DNA from: Diphasiastrum complanatum
Lineage: Eukaryota; Streptophyta; Lycopodiopsida; Lycopodiales; Lycopodiaceae
Reading direction: 5' to 3'
Assembly (NCBI GenBank): GCA_029204225.1
Contig: CM055097.1
Span: forward strand, 26,939,039-27,003,038
Length of the DNA stretch: 64,000 nucleotides
The notes under the pieces are model-generated. The model saw only the letters and a list, made by a program, of their open reading frames with translations, did no database searches and was not told the origin of the DNA. Below are positions 1-64,000 of this stretch, in pieces. How positions within the stretch are numbered: the first letter of the stretch is position 1; every line of letters starts with the position of its first letter. The translations under genes were made by a program, and so were the position numbers.

Positions 1-212
1 TGGCCGACTGCACGTCGGGACCCAACTGGGGGCCCTATCCTGCTGACAGGGTCCCTAGGCTGTGTTAGGCCCGCCATGGCTATGGACCGTGCTGGGGCAC
101 ACTACTCACACTGTCTTGCCCTGTTGGTCATGTACGCCGGACACGACCCTGACTGTGGTATCTGACTTATCTGTGTTTCCTAGGGTTCGGCACTGGTTAT
201 GAGCTCGTAACA
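1..212 (-). repeat. Family A Gypsy 5' LTR (element A1), cut by window edge
   Basis: Read on the minus strand this begins TGTTACGAGCTCGTAA at 212 and runs off the left edge. It matches the first 212 nt of the 358-nt LTRs at 6178-6535, 18582-18939 and 24494-24851. The flank 213-217 reads tgtac on the minus strand, identical to the 5 bp after the LTR at 6535, so this is the 5' LTR of the element whose 3' half lies on the plus strand. It carries the same internal 19-bp orientation as the 5' LTR at 24494-24851. It has several private substitutions. Confidence 0.9.
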
Positions 213-327
213 GTACATCACTCATGGCTTCCCTAAGATGATCTCGGAATTCATGCCGTACTTCGTCAAGGTAAGTGGAAGACGGTATGCGAGGCTCAGA
301 AGATGTAGGGGAAGTATCCATGGTCAA
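213..327 (-). pseudogene. Family B gag N-terminus (element B1), interrupted by A1
   Basis: A minus-strand frame opens at 327, with a second Met at 321. It contains PTSSEPRIPSS and HEFRDHLREAMSDV, resembling the gag starts of the family D copies (MAHAPTSSET, MTHSPTPSET). At 212 it runs into the family A LTR. The interrupted codon is completed by the sequence that follows the other LTR at 6541 on the plus strand, and the gag frame then continues (TDLRRKLRETF). It is therefore a real gag start split by a nested insertion and a later inversion. Gag forms the retrotransposon particle. Confidence 0.75.
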
Positions 328-1075
328 GGAATGCAGGAAGTGAAGAGAGTGTAAGAAAAGCTTAATATCGGAGGGAGCGGACTTTTGTCGTCACCCCAAA
401 TACGCTTTAGGTACACACACGACACTAAGAGCAAGAAAGGAAATGACAAATGTCAAGAAGAGGTGTGGAAAGCAAGGAAAAACCAGCAAAGATACCTCTC
501 GATAGAGCTCCAAGCATGTGCGACGAGCTGGCTAGAAAATGTGACCACAAGGAGAATGAAAGTCGGCGTTGGACAGCGTCCAATCAATGCTGAAAATATG
601 GCTGGAAATATGTGGAAAACGTGATGAAATAGGGCGATGGACAGCCTCCAATCAAAACTGAAATATGGCTGAAACTCTGCTGGAACAATGGCTGAAAAAT
701 GTGATGAAGTAGGGCGCTAGACAGCCTCCAATCAATGCTGAAAAGATGGCTGGGAATCCTCTCCCTGAATCAAATGGAGGATTCAAAAAAAAGAGGGAAA
801 AGGATTTGGAACTTGGGCGCCGGAAATAATCTGCCCAAAAACTAAAAAAAAAAATTTTTTTTTTACGGCCGCCAAATTTAGCGGAAGTACTTCCGCTAAC
901 TATCTGCTAAAGCTCCGCCAAGGAAAATGCTCTGATGGGAGTTGGTCCTCCTCCAAACTGTGCTGAATGTTGCTGAAGCAAAGAGACGAAAGCCCTCAGC
1001 AAAGAGAGAAAAATCAGCAAGGAAAATGGGCACCCAATCAAAAAATCAGATCTGAAATTCAGCAATCAGGAAAGT
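328..1075 (-). repeat. Family B 5' leader with tandem repeats
   Basis: This lies between primer site and gag start of B1. Minus-strand repeats of roughly 80-90 nt, each containing a variant of TTGGAGGCTGTCCA(T/G)CGCCCTA, occur around 560-760. The same unit is repeated in the leaders of family D. A conserved box, tttggggtgacgacaa on the minus strand (about 380-400), sits about 60 nt before the gag start and recurs at 30059 and 56031. No host gene is visible. Confidence 0.7.
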
Positions 1076-1087
1076 GCTCTGATACCA
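1076..1087 (-). promoter_or_regulatory. Primer binding site of B1 (initiator Met tRNA type)
   Basis: The minus strand reads TGGTATCAGAGC directly after the LTR end at 1088. This is the usual plant retrotransposon site complementary to the 3' end of initiator methionine tRNA. Confidence 0.9.
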
Positions 1088-1548
1088 AGTTATGATCAAA
1101 ATCTCAAGTGTTGAATCAATGAAGCATAAAAGACAGCAATAGACTAAAGCCCTACAAGCAATAGACAAGACAATAGGTTCTCCCACGAAGAGCCCAAGCA
1201 ATACCAATCAATAATCTGAAAAATGAGTGTACAAATGCCCCTATAAATACCCTACCAATGAACCCTAAAATAGGAATTCAAAAGTAAAGGGAGGCAAAAT
1301 GTGGAGGGAAAATAGTGCGCCCTCCTACGGGCCCCCACTCCTACGGGCCCCCACTCCATAATAAGGGCCCAAGGCCAATCAATGTCATAAAAAAGGACCC
1401 AGTGCGGGTCCTAAGCATATAAAAAGGCCTGTACATGACTAATATAAAATGTGTAACCAGAAATATACATAACCAACAGTAAATGTAAAGAGGCCTGCGG
1501 AATATATGCAGAGTAGCCCAGTAGGCCTGTATCCTGTAGTCCGTAACT
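1088..1548 (-). repeat. Family B 5' LTR (element B1)
   Basis: The 461-nt LTR starts AGTTACGGAC at 1548 and ends CATAACT at 1088 on the minus strand. It pairs with the plus-strand LTR at 10921-11377. Flank 1549-1553 reads cttga on the minus strand and matches 11378-11382, so the two LTRs bound one original element. It contains a 16-bp tandem duplication (1324-1339 and 1340-1355) absent from the 3' LTR. The termini are AGTTA and TAACT rather than TG and CA. A TATA-like motif (ctataaatac, minus-strand equivalent) lies near 1241-1250. Confidence 0.92.
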
Positions 1549-1593
1549 TCAAGGATCTATGACCAAATATCTGATGGTACCCACTTTTGAGAT

Positions 1594-1990
1594 CTATCTT
1601 ACTAAAAATGGTTGTCCCTGCAATGCATCCAGTAGATCATCAATCCTGGGCTTCGGATATTTGTGCTTTACGGTGATTTTACAATCCCTTGTAATCCACA
1701 CACGTCCAGAAACTACCATCCTTTTTCTTAACCAACAAAATGGGGGAGGCGAAAGGTGAATAACTACGAAAGACATACCCCAACCTGAGGTATTCTTCCA
1801 ACATCTTCTATACCTCCTCCTACAAGGAGGCCAACATACCGGGCTTGCCCCTGGAACGAGCTCAATACGATGCTGACAACCCCACTAGCATGCTATCAAT
1901 CAACAAATGTTTAAACTCAGCTCGAATGGATCTTTCCAACTGGCTTGCTGGGATCACCTCTGAGCTGCTGAGCTAAAGCATAATTTACAT
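1594..1990 (-). pseudogene. Degraded Gypsy reverse transcriptase fragment
   Basis: Minus-strand pieces read KKRMVVSGRVW, then ITVKHKYPKPRIDDLLDAL (an RT block equivalent to [18 protein letters not shown] in family A), then FSKIDLKSGYHQI in shifted frames near 1560. Stops and frameshifts are numerous. This was the upstream flank of B1 before the inversion. It belongs to a Gypsy lineage distinct from families A and B. Confidence 0.7.
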
Positions 1991-2049
1991 AAGACGTTAA
2001 ATAAGATGAAGTTGTTTCTAGATTATTAACTTGTGGGTTTATTGGTAAA

Positions 2050-2065
2050 CTACGAAAATATCTTG
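2050..2065. other. Inversion breakpoint inside A1 gag
   Basis: From about 2060 rightward the sequence is collinear with the gag region of the complete family A element (minus strand, near 23075). To the left homology stops and the inverted B1 flank begins. The start of A1 (LTR 1-212) faces the opposite way and continues off the left edge, as expected if one end of an inversion fell here. Confidence 0.8.
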
Positions 2066-5000
2066 CAGTATCGAGAAGCAATTTTAAAGATTAAAAATAT
2101 GGATGACTATCAGAAAATCAGGGGATTTGTCCGTGGCCTCAAAGATGAATATAAAGTAGAGATCCAGAGAAACTCCCCTACTACCCCTGAGCAAGCTCTC
2201 AGACATGCTCAAATCTATGATGATTCAGTGGGTAGGAAGAGGGCGAGACAGTAGCCACTTTCTGAGCAGCCTCCTCAAAAAGACTTTCAATTTAAAAAGA
2301 AATTTTTAAAAAGAAAGAACCAAGATAAATTTAAAAGTGAAGCTCCTCAGAAACGCCCTTCACTCATACAGCCCTTAAAACCAAATGATTTTGAGAAAGC
2401 CAAACAAGAACGTTTGTGCTTTGTGTGCATGGGCAAGGGACACACAGTCAGACAGTGTCCCAAAGGGCCTTTCCCTAAAAAAGATAAGAAAGATAAAAAA
2501 CAAGTTCATCTTGTTCAAACTCTATGTTTCCCCAGTGACTCGACAGCTTCCGAGATCAAAGTGTATCATGAAAATCATGAACACTGTTGCCAGCTGACCT
2601 CTGCAATGCTAGCGAGACCCTTCAGCTTTGGGCCGCATGACCTAGTACGTATGCATGGGAAAGTTGGTAACCAGTCAGTAAGAGTTATGGTTGATGATGG
2701 GGCAACCCATAATTTCATCAACCACACCCTGGTTAAAAAGCTTAAACTACCAGAAGTACCTAGTCAGCATAGGTACATAGTTTCATTAGCTAAGGGTGAA
2801 GATAAAAAAATATGGGAAACTATGGTAAGTAAGTTAAATCTTGGTATTCAGGGGTACCAAGATGAAATAAACTTTCAGATAATGCACCAGGATCGAACAG
2901 ACATTGTTCTCGGGAGAGATTGGCTCTACAGTTTAGGACCTTCCCTCCACAGAAACCATCAGGAGAACACCCTCAGCTTTCAGTATAAAGGCCGAGAGAT
3001 CCAGTTGCATGGGGAGCATGATGTTCCCAACAGCCCTATGGTCTGCAGTTCAGAGCTCTGTCAGCTAATCGGAGACGAAGACCATCAGGTATTCTTATGT
3101 GACTTTCAGTTTATTCCTGAAGTTTCTATTTCCAGTTCTATTCAGCAGAAAATCAGTAAATTAGAAACTTTATTGTCTAAATTTAAAGATGTTTTTCCTG
3201 AAGATTTGCCACATGGTTTACCAACTAGCAGAGAGGTAGATCATGTAATAAACCTAGTACTAGGTACAGCACCTGTTTCTAAACCTCCGTATCGGGTCAG
3301 CCGAACAGAGGATGAAAAAATAACTAGGCAGTTAACAGATTATCTTGGGAAAGGCCAAATTCAGACCAGTAGTTCACCATGGGCCTCACCAGTCCTCTTG
3401 GTGAAAAAGAAAGAGGGGTCTATGCGTCTTTGCGTAGATTACAGAGCCCTCAATAAAGTCACAATTAAGAATAAATACCCTATGCCTCGAGCAGACGAGT
3501 TGTTTGACCAACTCGATGGGGCTAAGTTTTTTAGTAAAATAGACCTCAGATCGAGATATCATCAAGTCCGTATAAAATCAGAAGATGTCTCAAAAACAGC
3601 TTTTAGGGCTCGTCACGGTCATTATGAGTTTAAGGTGATGCCATTTGGGCTCACAAATGCTCCAGCTACCTTTATGACCTTGATGAACAGTGTTCTCAGA
3701 CCATACTTGGGTAAGTTTGTAGTCATATTTTTAGATGACATCCTCATCTACAGCAAAACGAGGAAGGAGCATCTAAACACCTCAGAAAGGTGTTTTGACT
3801 GCTCAGAAAGCATAAGCTCTATGCTAAACAATCCAAGTGTGAATTCTTCGTTGAAGAAGTAGCATATTTGGGTCACATTATCTCTTCAGATGGGATTAAG
3901 ATGGACCCAAATAAGGTTAAAGCCATACTCAGTTGGCTGAGACCTCAGAATATTTTGGAACTTCAGATCTTTCTTGGTCTGGCGGGATATTACAGACGAT
4001 TTATCAAGGAATATGCTCAGATAGCAGTTCCTATGACAAATCTCCTTAAGGGGAAGGGAAAGGAGTTCATTTGGGAGTCCGCACAGCAGGAGAGCTTTAA
4101 TGCTCTCAAAACAGCCTTAGCTACAGCACCAGTTTTAAAAGTCGTCGACCCCAATCAGCCATTTGTGGTCGAAACAGATGCTAGCGACTTTGCAGTAGGT
4201 GTTGTGCTAACTCAGGGTGGACGACCTATTGCGTTCGAGAGTAAAAAACTCGAGCCAGCTCAGACTAGGTACAGTGCCTATGAAAAGGAACTCTTTTCTA
4301 TAGTCCACTTGGACGCATTATTTGTATGGTGCCAACTTTGAGATCCTGACAGACCATGAGAGTCTCAGATACCTTTGCAATCAACCTGAGCTTAGAGGTC
4401 GGAAAGCTCGTTGGGCAGAGTTGATGCAAGAGTTTGACATGTCTATCAGATATAGACATGGAAAATTCAATACAGTGGCAGATGCCCTTAGCAGAATGCC
4501 TATGACAAACGAGCTGAGTTTTACCCAGATTCGTAATGAGTTACTCGAGTCCTTGAGGGGGAAATGCCAGCATGATGCATTCTTCTCTACTATCTGGAAC
4601 TCAGTCCAGAGCAGACAGTTACAGACTCTAGAACCAGTTCCCGGGGCTGGTGCCATTTCATCCAAGAATACGGCAGCTTCCGTTGAGGATGATGATGAGT
4701 CCGAGTATATGTCGTCAGATGACGTTGAGGATTCTGAGCCTGTATTACCCAAGCAAACCCCAGTGGTTGAGGGTCAGTTGACTCAAGGATTCAAATGGAA
4801 ACAGTATTCCATTCAGGATGAGTACTTGCACTATAGAGATAGAGTATGTGTCCCCAATTCAGAGGATTATAGGCAACAGGTCCTATATGAATGTCATGAC
4901 AATCCTAGCGCGGGACACCCAGGCATACAGAAGACCTATGAGCTTCTTCGTAGGCAATTTTTCTGGCCCAGTATGAAAAAGGACGTCCAGCAGTATGTAA

Positions 5001-6166
5001 CCAGTTGCCAGAAATGTCAAGTAAATAAAGCAGAGCGTTTAAAGGCAGGAGGGTTGTTGCATCCCTTAGAAATACCAGCTGGTAAATGGGAGAGTATCTC
5101 CATGGATTTTATAGTAGGCCAACCTAAAACCCAAAAGGGTAATGACGCTATATGGGTCACAGTTGACCGTCTGACCAAAATGGCTCATTTCATTCCGACC
5201 AAAACAACCGTTAGAGCTCCAGAGTTAGCGAGGTTGTTTGTAGACGGGCTATTTAAATTGTACGGTCTACCTTCCGGCATAGTCAACGACCGGGACAGTA
5301 AGTTCACTGGAAATTTTTGGAGGGCAGTATTCCATCATCTCCATACTAAACTTAATATGAGTACCACCGACCATCCTCAGACGGATGGTCAAACAGAAAG
5401 GGTAAATCAAGTGCTGGAGGATATGCTTCGTGCATACGTTAGCAAGAAGCAGACTAATTGGGAGGAGTATCTCTCGATATTAGAGTTTGCTTATAACAGT
5501 ACCAAACATTCAGCTACGGGATACAGCCCATTTATGCTGATGTACGGTTTTCAGCCACGCTCACCCACAGCTGTAGGGTTTAAACAAGAAAAAGAAAAAG
5601 TTGAAGCAGCCAGAAACTTTTTAGAGGACCTAAACCAAATGATAGAACATGCTAAGCGTAGCATTAGGCAGTCCCAGGATCGAGCCAGGCATTATGCAAA
5701 TTAACACAGACGGGATGTGCAGTTCTCCACTGGTGAGAAAGTCTACTTGAGAGTCCCAGTTGACTCTAAAACCCTCAAATCAGGAGTGTGTGCTAAGTTG
5801 TCTCCAAGGTATTGTGGTCCCTTTACCATCAGTAGGAGACTAGGCGAGGTCCCCTATGAACTAGAACTCCCACACAGCAGTAAGGTTTTTCCAGTCTTTC
5901 ATGTAAGTCAGTTACGAAAAGCCTTAACCAGATCAGACAATCTGGTAGGGGACAGTGTTCTAGTTCTCCCATTGGATCCTCAGCAACCTCCACATGAACC
6001 AGAGGAAATTTTTGATAGTAGAGAGACGCAGACTCGTCATACTCTATACCGAGAATATCTGGTTAAGTGGAATGATCAGCCTGTTGAGAATGCCACTTGG
6101 GAAAGAGGCAGCGTCCTTCGCAAGATTTTTCCGGACTTTGTCTTAGAGGACCAAGACGGTTCTTAA
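2060..6166 (+). pseudogene. Family A chromovirus gag-pol, 5' truncated (element A1)
   Basis: Domains in order are: gag remainder; CCHC knuckle ([14 protein letters not shown], about 2424); aspartic protease (VDDGATHNF, about 2690); RT with FLDD (about 3731); RNase H (VETDASDF); HHCC zinc finger; integrase D-D-E (MDFIVGQ, NDRDSK, DGQTERV); and chromodomain (LVKWNDQPVENATWE). Against the minus-strand copy at 18951-23744 it carries a nonsense codon at 2252, a 1-nt deletion near 3776, an 11-nt deletion near 4312 and a nonsense codon at 5702. It is not functional. The natural stop is TAA at 6164. Confidence 0.93.
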
Positions 6167-6177
6167 GGGGGAGGGAG
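6167..6177 (+). promoter_or_regulatory. Polypurine tract of A1
   Basis: The purine run aagggggaggga g lies directly before the LTR start TGTTACG at 6178. It would prime plus-strand DNA synthesis. Confidence 0.85.
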
Positions 6178-6535
6178 TGTTACGAGCTCGTAACCAGTGC
6201 AGAACTCTAGAGAACACAGATAGGTCAGATACCACAGTCAGGGTCGTGTCCAGTGTACATGACCAACAGGGCAAGACAGTGTGAGTAGTGTGCCCCAGCA
6301 CGGTCCATAGCCATGGCGGGCCTAACACAGCCTAGGGACCCTATCCTGCTGACAGGGCCCCCAGTTGGGTCCCGACGTGCAGTCGGCCACGCCAGTGCCA
6401 CGTGGCCGACACTTGGCAGTAGCATGCTACCAGTCCTCACACTGGGCTAGGAGGGGCTTACTCTATATCAGGGAGTAGGCAAGGTTGGGTGGATCAGTTA
6501 GTGTTTGCCCTACTGTGGTGTTAGGAACTATTACA
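6178..6535 (+). repeat. Family A 3' LTR (element A1)
   Basis: The 358-nt LTR runs from TGTTACGAGC to ATTACA. The 5 bp after it (tgtac, 6536-6540) match the flank of the inverted 5' LTR at 213-217. By eye it differs from the 3' LTR at 18582-18939 by only about two substitutions. It differs from the 5' LTR at 24494-24851 by more substitutions plus a 19-bp inverted segment. A TATA-like ctatatcag lies near 6463. Confidence 0.93.
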
Positions 6536-9500
6536 TGTACACACTGATTTACGCCGAAAGTTACGAGAGACATTCACTGCTCTTTCTGCCCAGATTGCTA
6601 CACTATCAATACAGTCCAGTGTTTCTCCACTATCTCCACCTGTTCCCCCACAGCTTACATTTCCACCACCCGAGACTCCTTCATCTTCTGGTCCTTTGCC
6701 ATGAGACTTTAAGGATAAGGTTCAGCTTACTGTGTATTCTGGTTCATCCGACGGGAATGAACTCGAGAATTGGTATTCTAAGCTTGAGACCTACTTCCTT
6801 ATGTTTCCTAAGACTGACATTCAGCGGATACATTTGGCTGCTTTACATTTGGAGGGCCGTGCTGCTACTTGGTGGCGCAATGTTTCGCCAGACGGCTTCA
6901 CACCCTGGCCTTGCTAGTTGGACAGAGTTTATGACAGCACTCCGCCTAGCGATGACTGATCCTCAGTGGCTTATTCGATAGCGCGACATCTTTCGCAGTT
7001 TATCTCACACTGGTGACTTGGTTGCTTATACGACACGGTTTACAGAGCTTTCTTATCTATTCCCAGATATTTCTACATTGGAGCTCATCTCTCGCTACGT
7101 TGCTGGTCTACAAGGCGCACTCAGGTATGATGTTTCTTCTTTTTTTCCACTCACTCTTTCTCACGCCATCTCCCTTGCTACCGCACTGCAGCACAAGTAC
7201 TCTCCCATGTCGTCCTCTGTTTCTCGTCCTTCGCATCCTTTCACACGTCCTATTTTTTCCTCTCCATCCTCTGCTAGTCCCACATCTGTCAGTTCACCTT
7301 CGTCCACTCTTCCGTCTGCACCACGTCCTCCTTTTTCTCCTCGTCCTGTTTTTGTTCGTCGCTACTCACAGCCTCAGATGTCTGAGATCCGTGAGAAGCG
7401 CTTATGTTTCAACTGTAAGAGTCCTGATCATATCGCCCGTGATTGCCGACAGCCTGCCACTACTATTGTCGTCTATTTCCATGATGCTGACACACCTGAT
7501 GATAGTCCTGATTCTGCCATATGCCTTCATATTCTTGATGATGACCCACTTGTTGATCAGTTTGCCACACCCACTGAGCCTGTTCCTGATCCCCCTGATC
7601 TAGCTGTATGCCATGCTCAGCTTGCTTATGCTACTTGGGCCGGTAAGCCGGGTCCACGCCATATCCATCTTCGCGTACGTATCACTGGTGAGTTTATTGC
7701 CCTTGTTGACACGGGTAGCACTCACTCGTTTCTCAGCAGTCATACTACTACACGCATTCGTGCTATGCCAGTCACTACACCTCATCCCCTGCATGTTGAG
7801 GTTGCCAGCGCACACTCTTTTCCTAGCACGCAGATGTATCAGCAGCTTTCATATCGGATTGGAGACTTCCTTGGTCAGGCAGATTTTCATATTATTCCAC
7901 TTACACGGTACGATCTTATCCTTGGTGCTGATTGGTTTGCATCCCTTGGTGCGGTTACAGTAGACCTCCAGCAGCAGACATTGACATTCTCTCATGATGG
8001 TACTCAGCATATATTTTCCGGTATTGATTCTCGGCAGGACTATCAGCTTATTTCCGGGAAGCAGTTCATAAGGAGCCTCCCGAAGGCCCACTGTGCGGCT
8101 ATTCTTTCAGTTCAGCCTATTGCGGATGCACCACCTTTGCCACAGGTATTTTCTGAATTGTTGCGTGAATTTGAGCATGTTTTTAGAGAGCCGACTCAAT
8201 TACCACCTTTACGAGATGTCAACCACCATTCCTCTGCATCACCTCCTTCTCGTCCTCCTTTTCGTATGTCTATTGTTGAGCGCGAGGAAGTCCAGCGTCA
8301 GGTGTCTGATTTATTACGTCAAGGCCTTATTGCTCCTAGCCAAAGTCCTTTTCGTGCTCATGTTTTACTTGTTGATAAGAAGGATGGTACTAAACGTCTA
8401 TGTACTGATTATCGTGCTTTAAATAAACTTACTATCCGTAATCAATACCCTATCCCTCATATGGATGACCTATTTGACCAGTTAGGCCAAGCCAAGATCT
8501 TTTCTAAACTTGACCTCCGTTCCGGTTATCACCAGATTCGTATGCATCCTCCTGATGAGCACAAGACAGCTTTCCGTACCCACTTTGGTCTGTATGAGTT
8601 TCGTGTCCTTCCTTTTGGTGTTACCAATGGCCCGCCCACTTTTCAGAATGTCATGAATAACATCTTTCGTCCTCTGCTTGGAAAGTGTGTCATTGTTTAT
8701 TTTGACGATATCCTCATTTATAGCACCACTCTCTCTCTTCATGTTCAGCATGTTCGTTCTGTTTTTGTTTTGTTATTTACTCATCATCTGTATGCTAAAC
8801 GTTCTAAATGTTCTTTTGTTGTTGTACAAATCGAGTTTTTGGGCTTCTTTGTTACTAATGGTATTGTTCGTCTCGACCCTCGTAAGGTCCGTTCTATTCT
8901 TTCATGGCCTGTGCCTGCTGATGTTCATGATGCTCGTATGTTTCTTGGTCTTGCTATCCATCTTCGTAAACCAGTTGCTCATTTTGCCACTCTTGCATCT
9001 CCTTTGCATGCTCTGTTGAAAAAAGAAACTTCGTTTGCTTGGACTCCCGCATGTCAATCAGCTTTCGATACTTGGAAGGTTAAGCTTACCATTGCCCCTG
9101 TTTTATGTCTTCCAGATTTTTCCCAGCGTTTTGTTGTTGAGACTGATGCTAGTTCCACAGCAATAGGTGCTTTGTTAAGTCAGCGTCAGTGTGTTATTGC
9201 ATATGAATCCCGTCGTCTTCGTTCGTATGAGCAGCGCTATTCCACTCATGAAAAAGAGTTGCTTGCTATCATTTTTGCTTTAAAGAAGTGGCGTCATTAT
9301 CTGTATCGTGTTCCGTTTGATGTTTTTACTGATCACCAGTCACTTCGTTATTTGTATACACAAAAGGATCTTAGTGATCATCAGTACTGTCGGCTTCAGT
9401 TTTTACAGTCCTTTCATTTTGATATTGATTATAAGCCTGGTAAAAGTAACGCTGCTGCTGATGCTTTGTCTCGTTTACCTGCTCTTACTTACAGTCTTGT

Positions 9501-10844
9501 TACGTCTCCCCACTCTTGGTATGATGATCTTCCTCAGGCTTATGCCACATGTCCATACTTTCGTGATGTTATGTCGTCTGCCTCTCGTCCTTCCTCTCAC
9601 CCTCACCAGATTTATTCCATTGTTAATCATCGTTTGTTTCACTATGGTTCGTTATGTATTCCCAGCACTCTCGACATACGTCCACAGCTCCTTGATGCCC
9701 ATTCCTCTCCTGTTGGTGGCCATTTTGGTTTTCAGAAGTCCTTGTTCCGTTTGAAAGAACATTTTTATTGGCCTTCCATGAAGCGTGAGCTTTCCCACCT
9801 TATTCATACTTGTGATTTTTGCCTTCGTAACAAGTATTCCCGTGAAAAACCTGGCGGTCTCCTTCAATGTTAGCCTATTCCTTCTCGGCAGTGGACTGAT
9901 ATATCTATGGACTTCATTTTAGGTCTTCCCCGTACTCAGCGTGGTCATGACTCTTGTTTGGTGGTAGTTGATAGGTTTTCTAAACAAGCTCATTTCATAC
10001 CAGTCAGACGTACTATTACAGCAGAGCATTGTGGTCGTATATTTATTTCTGAGATTTTCCGCTTACATGGTCTCCCACGATCTATACTTACTGATTGGGA
10101 TACCAAGTTTACATCAGGTTTTTGGACAAAGCTTATGCGTATCTTGGATGTTAGGATACTTATGCGCACTGCTTATCATTCTTCTGCGGATAGTCAGTCT
10201 GAGGTTATTAACCGGATGATGCACCTGTTACTATTTCATCTTATCTTTCGAGTGCTCGGGAGATTATTACTAGAGCTGCTACTCATTTACAGCATATTCA
10301 GCAGCGGTACAGGACCATTGTTGATCGTCATCGGCGCCATGTTGAGTTTGTAGAGGGAGATACTGTTTTTCTCCGGTTACGCTTTGCTCGCCATCGTTTT
10401 GTACAGGGTCTTGCTTCTACTGAGAAGCTTGCGCCGCACTATTATGGGCCTTTTCAGATTCTTGAGCGCCTCAGTCCAGTTACATATCGTGTTGAGTTAC
10501 CTGCTGCTACTCGGGCTTGTGATATCTTTCATGTCAGTTTATTACGTGCTGCTATTGAGGATGATGCTCCTCGAGATTCCTCATTTCCTACAGATCCAGA
10601 GCTTTTTCCATTCCTGCCAGCTGCTATTTTACAGGTGCGCTTATTGCATAGTCGTCGCCATCGGCAGGTTCAGTTTTTGGTCCAGTGGGATGGTCGTCCT
10701 ATTGAGGAGGCTACTTGGGAGCCCATTGATGTTTTTTATCATACCCCTATCCTGGCTGATCAGGCTCGATCACTTGCAGCTACCATTGCTTCTCAGGATG
10801 CTCCGACTTCTCTTGATGTTCCTTTCTCAGATGGGATATCTTGA
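6536..10844 (+). pseudogene. Family B chromovirus gag-pol remainder (element B1)
   Basis: Gag resumes after the A1 insertion (YSGSSDGNELENW, ATWWRN) with stops and frameshifts up to 7017. A 951-codon open stretch then covers 7018-9873: CCHC knuckle (CFNCKSPDHIARDC, about 7408), protease (LVDTGSTHSF, about 7705), RT with the F/YFDD box (VYFDDILIYS), RNase H (VETDASSTA) and the HHCC finger. It ends at a TAG. The frame continues through the integrase core (MDFILGLP, TDWDTKF, DSQSEV). About 180 nt after INRM (near 10218) are missing relative to family D and the frame shifts. The chromodomain (FLVQWDGRPIEEATWEP) ends at 10844. It is clearly defective. Confidence 0.92.
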
Positions 10845-10920
10845 TGCAGTATTTTTCTCTGGCACTGGTTCTTATCTTATTTTGCCTACGTTGGGGGCAA
10901 TGTTCTTTATAGCCAGGGAG

Positions 10921-11377
10921 AGTTACGGACTACAGGATACAGGCCTATTGGGCTACTCTACATATATTCCGCAGGCCTCTTTACATTTACTGTTGGTTAT
11001 GTATATTTCTAGTTACGCATTTTATATTAGTCATGTACAGGCCTTTTTATATGCTTATGACCCGCACTGGGTCCTTTTTTATGACATTGACTGGCCTTGG
11101 GCCCTTATTATATGGTTATATGTGGAGTGGGGGCCCGTAGGAGGGCGCACTATTTTCCCTCCACATTTTGCCTCCCTTTACTTTTGAATTCCTATTTTAG
11201 GGTTCATTGGTAGGGTATTTATAGGGGCATTTGTACACTCATTTTTCAGATTATTGATTGGTATTGCTTGGGCTCTTCGTGGGAGAACCTATTGTCTTGT
11301 CTATTGCTTGTAGGGCTTTAGTCTATTGCTGTCTTTTATGCTTCATTGATTCAACACTTGAGATTTTGATCATAACT
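10921..11377 (+). repeat. Family B 3' LTR (element B1)
   Basis: The 457-nt LTR runs AGTTACGGAC to CATAACT and pairs with the inverted copy at 1088-1548. The purine-rich gccagggag precedes it. cttga (11378-11382) follows and matches the minus-strand flank at 1549-1553. A TATA-like tatttatagg lies near 11215. Confidence 0.93.
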
Positions 11378-11382
11378 CTTGA

Positions 11383-11699
11383 TATGTTATTGATCTTAAT
11401 CACATATTTGCTATCATACCTTCAAGATCTGTTTTGATCTCTTGTTTTATTATTCAGAAGTGCCCATTAGTACTACAAGAGTGTTTGTTAATACTTTATC
11501 AGGTTATATATCTATTATCACTCTATTGAGTTTTGATTAGGTTTGATCAAGACCAGCCAAATTTCTAGCATGCCAGTGAACTAGTTTCAATATTGTTGCC
11601 ACCTATTAGTTTCATTGGTTTTGAATCTATTAGATCTCACTTATTTTAGTCTCTTAAGCTTAAAGTGAGTGCTAGGGTAGAACATGTCTCATTCAAATA
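11383..11699. other. No supported gene
   Basis: AT-rich sequence. The first 25 nt (tatgttattgatcttaatca) resemble 18212-18231, an apparently uninterrupted relative of the B1 insertion site. Nothing else is recognised. Confidence 0.5.
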
Positions 11700-11795
11700 T
11701 ATCAAGTGCATTCAAATGTGATCTATTTTCATCAATGTGTCAAGTCATTGCAGTGCTTTTTTTGTGGAAAGAAAGGGCATTATTTTTATGAGTGT
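11700..11795 (+). pseudogene. Copia gag zinc knuckle, left part of interrupted element
   Basis: The frame contains CFFCGKKGHYFYEC, a CX2CX4HX4C knuckle typical of Ty1/Copia gag. It is interrupted right after the last Cys codon by an insertion at 11796 with TSD agtgt (11791-11795 and 12853-12857). The Copia frame resumes at 12858 with a basic tail and then the protease. Confidence 0.7.
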
Positions 11796-12852
11796 TGTTA
11801 TGTCCATGTCCAGTACAAGGGAATCGGAATTATTCCTGACGTGGATAGCCGGTCACTCCAGTTGTATGTGGTTATTAGTTATGCTACGTCATTCCGGACG
11901 TGGTCGTATTAAATAATTAATAACCATATGAGGGCCTAGACCTATAATTCGACACAGGAGCACATCCGGAATGACGTAGCATAACTAATAACCACATAAA
12001 ACTGGAATGACCGGCTATCCACGTCAGGATTAATTCCGATTCCCTTGTACAGGACATGGACATAACATTATTAAAAATCCGAGTCGTCCACAACCACAAA
12101 CAACTTTCTGAATACCTCCTTAAACTCGTCCCATGTGGTAGGTTTAGGTTGTAAGTCACGCCACCACGACGAAGCTTTACCACGGAAGAACAAAATAACA
12201 CTCTCTATCTTTTTACCACTGTAAACTTCATGACAGCTTAGGGACAGCTTCATTACATCTCTGAAAACGTCCATACCAATTCTAGGCTGAGAATTTTGAG
12301 ATCTACCCCAAGTTTAGTTCGAAAACCATCAAAAAACCTTGGTTTTTGACCAATTCTGACCAAAATTTGTGGGGGAAATCCACAAATTCAAGCCTTCAAA
12401 TCCAAATCCTTGTAATTCCATTGCATGCAAGCACCAAAAGTTCTAATTCAAGTCAAACATGGTTTCCATAGCCCATTTATGGTCCAAAAACCCCAATTTT
12501 TGGTCCAAAATCACTATCTAATCAACATTTTGACTTTTCAAACAACATGCAATCATTAAATTCTGATGACTGTAAAATAGTAAGTACAATCTGGAAAACG
12601 TACTACACCAGATCCTATGATCATTTCCTTGCAAAAACCATCAATTTTAGGTGAAAAATTCACTAAATTCATCAAAAATCCTATGATTTCCATCAAAATT
12701 CATGGAGCAAATTTACAATTATGATCATTAATTATTTAATACGACCACGTCCGAAATGACGTAGCATAAGTAATAACCACATACAACTGGAGTGACCGGC
12801 TATCCACGTCAAGAATAATTCCGATTCCCTTGTACAGGACATGGACATAACA
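11796..12852. mobile_element. 1,057-bp nested insertion with 126-bp terminal inverted repeats
   Basis: Both ends read TGTTATGTCCATGTCC inward, and about 126 bp at each end are inverted copies with few mismatches. Perfect 5-bp TSDs (agtgt) flank it. A third copy of the end sequence lies on the minus strand at about 11961-12064. It forms, with the left end, a second inverted repeat around an approximately 60-bp spacer. TG..CA ends with a 5-bp TSD are typical of LTR retrotransposons, and a gag-like frame lies inside. The outer LTR-like ends nevertheless point at each other, which is not normal LTR order. Confidence 0.75.
12071..12274 (-). pseudogene. Gypsy-type gag fragment in the nested insertion
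   Basis: A 67-codon minus-strand frame contains SVILFFRGKASSWWRDL and TWDEFKEVFRKLF, the tryptophan-rich core of plant retrotransposon gag. It ends immediately before the internal LTR-like copy at 12064. No zinc knuckle or pol remains, so the element would be non-autonomous. Confidence 0.65.
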
Positions 12853-12857
12853 AGTGT

Positions 12858-13785
12858 AATAAGAAAAAAGGAGAGCAAATGAGAGGTAACAAGCAATCAA
12901 ATTTTACTCATGATGATGATGAGAATCCAGGTGTTGTTGATTCTCTTATGATGTCATGAAGCCTTATCTCAAGTGAATGTGACATGGAGTCATGGTGAAT
13001 AGATAGTGGAGCTAGTTCACACATGACTAGTCACAAGGAATATTTCTCTTCCTCAATCACTTATAGAGGAGCCAACAAGGTGATTTAAATGGCCAATGAT
13101 GGTAAGTGTGTCGTAGAAAGCATCGATTCTATCCCTCTTTATCTCTCTACAAAGAAAAAATCAAAACTTGATAATGTTTTGTTCATTCCTACACTTTCAA
13201 AGAATCTTAAGTGTTCAAAGAATGATAGATATGGCCACCAAGTAGAATGAAATGGCGATGCTTGTCTCATTAAGAAGGAAGAAATCTTGATTGCTAAAGG
13301 CATTACAACCTTAATGCTAGTGTGTTGTTTAATCAAAGGGGTCTGATGGCAAAGGAGGAGATGTCATTGATGGCATCTAATGAAAAGTCTCTTTGACTTC
13401 CTTATACTAGATATACTACCAAATCTAAAGTGCCTCTTGAGATTGTTCACTATGATGTTCATTATGCTAGTTGTGATGATACCAGACTAAGGACTTGAAG
13501 GATGTTGTTCTTCTACAATTTTTCATAGCAAGTCCAAGAAAGCCATTTCTTTGGTAGAATACAAAGTAGAGAGTCTTACGTTTGATGACATTGTAAATGA
13601 TAATGAGGTTATCCTATAAGACATGTCCTACATCTTTGATTAGAAGTTCATCTATGGATACAAATGTTTCTTCAAGTTTTATTTATGATCAAGTAGTTGA
13701 GGACAACAATGTTGTTTCAATGACTTCTAATATTCAAAAAGAGGTTTCTTCTTCCTTTTATTATGCAATCATTAGGAGGGAGTGA
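12858..13785 (+). pseudogene. Copia protease and integrase start, degraded
   Basis: After the insertion, Copia coding continues with IDSGASSHMTSHKEYF (protease active site, about 13005; one stop precedes it), MANDGKCVVESI, LDNVLFIPTLSKNL, and PLEIVHYDVHY near 13434 (start of integrase). Several stops and frameshifts follow, and RT and RNase H are absent. A purine stretch (ggagggag) at 13776-13783 could be the remains of a polypurine tract. Confidence 0.65.
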
Positions 13786-14508
13786 TATGAAGAAAAGGAG
13801 TGGTTTTTGGTATCTCTTCACCAACTCAAAGGGGTCTATGGTTGTGAAGGGATCTTCAAGCATGACCAAGATGGCCAGAAGTTGGTGGAAGAAGACTACA
13901 TGGAGCAACTCGAGGTGCACATTCTTCTAAGCAAGGAGGACCTGGTTTGTGGACTTATTGAGGGTCTATGGATTCAAGATGGCATCAAGGAGTAGGTTGG
14001 ATACTCATCTTCAGACCCTTCTATTTTGATAGAAATCATAGCATCTCTCTTTCGTTTTATGATGGCCACATTGTATTCAATATAATAATGAAACGAGATT
14101 TGACAAGGTCTTGAGTGATCTTAGTCAAATGATTAAGAGAGAGTATTGTCAAAGGTTTAGATCTCAAAATATTGTTATGAACAAAAGCCTTGATGTCTTT
14201 ATGAAAGATCATGAGGTTGACCTTCAAGTGCTTCATCAACACCAAGAGGAGATTGGCAATATGGAGCAAGGGGCGATCAACAAGCAACCCAAAGCTCAAA
14301 TCAAGAGTAACTTGTTTTTGCAGACCTTTGAAGACCTAAGTAAGGGTAAAGAAATAGCAAGAAAGTGCATTCTTATCTTACCTTAGTTATCTCATCTCAT
14401 GTTTGAGCGAAGTCATGTCAATGAGTTGATATTGCCAAGCTTTGATTAAACTAGTTTCATTATTTTACATCCTTTGGAACTTGGAGATGAACATTTTGTT
14501 GATTGTTT
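13786..14508. other. No recognised gene; two short open frames
   Basis: Open frames of 62 codons (13807-13995) and 91 codons (14111-14386) exist on the plus strand. Their products (KGVYGCEGIFKHDQDGQKL; RSQNIVMNKSLDVFMKDHE) match no family I recognise. They may be diverged retroelement coding sequence. Confidence 0.3.
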
Positions 14509-15234
14509 GGAGGCCGTCCAGCGCCTTACTTCATCACCATTTTCAGCGGTTTTTCCATCATTTTGCCAGACATTTGTGGATCTTACTAGCTGCTGCCCAG
14601 CACCCATTTTCAGCTTGGATCTTCAGCATTTTCAGCTGGATCTTCAGCTCTCTCTCTCTCTCTCTCTCTCACTTATTTTGCAGATTATCACTATCGTTTG
14701 GAGGAGGACTAGCGCCCTACTGCTGCCGACCTACTGCCCATTTTCCAGCCCACCATCACCTACTTCTAGCACCCTACTTTACTTTCCATTTGTTGTCCAC
14801 AACTCAACCTATTTGTACTCTTTCCCAGCCCCCCTCTTTGCATTGTGTCCACCTTTTCTCTACTGATTTTCCAGCTTTGCTTGTTGACTGCCTAACCCTC
14901 TCTTTTTGGCACTCACCTTCCTTATTTGGCTGTCCATTTTCCAGCCATCTACTCCACTACTTGCTACTTCTTTCTCTTATTATTTGGTTGCTTTACAGGC
15001 CCCTCTTACCTCTATTTGGTGGCTGCCCGGTATCTCTCCATTTTACTACCGTTTTCAGCACACTTTCGTTTGCAGTTGCGAGGTACTACTTACACTATTT
15101 ATCATTTCCCTCTTTTTCTTTAGCGGGCTTTGTCACGTCTTCTCATTGGCGTACCTGTTGTGACGACTTACGTCCTCTCCTTCAGTTCGTCCACTTAATT
15201 AGCGTCTTGTCTCGCATTTCGTATTTTCCTCATT
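14509..15234 (+). repeat. Leader of family D copy 1, 5' truncated
   Basis: Units of the type GGAGGCCGTCCAGCGCC...TTTTCAGCGGTTTTT recur, as in the other D leaders. A (TC)12 run is at 14647-14670. Neither the 5' LTR nor the primer site is present. The box tgtgacgactta precedes gag. Confidence 0.7.
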
Positions 15235-16640
15235 ATGACACATTCACCTACCCCGAGTGAGACTTTGCAGGAGAACCTATCCGATCAGTTTCGTCCCATG
15301 GATGATATCCTTTCTAGCCTCGCTCTACGCATAGATACGGTTATGACCGGCTTTGCCACTATGCAGTCACAGATTGATTCTTTACAGCCCCATGGTCCTG
15401 GTAAAGCTCCTGTTTATCCTCCATTTGGGACTCCCCCTCAATTTGGATTTCCATCTTCTTCTGCTAGTCAGCCTGATGGTGGACAGTTCCTTCCACCTAA
15501 CCCACCTCCTGGTTTCTTTCCACGTCCCACAGTTCTCGAGCCACACTATGCTCGAGATTTTCATGATAGGGTACAACGCTCGCTACCTATTTTGGTTCCT
15601 CTGACGGGGACTTATTAGAGAATTGGTTTGCCAAGCTTGACACAAATTTTCAGATTTACCCTAAGACTGATCCTCAGAAGATCCAGTTGGCTGCTTTACA
15701 CTTAGAAGGTCGTGCTACCACGTGGTGGCGGGTCTATCGAGCTGATCCTGATCGAGAAGGACTCCTACCTTTTGTCGTGACCTCCGTCATGCTATGATTG
15801 ATCCTCAATAGCTCAACCGCCAACGTGATACATTCCGTAGTCTCACTCAGACCAGTAATCTTGCTTCCTATACAGATCAGTTTATGGAGCTTTCTTATCT
15901 TTTCACAGATCTACAGCCCACTGAGCTTATTTCTCGTTTATTGTTGGGCTTCGTGGTGCCTTACGTTATGATGTTTCTTCTTTCCGTCCTCTCACACTTG
16001 TTGAGGCGATGTCTCTTGCCAGTACTTTACAGCATAAGTACTCTGACATCTTCCCTTGCTGCTTCTCCCGACCCCGTCCTTCTGCTTCATCTTTTCCACA
16101 TTTCTCCATTCTAGTTATCCTTTGTCAGGATGATCTCTCTATGCTCCATGTTTCCTGGCATATCGCTTGCTTTTCCATGCTATTACAGCGTGCTTGTCAT
16201 CATGCTTATGTTCCTACTCCTTGGTGCTGGTATTCCGATGCTGCTATCTTTTCTTGGGGCACCTATATCCCGAAGTTGTCAAATGTCCATGCATGTTCAT
16301 CCATTGATGATTAAGCCTTTGCATGTCATTGGAAACCATGTTTGATGGTTACATGTATGATGCGGCTATTCGCGATGAGTATCTATCTCTTTTCTAGCTT
16401 CCTTATTGGCTTCCTGTTGTTGATGCAGTTCTACCTTCTCGAGCTTTTTGGATACCTTGGTATGATGTCCCTATCTTTTGGGCTGATCCTCTACTATCTT
16501 GGGCATTACGGATACCTTGGCATTCATGGTTGCTGCTTGATCATCTTCTTGGTTCCTTGGCATTCTTGGTTGTTCCATATTGCTTGGTTTCAGATGACGT
16601 GGCCGAGATGTTCCCTTCGTCGCCACGATGTTGATCATGA
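15235..16640 (+). pseudogene. Family D copy 1 gag joined to filler sequence
   Basis: Gag starts at ATG 15235 (THSPTPSETLQENLSDQF). It has a coiled-coil-like N-terminus and Pro-rich spacer and shifts frame near 15590. It continues in pieces (DPDREGL, FMELSYLFTDLQ, ASTLQHKYSD). At about 16095 gag leads in the same frame into sequence shared with copy 2 at 33030-33390 (FSILVILCQDDL, WHIACF, YVPTPWCW, DAAIFSWGTYI). This is unlike RT, RNase H or integrase. Knuckle, protease and the whole catalytic pol are absent, so the copy is non-autonomous and degraded. Confidence 0.8.
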
Positions 16641-16887
16641 GTTGTTCCCTTTCTTACCAGCTACCATTCACCAGATTCGCCTTCACCATAGTCAACGCCA
16701 CCGGCAGATTCAGTTTTTGGTCCAATGGGATAGTCGTCTTGTTGAGGAGGCCACATGGGAGCCTATTGATGTCTTTTATCATACACCATCACTTGCGGAT
16801 CAGGCTCGTGCTCTTGCTGCACTTGTTGATACGTCTGCATCAGATCCTGCTCTAGTTGTTGATGCACCAGGGCTTGCTGTTGTTTGA
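16641..16887 (+). pseudogene. Chromodomain end of family D copy 1
   Basis: Reads ELFPFLPATIHQIRLHHS then IQFLVQWDSRLVEEATWEP and ends at TGA 16885. This is the chromodomain found at the end of chromovirus integrases, thought to bind modified histones and steer insertion. It is open but disconnected from a functional integrase. Confidence 0.85.
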
Positions 16888-16932
16888 TCCAGTTTCTTTT
16901 TGGCAGTTGAGTCTTTTTTTCATGTCAGAGAG

Positions 16933-17341
16933 AGTTATGGACTCAGCTCATTACATTCGCCACGTCCATTTACATTTACTTTACTTTATGCATAAGCAGG
17001 CCTTGAGCCCTTTTTTATTCATTATTGACACTTAGACTATATGGTTGGCCTTGGGCCTTATTATTCATTATTTGGACATTTGGACATATTACTAGAGAGT
17101 GGGGGCCTTCTTGGAGGGTGCACTATTATCGCTCCCAGTTGGGCCCTAACCACTCGAAGCTTCCTTTTAGGGCTTCCTCTAGGCTATAAGTAGGGAATCT
17201 GTGTCATTCATTACTCAACTGATGATATTCATCTCTCTCTTTAGTCTCCTTAATCTTTATTTCCTGCTTCTAGGGTTAAGTCTTGCTAATGTGATGCTTT
17301 CATAGCTTAGCTCTAGATCAATAGTGGTTGCATTTGTAACT
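16933..17341 (+). repeat. Family D copy 1 3' LTR
   Basis: The 409-nt LTR runs AGTTATGGACTC to TTTGTAACT. It is about 94 percent like the 443-nt D LTRs at 34301 and 58744 by eye. It lacks one unit of a roughly 34-bp direct repeat (cttatgtg.tgctttcatagc). A TATA-like ggctataagtaggg lies near 17184. Confidence 0.88.
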
Positions 17342-17613
17342 CTATCTTATAGAGATATCAAAGAAGGAAGCATAGAGAAACTCGCCTATCATCAATATAT
17401 ATTCCTTTTTGTGTTGCATTTTCATCTCATTATGTAAAATTGATATAAACGATAGTGAAACATCCAATATGGACGGTATTCTCTATATCAATTATGATAT
17501 GTTTTGTCTTTGTCATAAGATCAAAGAGAAAAGGTATATTCTTAAGAAGGAGCTAATTCTTAAGAATGAGCAAAGTTATATTGTTCAAATAGCAAATTAC
17601 ATTTATGAGGGAG
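17342..17613. other. No recognised gene
   Basis: AT-rich. A 79-codon plus-strand frame (17409-17648) reads YDMFCLCHKIKEKRYILKKE and resembles no family I can name. It could be the 3' coding end of the element whose possible LTR follows. Confidence 0.3.
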
Positions 17614-18163
17614 TGTGGAAAATAGTAAATCCTAACTTGATAATTTGAGGCCTAATGTGGTAGGCCAAGTTCTAGTTGCTCAAAATGGTATTTCCCACCT
17701 TAATAATTGAATTTGGAAGTTTAGGGAGACAAAGATGTCAAAGTGTCTTATTTTATTGGTTAGAAATGAGGTGGAAGTTAGACCTTTGAAATTAGTCAAG
17801 ATTGTCTTTCATCTTTATCAAGGGTGCACATTGATTAGGCAAGATGAATAGATGGACCGCTCTATTAGTCTACTAGGGCAATATGTGAGCTCTCTACATT
17901 ATATAAGAGGCTCATTTGTACAAATTTTAGAGAGAGAGAGTTGGAAGCTAGTTGAAGCTTCTTTGTGACAAGTGAATCCATTGGCAAGGTGCTTGGTTGT
18001 AGTAAAAGCTTTTCATATTGATGTATTGAGTTGATTTGAGACTCCCACAACCTAATACAAGTTTATGAGGTTCAATCCATTGCTTTACAAGTTTCCTATG
18101 TATTTGATTCACAATCTTTATGTCATTTGATTTGCTTTGCTAAATGAAAGTGCTCGTCTAACA
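17614..18163 (+). repeat. Possible Copia-type 3' LTR
   Basis: A purine run (atgagggag) precedes TGTGGAAAATAG, and the segment closes with GTCTAACA, giving TG..CA ends. A TATA-like acattatataagagg lies near 17893. No second copy is in the window, so the boundaries are provisional. Confidence 0.35.
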
Positions 18164-18214
18164 TTGTGTAGGTTTTGTAATGTACAATCACTTTGGTCAT
18201 CAGTCCTTGATATG

Positions 18215-18581
18215 TTTTGATCTTAATCACCCTAGACCTGGAGAAAGTACTTCAAAAAGCACCTGTATAACTGACTTTCCAACCCTACTAGCCCAGGTAT
18301 CTCTTGTTCACTTATGTACTTCCAGCCCCAAGGAGTCCTTACTTTCTACTACCATCAACGAGACTTTAAGTTGATATGTCTTTGAAGGAACTATTATTGT
18401 AGGCTTCATTGACTCCCGTATCAAGCTCGTCAATCAAACGTTGCAACCAGGTGATGTCATTTTGGTTCCCATAACTATGGCTTCCTAGTTTGATTATTTG
18501 TCAAGTTGAAAATTGGGAACCGGGATCATTATAGTTTGGGCAGAACTGCATGGTCCATTTTATTCCTGGATAGAGAGTTTA
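18215..18581 (+). pseudogene. Germin-like (cupin) protein fragment, degraded
   Basis: One frame reads YVFEGTIIVGFIDS then LVNQTLQPGDVILVP, close to the second cupin motif of germin-like proteins (EGTLYVGF, LxxGDVFVFP). In a shifted frame GVLTFYYHQRDFKLI could be the diverged first His-containing motif. Stops and frameshifts show it is not expressed as a germin. Element A2 inserted at 18581. The call is by motif memory only. Confidence 0.4.
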
Positions 18582-18939
18582 TGTAAGAGTTCCTAACACC
18601 ACAGTAGGGCAAACACTAACTGATCCACCCAACCTTGCCTACTCCCTGATATAGAGTAAGCCCCTCCTAGCCCAGTGTGAGGACTGGTAGCATGCTACTG
18701 CCAAGTGTCGGCCACGTGGCACTGGCGTGGCCGACTGCACGTCGGGACCCAACTGGGGGCCCTGTCAGCAGGATAGGGTCCCTAGGCTGTGTTAGGCCCG
18801 CCATGGCTATGGACCGTGCTGGGGCACACTACTCACACTGTCTTGCCCTGTTGGTCATGTACACTGGACACGACCCTGACTGTGGTATCTGACCTATCTG
18901 TGTTCTCTAGAGTTCGGCACTGGTTACGAGCTCGTAACA
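18582..18939 (-). repeat. Family A 3' LTR (element A2)
   Basis: The 358-nt LTR runs on the minus strand from TGTTACGAGC at 18939 to TCTTACA at 18582. gttta (18577-18581) matches 24852-24856, a perfect 5-bp TSD. Its internal 19-bp segment is in the same orientation as in the other 3' LTR (6178-6535). Confidence 0.96.
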
Positions 18940-18955
18940 CTCCCTCCCCCTTAAG
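18940..18955 (-). promoter_or_regulatory. Polypurine tract of A2
   Basis: The minus strand reads cttaagggggagggag directly before the 3' LTR, overlapping the gag-pol stop codon (TAA, 18951-18953). Confidence 0.85.
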
Positions 18956-21900
18956 AACCGTCTTGGTCCTCTAAGACAAAGTCCGGAAAAATCTTGCGAA
19001 GGACGCTGCCTCTTTCCCAAGTGGCATTCTCAACAGGCTGATCATTCCACTTAACCAGATATTCTCGGTATAGAGTATGACGAGTCTGCGTCTCTCTACT
19101 ATCAAAAATTTCCTCTGGTTCATGTGGAGGTTGCTGAGGATCCAATGGGAGAACTAGAACACTGTCCCCTACCAGATTGTCTGATCTGGTTAAGGCTTTT
19201 CGTAACTGACTTACATGAAAGACTGGAAAAACCTTACTGCTGTGTGGGAGTTCTAGTTCATAGGGGACCTCGCCTAGTCTCCTACTGATGGTAAAGGGAC
19301 CACAATACCTTGGAGACAACTTAGCACACACTCCTGATTTGAGGGTTTTAGAGTCAACTGGGACTCTCAAGTAGACTTTCTCACCAGTGGAGAACTGCAC
19401 ATCCCGTCTGTGTGGATTTGCATAATGCCTGGCTCGATCCTGGGACTGCCTAATGCTACGCTTAGCATGTTCTATCATTTGGTTTAGGTCCTCTAAAAAG
19501 TTTCTGGCTGCTTCAACTTTTTCTTTTTCTTGTTTAAACCCTACAGCTGTGGGTGAGCGTGGCTGAAAACCGTACATCAGCATAAATGGGCTGTATCCCG
19601 TAGCTGAATGTTTGGTACTGTTATAAGCAAACTCTAATATCGAGAGATACTCCTCCCAATTAGTCTGCTTCTTGCTAACGTATGCACGAAGCATATCCTC
19701 CAGCACTTGATTTACCCTTTCTGTTTGACCATCCGTCTGAGGATGGTCGGTGGTACTCATATTAAGTTCAGTATGGAGATGATGGAATACTGCCCTCCAA
19801 AAATTTCCAGTGAACTTACTGTCCCGGTCGTTGACTATGCCGGAAGGTAGACCGTACAATTTAAATAGCCCGTCTACAAACAACCTCGCTAACTCTGGAG
19901 CTCTAACGGTTGTTTTGGTCGGAATGAAATGAGCCATTTTGGTCAGACGGTCAACTGTGACCCATATAGCGTCATTACCCTTTTGGGTTTTAGGTTGGCC
20001 TACTATAAAATCCATGGAGATACTCTCCCATTTACCAGCTGGTATTTCTAAGGGATGCAACAACCCTCCTGCCTTTAAACGCTCTGCTTTATTTACTTGA
20101 CATTTCTGGCAATTGGTTACATACTGCTGGACGTCCTTTTTTATACTGGGCCAGAAAAATTGCCTACGAAGAAGCTCATAGGTCTTCTGTATGCCTGGGT
20201 GTCCCGCGCTAGGATTGTCATGACATTCATATAGGACCTGTTGCCTATAATCCTCTGAATTGGGGACACATACTCTATCTCTATAGTGCAAGTACTCATC
20301 CTGAATGGAATACTGTTTCCATTTGAATCCTTGAGTCAACTGACCCTCAACCACTGGGGTTTGCTTGGGTAATACAGGCTCAGAATCCTCAACGTCATCT
20401 GACGACATATACTCGGACTCATCATCATCCTCAACGGAAGCTGCCGTATTCTTGGATGAAATGGCACCAGCCCCGGGAACTGGTTCTGGAGTCTGTAACT
20501 GTCTGCTCTGGACTGAGTTCCAGATAGTAGAGAAGAATGCATCATGCTGGCATTTCCCCCTCAAGGACTCGAGTAACTCATTACGAATCTGGGCAAAACT
20601 CAGCTCGTTTGTCATAGGCATTCTGCTAAGGGCATCTGCCACTGTATTGAATTTTCCACGTCTATATCTGATAGACATGTCAAACTCTTGGATCAACTCT
20701 GCCCAACGAGCTTTCCGACCTCTAAGCTCAGGTTGATTGCAAAGGTATCTGAGACTCTCATGGTCTGTCAGGACCTCAAAGTTGGCACCATACAAATAAT
20801 GCCTCCAAGTCTTAAGGGCATGGACTATAGAAAAGAGTTCCTTTTCATAGGCACTGTACCTAGTCTGAGCTGGCTCGAGTTTTTTACTCTCGAACGCAAC
20901 AGGTCGTCCACCCTAAGTTAGCACAACACCTACTGCAAAGTCGCTAGCATCTGTTTCGACCACAAATGGCTGATTGGGGTCGACGACTTTTAAAACTGGT
21001 GCTGTAGCTAAGGCTGTTTTGAGAGCATCAAAGCTCTCCTGCTGTGCGGACTCCCAAATGAACTCCTTTCCCTTCCCCTTAAGGAGATTTGTCATAGGAA
21101 CTGCTATCTGAGCATATTCCTTGATAAATCGTCTGTAATATCCCGCCAGACCAAGAAAGATCTGAAGTTCCAAAATATTCTGAGGTCTCAGCCAACTGAG
21201 TACGACTTTAACCTTATTTGGGTCCATCTTAATCCCATCTTAAGAGATAATGTGACCCAAATATGCTACTTCTTCAACGAAGAATTCACACTTGGATTGT
21301 TTAGCATAGAGCTTATGCTTTCTGAGCAGTCGAAACACCTTTCTGAGGTGTTTTAGATGCTCCTTCCTCGTTTTGCTGTAAACGAGGATGTCATCTAGAA
21401 ATACAACTAGAAACTTACCCAAGTATGGTCTGAGGACACTGTTCATCAAGGTCATAAAGGTAGCTGGAGCATTTGTGAGCCCAAATGGCATCACCTTAAA
21501 CTCATAACGACCGTGACGAGTCCTAAAAGCTGTTTTCGAGACATCTTCCGATTTTATACGGACTTGATGATATCCCGATCTAAGGTCTATTTTACTGAAA
21601 AACTTAGCCCCGTCGAGTTGATCAAACAACTCGTCTGCCCGAGGCATAGGGTATTTATTCTTAATTGTGACTTTATTGAGGGCTCTATAATCTACGCAAA
21701 GACGCATAGACCCCTCTGTCTTTTTCACCAATAGGACTGGTGAGACCCATGGTGAACTACTGGTCTGAATTTGGCCTTTCCCAAGATAGTCTGTTAACTG
21801 CCTAGTTATTTCTTCATCCTCTGTTCGGCTGACCCGATACGGAGGTTTAGAAACAGGTGTTGTACCTGGTACTAGGTTTATTACATGATCTACCTCTCTG

Positions 21901-23744
21901 CTAGGTGGTAAACCATGTGGCAAATCTTCAGGAAAAACATTTTTAAATTTAGACAATAAAGTTTCTAATTTACTGATTTTCTGCTGAATAGGACTGGAAA
22001 TAGAAACTTCAGGAATAAACTGAAAGTCACATAAGAATACCTGATGGTCTTCATCTCCGATTAGCTGACAGAGCTCTGAACTGCAGACCATAGGGCTGTT
22101 GGGAACATCATGCTCCCCATGCAACTGGATCTCTCGGCCTTTTTGCTGAAAGCTGAGGGTGTTCTCCTGATAGTTTCTGTGGAGGGAAGGTCCTAAACTA
22201 TAGAGCCAATCTCTCCCGAGAACAATGTCTGTTTGATCCAGGTGCATTATCTGAAAGTTTATTTCATCTTGGTACCCCTGAATACCAAGATTTAACTTAC
22301 TTACCATAGTTTCCCATATTTTTTTATCTTCACCCTTAGCTAATGAAACTATGTACCTATGCTGACTAGGTACTTCTGGTAGTTTAAGCTTTTTAACCAG
22401 GGTGTAGTTCATGAAATTATGGGTTGCCCCATCATCAACCATAACTCTTACTGACTGGTTACCAACTTTCCCATGCATACGTACTAGGTCATGCGGCCCA
22501 AAGCTGAAGGGTCTCGCTAGCATTGCAGAGGTCAGCTGGCAACAATGTTCATGATCTTCATGATACACTTTGATCTCGGAAGCTGCCGAGTCACTGGGGA
22601 AACATACAGTCTGAACAAGATGAACTTGTTTTTTATCTTTCTTATCTTTTTTAGTGAAAGGCCCCTTGGGACACTGTCTGACTGTGTGTCCCTTGCCCAT
22701 ACACACAAAGCACAAACGTTCTTGTTTGGCTTTCTCAAAATCATCTGGTTTTAAGGGCTGTATGAGTGAAGGGCGTTTCTGAGGAGCTTCACCTTTAAAT
22801 TTATCTCCTTTCTTTCTTTTTAAAAATTTCTTTTTAAATTGAAAGTCTTTCTGAGAAGGCTGCTCAGAAAGTGGTTGTTGTCTCGCCTTCTTCCTACCCA
22901 CTGAATCATCATAGATTTGAGCATATCTGAGGGCTTGCTCAAGGGTAGTAGGCGAGTTTCTCTGGACCTCTACTTTATATTCATCTTTGAGGCCACGGAC
23001 AAATCCCCTGATTTTCTGATAGTCATCCATATTTTTAATCTTTAAAATTGCTTCTCGATACTGCGAGATGTATTGGATGAGGGATTTATCCATTACTGTT
23101 CTTTCCCAGGCTTCCCAGGCTCTATCCAGTTCATTTTCTGGTAGAAATTCTCTTAGGAAAGCTTCTTCAAAAGCTTTCCATGACCGGGGAGTCTGCCTAG
23201 TCTCCTGGAGATTTAACCACCACTTATAGGCCATAGGCCCTAAGGAAAGACTGGCCTCAATTGCTTGCAAATGGTCAGGGGTCTGTTTAAGAGCATGAAT
23301 GTTCTTCCATTTGCTGAGGAAGGTTTGTAGAATATCTGCATTTCTATCCTTCTCTTCCCCATTAAAAGTAGGAGGCTTTAAATCTTTAAAAACACTGGGG
23401 TGAGACCGTAAAGTCTCACCCGAAACTGATGGAAGTGGAGAAGGGGATAACTGAGAAGTGGAGGGAAGGCTTCCTTTCGCGGAACTCAAAATTAAGTTTT
23501 TGAGTTCAGCGAACGAGTCGTCCACACTGGACTTGAAATTGGCTAATGCCAACTTCAGTTCATCCACTTCTGTTACCAATTGGAGAAACTGCTCCTTGGT
23601 AACCAGTTCATCGAGTTCTTCGGCGAACTGTTCCTGTTCTTCCACTTCCATGGGTTCCTTCCCTTTCCTGTAAGCCAAGGCTTCTGTTTCAAGTTCGTCG
23701 AAGCCTCTCACCTGGGGTTGATCAGGTCCCTGAGGAGTGGTCAT
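18951..23744 (-). pseudogene. Family A chromovirus gag-pol polyprotein, nearly intact (element A2)
   Basis: A single frame of 1,598 codons from ATG 23744 to TAA 18951 is broken only by two nonsense codons: TAA at 21240-21242 (Ser codon in A1) and TAG at 20913-20915 (Gln codon in A1). Domains, approximate residues: gag 1-340; CCHC knuckle 346-359; protease VDDGATHNF about 435; RT with FLDD about 783; RNase H from VETDASDF about 928; HHCC finger 1170-1215; integrase D about 1244, D about 1303, E about 1341; chromodomain (LVKWNDQPVENATWE) about 1550-1590. It lacks indels relative to the inferred ancestor. It encodes all enzymes for retrotransposition of a chromovirus but would be cut short at RT. 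Confidence 0.95.
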
Positions 23745-24480
23745 TTTCGGAACTGAAAGAGAGGTACCTTAACTTCTATCTGAAAACAAGAAAAGAGATT
23801 GACTAACTGGAAAACGAAAGTAGAGTACTTAGCTCTTTCTTAGGACTGTACTTCCAGAGCAAGAAACCCCCTCAGTTCTTCCGCAGCTGTCCAATCCGTC
23901 CTCTTAAAGTGCATGCCATCAGATGAAGGCAATCTGGAAATTGTGTAGATGATTGTTGGAGAACCCCTGCTGATAGAGTTTGCCTCTGCTGCCTCCAAAA
24001 ATCAAAGTTACAACATAGAAGACTGGTCGCTGATCTGTCCTCTGTCTGATCACCAAAGTTGGAGCAAAAACTTCTAAAGATCAGGGAGCAAACTACAGTT
24101 TAACTCCTGCCTGTCCAGCGCTGAATCTGCCTTAAGATTTCTGCCCTGAAACTACTTCAAAATCCGGAAACTTCACTCCGAAATCAAAGCTCAACCCTGA
24201 TTTGGCAGCGCTGGACCTGTCCTCAGATCTGTCCCCATAATCCGCTCAGAAATCTGGATAAAAACATTCGAAAATCAGGGATGCAAGCTGATCTGTCAAC
24301 GCTAGAACTGTACAAGGAAATTGCCTCTAGAACACTGAAAATCCCAGCAAATTTAATTGAGTAGAGAGCTGTTCCTACAGCGATGTCCCTCTTCTACTCT
24401 TTTCTGAAAATCTGAGAATTCTTTCCTAGCTTCTTATAGATTTCTCTACTGCTGCTACTAAGCTCCCAAAGAAGAAGATG
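23745..24480 (-). other. 5' untranslated leader of A2
   Basis: Between primer site and gag ATG. It has C/T-rich stretches and repeated tctga-containing words but no open frame. It is expected to hold the packaging signal by position only. Confidence 0.6.
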
Positions 24481-24492
24481 GCTCAGATACCA
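24481..24492 (-). promoter_or_regulatory. Primer binding site of A2
   Basis: The minus strand reads TGGTATCTGAGC, one mismatch from the initiator Met tRNA site TGGTATCAGAGC, one base after the LTR end. Confidence 0.8.
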
Positions 24493-24493
24493 G

Positions 24494-24851
24494 TGTAAGA
24501 GATCCTAACACCACAGTAGGGCAAACACTAACTGATCCACCCAACCTTGCCTACTCCCTGATATAGAGTAAGCCCCTCCTAGCCCAGTGTGAGGACTGAT
24601 AGCATGCTACTGCCAAGTGTCGGCCACGTGGCACTGACGTGGCCGACTGCACGTCGGGACCCAACTGGGGGCCCTATCCTGCTGACAGGGTCCCTAGGCT
24701 GTGTTAGGCCCGCCATGGCTATGGACCGTGCTGGGGCACACTACTCACACTGTCTTGCCCTGTTGGTCATGTACACTAGACACGACCCTGACTGTGGTAT
24801 CTGACCTATCTGTGTTCTCTAGGGTTCGGCACTGGTTACGAGCTCGTAACA
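24494..24851 (-). repeat. Family A 5' LTR (element A2)
   Basis: 358 nt, TGTTACGAGC at 24851 to TCTTACA at 24494 on the minus strand, flanked by gttta (24852-24856). By eye it differs from its own 3' LTR at about five positions and by inversion of a 19-bp segment. Confidence 0.96.
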
Positions 24852-25469
24852 GTTTAGCGACTAGATCAACATTTCCTAATTCCTGCATTTATGGATTACG
24901 TTGGATTTGAACCATGAAGAAACGAATTCGAGCATCTAACCTCTAAAACTTTTGGGTCCAACATGTGAATGAAATTTGAGCCTCGGTGAATGTGGCTACT
25001 GGTTAAGCATGATCGCAAAAATTCATTTTCTTGAGCATATTTCCTACTATTTTTTCCACCAATAAAGAGCCAGGAGACATACATGATACATTTACACGAT
25101 TTTAACGCCTTCTAGGTTTAAAATTTGAGGTTGACTGAAAAAGATAAGTTGTTTTTAATAAGAGCCTTGCATCACATGCTCTAGGCACAGACAATAATAA
25201 CCTGCTACAATGTGCACAAAAAGGACCAAAATTATAGTATCAACTATAAATCAATTGATTAGCATCTATAATCATGCTTGCTTGATGATCACGCCATTAG
25301 CCAGAAAACCCTATATTGCGCTAGATACTTAGTGCCAACAAAAAATTGATAATAAGGAAATTGTCACGTTCGCTTATCTAAGGTCCTAAGATAAGCCAAG
25401 TTGAATGATGCAGGAGCATTTAGAGCAATTATCAGCACTGCAACAAAGAAAAATAGAGAAAAATATTAC
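24852..25469. other. Intron sequence without recognised feature
   Basis: AT-rich, no supported coding sequence on either strand. It lies downstream of host exon 25470-25527 in the direction of transcription. Confidence 0.5.
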
Positions 25470-25527
25470 CTCAAACCAGTTGTCAAGAACTTTTGAAGCA
25501 GGAGCAAGCAAAAGCTCCATGAGTGCA
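25470..25527 (-). CDS. PYROXD2-like: PYROXD2-like oxidoreductase, internal exon (third seen)
   Basis: This 58-bp minus-strand exon reads ALMELLLAPASKVLDNWFE after completing the Ile codon begun at 38269. The acceptor is ctgaccag and the donor is GAG|gtaata. In the PYROXD2 family (FAD-dependent, phytoene-desaturase-like oxidoreductases) a segment of the form APxxKVLDxWFE follows the region encoded by the previous exon, so order and phase agree. Later exons, with the C-terminal FAD-binding part, must lie left of the window or are lost. I found no candidate between 1 and 25469. Confidence 0.85.
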
Positions 25528-26229
25528 CTGGTCAGACAACATGTTAGCCTTTAGTGAACAATAAATGAATATGGTAAAACTCTTGTGACATTCTTCTATG
25601 CTAGCTATAAACTCATATAGATAAGAATATATCTCCAAACGCATGTTAAATTGTAGCTTGTAGGATTGAATCGATCACAAAGAGATTTGTAAACATGTAC
25701 ATAAAAAAATTAGATAGGTAGGACAACAGTTTGTACTTCAAGCCAATAAAACAATGATAAGAATTTCATATGGCACCCATGATTATTGCTTTCTCCGAAA
25801 GTCTTAGCTACACAAAAAAAATATTACTTTCTACTGTAAAGACTCAAGTTGGTTGTCCATGTGCTTGAAATGCTACATATCAAACCTTCTTTCAAGGACC
25901 TAAATGCTTAGAAGCAAGGTCCCTTGTGTTCAAGCTTCAAAAAACGGACCCTCATATCACAAATTTGCTTCAAGAAAAGGTAAAGAAAATCATGGAAACT
26001 GTGTGCTTTGGAAAACATCAAACACTTCTGAAATGTTTCATTGCCACATTAAACCACAATCAAATACATACGATCCATCAACCAACAAGAAAAAAATCTT
26101 TTATCTAAATGTCAGCTTTTTTGTTCACAAGCCAAAATCCATTAGACAGTCTCATCGAACAAATATGTCTAGCAGAACAATAAATCTAAAGGTTCCTAAA
26201 GGACGAAAATAATCTTTGATCGTAACTAC
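25528..26229. other. Intron sequence, nothing recognised
   Basis: AT-rich. A 102-codon plus-strand frame at 25904-26212 lacks recognisable motifs and has no homologue I can name. Confidence 0.45.
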
Positions 26230-27300
26230 TCTACGTTGGGTTTTTGAACCCACTAGAGATTCCAACTAGAAAGTGGGAGAATATTTCCATGAATTTTATT
26301 ACTCATCTCTTGTTGAAAAAGAGGAAACATGATGCCTTCTGGGTGATCGTGGATTGTCTCACAAAGATGGCACATTTCATTCCTACAAAGACTATGGTCA
26401 AGACTCCAAAATTGATAGATGTCTTTGTGGAAATTCTCTTTTGGTTTTATGGATTGCCACATGTGATCATGAGTGATTGAGATCCAAAGTAGGATTGGAC
26501 TGTAATCTTCAAGTTGTTATAGACAAGATTGGCCATGAGTAGCAGGAGTAACCGGGAGTCAAATGGGAAAACTAAGCGAGTGAACCAGGTGGTTAAGGAT
26601 ATGCTTCGTGCTTTTTTCCTAAGAAACGGGCTGCTTGGAAAAAGTACATTCCAATCACAAAAACAAGCATTTGGCTAGCGATACAAGTCCTTTTATAGCA
26701 ATGTATAGATTGAGCCACAAGCTCCAATCCAAGTGGGTCTCACTGCTTGTAGGGTGGAAAGTGCAAGAGCATATCTGGCAAGATATGCAAGAAAACTTGT
26801 TGCTAGCCCAAGAAAACAGGAAGCAAGCTCAAAATCGAGCTAAGGGGTATGCGGAGACCCTTGAAGTTTAAGAAAGGAGATTAAGTGTTCCTTCGTGGGA
26901 ATCCAAAGACTATAAGACTCTACGTACTAGTAAGCGCTCAAAGTTGTCACTCGTTATTGTGGACCATGGATGGTTACATAGAAAATTAACAAAGTTGCTT
27001 ACGAGGTTGGAGTCCTTAGTTCTGTTAAAATTAGTCCGATTTTTCATGTAAATAAACTTAAACTCTGTTTACATGGTGAGGACAACCTTGTGCAAGGTCT
27101 GGTCGAGTTGGAAGAGGTGTATCCTCAAGACCATGGACTGGAAAAAGTATTGGAAAAATGGGAACATCATTTGCGAATTCAATTAATTCCTAAATACTTG
27201 GTTGCATGGAAGATTACCTCATGAAGACATGACTTGGGAGTCAGTGGATTCTTTGAGAAAAGTTTTGCTTGATTTTGTCATTGAGGACAATGAGTCTTAG
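26230..27300 (+). pseudogene. Degraded Gypsy integrase and chromodomain
   Basis: Pieces in order are: MNPLEIPTRKWENISMNF; VDCLTKMAHFIPTKT (integrase core); GLPHVIMSD; TKRVNQVVKDMLRAF (region of the catalytic Glu, now mutated); a C-terminal part (VSSVKISPIFHVNKLKL); and a broken chromodomain (DMTWESVDSLRKVLLDFV) ending at TAG 27298. Many stops and frameshifts. gag, protease, RT and RNase H are absent. Confidence 0.8.
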
Positions 27301-27710
27301 AGGGAGAAGAAGGCAATATTACACCCTTTTCTATTAACAGGACAAATGACCAAATCTAAGGTCATGGACCTTTATGGTCAAAGATTGTTGACTATGAAAC
27401 CCTAATACGTAGTTGGAATTAGCTAGGTGGGTCAACAAGAGAGGTTCAATTGGGTATGTCCTAATTGGACCCAGGAGATTGAAGGATGAAGTTAGGTTTG
27501 AATTTGGAAAAAGAGGAAATAAATTCTCGCCAAAGATTCAAGAGAAGGGAGGTGGCTTTCTAGACCTTCTAGGCTAGCGTTCTTAGCCACTTTGGCACCT
27601 ATAAATAGGGATCATTTGTAAAAGTGGAGACAAAAAGTTTCAAGAGAAACGAATGATCATTCATTACTCTACTAACTTCGGGAAATTGTTGGTGCAAAGT
27701 CTTTCTTTGA
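27301..27710 (+). repeat. Probable 3' LTR remnant of the preceding Gypsy element
   Basis: A purine run (agagggagaagaagg) follows the stop codon, as before Gypsy 3' LTRs. A TATA-like cacctataaataggg is at about 27597. No partner copy is in the window, so the ends are uncertain. Confidence 0.4.
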
Positions 27711-28509
27711 AGTCTGTTGATGGTGAGCTTGTGCGATGGACCACTATGGCAATAGCATTATTTGTCAAGAGGAAAAAAAGCCACCTATAGAGAAGTCATG
27801 AATTAGAGACTTATAGAACTCTTGGATAATGTGCTCATTTTACAATGTAGGGCATGTTGGCCAAGGGAAGAAGATGACAATGTTGTAATAGAATTGAGGT
27901 AAAAAGGAAGAACTGAATGATCTACTAATGTGACAGGGCTCATGGGCATGTGTGAGATGAGTGGAACAAAAGTCAATGATCCCGTGAGGTCGTCAAACAC
28001 ACTATGACGTTGGCATGTGAAGTCACCTTATGTAGGCCATATTGCCAAGCTATTACAAATAATCAACACATGTGACTCTCCCAAGTGTAATAGAGACTCA
28101 CCATAGACCGTCGCAGGTCCTCTTTGTAGGAAAATAGCATGCAGCAATGTACACATCCTGTTCTAGTCCAATGTCATGCCCAAGGCTCATCAAGATCTAC
28201 CAAGATGGCTCATCACATCCCACGATTATAATTAATGGCTGAAGAGAATCTTTGCAAAACAAGCCACTCCCTCGTGCCCACCTATTGACCTCACTTCCTC
28301 TCTATATACTGATGCCCATGTGAAACTAGAAAGATACGTAGACTCGCTCATGACTCATGTATCATTGTAAAAAATAATATCATTGTTCATTTGTCCAAGA
28401 GTGGACATAAGACTGATCTCATGCAACAGGGACACCAATAATGGTCTTGGTTTTGATAGAAATGAAAAGTAAATGGTTGTGCTATGGGTGTAGAACTCTA
28501 ACTATATCA
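27711..28509. other. Intron sequence, nothing recognised
   Basis: No supported open frame, repeat structure or RNA gene seen. Confidence 0.45.
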
Positions 28510-28831
28510 AGATGGGACACACTTTGCCCAGCTTTGGGGGATCATAGTGGAAAAGAAACTCGGTAGTTGGTTGGAGATTATTGGGTTGCATGCAAAAGAG
28601 CAAGCGGCTTCCACAAAATGCATTTTTCTACTGGTCACTCAGTTACTTTGAGATCAATAATTGAAGAAAATTGAAGACAAACTAAAAATTTACTGTTGCT
28701 TTTGTAGACTTTCAAAAAAGCCTTTTACATCATTTCCAAACGGAAATTATGGGAAACAATGGATGAAATTGGAGTCCCAATGGACCTCCGACAATGGTGT
28801 GAAGCAAGGTTGTCCTATCTCCCCTAACCTC
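28510..28831 (+). pseudogene. LINE reverse transcriptase fragment
   Basis: In shifted frames: GSWLEIIGLHAKEQA, VDFQKAF-like FVDFQKAFYIISKRKLWE, and GVKQGCPISPNL, the conserved blocks of non-LTR RT before the catalytic box. It is truncated on the right by the family D LTR at 28832. Confidence 0.75.
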
Positions 28832-29159
28832 CTTTGGCCTTATTACTCATTATTAGGCCATTTCGACATATTACTGGAGAGTGGGGGCCTTCTTGGAGGG
28901 CGCACTATTTTCCCTCCTAGTTGGGCCCTAGCCACCAGAAGCTTCCTTTTGAAGGGTTTAGGCTTGGCTATAAGTAGGGAAACTGTGTCATTTGTTATTC
29001 AGCTGATGATATTGATCTCTCTCTTTAGTCTCCTTAATCTCCCTCTTTCCTGCTTTCTAGGGTTAAGTCTTGCTTATGTGCTGCTTTCATAGCTTAAGTC
29101 TTGCTTATCTGATGCTTTCATAGCTTAGCTTTAGATCAGCTGTGGCTTTATTCGTAACT
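28832..29159 (+). repeat. Family D copy 2 5' LTR, truncated at its start
   Basis: Corresponds to about the last 328 nt of the 443-nt LTR at 34301-34743 and ends TTCGTAACT. The missing start explains why no TSD is found. Confidence 0.88.
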
Positions 29160-29171
29160 TGGTATCAGAGC
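29160..29171 (+). promoter_or_regulatory. Primer binding site of family D copy 2
   Basis: TGGTATCAGAGC immediately follows the LTR end, a perfect initiator Met tRNA type site. Confidence 0.92.
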
Positions 29172-29199
29172 ATTTTCCTGTGCACTGCTTTTTCAGATT

Positions 29200-29660
29200 T
29201 AGTAGAGGCTGTCCAGCGCCCTACTAACCCATCACTTTTGTCGATTTTTTCATCAGATTCCCATCGTTTTTTCAGATTTAGTAGAGGCTGCCTAGCGCCC
29301 TACTAACCCATCACTTTCGTCGATTTTTCCATCAGATTTCCATCGTTTTTCTAGATTTGGTAGAGGCTGGCCAGCGCCCTACTACCTTGTCACTTTCGTC
29401 GATTTTCTCCACCGATTTGCTGCCCATTTCGTGGCTTGATTGGAGGCTGTCCAGCGCCCTACTTCATCACCATTTTCAGCGGTTTTCTCCATTTTTTTTC
29501 TGGTTATGTGCGGATTTTGGTATCTACTGCCCAGCGCCCTACTACCTTGCCATCTTCAACGGATTTCTCCACCGATTTGCTGTCCATTTTGCTGATTGTT
29601 TGCGCCCTACTTCATCACCATTTTCAGCGATTTTTCCATCATGTTGCAGGACATTTGTAG
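29200..29660 (+). repeat. Family D leader tandem array
   Basis: Six diverged units of about 75-85 nt share GAGGCTGTCCAGCGCCCTAC, then a CA/TC-rich middle and TTTTC(A/C)GCGATTTTTCCATC. The starts are near 29200, 29285, 29365, 29443, 29526 and 29602. Related units occur in D copies 1 and 3 and on the minus strand in B1. Confidence 0.8.
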
Positions 29661-30119
29661 ATCTTACTAGCTACTGCCCAGCACCCATTTTCAGCTTGGA
29701 TCAGCAATCTCTCTCTCTCTCTTTAGCCTCTTATCCAAAAATCACCCAATTCCGTAATCGTTTGCTATTCCAAGTTGCCAAAATCCTGCAGCCTGTTCAT
29801 CGCCGCCCCAGCCCTTCCGACTTGTCACTTTCGCCTATTATTTTATCCGTTTCCAGCCATCTTTCACAGTTTATCAAAAGGCTCTTCAGCGCTCATCCTC
29901 AGCCACATTTCACGGAATTCCGACTCCGTTTGATATTCCAATTTGACATTTCCCTCCTGGCTATCCAGCGCATTTTTATAGCCTTCATTTTCACTTTTTT
30001 TCCATTTGTTGGTTGCTGCCCTTTCTTAGTTGTGATAATATTGGTTTTAATAGACTAATTTGGGGTGACGACAAGAGTCCGCTCCCTCAAGTTTTCGTCT
30101 ATTCCTTCCACTATCATTA

Positions 30120-31109
30120 TGGCACATGCACCTACCTCGAGTGAAACTGTTAAGGAAAACTTATCCGATCATTTTCGACGCATGGATGATACCCTTTCTG
30201 ACCTCATTCTTCGCTTCGATACAGTTATGACCGGCTTTGCTACTATGCAGTCACATATTGATTCTTTACAGCCTCATGGTCCTGGAAAAGCTCGTCTTTC
30301 CTTCATTTGGGACTCCCCCTCCATTTGGATTTCCATCTTCTTCTATTAGTCAGCCTGGTGGTGGACCGTTCATTCCACCTAACCCACCTCCTGGTTTCTT
30401 TCCACATCCCCCAGTTCCTGAGCCACACTTTGCTCGAGACTTTCGTGATAGGGTACAGCTTGCTACCTATTCCGGTTCCTCTGACGGGAATTTCTTAGAG
30501 AATTGGTTTGCTAAGCTTGACACATATTTTCAGATCTACCCTAAGACTGATCCTCAGAAGATCCAATTGGCTACTTTACATTTAGATGGACGCGCCGCCA
30601 TGTGATGGCGAGTTTATTGAGCTGATCCTGATCGGGAAGGGCTCCATATATGGCATACCTTTCGCCTTGACCTCCGTCATGCTATGATTGATCCTCAGTG
30701 GCTCGACCGCCAATGTGATACATTCCGTAGTCTCACTCAGACCAGTGACCTTGCTTTTTATACAGATCAGTTTATGGAGCTTTCTTATCTTTTCACAGAT
30801 CTACCGGCCACTGAGCTTATTTCTCGTTATATTGCTGGGCTTCGTGGTGCCTTACATTACGATGTTTCTTCCTTCCGTCCTCCCACACTTGTTGAGGTGA
30901 TGTCTATTGCCAGTACTTTACAGCACAAGTACTCTGACACCCTTCCCGCTTCTCCCGACCCCGTCCTTTTGCTTCATCTTTTCCCGCTATGTCCACCCCT
31001 ACACCTGCCCCTTCAGTTCCAGCTCCTTGCATTGTCCCTTCATCTCCTCGTCCTCCGACCCCTCGACCTACTTTTGTCCGACATTACACGTATGCAAAGT
31101 TTGCTGACC
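30120..31109 (+). pseudogene. Family D copy 2 gag
   Basis: ATG 30120 (AHAPTSSETVKENLSDHF), preceded by the conserved tttggggtgacgacaa box at 30059. It shifts frame near 30295 and has a stop at 30603 inside the ATWWR core. It continues through FRSLTQTSDLAFYTDQF and RGALHYDVSSF to the Pro/Ser-rich region PRPPTPRPTFVRHY. The zinc knuckle found in B1 and D copy 3 is missing here. Confidence 0.85.
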
Positions 31110-32191
31110 TTCAGGATCCTATATCACACAGTTTGAGCGAGTTGCCTAATTTACTTGAGATAGTTATTGATCTACCTGAGCTCGTCATTGTATCCCATAG
31201 TGACTCAGAGTCACATATACAGGTTCCTACTGATGCTGATTCACATATACAGGTTGCGGCTGATATGGTTCTTGATATTGATATAGCATGTTGTGATACT
31301 ATTGATGATGTTGTTCCATGCTTTGATATTGTTGTTGAGTACTTTGATGCTACTCGTGTTCCTGAGCGCCATGCTATAGATGTTGTCGCCTATGCTCCTT
31401 ATTTCGATATTATTCATGGGTCTACGGTTTCAGATGCTTTGGCTACTCCAGTAGATCTCCATATGGCATACAACTGGTTCTCTTCACTTGGTACTGTTGT
31501 TTTGGATCTCTCTCAGCATACACTTTCCTTTACTCATGCTGGTCAGCATCATTTACTTGTTGGTATTGATTCCCAAGGTGACTATCAGTTGGTTACCGGG
31601 AAGCAGTTTATGCATAGCCTGCCAAAGGCTCAAGATGCAGCTCTTCTTTCCATTCAGAGTACATCAGTTGCTGCTTCACTTTCACCATCCGTGGGTCCTC
31701 TTCCTCAGGCCGTATACCTTGGTGGTATTTCTACTATTGCTTTTGCGCATACCTCAGATAGCCCTCCTGGTTCGGTGGTTGGTGCAGTATCTTCTCCATT
31801 GGTCTCTATATCTCCATCTCTTGAGTCCGTTATGGCCAATGTTCCTGCGGATTTCTATGGGGTTCTTCACGGGTCCATGTTTCATGGTTCCCTTGCTTTT
31901 GGTGATCAGGTTGTATCTTCTTTCGCTCTACTCCATGGATCTCTGCTTGAGGTTTGTGAACCGCCTCATGATATTTCTATGGTTCCTTACATGATTCATG
32001 CGCCTTTGGCCCTTACCGTTACACATTTTCCATCAGAGGATATTTGCCAGATGGTCACTATTACTAATCTAGGGTATTTATATGCTGGGATCTTTCTAGA
32101 TGAGTATACGGGCATCCTTCAGTCTCCTTGTGTTTCTACATATAGGTTTGCTGCAATTCATGCCGATGTTGTGGATCTATGGCATTCCTAG
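30989..32191 (+). CDS. Family D copy 2: 400-codon open frame of mostly unknown content
   Basis: This continues the gag frame. The end of the gag Pro/Ser region is followed by about 115 residues I cannot place (it includes a repeat SHIQVPTDAD/SHIQVAADMV). Next is the C-terminal part of the retroviral protease (YNWFSSLGTVVLDLSQHT; GDYQLVTGKQFMHSLPKAQ), without its catalytic Asp. Then come about 180 unrecognised residues with a repeated LHGS word, ending at TAG 32189. RT should begin here in an ordinary Gypsy element but does not. The protein is hydrophobic/acidic, with no clear signal peptide or catalytic motif. Most likely it is a remnant of a chimeric polyprotein. Confidence 0.55.
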   Translation: MSTPTPAPSVPAPCIVPSSPRPPTPRPTFVRHYTYAKFADLQDPISHSLSELPNLLEIVIDLPELVIVSHSDSESHIQVPTDADSHIQVAADMVLDIDIACCDTIDDVVPCFDIVVEYFDATRVPERHAIDVVAYAPYFDIIHGSTVSDALATPVDLHMAYNWFSSLGTVVLDLSQHTLSFTHAGQHHLLVGIDSQGDYQLVTGKQFMHSLPKAQDAALLSIQSTSVAASLSPSVGPLPQAVYLGGISTIAFAHTSDSPPGSVVGAVSSPLVSISPSLESVMANVPADFYGVLHGSMFHGSLAFGDQVVSSFALLHGSLLEVCEPPHDISMVPYMIHAPLALTVTHFPSEDICQMVTITNLGYLYAGIFLDEYTGILQSPCVSTYRFAAIHADVVDLWHS

Positions 32192-33385
32192 TTATTACGT
32201 ATAGCTTGGTTTTCATTTGGACCTGTTGATTGGTGCTAGTTTTTCCATATTACTGATCGCCTATGGTGCGGATATCTCTATGATTATGCATGTGGCTCTC
32301 TATATGTTCCTTGGATCGTTGCTCATTGTTAGGCTTGGCATATCCTGATGGCTTGGGTTATTGCCTCCTTTCCAGCTACTGTTTGTCCAGGTGATCTTCA
32401 GATTCCCCGTCATTTCAGGTTGCTCCATATCGCTTGGTCTCTGATGCTGAGTTGCCACTTTGTTCTGGTTTCCCGAGACCATCAGAGTACCTTGAGAGAG
32501 TTCCTTCTCCTCTCTTGGATAGTTTGTGGGGATGTTGCCGCCATATACTTCAGTATTGCTCATATGTGCTTTGATACTCATCCCCAGCTACACGTGGATA
32601 TTGATCCGCTACTTGCTATTGATGTTGGAGATCCTGTTCCGCATTTCAGTGCATTTCTTCTATTCCTCACTTGTGCGCCTGGTGTGTACTTTGGGATTAC
32701 ACTTGCGGCCAATTCCGATGGCTCATCCGATTCTCCATCCGTTTTTGGTGCATCCTATGATGGATTGGTATGTCCACATGAGGTCTTTCTGGATGAATTT
32801 TTCGGCTACAGTTTTTCAGTTGAGGCCTCTACTATTTCTAGATTTTTTGCTATTGTTTTTATGCAGCATGTCTTTTTAGATGATGCATTGATTTCTTGGA
32901 CCTTCTGGAGCTTTTAACATGCTGCTCTTCTCGTGATAGGGGCCTTGAAGGTACCGTGTGCCATTGCTACTTCTCATTCATGGGCCTTATGGATACCTTG
33001 GGCTTTTGACCATGCTGGTGCACGTTTCTCCATTTTAGCTATCCTTTGTCAGGATGATCTCTTTATGATCCCCTGGCATATCGCTTGCTTCTCCCAGCGT
33101 GCCTGTCATCCTGCTTATGTTCCTACTCCTTGGTGTTGGTCTTCCGATGCTGCTATCTTTTCTTGGGGCACCTATATCATTGAGTTCGCACATATGGTTG
33201 ATGGTTATGTGTATGATGCGGCTATTCGCGATGAGTGTCCATCTCTTTTCCAGTTTCCTTATTGGCTTCCTGTTTCCGATGCAGTTCTACCTTCTCGGGC
33301 TTTTTGGATACCTTGGTATGATGTCCCTATCTTTTGGGTTGATCCTCTACTATCTTGGGCATTACGGATACCTTGGCATTCCTAG
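32192..33385 (+). pseudogene. Family D copy 2 filler: unknown coding-like sequence in place of pol
   Basis: The same reading frame continues with only a few stops (TAG 32237, TAG 32330, TAA 32915, TAG 33383) over nearly 400 codons. It reaches the integrase tail without a net frameshift. Residues are Trp/Pro/His-rich with a recurring IPW word (ALWIPW, AFWIPWYD, ALRIPWHS) and WHIACF, PTPWCW. About 350 nt of it recur in D copy 1 (16096-16620). No RT, RNase H or integrase core motif is present. I do not recognise the family. Confidence 0.6.
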
Positions 33386-34254
33386 TTGCTGCTTGATCAT
33401 TCTACTTCTGATGGGCAGTCTGAGGTCCTTAACAGGATCCTTAAGGATTATTTACGCCATTTTGTTACTCCTTCTGAGAAGGATTGGGATCAGCATTTAT
33501 GTTTAGGAGAGTATAGCTATAATAGCTCTGTAAGTAACAGCACAGGTGTCTCACCATTTTTCTTATCTCATGGCTATGCACCTCTTTTACCTGGCATTCC
33601 TCTCCCTCCTGAGGATACACCTGTCACACTTGCATCTTTTCTATCAGGTGCTCGAGAGCTTATTACTCGGGCCAGTTCTCATTTACAGCATGTTCAACAG
33701 CGTTATCAGACCTCAGTTGATCGTCATCGCCGCCATGTTGAGTTTCAGCTTGGAGATATAGTTTATCTACGCCTACGGTTTGCACGTCATCATTTTGTCC
33801 AGGGCCATGCTTCTACTGAGAAGCTTGCACCATGTTACTATGGGCCTTATCGGATTTTGGAGGTTCTTAGTCCAGTTACATATCGCTTACAGCTTCCTGC
33901 TTCCGCACGCGCCTGTGATGTATTCCATGTCAGTTTATTATGTGCTGCTATTGAGGATGACGCTCCTTGTGATGCTGAGTTTCCTACTGCTCCAGAGTTA
34001 TTTCCATTTTTACCTGCTGCTATATTATAGGTTCGTCTATACCATAGTCGACGCCGTCGCCGGCAGATTCAGTTTCTGGTCCAGTGGGATAGGCGTCTTG
34101 TTGAGGAGGCCACATGGGCCACATGGGAGCCTATTGATGTCTCTTATCATACACCATCACTTGCGGATCAGGCTCGTGCTCTTGCTGCACTTGTTGATAT
34201 GTCTGCATCAGATGCTACTCTAGTTGTTGATGCACCAGGGCTGGCTGTTGTTTG
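33386..34254 (+). pseudogene. Integrase tail and chromodomain of family D copy 2
   Basis: Begins at TSDGQSEVLNRILKDYL, which carries the last catalytic Glu of the integrase triad. It continues through YSYNSSVSNSTG and the C-terminal DNA-binding region (VYLRLRFARHHF, FHVSLL) to TAG 34028. The same frame then reads the chromodomain (IQFLVQWDRRLVEEATWATWEP, containing a small internal duplication) to TGA 34252. The first two catalytic Asp residues lie in the part replaced by filler, so no integrase activity is possible. Confidence 0.88.
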
Positions 34255-34300
34255 ATCCAGTTTCTTTTTGGCAGTTGAGTCTTTTTTTCATGTTAGAGAG

Positions 34301-34743
34301 AGTTATGGACTCAGCTCATTACATTCGCCACGTCCATTTACATTTACTTTACTTTATGCATAAGCAGGCCTTGAGCCCTTTTTTATTCATTATTGACACT
34401 CAGACTATATGGTTGGCCTTGGGCCTTATTATTCATTATTTGGACATTTGGACATATTACTAGAGAGTGGGGGCCTTCTTGGAGGGTGCACTATTATCCC
34501 TCCCAGTTGGGCCCTAACCACTCGAAGCTTCCTTTTAGGGCTTCCTCTAGGCTATAAGTAGGGAATCTGTGTCATTCATTACTCAACTGATGATATTCAT
34601 CTCTCTCTTTAGTCTCCTTAATCTCTCTCTTTCATGCTTTCTAGGGTTAAGTCTTGCTTATGTGCTGCTTTCATAGCTTAAGTCTTGCTTATGTGATGCT
34701 TTCATAGCTTAGCTTTAGATCAGTTGTGGCTTTATTCGTAACT
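34301..34743 (+). repeat. Family D copy 2 3' LTR
   Basis: 443 nt from AGTTATGGACTC to TTCGTAACT. It contains a direct repeat of about 34 bp near 34645-34710 (tcttgcttatgtg.tgctttcatagctta). A TATA-like ggctataagtaggg lies near 34551. Confidence 0.92.
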
Positions 34744-37277
34744 ATGTTCCACTTCAACTATGGTTTATACACTTGTTCATGCTTGTTTACCTCTTACTGA
34801 TAGACCAATCATTTTATATCTTTCAATAATCTCTTCTTATTCTTCTACGTTCGAAGATAAAGACTCCCATTCGGCCATTGATCGGTATTTGTGTACTTGT
34901 TTATTTTGATGATATTTTGATTTACGGTTTTGACTTGATTTCTCACATAGATCGTTTATAGTTTGATTTTCAGCTTCTTGTCACTCATCAACATTTTGCC
35001 AAGCAATCTAAGTGCACTTTTGTTGTTAATGCCATTGACTTTCTAGGTTTTATTGTTAGTGATGGTACCGTTTCACTTGATCCACCAGGCTATCCTTCAA
35101 TGGCCTATTCCTAGTGATGTTCATGTTGTTTGTATTTTTTTAGGACTTTTCACTCATATACATAAGCCTGTGCCACACTTTGTTTCCATTGCACATCCAT
35201 TACATGCTCTCTTGTATAAGAGTACTAAGTTTGATTGGTCTCCTTCACATGTCAAGATGCTTTTACTAGTCTTTAGCATATTCTTGCTATTGCTCTTGTT
35301 CTAGCTCTACCTGATTTTAGCAGGCGCTTTGTTTTTGAGACTAATGCTAGTGTTGTAGGTGTTGGGGCTCCTCTTCACTAGGATTCTCATGTTATAGCTT
35401 ATGAGTCCCGTCGCCTACGTTCTTTTGAGACTAGGTAATCTACTCATGAGAAAGAGATATTATCGGTCATTCATGCTCTTATACCATAATCCATAGACAT
35501 TGCGTTTTGATTTACACATTGATCATCAGTCTTTGCATTACCTTGAGACTCAGAAACATCCTAGTGATTGCCAATTTCGTTGGATGCAGTTCTTACAGAG
35601 TTTTCATTACCATTTGCACTATCGTCTGGGTAAAGTAACGCAAGTGCCGATGCTTTGTCCCGATTACCTGCTTTTATATGCACTCTCACTACTATTTTAC
35701 CTAATTGGTTTGTTCTCCTTCCGGCTGCATATTCTACTTGCCCTGATTTTCGCGATTTTTATCCTACTGCTCAGCCTCCCTCTTCTCTTCACCATCAGGT
35801 CTACTCTCTTGTCGATCATCAGTTATATCACTACGGCTCTCTATGTGTTCCTAGTCTTTCCCATATTCGTTCTAGACTGTTATTTTATTTTCATTATACT
35901 CGAGTTGGTGATCATTACAATTTTTAAAAGTCTTTTGCTCGATTAAATCCCTGGTTTTATTGGCCTTATATGAAGTTTGATTTAGTTACTCTTATTCAAC
36001 ATTCTACTTTTTGTGCTCGAAATAGTACTCCCATGCTAAAACTCCTGGCCTTCTTCAACATTGGCCTATTCTGCATTGTCAATGGACTGATATCTCTATG
36101 GATTTTATACTAGGCTTGCGCTGCACACAGCATGGTCATGCTTTTTCAAACAAGCACATTTTCTTCCTGTCAAATCTACTCTTCTGTTTGAACAGTGTGC
36201 TCGCATTTTCCTATCTACGATATTTTGCCATCATCGCCGTCCACGTTCCATTCTTATTAACCACGATTCTGGTTTTTGGAAAGAACTTATGCACATTTTG
36301 GATATTCAAATTATCATTCATCTGCCATTGGTCAATCCGAGGTTCTGAATCGTATTTCAAAAAATTAATTGCATAACTTTGTCACCTTCTGGCGAGATTG
36401 GGATTCAGCATCTGTGTTTTGCAAAATACAGTTATAACAGTTCTATTAGTAGAAGCAGGAGCGTGTCTTCTTTTCTCTTGGCTACCAGATGTTCACCAGT
36501 TTTACTACGTATACCACTACCCCCTAATGATGTTCCTCTGACTTTATCTTCTTTTCTTGCCAATGCTCGTGATTGTATTGTGCAGGCACAACATCATTTA
36601 GCATGCATGATGCATTCATCATCAGTATAAGTCTGTGGTTGATCGTCATAGGTCTTTTCTATAATTTGCTAAGGACCAATTTTTTTACCTCCATCTTTCT
36701 TTTACCAACCATAAACTTGTTCAAGGTCACTCTCTTGCTGAAAATTGTCTACATGTTACTATGGTCCTTTTCTTATCCTTGAAAAACTTAGTCCTGCCAC
36801 ATATCATTCACAACTACCTGACACTGCATGTGCTCGTGATATCTTTCACATCAGTTTACTTCGCTCTTCTCTTTTTCCTAGTGAACCTCAAGATCCCTTT
36901 TTCCCTCTCAACCCTTAGATCTTTCCTTTTTTGCCTGCTGCTATATTCGAAGTTCATTTCCTTCTCCATCGTCGTTGTCGCCTAGTACAGTTCCTTGTCC
37001 AATGGGATGGTCGCCCTACTGATGAGGCTACTTGGGATTCTTTGATGTTTTGCTCACACGCCCTTACTGCAGGAACAGGCTCGTACTCCTCATGCCTTGT
37101 ACACGATTCTCCTGTTGCTGATATTTCGGTTCCTGGTGTACCTCATGATATCGTTGCTACTTCTGTTGATGGTGATGTACCTAATATTGATGGTGCCGAT
37201 GCTCCTGCTATTGATACTCCACTTATTGTTGCTAATGATCTCAGTCATCAACATCCAATACCGAATACTTACTGATA
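34744..37277 (+). pseudogene. Degraded Gypsy element E, RT to chromodomain
   Basis: Related to families B and D. Pieces: RT box VYFDDILIYGFD (about 34893); FAKQSKCTFVV; RNase H (VFETNASVVG, YESRRLRSFE); ASADALSRLPAF; the HHCC region; integrase Glu region GQSEVLNRISKN (about 36330); and chromodomain QFLVQWDGRPTDEATWD (about 36986). Numerous stops and frameshifts, and everything before RT is missing. Family D copy 2 abuts it at 34743. Confidence 0.85.
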
Positions 37278-37469
37278 TGATTTTATTTCTACTAGAACGT
37301 TCCATAAGGTTTATAGTACTAAAAGTGGGTTTCTACGGCTGTAGGGGATTCGGCTCTTGGACTAGCACCATTAGCACAAAATCAGAACCCATAAAAGAAA
37401 ACGACAAACAGTGGTACAAAAGTAGCTCTAGCAATAAAAAATATAGCCCACATTGAGGGCAATGTTTCA

Positions 37470-37480
37470 AAAGGGGGGAG
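37470..37480 (+). promoter_or_regulatory. Polypurine tract of element E
   Basis: aaaggggggag stands directly before TGTTATGGAGAC, the probable LTR start at 37481. Confidence 0.75.
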
Positions 37481-37700
37481 TGTTATGGAGACACAGTCCA
37501 TGCGTCTCAATTGTACACTTATTTGACCTGCAACTATTTGGGGTCCCACAATTCTTTTATTAAGTTTAAGCCCCCTTTGAAATACACTTGATACTTAAAT
37601 GGACCAATGGGCCAAATGCCCTGATTGGATACCCTACGTGACATATACTAATTTGGCACTCAGTTTACAACTCCTATGAAGTCTTCATGTCATGAATATG
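37481..37700 (+). repeat. Element E 3' LTR, start only certain
   Basis: Starts TGTTATGGAGACACAG after the purine tract. No second copy is available, so the right end is a guess. The following 37700-38268 is AT-rich intron sequence in which I see nothing else. Confidence 0.5.
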
Positions 37701-38268
37701 ATATATTCGTATATCCGAAAAACAGCCCGTAAGGCTTCATTGTTATTGGAAAATATTTTCTCCCTATATCAAAAAGTAGACATGAATTTAGCTTCGCTTT
37801 TAAATTTTTCAAATTACGTATATATATTACAGCTTAATCTTATCTTTACATTACTAATTTTTCTTATAGCACTCATTACATTTACAATATCTTCTCTCTA
37901 TTTGAGTTCTAATGTACATAAGTTAATAAGGATTTCACTTTATTGCCTTTTCCATAATGAAAGTTGAAATTCCAATCATCTTTCAATATGTGAAAATTAG
38001 AATATTTTCAAAAAACTATAGAGAACAGTACCCATAACTTCAATACATGATCTCTATATAAGTTGTAACTAAAATGCTTACAAGATGGAAATGACTTTTT
38101 GTGCTTAGAATACTACACATCTTTTCCAATAAACATCGCATCAAGTTTTCAAATTTGAATATTATGACTACTTTCTTGATTTCCATAATGATGTATAAGG
38201 GGAACATAAAAGACAAATGCATTGTCAACTCGTCAGAAGCATATCGATGGTTTAAATTTAACACTTAC

Positions 38269-38436
38269 ATCATATCTTCTTGGCCCAAATGTCCAGAACG
38301 CATGAATAAGCTAGCAAGAACCTTCGTCCTAGACCATTTGTCCATCAAGGCTTCTTGATCTACTGGTCTCTCCGGAGGAACTGTATCTAACAAAGGATCC
38401 AAAAGTGTGCAAAATCTCTCCAAAAGTTGCTCATAG
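38269..38436 (-). CDS. PYROXD2-like: PYROXD2-like oxidoreductase, internal exon (second seen)
   Basis: A 168-bp minus-strand exon encoding 55 whole codons: YEQLLERFCTLLDPLLDTVP, then PERPVDQEALMDKW, TKVLASLFMRSGHLGQEDM. The acceptor is ctttgccag and the donor is GAT|gtaagt. The first base completes the Ser codon begun in exon 49572-49733, and the last two bases are completed by exon 25470-25527. A Tyr-Glu..DPLLD block in this position is characteristic of the PYROXD2 family. A (GA)31 repeat lies 36 bp upstream of the acceptor. The longer open frame around it merely reads through intron sequence. Confidence 0.88.
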
Positions 38437-38468
38437 CTGGCAAAGAAGATTCGAAGAATCATCAAAAA

Positions 38469-38472
<4 letters not shown>

Positions 38473-38534
<62 letters not shown>
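38473..38534 (+). repeat. (TC)31 microsatellite
   Basis: Perfect dinucleotide run of 62 nt. On the host gene's strand it is (GA)31 just upstream of the 3' splice site at 38437. Confidence 0.97.
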
Positions 38535-38537
<3 letters not shown>

Positions 38538-39106
38538 CTTGTTTGTGTGACAAAATGAGACCAACAAAAGAAGATATTGAGGAATCCTTTTGACTACAAC
38601 AGAAATTGCCAAAGAGAGGGTCTTATTGTTTAGGTCTTCAAATGCCAAGACAAGGAAACTTGTATTTCAAAACAAGGGCAGTTGCAAGAAACTCAAGTTT
38701 CTATGGATGAAAACCTCATGCGTACACAAATTTGCTCAGATAAATCAGCCTTGACATAATCAAGTATGAACAAGATGGGGATGTTGTAGTGATGGGTATC
38801 ATGATGTAGGAGAGATGTCAATCTAGCAACATGTAGCTACCGCTCACAAATCAAGCCTCTCCCATTAGAGGGGCCCATGGGTATGCTTCTACCCTACAAG
38901 GCTCCATCCCAACTAGGAGTGATTTTAGACACCTCACTTGGACACATCAACAGTCTAACTGGGCCACATCTGCCATTGACCAATGAATCAGTACTCATTT
39001 TTTATAAATCCTTTCATTAGTTCATTTGAAACTTGCATGTTTGCTTCTTTTGTTCTTATCCTCTTTTCAATCGGGGCTATTGGACCTAAGTGATGGAAAT
39101 ATATAT
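38535..39106. other. Intron sequence, nothing recognised
   Basis: No supported coding or repeat structure seen up to the hAT target site. Confidence 0.45.
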
Positions 39107-39117
39107 GTATGTATCAT

Positions 39118-39203
39118 AGGTCCCGCGGTACTGGGTACCGCGGATCCCGATACCGCGGGACCATACTGGTACCGCGGTACCATGATGGTACCGCGGTACC
39201 ACA
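39118..39203. promoter_or_regulatory. Left subterminal palindrome array of the hAT element
   Basis: Consecutive palindromes of the type GGTACCGCGGTACC with variants (CCGCGGTACTGGGTACCGCGG, ATCCCGATACCGCGGGACC). They are probable transposase-binding sites by analogy with subterminal repeats of Ac/Ds and other hAT elements. Confidence 0.65.
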
Positions 39204-39485
39204 ATATAATAATATATTTATTATTTAATATTTTTTTTAATTTTTTTTTACCTAAACCTACCCGCCCCCCTCGCATTTCCTCTGAAATTTTTTTGAGCCC
39301 TCTCCGCCCTGCCATCGCTGCTGGTTTTTCTTGCCTGCCTTTGATTCCTTGCGTCGCCCATCGCCCACGCAACGCCCTGCCTTGCATCTGATTTCCTTTG
39401 CCCTGCACTCGCCCATTTTCAGCGTCTCTCCAACAGTGAACCCTGCTGTTTTTTTTCCAGCAATCCATCCCTCATTTCATCTGCA

Positions 39486-42400
39486 ATGGTGCAATCCGAC
39501 CTTTCCGGTCTGTGGGACGAGGTAGACATTGTCAGGCGGGTTGCCGACAAGGCCAACAAGACCGGTCAGAAGATCGTGCGCTGCCGATACTGTCTCGTCG
39601 AGTTTGCTGCATCCCTCACTCGCCTTAAAGGCCATCTGCTCGGTGCACGCGCCAAAAATGGTGCCACCTTGAATGCTGCCCCTTGTGGCAGCATGACCGT
39701 CCCCGACAGGCAGCGACTACTGGACACCTACGGGCCGCGGCTCGTGGCAGGGGAGAACACCATTTCGGAGGGCGTTCTCCGATTTTGCACCGCTCCTTAT
39801 GTGACTAACCCAGAGTTGCTGCCTGCTTGGCTGGCACGCACGAGGAGAGGGAGTGCATCCTCCTCTGGTCCCTTTGCCCCTCAGACAGCTCTGCCTCATG
39901 CACCCCCATCTGCTCAGATTCCGGTGGATCTCGTCCCATCGCGTCCGACAGTTGCCACTGCGGTTCCACCACCACCCACTGTTGCTCGCACTCCACCAGT
40001 CTACGACTTTCTCATGGACTCTCCGCCACCCGAGCAGGCCCAGGATGGTACTGGGCGGGCCTTCGAGGATGTGGAAGAGATCCCTTCTTCCTTCCCTTCC
40101 CATCCGGATGACCTCCTCAGCCAGCAGTTTTCGTACCCCATGCCAGATGTTGCCCCTCCACCAGTGCACCCCACCTATGCTGCTGCACCCATCCCTGCCA
40201 GTGCATCCCACTCTCCCCATTCCACGTCTACAGCCGATGCATCCACCAGCGCCCAGCCTGTCGCGTCATCGTCCATTCCCGTCACGGTTGGTGCACCGTG
40301 CTGGAGGTCCACCACCCGTCGTCCACCAGGGAGAGCCCTCGTGCAGCAGACCATTCGCGGCGCGCATCAGCCGCACATGGACAGAGAGGCCACACAGGCC
40401 GTGGCCAGTCTGGTTTATGAGCTGAACCTGCCCTTTGCCATCACCGACTCTGAGCCCTTCAGAAGGGCCTTCCGCCTTGCACAGTCTGTCAGCCCTAGCT
40501 GGAGAGTCCCTAGTTCAGAGGTTGTCCGCACACACATGCTGAGGGATAGGGTCGAGTCCTTGTCTAGAGAGATGGAGCCTCTGCGTCGGCACTGGGCCAC
40601 TTACGGTTGCAGCATCATGTCCGATGGCTGGACTGATGTCAGGAGGAGGCCGATCCTCAACATACTGGTCTCCAGCTGCATGGGCACACAGTTTTTGAGG
40701 GCAGTGGATTGCAGCAGGGGGGGGAGAGTCATATCTGCAGAGTTCATGTTTGATGTCATCAGGTCTTCCATCCTAGCCATAGGCCCACAGCATGTCGTCA
40801 CGGTGGTGACGGACAATGCCACGAACTGCATTCAGATGGGTGTACTGCTAGAGGCCGAGTTCCCTCATATTGTTCATACCCCCTGTGCAGCCCACGGCAT
40901 AGACCTTTTGATGGGGGACATTGGAGCACTTCCCTGGGTTAGAGCCATCGTCCGGGAGGCCCTCTTCCTGGTGACTTTTGTCACCAGAAAGAGGCGTGTT
41001 CTTGCCATGTTTCGGGTGTTTAGCCATCTGGACCTCCGTAAGCCAGCCCCCACGCGCTTTGCATTCGACTTGGTGGTCATCGACCGTTTGATCAGGTGCA
41101 GGGCCCAGCTTCTACAGAGGGTTGCCAGTGATCTTTGGGGTGCCAGTACATTTCCGCACACTGAGGATGGGGAGCACTTTTCTTCCACGGTGAGGGGAGA
41201 CCAGTTCTGGAGGGATGCACAGACATTGTCAGGACTGCTTCGACCACTCTACATTGTGCTCCGCATGGCTGACAGCGAGGGGTCGACACTTGGACTGGTG
41301 TATGAGCTCATGGACCGGATTGGACAGTTCCTGCAGCTGCCCATCTTGCAGCCAGAGAGGTAAGCGGTACAGTGTTGCAATTGACCTTTATCTTTTCAGT
41401 ACTTGCTAGTTTGTTTTTCTGTCAATGTTAAGCTTTTTCGTAATGCCCTAAACCACATGCCCCTCACCTGCAGGATGACAGAGCTGAAGTTCATATGGGA
41501 GACGCGATGGAACTACTTCCACAGGAGTATCCACAGCGTTGCACACATGCTGCATCCCCTCTTCCTCTCTCCGACACAGATCGCAGACAGGGAGCTCGAG
41601 GCCGATTGGCTTCAGTACATTCACAGGGTGGGTCCACACATAGGTTTGGATCCTATCAGGCTCATGGAGGAGCTCGCTGCATTTCGTTTCGGCATGGGCA
41701 CATTCGGCCACCCGGCTGCCCAGGATCCAGAGAGGAGGCAGCTACCCATTACCTGGTGGACCATGTTCGGTAGCACATACCCATCTATACAGCGTCTTGC
41801 ACTGCGTGTCCTTTCTCAGGTATGCATCTCATTTTATCCTCCATTTTTTGTGTTTCGTTGAAGTTTCACCTTTGCCACAATGTGCTGAAGTATTTCAATG
41901 CACGCACCACAGGACTGTGCTGCCTCTGTGTGTGAGCGTAATTGGAGCACATGGGCACTGATTCACACGAGGAGAAGAAACCGGTTGTCAGTGAGTCAGT
42001 TGGAGCGGTTGGTGTTCTGTAGCACCAACGCACGTCTCGCCAGGAGGCTTCCGACCATTACGAGCGCATTGCAGGTGATAAGCTAATCTTTCATAGCATG
42101 TTGGTTGACTCCTGGTATGTTGATTTCATTTCTTGAAAAAGTTGTCTCTCTGACATGCAAATTTTAAACCTTGCAGACGAAGATATCTGATTTGGAGCGC
42201 CAGGTTGACTTGCCTACGGACAGCACCCATCCCATGCCTGCAGATGACCTGGGCACACAGTTGATGGCAGAGAGAGAGAGGGAGCTTGCCGAGATGAGAG
42301 AGAGAGAGCTTGGGCTTGAGCACAGAGAGCCCCCATTGTATGAGGCAGATGAGCCAGTGTCAGAGGATGAGCATGATGAGGATGAGCCCATTCGGGTTGT

Positions 42401-43805
42401 GTTTGCCAGACCAGAGAGGGATGAGGCAGATTATACAGGTGCAGGGCACACGCCACGGGCAGGGGTCACAGGTGCATCACGTGGCAGAGGTGGGACACAT
42501 GGCACAGGTTATACCGGCAGACAGGCAGGGCACACAGGGGGGGGCAGTGGCATACCTACCTATGTCGACATGATGGAGGAGGCTCTTGATAGAGGGCAGA
42601 GTGGTTTAGATGCTGGTCCCGCAGATGTTTGGATGCGTGCAGCACAGAGTCATGGCCGTTACTACGACAGCACACCAGAGGAGGCACCTGATGACTTTCA
42701 TTGCACAGATTGGGAGGCCATGCAGGGTCTACAGGGTGCACATGATGAGGCACGGGATGAGGCTTGGGTTGATTCAGGGGTTGGTGCACAGGATGATTCA
42801 GAGGTCGGTGCACAGGATGATTTAGAGGCTGGTGCACAGGATGAGTCCCAGAGCCCAGAGCATTTGTATTCGGATGCCCAGCTGGCCGACTTGGTTGCCA
42901 CATTGGATTCAGAGGCCTTGCAGATGCCGAGTGTCAGGGCGCCCCCATCATCTCTTGCCAGCATGCCACACACAGAGTCCCAGCCAGAGCAGCCGCATGA
43001 GGTGCCTACAGTTCCTCCAGCTCCTCAGAGGGTGTATGTGCGTCGCACAGCTCCTCCAGTGCCACCGATGCCATTTAGGCCTGCATCCCCTCCATCGCCG
43101 TCCACTTCTGCAGCACCAGGTCTCCATGGCAGGCCACCATCTGTGCCCAGGTTTTCTCTTGCAGCGCCCACATCCACAGTGTCTCCTCCAGTGGCAGCAC
43201 CCACGTCACATCCTCCTCCTTTGGCAGCACCCAGGATGTACCAGTACCGGCCACCACAGCGCCCCTTTCAGTACATATCGCCACTGTACTCGCCTCCTGC
43301 ACAGCCAGTTCCTCCACCTGCAGCAGCCCCACGGGCACACACTCCACGAGCTCATCCTCCTCGCTCAGTTGCACAGGGAGTTCCCTCTTTTGCTTCCCTA
43401 TCCCAGCCGGCCTCAGCTTGGGCCCAGCCTAGCCAGCCAGGTGATTTGCATGGGGGTGACGAGGCATTGACAGCTCCTCTTGTCCGCAAGAGACCAGGCA
43501 GGCCCAAGGGTGCACCGAACAAGAAAGGCAAGGCACAGAAACTGCCAGGGAGGAGAGGACGACCATGCAGGGCTCCAGGTACAGGTAGAGGTGCAGTATC
43601 ACAGCCAGTTGGAGCAGGTGTTGTTGGTTTGGCCTGCTTGGGGGCTGATGCGGAGGCTGATTGGGAGGATGAGGATGACGAGTCTTCCCCCTCGGATACA
43701 CAGCCCATGCCAGTTCCAGACAGGCAGAGATATCGGCTGCGAGAGTCAGCTCGGGGCCCTGAGTTGTCTCCAGAGCATTCGTCTGAGTCAGAGCCAGAGC
43801 ATTGA
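39486..43805 (+). CDS. hAT transposase, four exons, 1,336 residues
   Basis: Proposed exons are 39486-41359, 41474-41819, 41913-42074 and 42177-43805. The introns are short with gt..ag ends (gtaagc, gtatgc, gtgata donors), and all joins keep frame. N-terminal BED-type zinc finger: C33, C36, H50, possibly C67. A Pro-rich linker follows. Catalytic triad: D380 in SDGWTD, D443 in TDNATN, E748 in CERNWS within the hAT dimerisation region (WALIHTRRRNRLS). An FFHRSIHSVAHML-like helix precedes it. The unusually long tail (about 795-1336) is acidic, then Pro-rich, then carries two AT-hook motifs (RKRPGRPKG, GRRGRPCR). No stop or frameshift is seen. It would act in the nucleus to cut and paste the element. 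Start chosen as the first ATG before the BED domain. Confidence 0.9.
41360..41473 (+). other. Intron 1 of hAT transposase
   Basis: Donor AG|gtaagc, acceptor cacctgcag. Without removal the frame stops at 41361. Confidence 0.8.
41820..41912 (+). other. Intron 2 of hAT transposase
   Basis: Donor CAG|gtatgc, acceptor gcaccacag; phase 0. Confidence 0.8.
42075..42176 (+). other. Intron 3 of hAT transposase
   Basis: Donor CAG|gtgata, acceptor accttgcag; phase 0. The coding region beyond it lies 3' of the conserved hAT core. Confidence 0.7.
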
Positions 43806-44328
43806 TTGTGGCTCTATTGTTTTAGTTTCAGTAGTTTGTCTCTAGCAGTCGGTCTACCATTGTACTCAGATGATTTTTCACATTATATACAGTGTTTGGC
43901 CTACATTATTTGCTGCACATTGTGCGTATGTCGCTCTGTACATGTGATGCTTTATTTTATGTTGAAGAATTCTATGTGCGTGTGTGAATCCTATTTTCAT
44001 TTAATTTCGTTTGAAGTGAATGCTAGCTTCACATAGATGCACCTACATCATGAGCACAGCAATCACCCCTACACCCCAAACGACATTGAATAAACACATG
44101 TAATACATCTGCATTTAAAAAAATTACAAACATTGCATCTTACATGACCAGGCTCGCGTTGCACAAAAAACAACTATGTATATATTCAACCGTTGTATCA
44201 GGATAACATCACATATACTGTCATTTTTTTAAGCAGCCATCTAGTTATTTGCTGCACCATAAACTGCCGAAAACTACATAGCAACAGTCCGCCACATACG
44301 GGTGGACCTCATCTATTCTAAACATCCC

Positions 44329-44694
44329 TCACTGATCCTCCACCGACTCCTCGCCCTCGTCTGGTGCATTGTTTTGTCGCTCTTGCTCTGCCTCCCGGTT
44401 AGCCCGAGCTGCCTCCTGGTTAGCCCGACGTCTGGCCGCCCTTTCCCTGACCATGATGAGCTGTCGTCGTGTGAAATTCATTCCGATCTGCTCATCCAGA
44501 TCCAGCTCGACAGCGGGGACAGGATCCACAGCGGGGGCGGGTGGCTCCGGTTCCGGATTTCTCTGTCGAGTCTGTCGCAGCATCTCTCGGATATCTGCCT
44601 CTTGCTTCCGATGCCTCTCGTTGTGCCTTCGGATATCTTCCTCAAGCTTTCTCCTGGCTTCGCCCTCGGGCTTCGGTGGTATTCGCTCAGCCAT
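44329..44694 (-). CDS. Putative accessory ORF of the hAT element
   Basis: A minus-strand frame of 121 codons from the Met of MAERIPPKPEGE (135 codons if begun at 44736), convergent with the transposase. The product is strongly charged and probably helical: EARRKLEEDIRRHNERHRKQ, a Pro/Val-rich middle, MNFTRRQLIMVRERAARRRA, then an acidic C-terminus (DEGEESVEDQ). I recognise no family. The plus strand over the same bases is also open, so chance in GC-rich DNA is possible. Helical heptad-like spacing and a clean start and stop favour a gene. Function unknown. Confidence 0.45.
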   Translation of the reverse strand: MAERIPPKPEGEARRKLEEDIRRHNERHRKQEADIREMLRQTRQRNPEPEPPAPAVDPVPAVELDLDEQIGMNFTRRQLIMVRERAARRRANQEAARANREAEQERQNNAPDEGEESVEDQ

Positions 44695-45243
44695 CTCGAT
44701 CGACCTTCTCCTCACAGCACCCTGATCCTTGAACACCCTCTCACAGCACCCTGGCTCTCAAACAGCCTCTCACAGCCTGTCACCGGCTCTTGCTTGCTCT
44801 CTCACTGTCTATCACTAGCCCTCTCACAGCCTCTGAAAATGCCGACCACAATGGCATTGTGAGTGCCTATTTATCCCCACAGCCTGATCGGCCATGTGGA
44901 TCCCCATCATCCCTCCATGTGCCTCCGTACCCGCCCCCATGTGATGCTCCCCCCTGTGTTGGTCTCCCATTGGGCCCATGGTCTGCTCACCCACAATGCC
45001 CATGTGCCTCTGTACTTGCCCCCATGTGATGCTACCCCCCTGTGTTGGTCTCCCATTGGCCCCTCGGTCTGCTCACTCGCAGTGCCCATGTGCCATTGCA
45101 ACGGTCCCCTGCATCATGTACTGTACCCTCTTTTTTTACACCCAGAACCCCCTCTTTTTACTTTTTTTTGTCCTTTTTTGGTAGTTAATATGCAAAAAAA
45201 AATTACTAAAAATATATTAAAAAATAAAAAAAAATATTAAAAA

Positions 45244-45338
45244 TGGTACCGCCCTGGTACCGCGGATCCCAGGGCGGTACCGTACCGGCGGTACCACTGA
45301 TATGGTACCGGCGGTACCATACCAGCGGTACCAGAGGG
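45244..45338. promoter_or_regulatory. Right subterminal palindrome array of the hAT element
   Basis: Repeated GGTACCGCGG/GGTACCGGCGGTACC units, less regular than on the left side. AT-rich sequence (45175-45240) adjoins it on the inner side, mirroring 39204-39252. Confidence 0.65.
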
Positions 45339-45346
45339 TACTATGG

Positions 45347-45350
<4 letters not shown>

Positions 45351-45387
<37 letters not shown>
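45351..45387. repeat. (TA)n microsatellite at hAT target site
   Basis: About 37 nt of alternating TA directly overlapping the right TSD. Confidence 0.95.
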
Positions 45388-45389
<2 letters not shown>

Positions 45390-45925
45390 TTAACATTGAG
45401 AGGTTCTATGGTACTAGCAAATTTCTCATCAAACGGATAGTAATGTTTGCATTGTAGTACACTCCTCTAACTATATTTCTGATGGTCGCCAACAAACCTA
45501 GCAATGGATTGTCACCTAGGCGAATTCTATAAAATAGTACCTATGTAACGAAATCCGTGGATTTCGGGACAAACGTGTCTCTGCCCATTTTGGCATCTCT
45601 GAAATATTGTTACATCCTTGTGGAGCCGTTCTTCATGTGAAGACAAATGGCTTTTTAGGAAAACATGTTTCGATTAAGAATAATTTAAGATTTTCCAAAA
45701 CTCCAGTATGTGAAGTTTTGATGCTTGGTCCATGCTAAATATCCAACTCCATTCAAGTTTCCTTCATAAAGTCCTAGTAGTCCAACTTTATCCCATTCAT
45801 GAAATAATTTGAACCAAAAGTCACTATATATCCTATGCACATAACTATTTAAATGAGTCCTAAAATAACTCACAGTTTGTGTGTGCTCTCATCTACTGGA
45901 CCAAATGTGCTGCCGAACGTTGACA
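45388..45925. other. Intron sequence, nothing recognised
   Basis: No supported gene or repeat. Confidence 0.4.
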
Positions 45926-48900
45926 ATGGGTGATTTCAATGGAAGGAACAAAAATGCCCAAGCAGTTGGGTTGATGGCTCTATCTGGTTGAAGGAGATAC
46001 CTACAAATAATTTGGGCATTGAGAGATACTCTATGTGCGAGGACAATGCTACTACTAACTTTAGTAAGGAACTAATTAATCTTTGAGGTATTTATGAGCT
46101 TGTTATTTTCAATGGGGTACATAGAAGGCTCAGATGGCTTTACCATCCATCAAAAGCAATAGTGTTGTCAACTATGTCCTAGCCTCCCTTATTACATGTG
46201 CGCTAAATGGAGACATGAAATTTGGACCACTCCCCATATGATCAGACCACCAACTTGTTTTGAGTTGACAGATACTCTGGCAAATAGCTATGGGGGAGAT
46301 AATCTCTCTAGTAAATATGAGACTTTTCTGCAAGGCAATTGTAGACAGCTCATTGGTGGTTGAATATCATTCTTTGGCATAGAAATCTTGAGCAAAAGGG
46401 CAGAAGAAAGATTGTTATTCAAGACTTCGATGAGACAAAGGAAATAGGCAACTTTAAGAGAAGGTAAGGCCTTTGGCAAAGACAACCCCTAGAAATATAA
46501 AGAAGCGGCTAATGAGAACAGCAATAGGCGTTCAATGCTTAATCTATTCTTTTTAAATTGCAACTTCCTGAGGACAAAAGAGTCGGATTCAGTGAAGTTA
46601 AAACAATGAAATCAAACATCATCTAACTTGCGGAAACCTTGGAACACAAAACGTGCAAGCTATCACACATGGATGGCTACATCCTTCACTTGGTATGGAA
46701 CTTCAGAGGCAAAAGGAAATATGAAGGGGTGGCTAATTACATTCGAGCTTCACTTGAGACCACAATAAAGGTAATATGACCACAAACTACCACCGAAGAC
46801 AATGGACATGACCATCTTACTTACAGCATCTTTTCCTCCACAAAAGTCTAACTTCTTTTCATAAATGGATTTGGACAGAGCAGGTCCATTTGGTGAGCTT
46901 AGTCAAGATATCACCACTATCTAAAAACAAGGTGAAATTTTATAACTAGGAACTTTTCATTGGAGGACCAAGAATGAACAAGTGGCTCCATTTAATTTAA
47001 GAAAAGATCTTAATCAGCTTGAAGAAATTTCAGTGGTCTACATGTGCATTTATCTTCTTTCCAATGGTGCAATCAACCCCACTACCCAATATGGCAACAA
47101 ATTGCCTAGGCTTGGATCTACAAATGATTCATGAACCCATCATGTGTGGCGGATTGCAGCAATTTTCTGCTTCCAAGCATAGTAATTGGTCTTCCAACAA
47201 AGGTAATAATAGCATACTAGCTTTTTCACTTGCCACTCTTAATCTACTTAGATTGATTTGTTACCTGAAAGTGGGTCCTTTGTATGTAGTGTCATTTTGC
47301 TGCATATATCTAGAATGGCCAAAAAACAAAATTCCCCTTATTTTTTAAGGAAAAACCATTATAAATCGGAATTATTATAAATTAGTATTTGCTAGTTGAT
47401 CTAGGCCTCAAGCTTCAAAACTATGTTTGAAAAAGTTATGATGCACTCACAAGATTCAAGTTCTCATCAAAAAATGAAGATGACTACAATAGACTTTCAA
47501 GGAATCAGATAGCACATGGGGATAAACGGTTCAAGAAAACTACGAATACTTTAGGGATGTGGCCATTCAAACTATGTCTAATCTCAGCAAGGGAAAAAGA
47601 AAAAGGAAAGGCACTTTCTCACAATCCATGGTTTGATAAGGTATGCAAAGAAGACATAAGGGCAAGGGAATATAGCATAGAGATGAAGAAGCTATGAGAA
47701 GTTTTTTCTTAGAGTGTATATATGGCAACAACAATGTGTGGGTAAAGGATCCAAAGAAACTTCAAAGGATGCCCTCCAACAAACCCACTCGCATATCTAA
47801 TGACATCACCCTTGATGCAGAATTTGAATATGCCAAAAGCTCATATGAATCGAAAGATAGCATGAATGATGCACCTCCCTTTCAATAGAAAATTCAGCTA
47901 GCCCTATGATTCATGGAAACGCATGTTGAGAAAATAATAAGCAATATGTCCAATGGATAAGCACAAGATGTGGAGGGTATACAAGTGAAAGATGGTAAGC
48001 TGGTGGTAAATCCTTACAAAAGAGATTTATTCAGCCATACCTTGAATGAAAATAAGGGATAATAGTCCCTTATTCAAGAACAAAGACAAAAATAACCCTT
48101 CAAAGTGTATTAAGCCATTATGATAGGACATGCCTTAGCTAAAGTATGGTCTACATAGTGGAGAGAAAACTTTGTACTTGGTTGGAATCAAACGGGTTAA
48201 CAGCAAAATAGCAAATGTGAGCAAAAAATTTGGTAGGGAATGTACGAAATAGGGGTGGTACCAAATGAACTAAAACATGCAGATGGCCAACTTTACAAGA
48301 ATGTGACCGCAAAAGCTTGTGCACCTTTGGGCATGGCAATATTGGTGTAGACAAAGCTGCCCCTTCTCTCCTTCATTGTTTTGCATTTACGTAGATAAAC
48401 CACATGAATGGTTGTTACAAGGAGGGGGAGGAGTCAAGCTTGTACACTATATCATCAATTTTTTCCTATATGTCAATGGTGTAGTTCGTTAGGCCCACAA
48501 CCCACAAAACCTTCAAAATCCTAAAAAATCAAGTAAAGAGTCTGGCTATTAATCAATTTGGCTAGAATGAAATCCTTGATTCTAATCTCCAATGGGGGAT
48601 TCAAATGTCATTGTCTCAATTACTACATTGGAGCACTTCCATGGATAAAAGACTAATGGGTGGGTGAAAAGCGTCATCATACAATCAACAACGTCATCAA
48701 TGTTGTATAAACTGGACACTTGGCAAGAACGAGATGGCATAAGAAATGGAAATGGTTTGAAGTACTAATCACCTTAGTCCTACCTTATGGATGTGAGATT
48801 TGGGGTAGGAGCATTCCTAGAACCAAGCGGGTCAAAGTTGAGAGAGTGCCATACATGGTTGTGAAGAAAACTACACCTTGCTTCATTCTTTTGACTGAAA

Positions 48901-49330
48901 CCAACCTTCTTCCATCAAAGCCATAGATATGAAGAAAACATTAAGCTACATAAAGATGAGCATCTTCCTACACAAAGACCAATTTGCAATGATGAGCTTA
49001 AGTGCAATGAAGTCAATTGGCCTTTGGCAACCAACGAAGGTTTCATTATAGGGTAGCCTCTCAAAAGATGATTTTTGCTTGTTCTAAGCTTAGGTAGCAA
49101 ATCTGAACCTGATAGAAGCCTCCACTAACCTTGCTAAGTGTTTAGAGATTGTTGTCTCTCTGAGGTCCTGTGAAGCATAGAAGTCATTTTTAACACACCT
49201 TTTTGAAAAGTGCGTCCCCCCTATTGGATTTATAAGCACTGAATGTTCGCACGTGTGGACAATATTTAGGATAATGTGGCAAACCTCTTGTTAACCTCAC
49301 AACCCTCTATGCTATGCTTTACGATGACCA
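45926..49330 (+). pseudogene. Degraded LINE retrotransposon
   Basis: Endonuclease remnants: MGDFNGRNKNAQ (about 45926) and SDHQLVLS (about 46246). RT remnants: SFSPSLFCIYVDKPHEWLL-like reading near 48353, and FFLYVNGVVR where a YADD box would stand. The C-terminal conserved region of plant LINEs is at about 48774-48925 (LPYGCEIWGRSIPRTKRVK; ETNLLPSKP). Stops and frameshifts are throughout, and I found no poly(A) tail or TSD. Order and strand agree with one inactivated element. Confidence 0.75.
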
Positions 49331-49571
49331 ATTTGGTGCTCTATAGCCAAAGTTATCATCATTGGAATGGAAGTTTGGCAGTTTTCACTGTAGAATATGC
49401 AAATTTTCAAAGATGTTTTGATTGCATGTAGAAAAATGCAATAGTTTTAGTAGTTTCAGTCCTCTCTAGAAAAAACTACGACTTGAAACCTTTCTAAATC
49501 CACAATAGTTGTTTCATCTTAATTACAATTGTTCATTTATTCTAGATGAAAAGAAGTCACACCAATATTAC

Positions 49572-49733
49572 CTAGGGAAGGTAGCAGCATCACGTTTGGA
49601 AAATTTTGAAATTTCAGAGTGATTTAACTCAGCATCAGGACCCATCAAAAGATATTGTCCATCCACACTTGGTGTGAAAGATGAAGGACTTCTAGGTAGC
49701 AACTTTAAGCCATGTTTTTGAAGATCAAGCTCC
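49572..49733 (-). CDS. PYROXD2-like: PYROXD2-like oxidoreductase, internal exon (first seen)
   Basis: A 162-bp minus-strand exon encoding ELDLQKHGLKLLPRSPSSFT, PSVDGQYLLMGPDAELNHSE, ISKFSKRDAATFP. The acceptor is gaattgcag and the donor is CTAG|gtaata. It begins with the last base of a codon (probably Lys) and ends with two bases of the Ser codon completed at 38436. This is the segment after the N-terminal FAD-binding region in PYROXD2 (pyridine nucleotide-disulfide oxidoreductase domain 2) proteins, where ELDLxxHGLxL and SxRDAxxFPxYE are familiar. The N-terminal GxGxNGL dinucleotide-binding exon should lie right of this. I did not find it before 64000. Confidence 0.9.
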
Positions 49734-50522
49734 CTGCAATTCAATCATTCAAGATGTAAACGACTTTTTTATACATCCCAAGTCATTCTTGAGAAATGGG
49801 GTCACTTATTTGCTTTAAAAGCAAAGGAGAAATCACCAATCATCATCGTGAGATATACAAGAAAAACATTAAGCACTTCATATCATAAAAGGTATGAACA
49901 TAAAATGAGTGAAAGCTCATGAATCCTGCATGATCAAAAAACAATGTGTGGCCGTAAAAGGAGGTGAATCCTCTACCATTCTAGACACATACCTTTTTCA
50001 AAACTAAGCCCTAAAGCTTCTCCATAAAATTGAACCTAATTTATGAGTTTGCAAGGGGAATATAAACTAATCAACTTGCACAATTTCAATGTATAACAAA
50101 TAGAATCAAAATCTAGTTATTTTGGTAACTGCCTAAACCAACCCTAAACACATTCATTACTGTATCTAGTAGGGTTTACATAAAATCGAAATTGAGAATT
50201 CTAAAGATGATATCGTTTTTGCATTTGCATCATGGAAACTAAAATATGCTCAAATTCAACCTCAGAAGATATACGTTACAAGTCAACAGCTAAGTCACAA
50301 AACTTCAAGCATTCATGATTAAGTGCACACGGATGCCAAATTTTTAACTTATAGAATGTACCCACATACAATGTAAATATGAATGAAATAAAAAGTGGTG
50401 TAGGATATATATGGATGTTATAATACCCAACATGACAAAGGAGGCATGCAAGCTTCAACCCTATGGAGTGTTAGATTATCATGATGCATAGGATGGATCA
50501 AATGCTACAACATCTCTACTCA
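49734..50522. other. Intron sequence, nothing recognised
   Basis: AT-rich, no supported feature. Confidence 0.45.
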
Positions 50523-50530
50523 TGCCATCT

Positions 50531-50841
50531 CATAGTTGCCCAGAAACGCGTTTCTGGAGAAAAACGTTTCTAGAAACGCGTTTCTGGATCCAGAATCGCT
50601 AGAAAAAAAAATCAGAAACAGGTCTTCAAAAATTCATAGGGATTGACAGAATCCAACAAGGATTGCTGCACCTAAACTGGACCACACTGTAACCGAAACA
50701 CTCAGCAACCTACATAAATGCAATTCCCTTGATTAGAGCTTTGATTTGATACCCATATTGCCCACAAAAATCAAAAAAATAAAATCTGAGAAACGCATTC
50801 CCAAACCAGAAACGCGTTTCTAGAAACGCAGTGCATCTATG
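50531..50841. mobile_element. hAT-like MITE, 311 bp
   Basis: Ends CATAGTTGCC and (inverted) CATAGATGCA share CATAG with the large hAT element. Flanks tgccatct (50523-50530) and tgccgtct (50842-50849) are an 8-bp TSD with one mismatch. Both ends carry the palindrome AGAAACGCGTTTCT in tandem. No coding capacity. Confidence 0.8.
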
Positions 50842-50934
50842 TGCCGTCTATGGGTCACATGCACAAATACATATGTCCACATTAGCTTTCATACATTAGT
50901 ACAACGACTAATGTACTAAGCTTCTATCACTTCT

Positions 50935-51788
50935 TTAGGGAGATGAAGTGATGGAGGATCATCATGAGCCAGCTCCTTAGGGTTCTATGCACACCATCTA
51001 TGTGCATGCTTATTTCAATATCCTATGCCACGTATAGATGATCTATTGGATGCTCTTCATGGTGCTAGATTGATTTGAAGAGTGGCTACCATCAAGTGAG
51101 GGATCATGAGGGAGATGTTCATAGAACTACCTTTTGAACTCATTTTGGTGAACTTTTAGTTATTCCCTTTGGATTGACTAATGCCCCTGCAATATTCATG
51201 ATGTTAATGAACAAGGTACCCATAAATTCTTCATAAAGTGCCTAGTGCAACTAGACTTCTAACTCAAATGAGTGAAATGCTTCAGTCAGCTAAGAGAAAT
51301 GTGAGGCAAGGGATGAAGTGAGCTAAGACATTTGTTGATCAAAATCACACATCGATAGAGTTCAAGATAAGAAATATGGTGTTTCTCTAGGGGCTCTAAG
51401 ACCCTTAAGACTGGCAAATGTTACAAGTTACCTCCACATTACTCTAGAAAATTATCAGAAAGATAAGTGATGTTTCTTATAAGTTAGCATAGCCTAAGAC
51501 TTGTAAAGTGCATCATGTATTTCATGTTTCTAGATTAAAAAGGGATTTACATAATGGTGATAACTTGTTGTCTAATGGTTCGTTTGCTATCCAAGAGCAA
51601 GGAGATATGATCCGTGGGCCAGCTAGAGTAGTGGACTGACAAGAGAGGCATTTACACCCTTGGGAATGCTTTGTCGCTTGGCATGGCAAACCACTTTCTA
51701 ATGCTACATGGGAGACATCACACAACTTGCGTGCACAGTTACCTAGCTTTGTCACTGCAGACAATGTCTTTTCTTGAGGGGGAAGGGA
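50935..51788 (+). pseudogene. Degraded Gypsy remnant: RT joined to integrase tail and chromodomain
   Basis: RT pieces (LKSGYHQVRDHEGDVHRTTF-like, [16 protein letters not shown]) at 51075-51210 are followed almost directly by integrase C-terminal sequence (QMSEMLQSAKRNVRQ, VHHVFHVSRLKRDL) and a chromodomain (CFVAWHGKPLSNATWETS) ending at TGA 51774. Most of RT, RNase H and the integrase core are deleted. The purine tract ggggggaaggga precedes a probable LTR. Confidence 0.75.
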
Positions 51789-52470
51789 TGTCAAAGTTTT
51801 TACTTCCTATTAGAGTATCTACAATTTTTCTAGGTAGATGTACATTTGTAATTATTGAAATGGCTAAGTCACAGGCCTGCGGTGACCACTGTAAGTATGA
51901 TGTAATTAAACTATAATTCGTTGGCTTTGGACCTCAGAGCATGTTAGCTTTGGCATAGTGTACTAGGTCACTTAATAGGACTGGTTGAATTGATCTCCTA
52001 AAAAGTAGGATAGTTGACTACTCAACAAGAAACATGTCATATGCTCAATGGGACACTTGGTCCAACGTATGAGCGACACATGTCAAACAGTCATCCTACT
52101 TACTTGCCTATGTGTCAGGGTTTCAACTGTGCATGGAGTTTGCCATGTGTCGTCGTTAAGATGTGTAAGGGTTAAGGGGTGCTTGAGGATTGGGGATATG
52201 AGAGGCTAGAGAGAGGCATTCCTTATCACATTCTATCCAACAAAGGTTGGGTGGAGGAAAGGCAGCTGGCTCCTTAGGGTTTTGTGTACACCATCTATGT
52301 ACATACTTATGGAGAAATCAATAAAGCTGGAATTTGGCTACTACTTGTGCAATACTATGTATGCTTCTATGCACGAGAGTTCAGAGAGAGTCTAACAATC
52401 TTTCTCATTTTTTTTGAGTTGAGGGTGTCCAATTGCGGTTCATCTTCAAAACAAGTCACTTGCAAAGGCA
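51789..52470 (+). repeat. Probable 3' LTR of the preceding Gypsy remnant
   Basis: Starts TGTCAAAG after the purine tract. A block near 52266-52320 (gctccttagggttttgtgta, accatctatgtacatac) recurs at about 50970-51015 ahead of the coding remnant, as expected of two LTRs. The right end is not fixed. Confidence 0.55.
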
Positions 52471-52514
52471 TTGGAGGGCAAAAAACCCAAGGAAATGTCT
52501 GTTAGGAGCAAACA

Positions 52515-54770
52515 AGCATTGCTCATTTAAGGATCTTTGGATCTGATGTTTATGCACATGTCCTTGAAGATTTATGAAAGAAGCTTGATGATAGATCTGA
52601 AAAATGTACTTTTTCTGACAATTCCAATAGAGGAAAACTTATTGATTGTATAATCGTACTACCAAAAAGATGATCGTTAGTAGAGGTGTAATTTCTAATG
52701 AGAATAAAGTTAACTTTTTGATAGGATCTAGTGCAGTATGCAGGTCACATCAACAATCACCATAGCTACACATCACTCAAGATCTCATAGATGGCACAAC
52801 AAAAGTTAATAGATTACAAAGAAACACTACATATAGGAACTCACAACCTGCATAAAAAGACAGGTGTCCTAAAATTGGCATACCACCTGCCAAACTAAGG
52901 TGGGTTCAATATGGCCAAATTCGACCGACAAACTCGAGACATGCCCCCGAGTATAGCAAGTACTGTAAATAACGCTGTCCTATGTGTTGCTACTCGGCTA
53001 ATCCAAGTAGCTGGCTACGGGACGAGTGCCCGACTCATATGTCGATGGCAAGTCAAGTCCGGGTCAAGTCCCGATCACTACTAGAAACTGTAAACCTGAT
53101 TAACTGTACAATAATTATAGTATCACATTTGAAGCTTATAAAATGTATATCAGATCAACTCTGATTTCTAACTAATAAGCTTGCTGGTTTTCTACAAAAT
53201 CCAATGGACAGCATAGATCTTTCTAATGACATCCATGATCCTTTTTAGAAGATAGCATTGATCATGAAAATGGTGGACAGCAACAAATATATGAAGAAGA
53301 ATAGGTTGAATCGTCATCCAAGGCAGCCAAGAGACCTCCAAAATGGTTTGTCAAGACCATTCAAGATGGCCAAATTTTGGAGCATGATCAGGCAAGCAAT
53401 CAAAGAGTGGTGAGAGTAAGGAAAACCCCCCATTCTTAAATTTTTCTTTAATGGCTAGAGTTTTTGATGATGATGAGCCTAACTCATTTGTTGAAGCTTC
53501 TCAATCTCACCAAAGGGTGGATGCAATTAAGGAGGAATATTCTTCTATCTTGAAGGACACTTGGGAGCTCATAAAGAGTAATGTTACACCAAGTGGATGT
53601 ACGAAATCAAGTACAATGCCATGGTGACGTGGACAAATGCAAAAAAAAAATTGGTGCCAAAGGATACATGCAAAAGGGAGGTATTAGTGACGAAACCTTT
53701 GCTCCTATAGCTAAAATGAACACTATTAAAACTATCTTAGCTATTGCCATTCATTTCAAATGGTGCATTGAACAAATGGATGTCAAATCAGCTTTTCTCA
53801 TGGCATTCTTGAAGAGGAAGTGTATGTAGAGTAGCCACAAGGATTCATAGTTAAAGTGCAAGAAGACTACGTTTGCCTTCTCAAGAAGGCATTATATGGC
53901 TTTAAGCAAGCAACTCGAGCATGATATTCAGGTACAATGAATATTATTTGAAGCATGAGTTCACAAGGAGTAAATTTGCTAACCTTTATGCCTTGCAAAA
54001 GGAGGGTGAGATTTCAATAATCGTACTAAATGTTGATGATTTGATTTTACAAGAAGTAGAACTTCAATGATCAAAATATAAAAAGATAGTCTGTCACTAG
54101 GATTTTATATGAAAATAAAAGACAAATTTACTATTTCTTAAGCATTGAAGTATGGAAGAAACCAACAAGTACATTTTTAACTCAAAGCTAGTATGTACAT
54201 AGACTTCTTGAAAGATTCATAATGTTGGATTGCAAAGCTACTCCTACTCCTGCTAAATCTAACTTAGCAATGATAATTTTTTTAGCTCAAAAGCCTATTG
54301 ATGTGACACTTTTAAGAGGTTCATTGAAAGCCTCATCTATGCTACCATCACTCATTCAAACATCTCCTATGTTGTTGGGGTGGTACGTCAATTTATGGCA
54401 AATCTAAATGAACCACACTTCAAGGTAGTCAAGAGGGTTCTACGGCATTTGAAGGGCACATTTAACTTTAATCTTGAATACATAGCTCCAAGTGACCTTA
54501 TCTTGCAAGGATTTCATGATTCAAATTGGGCAAGCAACATCAAACCCAGGAAATAAATTTCTGGTTATGCTTTCTCACTTAGCTCAAGTGCAATCTCATT
54601 GGGTAGCAAAAAAGTAACGCTCTCCTCCACTGAAGCTGAATATAGGCTGCAACCAACGCAACATGCAAAGCTAATTCGCTTCAAAGACTTCTTGGACATC
54701 TCGAAGTGTTCCAGGATGATGCAACAACTATTTTTTGTGATATAGTTTAAGTTGCATTTCTATAAGTAAA
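52515..54770 (+). pseudogene. Degraded Ty1/Copia integrase, RT and RNase H
   Basis: Integrase end: LRIFGSDVYAHV, KKLDDRSEKCTF, VSRGVISNENKVN. Linker: KRPPKWFVKTIQDG. RT: KARLVAKGY-equivalent KKKIGAKGYMQKGG, FAPIAKMNTIKTILAIA, WCIEQMDVKSAFLMAFL (about 53760). RNase H region: SLGSKKVTLSSTEAEY-like reading near 54590. Stops throughout. About 450 bp at 52737-53190 do not fit Copia coding and may be an insertion of unknown type. Confidence 0.8.
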
Positions 54771-55559
54771 TCTAAATTGCCTCGGAATGGCGTTCTGGGG
54801 CCCAGTGTTCCGGAACCCCAGAACATTGTCAACAAAAAACTAGAAATTGTTTTAAAACTGCCGCGAAGCCCCCATTTCTAGTGCACTTCTTGGAGAGAAG
54901 AAAGGCTTATGGAGAGCGGAATAGGAGGCCAAATCGGTTTTGTGAGCACGCTATGTGGAGGCCATGATGAGTGCACGGTGAATGTAGCACATAGAAGAGG
55001 GCAACAGTGATTCTGTGGGGATTTGCAAGCAAACCAACTTCTTGATGCTTTCTTTCACCCTTTTTTCATTGCTTTGTCTGGAGGCTATAGTGCCTCATTT
55101 TGAGTGATTCATGTTGCTAAGATTGGTCATAGGGTTTCCAGGGAGAGAGTGTTTCATGTTGCTAAGATTGGTCGTAGGGTTGCCAGGGAGAGAAAGAAAG
55201 AAAGAAAGAAAGCTTTATTAACGTCTTTTGGGCACTCATGGGTGCATAGCATAAGACCAAAAAGAAAATATGTACAAGCAACAACGGGATCATCATCCAT
55301 AGGAGGACATGGCCGTAAAATGTATGAACTAGCTACGAATGAAAGTAGAACAAAGCAGAAGTGAAATAAGCCCACAACTCGGGCCAAGCTTCTTTATGCA
55401 TAGGTGGTCACTATGAGCATTCATGTGGTTGGTGTGCGTGAGGCATTTTGCAATGATTTCTTTCTAGGTTTTGGGGTTAGATTTTAGGGATTTAGGGATT
55501 TAGGGTAGGTCTTAGGCATCTATTGGCATTACGATTCAGAGATTTTTTTTTTTTTTTTT
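54771..55559. repeat. Mixed sequence with short repeats, no gene
   Basis: Contains a palindrome (gttctggggcc...ccccagaac, 54792-54824) and a direct duplication of about 43 bp (55107-55149 and 55150-55192, ttcatgttgctaagattggt). It also holds (GAAA)n at 55190-55211 and a T run at 55543-55559. Confidence 0.7.
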
Positions 55560-56081
55560 CCCTGGCAGCCCTGCTCCATCGCTGCCCTGTTGCCCTCCTT
55601 GTTGCCCAGCGCTGCCCCTACTTTCTTTTTCTCCTCCTTGCTGTCCAGCGCTACTCCTCCATTCCTCTCCTTTCTGCCTATCACTGTCCCTGCTCCTGAT
55701 TTGACCCCCTTGCTGCCCCTTGCCTTATTCTATTTCCTGTCCATCGCTGTCCCTGCCTTCCGACCTGTCACTTTCATCCAAATTTTTATCAGTTTGGAGC
55801 CATCTTCCAAAATTCATTCGAAGGCTGTCCAGCACCCATTCCCATCCAAAAATTATTCAATTCCGTTTCCGTTTGCCATCTCAATTTGTCAATTGACGCC
55901 TGGCTGTCCAGCGCATTTTTCCAGGCTTCATTTTTACTTTTTTTATCTCTCTTTCCAGCCGTTTCATTTGCTGATTGCTGTCCTTTGTTAGTTGTGATAA
56001 TAGTGGTTTTAATAGACTAATTTGGGGTGACGACAAGAGTCCATTCCCTCAAGTTTTCGTCTATTCCTTCCACTATCATTA
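55560..56081 (+). repeat. Leader of family D copy 3, 5' truncated
   Basis: Repeated CTGTCCAGCGC(T/A) units and the tttggggtgacgacaa box at 56021-56036. 5' LTR and primer site are missing. Confidence 0.7.
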
Positions 56082-58355
56082 TGCACATTCACCTACCCCG
56101 AGTGAGACTGTTCACGAAAACTTATCCGATCAGTTTCGTCGCATGGATGATACCCTTTCTGGCCTCGTTCTTCGCTTCGATACAGTTATGACCGGCTTTG
56201 CTACTATGCAGTCACAGATTGATTCTTTACAGTCTCATGGTCCTGGTAAAGCTCCTGTTTTTCCTTCATTTGGGACTCCCCCTCCATTTGGATTTCCATC
56301 TTCTTCTGCTAGTCAGCCTGTGGTGGTGGACCGTTCCTTCCACCTAACTCACCTCCTGGTTTCTTTCCAAATTCCTGAGCCACACTTTGCTCGAGACTTT
56401 CGTGATAGGGTACAGCTTGCTACCTATTCCGGTTCCTCTGACGGGAACTTATTAAAGAATTGGTTTGCTAAGCTTGACACATATTTTCAGATCTACCCTA
56501 AGACTGATCCTCATAAGATCTAGTTGGCTGCTTTACACTTAGATAAACGCGCCGCCACGTGGTGGCGAGTTTATCGAGCTGATCTTGATCGGGAAGGGAT
56601 CCATATATGGCATACCTTTCGTCGTGACCTCCGTCATGCTATGATTGATCCTCAGTGGCTCGACCGCCAACGTGATACATTCCGTAGTCTCACTCAGACC
56701 AGTGACCTTGCTTCTTATACAGATCAATTTATGGAGCTTTCTTATCTTTTCCCAGATCTACAGCCCACTAAGCTTATTTCTCATTACATTGCCGAGCTTC
56801 GTGGTGCCTTACATTATAATGTTTCTTCCTTCCGTCCTCCCACACTTGTTGAGGTGATGTCTCTTCCCAGTACTTTACAGCACAAGTACTCTGACACCCT
56901 TCCTTCTCGCTTCTCCCGACCCCGTCCTCTTGCTTCATCTTTTCCCGCTATGTCCACCCCTACACTTACCCCTTCTGTTCCAACTCCTTCCATTGTCCCT
57001 TCGTCTCCTCGTCCTCCAACCCCTTGACCTGCTTTTGTCCGACGTTACTGCAGAGTTCGCTGACCTTCAGCAGAAGTGTCTTTGCTTTCGTTGTAAGAGT
57101 CCTGACCATTTTGCCCGTGATTGCCATCAGCCTCTCCCTACTACTATTGCTTTTTTTTTACCATGAGGGCACTACTTCAGATGATTCCGATATCTACATT
57201 CATATTTCTGATGAGCCTGACCTATCCCCTGAGCCTTCCACTGATTTACTTCCTACTACTTGCCATGCTCAGCTTGCCTATGCTACTTGGACAGGGCGTC
57301 CTCCTGGACCTCGCTCCATTCGGTTACATGTACGCATTACAGGTCATGAGTACATTGCTTTAGTTAATACCGGCAGCACTCATTCTTTTATCAGCAGTTA
57401 TATCACCCATCGGATCCGTGCTTCACCTATTCCTGCTTCACAGCCTCTCACAGTTGAGGTTGCCAGTTGACACTCTTTTCCTAGTTCTCAGATGTTTCAT
57501 GGTTTATCATACCGTATTGGAGATTTTTCTGGACAGGCGGATCTTTACATTATTCCTATGGAGCGTTATGATCTTATCCTTGCTGCTGATTGGTTTGCAT
57601 CTCTTGGAGCCATTACACTGGACTTGACACAGCAGACATTGACATTTGTACATGGTGCAATTACACACTCACTTGTTGGCATTGATTCTCAGGGAGACTT
57701 CCAGTTGATCACTAGGAAGCAGTTTATTCGCAGCCTACCGAAGGCTCATTGTGCAGCCTTATTATGTGTTCAGTGTGCAGTAGCAGTTCCTCCGGTTTGT
57801 ATTCCAACAGCTGTTCCTCAGGTGACCTCTGACTTATTACATCAGTATGCTTTTGTCTTTTTAGAACCTATGACGCTACCACCATTACGTGACATGAACC
57901 ATCATATTGACTTGCATCCTGGTTCTGCTCCTCCTTCCCATCCCCCTTATCATATGTCTCGATGTGAGCGTGATGAGCTTGAGCTCCATATTACTGCTTT
58001 GTCAGATCAGGGTCCCATTGTTCCTAGTCAAAGGGATTGGGATCAGCATTTATGTTTAGCAGAGTATAGCTATAATAGCTCTGTTAGTACCAGCACAAAT
58101 GTCTCACCATTTTTATTAGCTCATGGATATGCACCTCTTTTACCTGGAATTCCTCTTCCTCCTGAGGATACACCTGTCACACTTGCATCCTTCCTGTCAG
58201 GTGCCCGAGAGCTTATTACCCAGGCCAGTTCTCATTTACAGCATGTTCAGCAGCGTTATCAAACCTCAGTTGATCGTCACCGCCGCCATGTTGAGTTTCA
58301 GCTTGGAGATATGGTATATCTACGCCTGCGGTTTGCACGTCATCACTTTATCTAG
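56082..58355 (+). pseudogene. Family D copy 3 gag-protease with large pol deletion
   Basis: Gag (SPTPSEtv, NLSDQFRRMDD) lacks one base at its ATG. It has a stop at 56521, then ATWWRVYRADLDREG, ELSYLFPDLQP and a CCHC knuckle (CFRCKSPDHFARDC, about 57090). In the protease active site the catalytic Asp codon is Asn (VNTGSTHSF, 57366-57368). An open stretch (57492-58355) runs from the protease into the first RT residues (PPYHMSRCERDELELHITAL, IVPSQ). It then jumps in frame at about 58031 to the integrase C-terminal region (RDWDQHLCLAEYSYNSS). RT, RNase H and the integrase core are absent. It ends at TAG 58353. Confidence 0.87.
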
Positions 58356-58700
58356 GGCCATGCTTCTATTGAGAAGCTTGCACCACGTTATTATGGGCCT
58401 TATCACATTTTGGAAGTTCTTAGTCCAGTTACATATCGCTTATAGCTTCCTGCTTCCACACGAGCCTGTGATGTGTTCCATGTCAGTTTATTACGTCCTA
58501 CTATTGAGGATGACGCTCCTTGTGATGCTGAGTCCAATGGGATAGTCGTCTTGTTGAGGAGGCCACATAGGAGCCTATTGATGTCTTTTATCATACACCG
58601 TCACTTGCAGATCAGGCTCGTGCTCTTGCTGCACTTGTTGATTCCTCTACATCAGATGTTGTTCTAGTTGTTGATGCACCAGGGCTTTCTGCTGTTTGAT
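58356..58700 (+). pseudogene. Broken integrase tail and chromodomain of D copy 3
   Basis: Continues with YYGPYHILEVLSPVTYR, a stop at 58442, FHVSLLRPTIEDDAP, then a deletion that removes the first part of the chromodomain (only WDSRLVEEAT-like sequence remains, out of frame). Confidence 0.75.
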
Positions 58701-58743
58701 CCAGTTTCTTTTCAGCAGTTGGGTCTTTTTTTCTGTCGGGGAG

Positions 58744-59186
58744 AGTTATGGACTCGGCTCATTACATTCGCCGCGTCCATTTACATTTACTTTACTTTAT
58801 GCATAAGCAGGCCTTGGGCCCTTTTTTATTCATTATTGGCACTTAGACTATATGGTTGGCATGTGGCCTTATTATTCATTATTGAGCCATTTGGACATAT
58901 TACTGGAGAGTGAGGGCCTTCTTAGAGGGCACACTATTATCCCTCCCAGTTGGGCCCTAGCCACCGGAAGCTTCCTTTTAGGGCTTCCTCTAGGCTATAA
59001 GTGGGGAATCTGTGTCATTTGTTATTCAGCTGATGATATTGATCTCTCTCTTTAGTCTCCTTAATTTCTCTCTTTCCTGCTTTCTAGGGCTAAGTCTTGC
59101 TTATGTGTTGCTTTCATAGCTTAAGTCTTGCTTATGTGATGCTTTCTTAGCTTAGCTCTAGATCAGCTGTGGCTCTATTCGTAACT
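58744..59186 (+). repeat. Family D copy 3 3' LTR
   Basis: 443 nt from AGTTATGGACTC to TTCGTAACT, close to 34301-34743 and with the same 34-bp internal duplication. Its right edge abuts the integrase finger of element G. Confidence 0.92.
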
Positions 59187-61800
59187 AAGCCTAAACATGA
59201 CCTTTCATTTTTGGCCAATAAAATTCTCTTTTAACAAGGTCAAGTGTCCTCTATATACCAGGGTGTCCCGCACTAGGGCTATCGTGGCACTCATGCAGGA
59301 TTTGGGCCCTTATGTCCGCAATATCTGGCACACAAACTTTTCCTCTACGGAAAAGTAAACCATCCTAATGGAATACTGATCAAGTATCTTCTCTTCGTGA
59401 GACTTCTTGGAATCCTGCTTTCCAAGATTATTTCTCATAGTAGAGCTTCCTGCCAGGACTTCTTGCCAAATATGACTGAAAAACTCATCGGTCTGACAAA
59501 GGTCTCGTAGAGAAAGATACAACTCGAATTGGAACTCAACAAAGCATAATTGATTAACCTCTCCATCGGCTCAAAGCATCAGTGACACAATTCGACGTAC
59601 CACAACATAATGTCGAATTTTAACTCCGAAATGAGTTCCGACCAACAGGCCTTACAACCCCTAAGGTCCAAGGCATCACAGATAAACTTAAGAGACTCGT
59701 GATCCGTCATAACCACAAATTTAGATCCGTACAAATAATGTCTCCAGATCTTTAATGCGTGGATGACAGCACAAAGTTCTTTCTCATAAGTAGAATACCT
59801 ACTTTGAGCTGGGTCCAAATTCTTGCTTTTGAAAGCCACTGGTCTACCATCCAGGTAAAGGATTGCACCCACCGCATAGTCACTAGCATTCGTTTCCACC
59901 AGGAAAGATTTGCTAGGGTCCACTATGTGTAAGATAGGGGCTGTAGACACTAACATCTTCAAAGCTTTGATTAAGTTCATCGGTCCAAATAACAGGTGGA
60001 CTAATTTTCGAACGCCTTCCGGCTTTCTTCTTATTACCCTTTTTAGTTTTTCTTTTGGCTTTCTTTACTCCCTTAAGAAGATTCGTTAGAGGGAATGCAA
60101 TTAAGGCATAGTCTTTAATGAATTTATGGAAAAAACCTGTAAAGCCCAAAAAAGATTTAACTTCCCTTGTGGTTTTCAAGATAGGCCATCCGCGAACTCT
60201 CTGGACCTTATCGTAATTGATCTCAAGACCGCGATCGGAAACGATATGTCCAAAGTATTTGAGTCTTGTTTGAAAGAACTCACACTTAGACTCCTTAGCA
60301 TAAAGCTTTGCCTGTCTTAGAATATCTAAGACCGTACGCAAATGCGCCTCATGCTCCTCAAGAGTCCTACTATAAATCAAAATGTCGTCCAAAAATACCA
60401 CCAGAAACTTTCATAGATATGGACAAAGAATACCGTTCATCATCTGTTGGAAGGTTGTCGGGGCATTAGTTAGACCAAAGGGTAAAACTCAAAATTTGTA
60501 ATAGCCATATCTAGAGCGAGAACCAGTTTTGGAAACATCCCCCTCGTGAATTCTAATCTGATCGTACCCTGACCTAAGGTCCAATTTGGTGAAATACTTA
60601 GCACCATTCAGTCGGTCCATTAAGTCGTCCATTCGAGGTAAGGTATAACGGTTCTTAATAGTCATTTTATTAAGCTTTTTATAATCAACACAAAGACGAA
60701 TACCACCGTCTTTCTTGCTGGTTAATAATACAGGAGCTCCCCAAGGGGACTTACTAGGTCGAATATGACCTTTATGTAACAACTCCTCAAGCTGCCTAGC
60801 AATCTCATCTTCTTCCTTCGAACTCATCCTATAAGAAAATAACAATACAGGAGAGCTGTCAGGAAGGAGATCTATATGATGGTCTGCTCTCCGAGAGGGG
60901 GGAAGACCCTCAGGCTACTGCTCAGGGAAATATCACTATATTCCTCCCAAAGTCTTTTAAAGATTTTGCCCTCAGGCGTTGATTCTGAATTAACATCATA
61001 AAAAGGCAATGCTTTAGGGAAAGACAATACATCAACATTTAAATTATAAGTAACAAAAGCATCCATGTAAGATTCATCTTTCAAATAACATAAATACCTC
61101 ATCACCTTTAAGATAAACCATAGAGCCATTATGCAAAAAAGATAGATTACGAGTTACATAATGTTTCTTTAAAGACTCATTCCTAGCATTAAACCATTCC
61201 TAGGATTAAATCTACCTCATCAAGATTCATAATATGGAAAGACAAACTATCTACATGGTTCTAAATCTTCAACTGCACGTGGGGGACAAACTGGTCCCAG
61301 ACTTGTTGCTCCCCACCCGTTGCCATCCTAACCACATAATTGTGGTCACTTGGTGCGGTTGCCAGCTGTAGCTTCTACACCAATTTAGAGGCTACCTGAA
61401 AATCATCCCAAGTAGTTGGGACTGAAGCACACTCCTTAAGATCCTGCCACCATGAGTACGCTTTACCACGTAAAAACAAAATGGTAGTGGCAACCCGGGA
61501 GCTATCTGGCAGATCGAGCATGGAAAAATGTGAGGTCTATCGATCAAGCCAAGCCAAGACCACGTCTTGGTGTCTTTCCTTTTTCTCTCTAGTAAAGAAT
61601 TCCGAGGTGAACATCGGGTTGAGGAGTGTCTGCCAAGATTGGGTCATAGCCCTCATTTCGGCCTCCACCCATTCATGCTTAGACCACATGTCGACAATCT
61701 GTTGCTACAACAGATTTAACGCAAGCCGCTTTCTTCCATATCAGCTCCAGCCGGGCTTGGAGCTTGGGTGACATCCATAGAAGTCTCCATTGTAAAAGTA
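59187..61800 (-). pseudogene. Degraded Gypsy element G, gag to integrase finger
   Basis: Minus-strand order: gag core (FLRGKAYSWWQDLKECA, about 61480); part of protease (GGEQQVWDQFVPHVQL, SFHIMNLDEVDLILGM) after a gag-protease deletion; RT ([36 protein letters not shown] about 60390); RNase H (VETNASDYAVGAIL about 59890); and the HHCC finger (SPSAGHPGI about 59270). Frameshifts and stops are frequent. A Lys-rich insert (KKAKRKTKKGNKKKAGRRSK) lies between RT and RNase H. The rest of the integrase is missing at the D copy 3 junction. Confidence 0.85.
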
Positions 61801-62414
61801 AGGTGTAGGAAAAAACTAGAGGAAAAACGGAGAGCAACGGCGTCCAAACCGTCAAAAACTAGCAACTAAAGCTAAGACCAAGAAAATGGGCTAACTTGAG
61901 CTTAGAGAGCACAAACAAGCAACTTAGGAAAATGGGGTGAAGGAATGAGAACGTCCACACCTTTACCCCCTCCCCTAAGCTCATCCCCTACCTCCATGCA
62001 AAAAGGACAAGTGAGGCCCAAGAAAGGCCCCATTTGTCCCTTCTAGAGTCTCCTCACCATGTGGGACCACAAAAAGGTGCCACATGGCCCATGGACTCCA
62101 AAGGGATATAGTATTTGGTTAAAGTTCCTCTCCCACCTCCTTTCCCCTACGTACCTCAACTCCTCTCCAAAGCTTTGGAGATTTGCAGGTATAGAGAGGG
62201 AGGAGGGAGCAGTACGAACAGCAAGGACAGAGCTCCAAGAAATAGTTTAGTTCAATCTTTTAGATAAAGATTCATAAACTCTTTCATAATTTTCAACTTA
62301 GAGTTTATTGTTTCAACTTAGGAAATAAGCATTAAGTCCTATAACTTAAGTTACAAAGCAAAGCTTTACAGCGATTAATTCATATTATTAGGCTTTGAAA
62401 TCCCAGAGGGCTGT
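61801..62414 (-). other. Probable leader or LTR part of element G
   Basis: On the minus strand upstream of gag G: pyrimidine/purine-skewed DNA without a supported gene. No primer site or clear LTR edge could be located. Confidence 0.35.
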
Positions 62415-62741
62415 TGTTATGAACTCACCTAAGCTAGCCCTAATCAACAAGTGGCCCTAATTGGGATATCTTTAGGTACTGGGCCATTACCATTAAGGGC
62501 ATGTCCTTATGGGACCCAAGTACCCTTAGTTGCCCTAGTTTCTAGAAGGTTCCACTAAGGGCCTCTAGATAGTATATATAGGGCTAGACATTAGATACAG
62601 GATTCATTGTATTCATTCTCTGCTAATAGGTATTGCTTGGGCTCTTCGTGGGAGATCTCTTGTCTATGCTTAGCTATTGCTTGTAGGGCTTTAGCCATTG
62701 TTCTTCATTTGATACCAACATCTGTGATTATGTTCATAACA
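62415..62741 (+). repeat. Solo-like LTR related to family B
   Basis: Starts TGTTATGAACTC and ends GTTCATAACA. The second half (ggtattgcttgggctcttcg, ttgcttgtagggcttta) is nearly identical to the family B LTR at about 11258-11325, while the first half differs. A TATA-like tagtatatatagggc is at about 62570. No convincing TSD. Confidence 0.7.
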
Positions 62742-64000
62742 TGCTCTCCGCACCTTCCCCAGTTGTTGCCTCCACCAGATCGCACCTCCACCAACAGCCA
62801 CCTTCCCCAGTTGCCACCTCCCCCAGATTGCACCTGATAAATTTTTTTCCAGCTGCCTGAGCACTTTCTTGAGCAATTGGGAAGTGATTTTTCCTTTTCG
62901 GTTTCTTTTCAAATTGATTGGATTTTCAAAGTTCTTGCTGTGAATTTAGTTGCAAGTTGCAGGATCTTCCTTTGAGGGGACTACAATCCGCCATCTCCAT
63001 CTCTCATCGCTGCTCCAACCTTCTCTCTTTCATCTGTCTCTTTGTTGCTACCCTCTCTCCAACGGTCCATCTCTCTCTCTCTTCTGATCGTTGCTATTCT
63101 ATCTCTTTGAGCCAGCACCACAGATTCCATCTGCTCATCTGATCATATGTTGTCAGCCGCCTCGCTCCTGCTGTCAACCGCCTCCCTACCTGTTGTTTTC
63201 CTCCACTCAGATAAGCTCTCCTCACGCCGTTAGATCCACCTCAGGCCCTCCGGCCATCAGCCTGCCATCCGCCTCCCGCCTACCCCCTCCCTCAACCCAC
63301 GCCTGTTGCTTGCCCTGCGCGTTGAGCCCCGCTCTGTCCTGTCACTCCAGCCCTCGCTCCCTGCCTCCTTCCTCCCGTCGTCAGCCCGCCGTTCGCCTCC
63401 CGCCTGCCCTCAGGCCTCGCTCCGCCTGCCTGCTTACCTCCCTACCCCCTACCCCCCTCCCATCCTCTGATAACCTTTTACATTTCGTTTCTTTTCATTC
63501 ATTTTTGTTGTTATGGTCCATACAAAAAGAAATTTACGTTATGTTTTCTTTCCTATCCTCAGTTTATTTTGTTTCTGCTTGATTTTCGTATGATCCATTG
63601 AAAAAAAACAAACCCAAACATTTCCATTTCTCAACCTGCCTGATCCATTCCGATCTTCTTTGTGTTTTTGTTTTCTCGTGATCTCGTTAAACAAAAATTC
63701 TCGTCATTTCCACTTTTGCTCGTTAAATTTTCGTTTTAATTTACTTGATACTCATTTGCCTTCTTAATTGTTTCATGTCATTTCCATTTTTCTTGTAGTT
63801 TCTGTTTCTTTTTCGATCCTTTTAAAATAAAAAATTCTATACCTTATTATTATTATTTTTTCTCTTTCTTTCATTTTATTTATTATAGTTTTCTAATTTT
63901 CTTTATTATTCTTATACACCTCGTGGCTATTCTTTTCATTCCACACGGTAGTTGTTTTCCATTTTTTCGTTTCCTTAATGGATATTTGCACTCCCGTACA
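62742..64000. other. Pyrimidine-rich sequence without supported gene
   Basis: An imperfect repeat of about 30 nt (ttccccagttg.tgcctccac) lies at 62751-62840. It is followed by C/T-rich then T-rich DNA. Open frames here (for example 63091-63582) are Pro/Ser/Leu low-complexity readings of C/T-rich sequence and not supported. It could be the leader of another element. Confidence 0.45.

Follow-up and report, generated by a model that had tools for sequence, protein, structure and literature searches.

Comparison with other copies of the same repeat families indicates that a segment of 3,778 bp, which starts 1,720 bp left of the window and ends at window base 2058, lies inverted across the gag gene of one retrotransposon (A1) and a fragment of another (element C); the observation made in the initial annotation is confirmed. 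The window is the whole stretch of 64,000 nucleotides analysed (G000:C6:26939039-27003038). The 30 kb left of it were also examined, and the searches covered an assembly of 1.74 Gb in 5,176 contigs. As a rearrangement it is of an ordinary type, at a locus that is unusually legible; what is new here is the apparent overwriting of the 3' end of A1 by A2, a second element of the same family.

Arrangement of the nested elements

Element B1 lies in two pieces of opposite orientation. On the minus strand, its 5' LTR (AGTTACGG...CATAACT; 1088-1548, delimited by self-comparison) adjoins the leader and the start of gag (213-1087, from sequence reading and family copies), which start with a primer-binding-like site, TGGTATCAGAGC, that we take to fit initiator tRNA-Met. 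On the plus strand are the remainder of gag and pol with a chromodomain, interrupted by stops (6541-10920), and the 3' LTR (10921-11377, also from self-comparison). The two LTRs are 96.5% identical in the self-comparison of the window.

A1 is split in the same way. The outer 212 bp of its 5' LTR occupy 1-212 on the minus strand, inside the inverted segment, as seen from self-comparison and from the left flank; the other 146 bp are left of the window, followed by the leader and the gag start to 1,720 bp left of base 1. The rest is on the plus strand: the gag remainder, protease, RT, RNase H, integrase and chromodomain (2060-6177), in several pieces with stops and frame changes, and the 3' LTR (6178-6535), which contains a 19-bp micro-inversion. 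By self-comparison, the 5' LTR part at 1-212 (minus) matches 6178-6389 (plus) at 93.4%, and 2060-6536 matches A2 at 18581-23069 with 97.9% identity. A2 itself (18582-24851, minus strand, from self-comparison) is inverse to the right part of A1. The third component is a fragment of gypsy element C at 1568-2058 (minus strand, defined from C copies), which reads as part of an RT region; it is the former upstream flank of B1, now inverted.

The target site duplications were read in the sequence. That of A1 is gtaca at 213-217 (tgtac on the minus strand, the inverted copy) and tgtac at 6536-6540 on the plus strand (the uninverted copy); that of B1 is cttga on both sides, on the minus strand at 1549-1553 (inverted) and on the plus strand at 11378-11382 (uninverted). 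With A1 left out, the codon phase of B1 gag is continuous across the insertion site, the two pieces of B1 itself being open and in the same phase. The description from which we started, a nested pair of elements both split, with these duplications and with a B1 gag frame open in the absence of A1, holds, the LTR and body pairs being recovered in their proposed orientations by self-comparison of the window. The same is true of the proposed likeness of the joined outer flanks of B1 to 18190-18233: they match 18181-18230 with a score of 60, whereas 200 shuffles reached 30 at most.

The B1 empty site that resembles 18181-18230 consists of 1549-1567 joined to 11378-11425. As matches to C end at 1568, C was seemingly joined to other sequence before B1 arrived. 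Directly right of B1, a unit of about 110-134 bp is present in both orientations (11795-12067 and 12720-12853), its copies being 93-96% alike; it is possibly a small inverted-repeat element.

Eight pieces of A1 and B1 were scanned against Pfam, and one of them gave no match. Protease, RT, RNase H, the integrase zinc-binding domain, a weak integrase core, SH3_Tf2-1 and a chromodomain were found in A1; zinc knuckle, protease, RT, RNase H, parts of the integrase, SH3_Tf2-1 and a chromodomain were found in B1. The integrase core scored below the Pfam cut-off of 32.6 bits in both elements (21.2 in A1, 31.8 in B1), and both pol regions are interrupted. With RT and RNase H before the integrase, a chromodomain at the integrase end and 5-bp target site duplications, A1 and B1 are classified, from predicted domains, as Ty3/gypsy chromoviruses. 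One B1 piece showed 32-51% identity to the 120 proteins listed of 1,059, and those named by organism were from plants; in a search of solved structures, a B1 integrase piece matched only the Ty3 Gag-Pol (7q5b). Nested plant Ty3/gypsy elements with a chromodomain have the same Pfam set (RVT_1, RNase H, integrase zinc-binding and core, SH3_Tf2-1, Chromo) and 5-bp duplications; the present pair differs in that it was cut by a later inversion and in the LTR ends of family B.

Family A LTRs end in TG...CA, whereas those of family B end in AG...CT (AGTTA...TAACT), with matching 5-bp target site duplications in all four copies in which both ends were seen. The LTR ends examined were those at 1088-1548 and 10921-11377 and those of L002-L008, L063, L064 and L066, together with L065, which has no 3' LTR. 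TG...CA ends are usual and not defining, and the other ends named in the accessible part of the same source are TG-GA, TA-CA, TG-TA, TG-TT and AA-CA (PMC5659011). AG...CT is not among the published motifs compared, namely those in that part of PMC5659011 and in one further source, and the ends of family B are unusual.

Contiguity of the breakpoints in other family copies

The family B search listed 41 other matches, of which seven were cut out as loci. B gag is contiguous in all seven: the piece that stops at 213 on the minus strand runs into the piece that starts at 6536 on the plus strand, with an overlap of exactly 5 bp. Since L007 and L008 are near-duplicates, six of these loci are independent. 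The 76 residues of B gag around the site contain no stop in five of the seven copies, and one each in L004 and L008.

For family A, the listing gave 39 other places that have a leader of the A1 type, and 12 of these loci were fetched, A2 serving as the reference for the gag breakpoint (A2 positions 23070-23075). The left and right gag pieces are exactly 6 bp apart in ten of these 12 loci, and in A2; L047 and L048 stop short of the site. Three near-duplicate pairs among the ten leave seven independent loci. On the side of element C, 41 other matches were listed and nine cut out; in all nine (six of them independent) the match proceeds to 2058 and, 4-10 bp further on, enters, on the opposite strand, the sequence just outside the left breakpoint. 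By alignment, this test of C contiguity, which had not been foreseen by the initial annotation, brings the former outer neighbours of the inverted segment back together.

The left flank bore out an explicit prediction. Family A leader and gag on the minus strand had been expected left of the window, over about 1.5 kb and with homology ending near A2 position 23075; 1,574 bp were measured (L009 8281-9854), and homology ends at 23076. The breakpoints were likewise correctly placed in A1 gag and in the upstream flank of B1, and we can add that this flank, 1568-2058, is the C fragment. The proposed order, with insertion of B1, insertion of A1 into B1 gag and then inversion, fits all the pieces, the off-window prediction and the contiguity of C.

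No second instance of the right junction between C and A was detected beyond the locus itself (40 candidates scored of 1,888). Nor did the scored candidates (40 of 2,870, 1,888 and 1,600) include another copy of the locus or an alternative haplotype of it. Among the 40 candidates scored, the best other long match was 96% for the 5' part of B1, 85% for the C piece (40 of 1,888, with shorter pieces at no more than 94% over 112 bp) and, for the left flank, 85% over only about 380 of 1,001 bp.

It was observed that seven pairs of loci (L007/L008, L014/L015, L016/L017, L018/L019, L045/L046, L050/L051 and L052/L054) are 99.0-99.9% identical over most of their length. Six of the seven pairs are on the same chromosome, some of them inverted; the pairs are either recent segmental duplications or retained haplotypes.

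Probable gene conversion between A1 and A2

The two A1 LTRs differ at 16 of 356 positions and those of B1 at 13 of 457, and without the 19-bp flipped unit the A1 pair still has 13 mismatches in 339. A1 must be younger than B1 because it is nested in it. Taken alone, the larger divergence of the A1 LTRs argues against this order, and the two can be reconciled only through conversion.

The 3' part of A1 contains a tract (4100-6535, plus strand) about 99% identical to A2, which we read as converted and the left edge of which is blurred (from about 3925 to 4630). Other long matches to the A1 3' part reach 96-97% (40 scored of 6,380 candidates), and some short pieces (50-72 bp) match at 96-100% among the candidates scored. 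Along the alignment of A1 with A2, mismatches are dense until about 3925, sparser until about 4630 and rare beyond; the two elements differ by 3.45% over 2060-2900, 3.50% over 2900-3900, 0.96% over 4060-5200 and 0.31% over 5200-6177. Compared with other copies, A1 differs by 1.85-3.51% over these last two intervals. A tract of raised identity common to A1 and its likely donor A2, and not to other copies, is the probable result of ectopic gene conversion.

Two features of the LTRs bear on the direction and timing of this exchange. The 19-bp flip lies within a short palindrome and was found in two of 29 LTR places (which include some from near-duplicate loci), namely the 3' LTRs of A1 (6178-6535) and A2 (18582-18939). 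L020, an additional stretch scanned, has the standard form, and the 5' LTRs of both A1 and A2 are without the flip. Reverse transcription gives both LTRs of a new copy identical sequence, and the best explanation of the flip is therefore an exchange between 3' ends after both insertions. Columns 33 and 45 of the LTR alignment are G and A in 15 of 16 LTRs of copies with the A1 leader and in the A1 5' LTR. They are A and G in the A1 3' LTR, in both A2 LTRs and, respectively, in five of six and six of six LTRs from other top matches. The letters in the A1 3' LTR point to A2 as donor, and A2, which lies 12 kb away in inverted orientation, has apparently overwritten the 3' end of A1.

As a consequence of the apparent conversion of its 3' LTR, the LTR divergence of A1 is not usable as an age, and conversion can explain why it exceeds that of the host B1. 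In the part of the study available to us, about one nested element in four has a higher LTR divergence than its host element, and gene conversion is proposed as a contributor (PMC7251063). A1 resembles those cases, with the difference from the cases described there that a likely donor can be named, namely A2, inversely oriented and 12 kb distant. The locus is a concrete case, with its likely donor known, of gene conversion making LTR divergence misdate nested elements. Family A has at least two leader types: the leaders of A1 and A2 are strongly unlike (L009 9000-9850 compared with 23865-24441), and their gag and LTRs are alike.

Joining of the breaks and alternative origins

At the left junction, A gag runs to ...CTCATC and C continues with ATTCACA.... 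The C copies have TCATC (L018, L019) or less at this point, which gives a microhomology of 1-5 bp; its length varies with the C copy taken as ancestor, being 5 bp by L018 and L019 and less by others. At the right junction (2058-2060, from alignment to family copies), C homology extends to 2058, ending in ...CTACGAAAA, and A1 gag restarts at 2060 with TATCTTGCAG; the boundary between C and A can be placed only to within one or two bases. A lost about 4-6 bp at its breakpoint (CAATAT or CAATAC in the copies) and C roughly 6-11 bp. No similarity, direct or inverted, was detected between the breakpoint neighbourhoods when one C and one A copy were compared, 181 of 300 and 230 of 300 shuffles scoring as high. 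Small losses, 1-5 bp of microhomology and breakpoints without shared homology fit end joining of two breaks. Judged from the sequence, the locus has the marks of an end-joined inversion: a reversed segment whose neighbours adjoin each other in uninverted relatives, breakpoints that share no long homology, and small losses at the junctions. An inversion from staggered breaks with duplicated ends was considered and rejected, as the duplication was not seen at either junction.

The joint explanation that we consider very probable is the following. Comparison with family copies shows that B1 inserted beside the C fragment and A1 into B1 gag; later, the 3,778-bp segment between the break in C and the break in A1 gag was turned round. 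The likely cause is a pair of nearby double-strand breaks repaired by end joining, at the cost of a few bases per site and with microhomology of 1-5 bp at one of the junctions, rather than recombination between inverted repeats. Apart from this, and probably unrelated, gene conversion after both A insertions would have copied approximately the 3' 40% of A2 onto A1.

Replication-based template switching, in which a fork stalls and resumes by microhomology, is an unlikely origin for the inversion. The short microhomology possible at the left junction would suit it; however, a balanced inversion requires two switches, and neither junction shows duplicated or extra copied sequence.

It is distinctly improbable that inversion and conversion were one repair episode, in which A1, through inverted pairing with A2, became prone to breakage, one of its broken ends copying A2 and the other being wrongly joined to C. 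The converted tract begins about 2 kb from the breakpoint, a distance that does not favour this reading; if it were true, inverted nested retrotransposons would be breakage hot spots minting small inversions.

An assembly error, that is, a 3.8-kb stretch placed in the wrong orientation, is very improbable. The assembly does contain near-identical duplicated stretches, some inverted and mostly on the same chromosome; against such an error, the window and L001-L012 contain no N and no repeat is common to both breakpoints. Furthermore, an assembler flip is expected to be exactly balanced or to lie in inverted repeats, whereas a few bases were lost at both sites, with possible microhomology.

It is hardly credible that two separate A elements were set side by side, one inverted, by unrelated rearrangements. 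The left and right parts of A1 do differ in their closest relatives, the leader being strongly unlike that of A2 and the 3' end 99% identical to it, but both parts adjoin a single site in B gag with one 5-bp duplication, and other copies have the two gag ends 6 bp apart, which led us to reject this possibility; the likeness at the 3' end is explained by conversion (A2-type letters, and a flip in two of 29 LTR places). Recombination between A1 and A2, inverted repeats 12 kb apart with an apparent exchange of sequence, is scarcely tenable and was also rejected, as a crossover would flip the DNA between them and not 3.8 kb to the left, and the left breakpoint is in C, without homology to A.

In the literature listed on inversions in nested elements, on small inversions in plants, on gene conversion and on unusual LTR ends, no title or opening of an abstract pointed to this locus, and a search combining nested elements, small inversions and microhomology gave a single human paper. 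In inversions ascribed to ectopic recombination between transposable elements, according to the portion of the report at hand (PMC12368964), such elements are at the breakpoints as they are here, but the present breakpoints have no homology to each other. Inversions are among the rearrangements that arise via double-strand breaks and ligation, as stated in the section consulted (PMC2686159). End-joined small inversions are, as here, near-balanced, with few bases lost, 1-5 bp of microhomology possible and no repeat homology between breakpoints. There is no difference in kind, and what is unusual is only that three repeat families make each breakpoint readable nearly to the base. Small flips in repeat DNA are easily mistaken for independent elements; this one is readable in repeat-rich DNA, its breakpoints being comparable with uninverted family copies.
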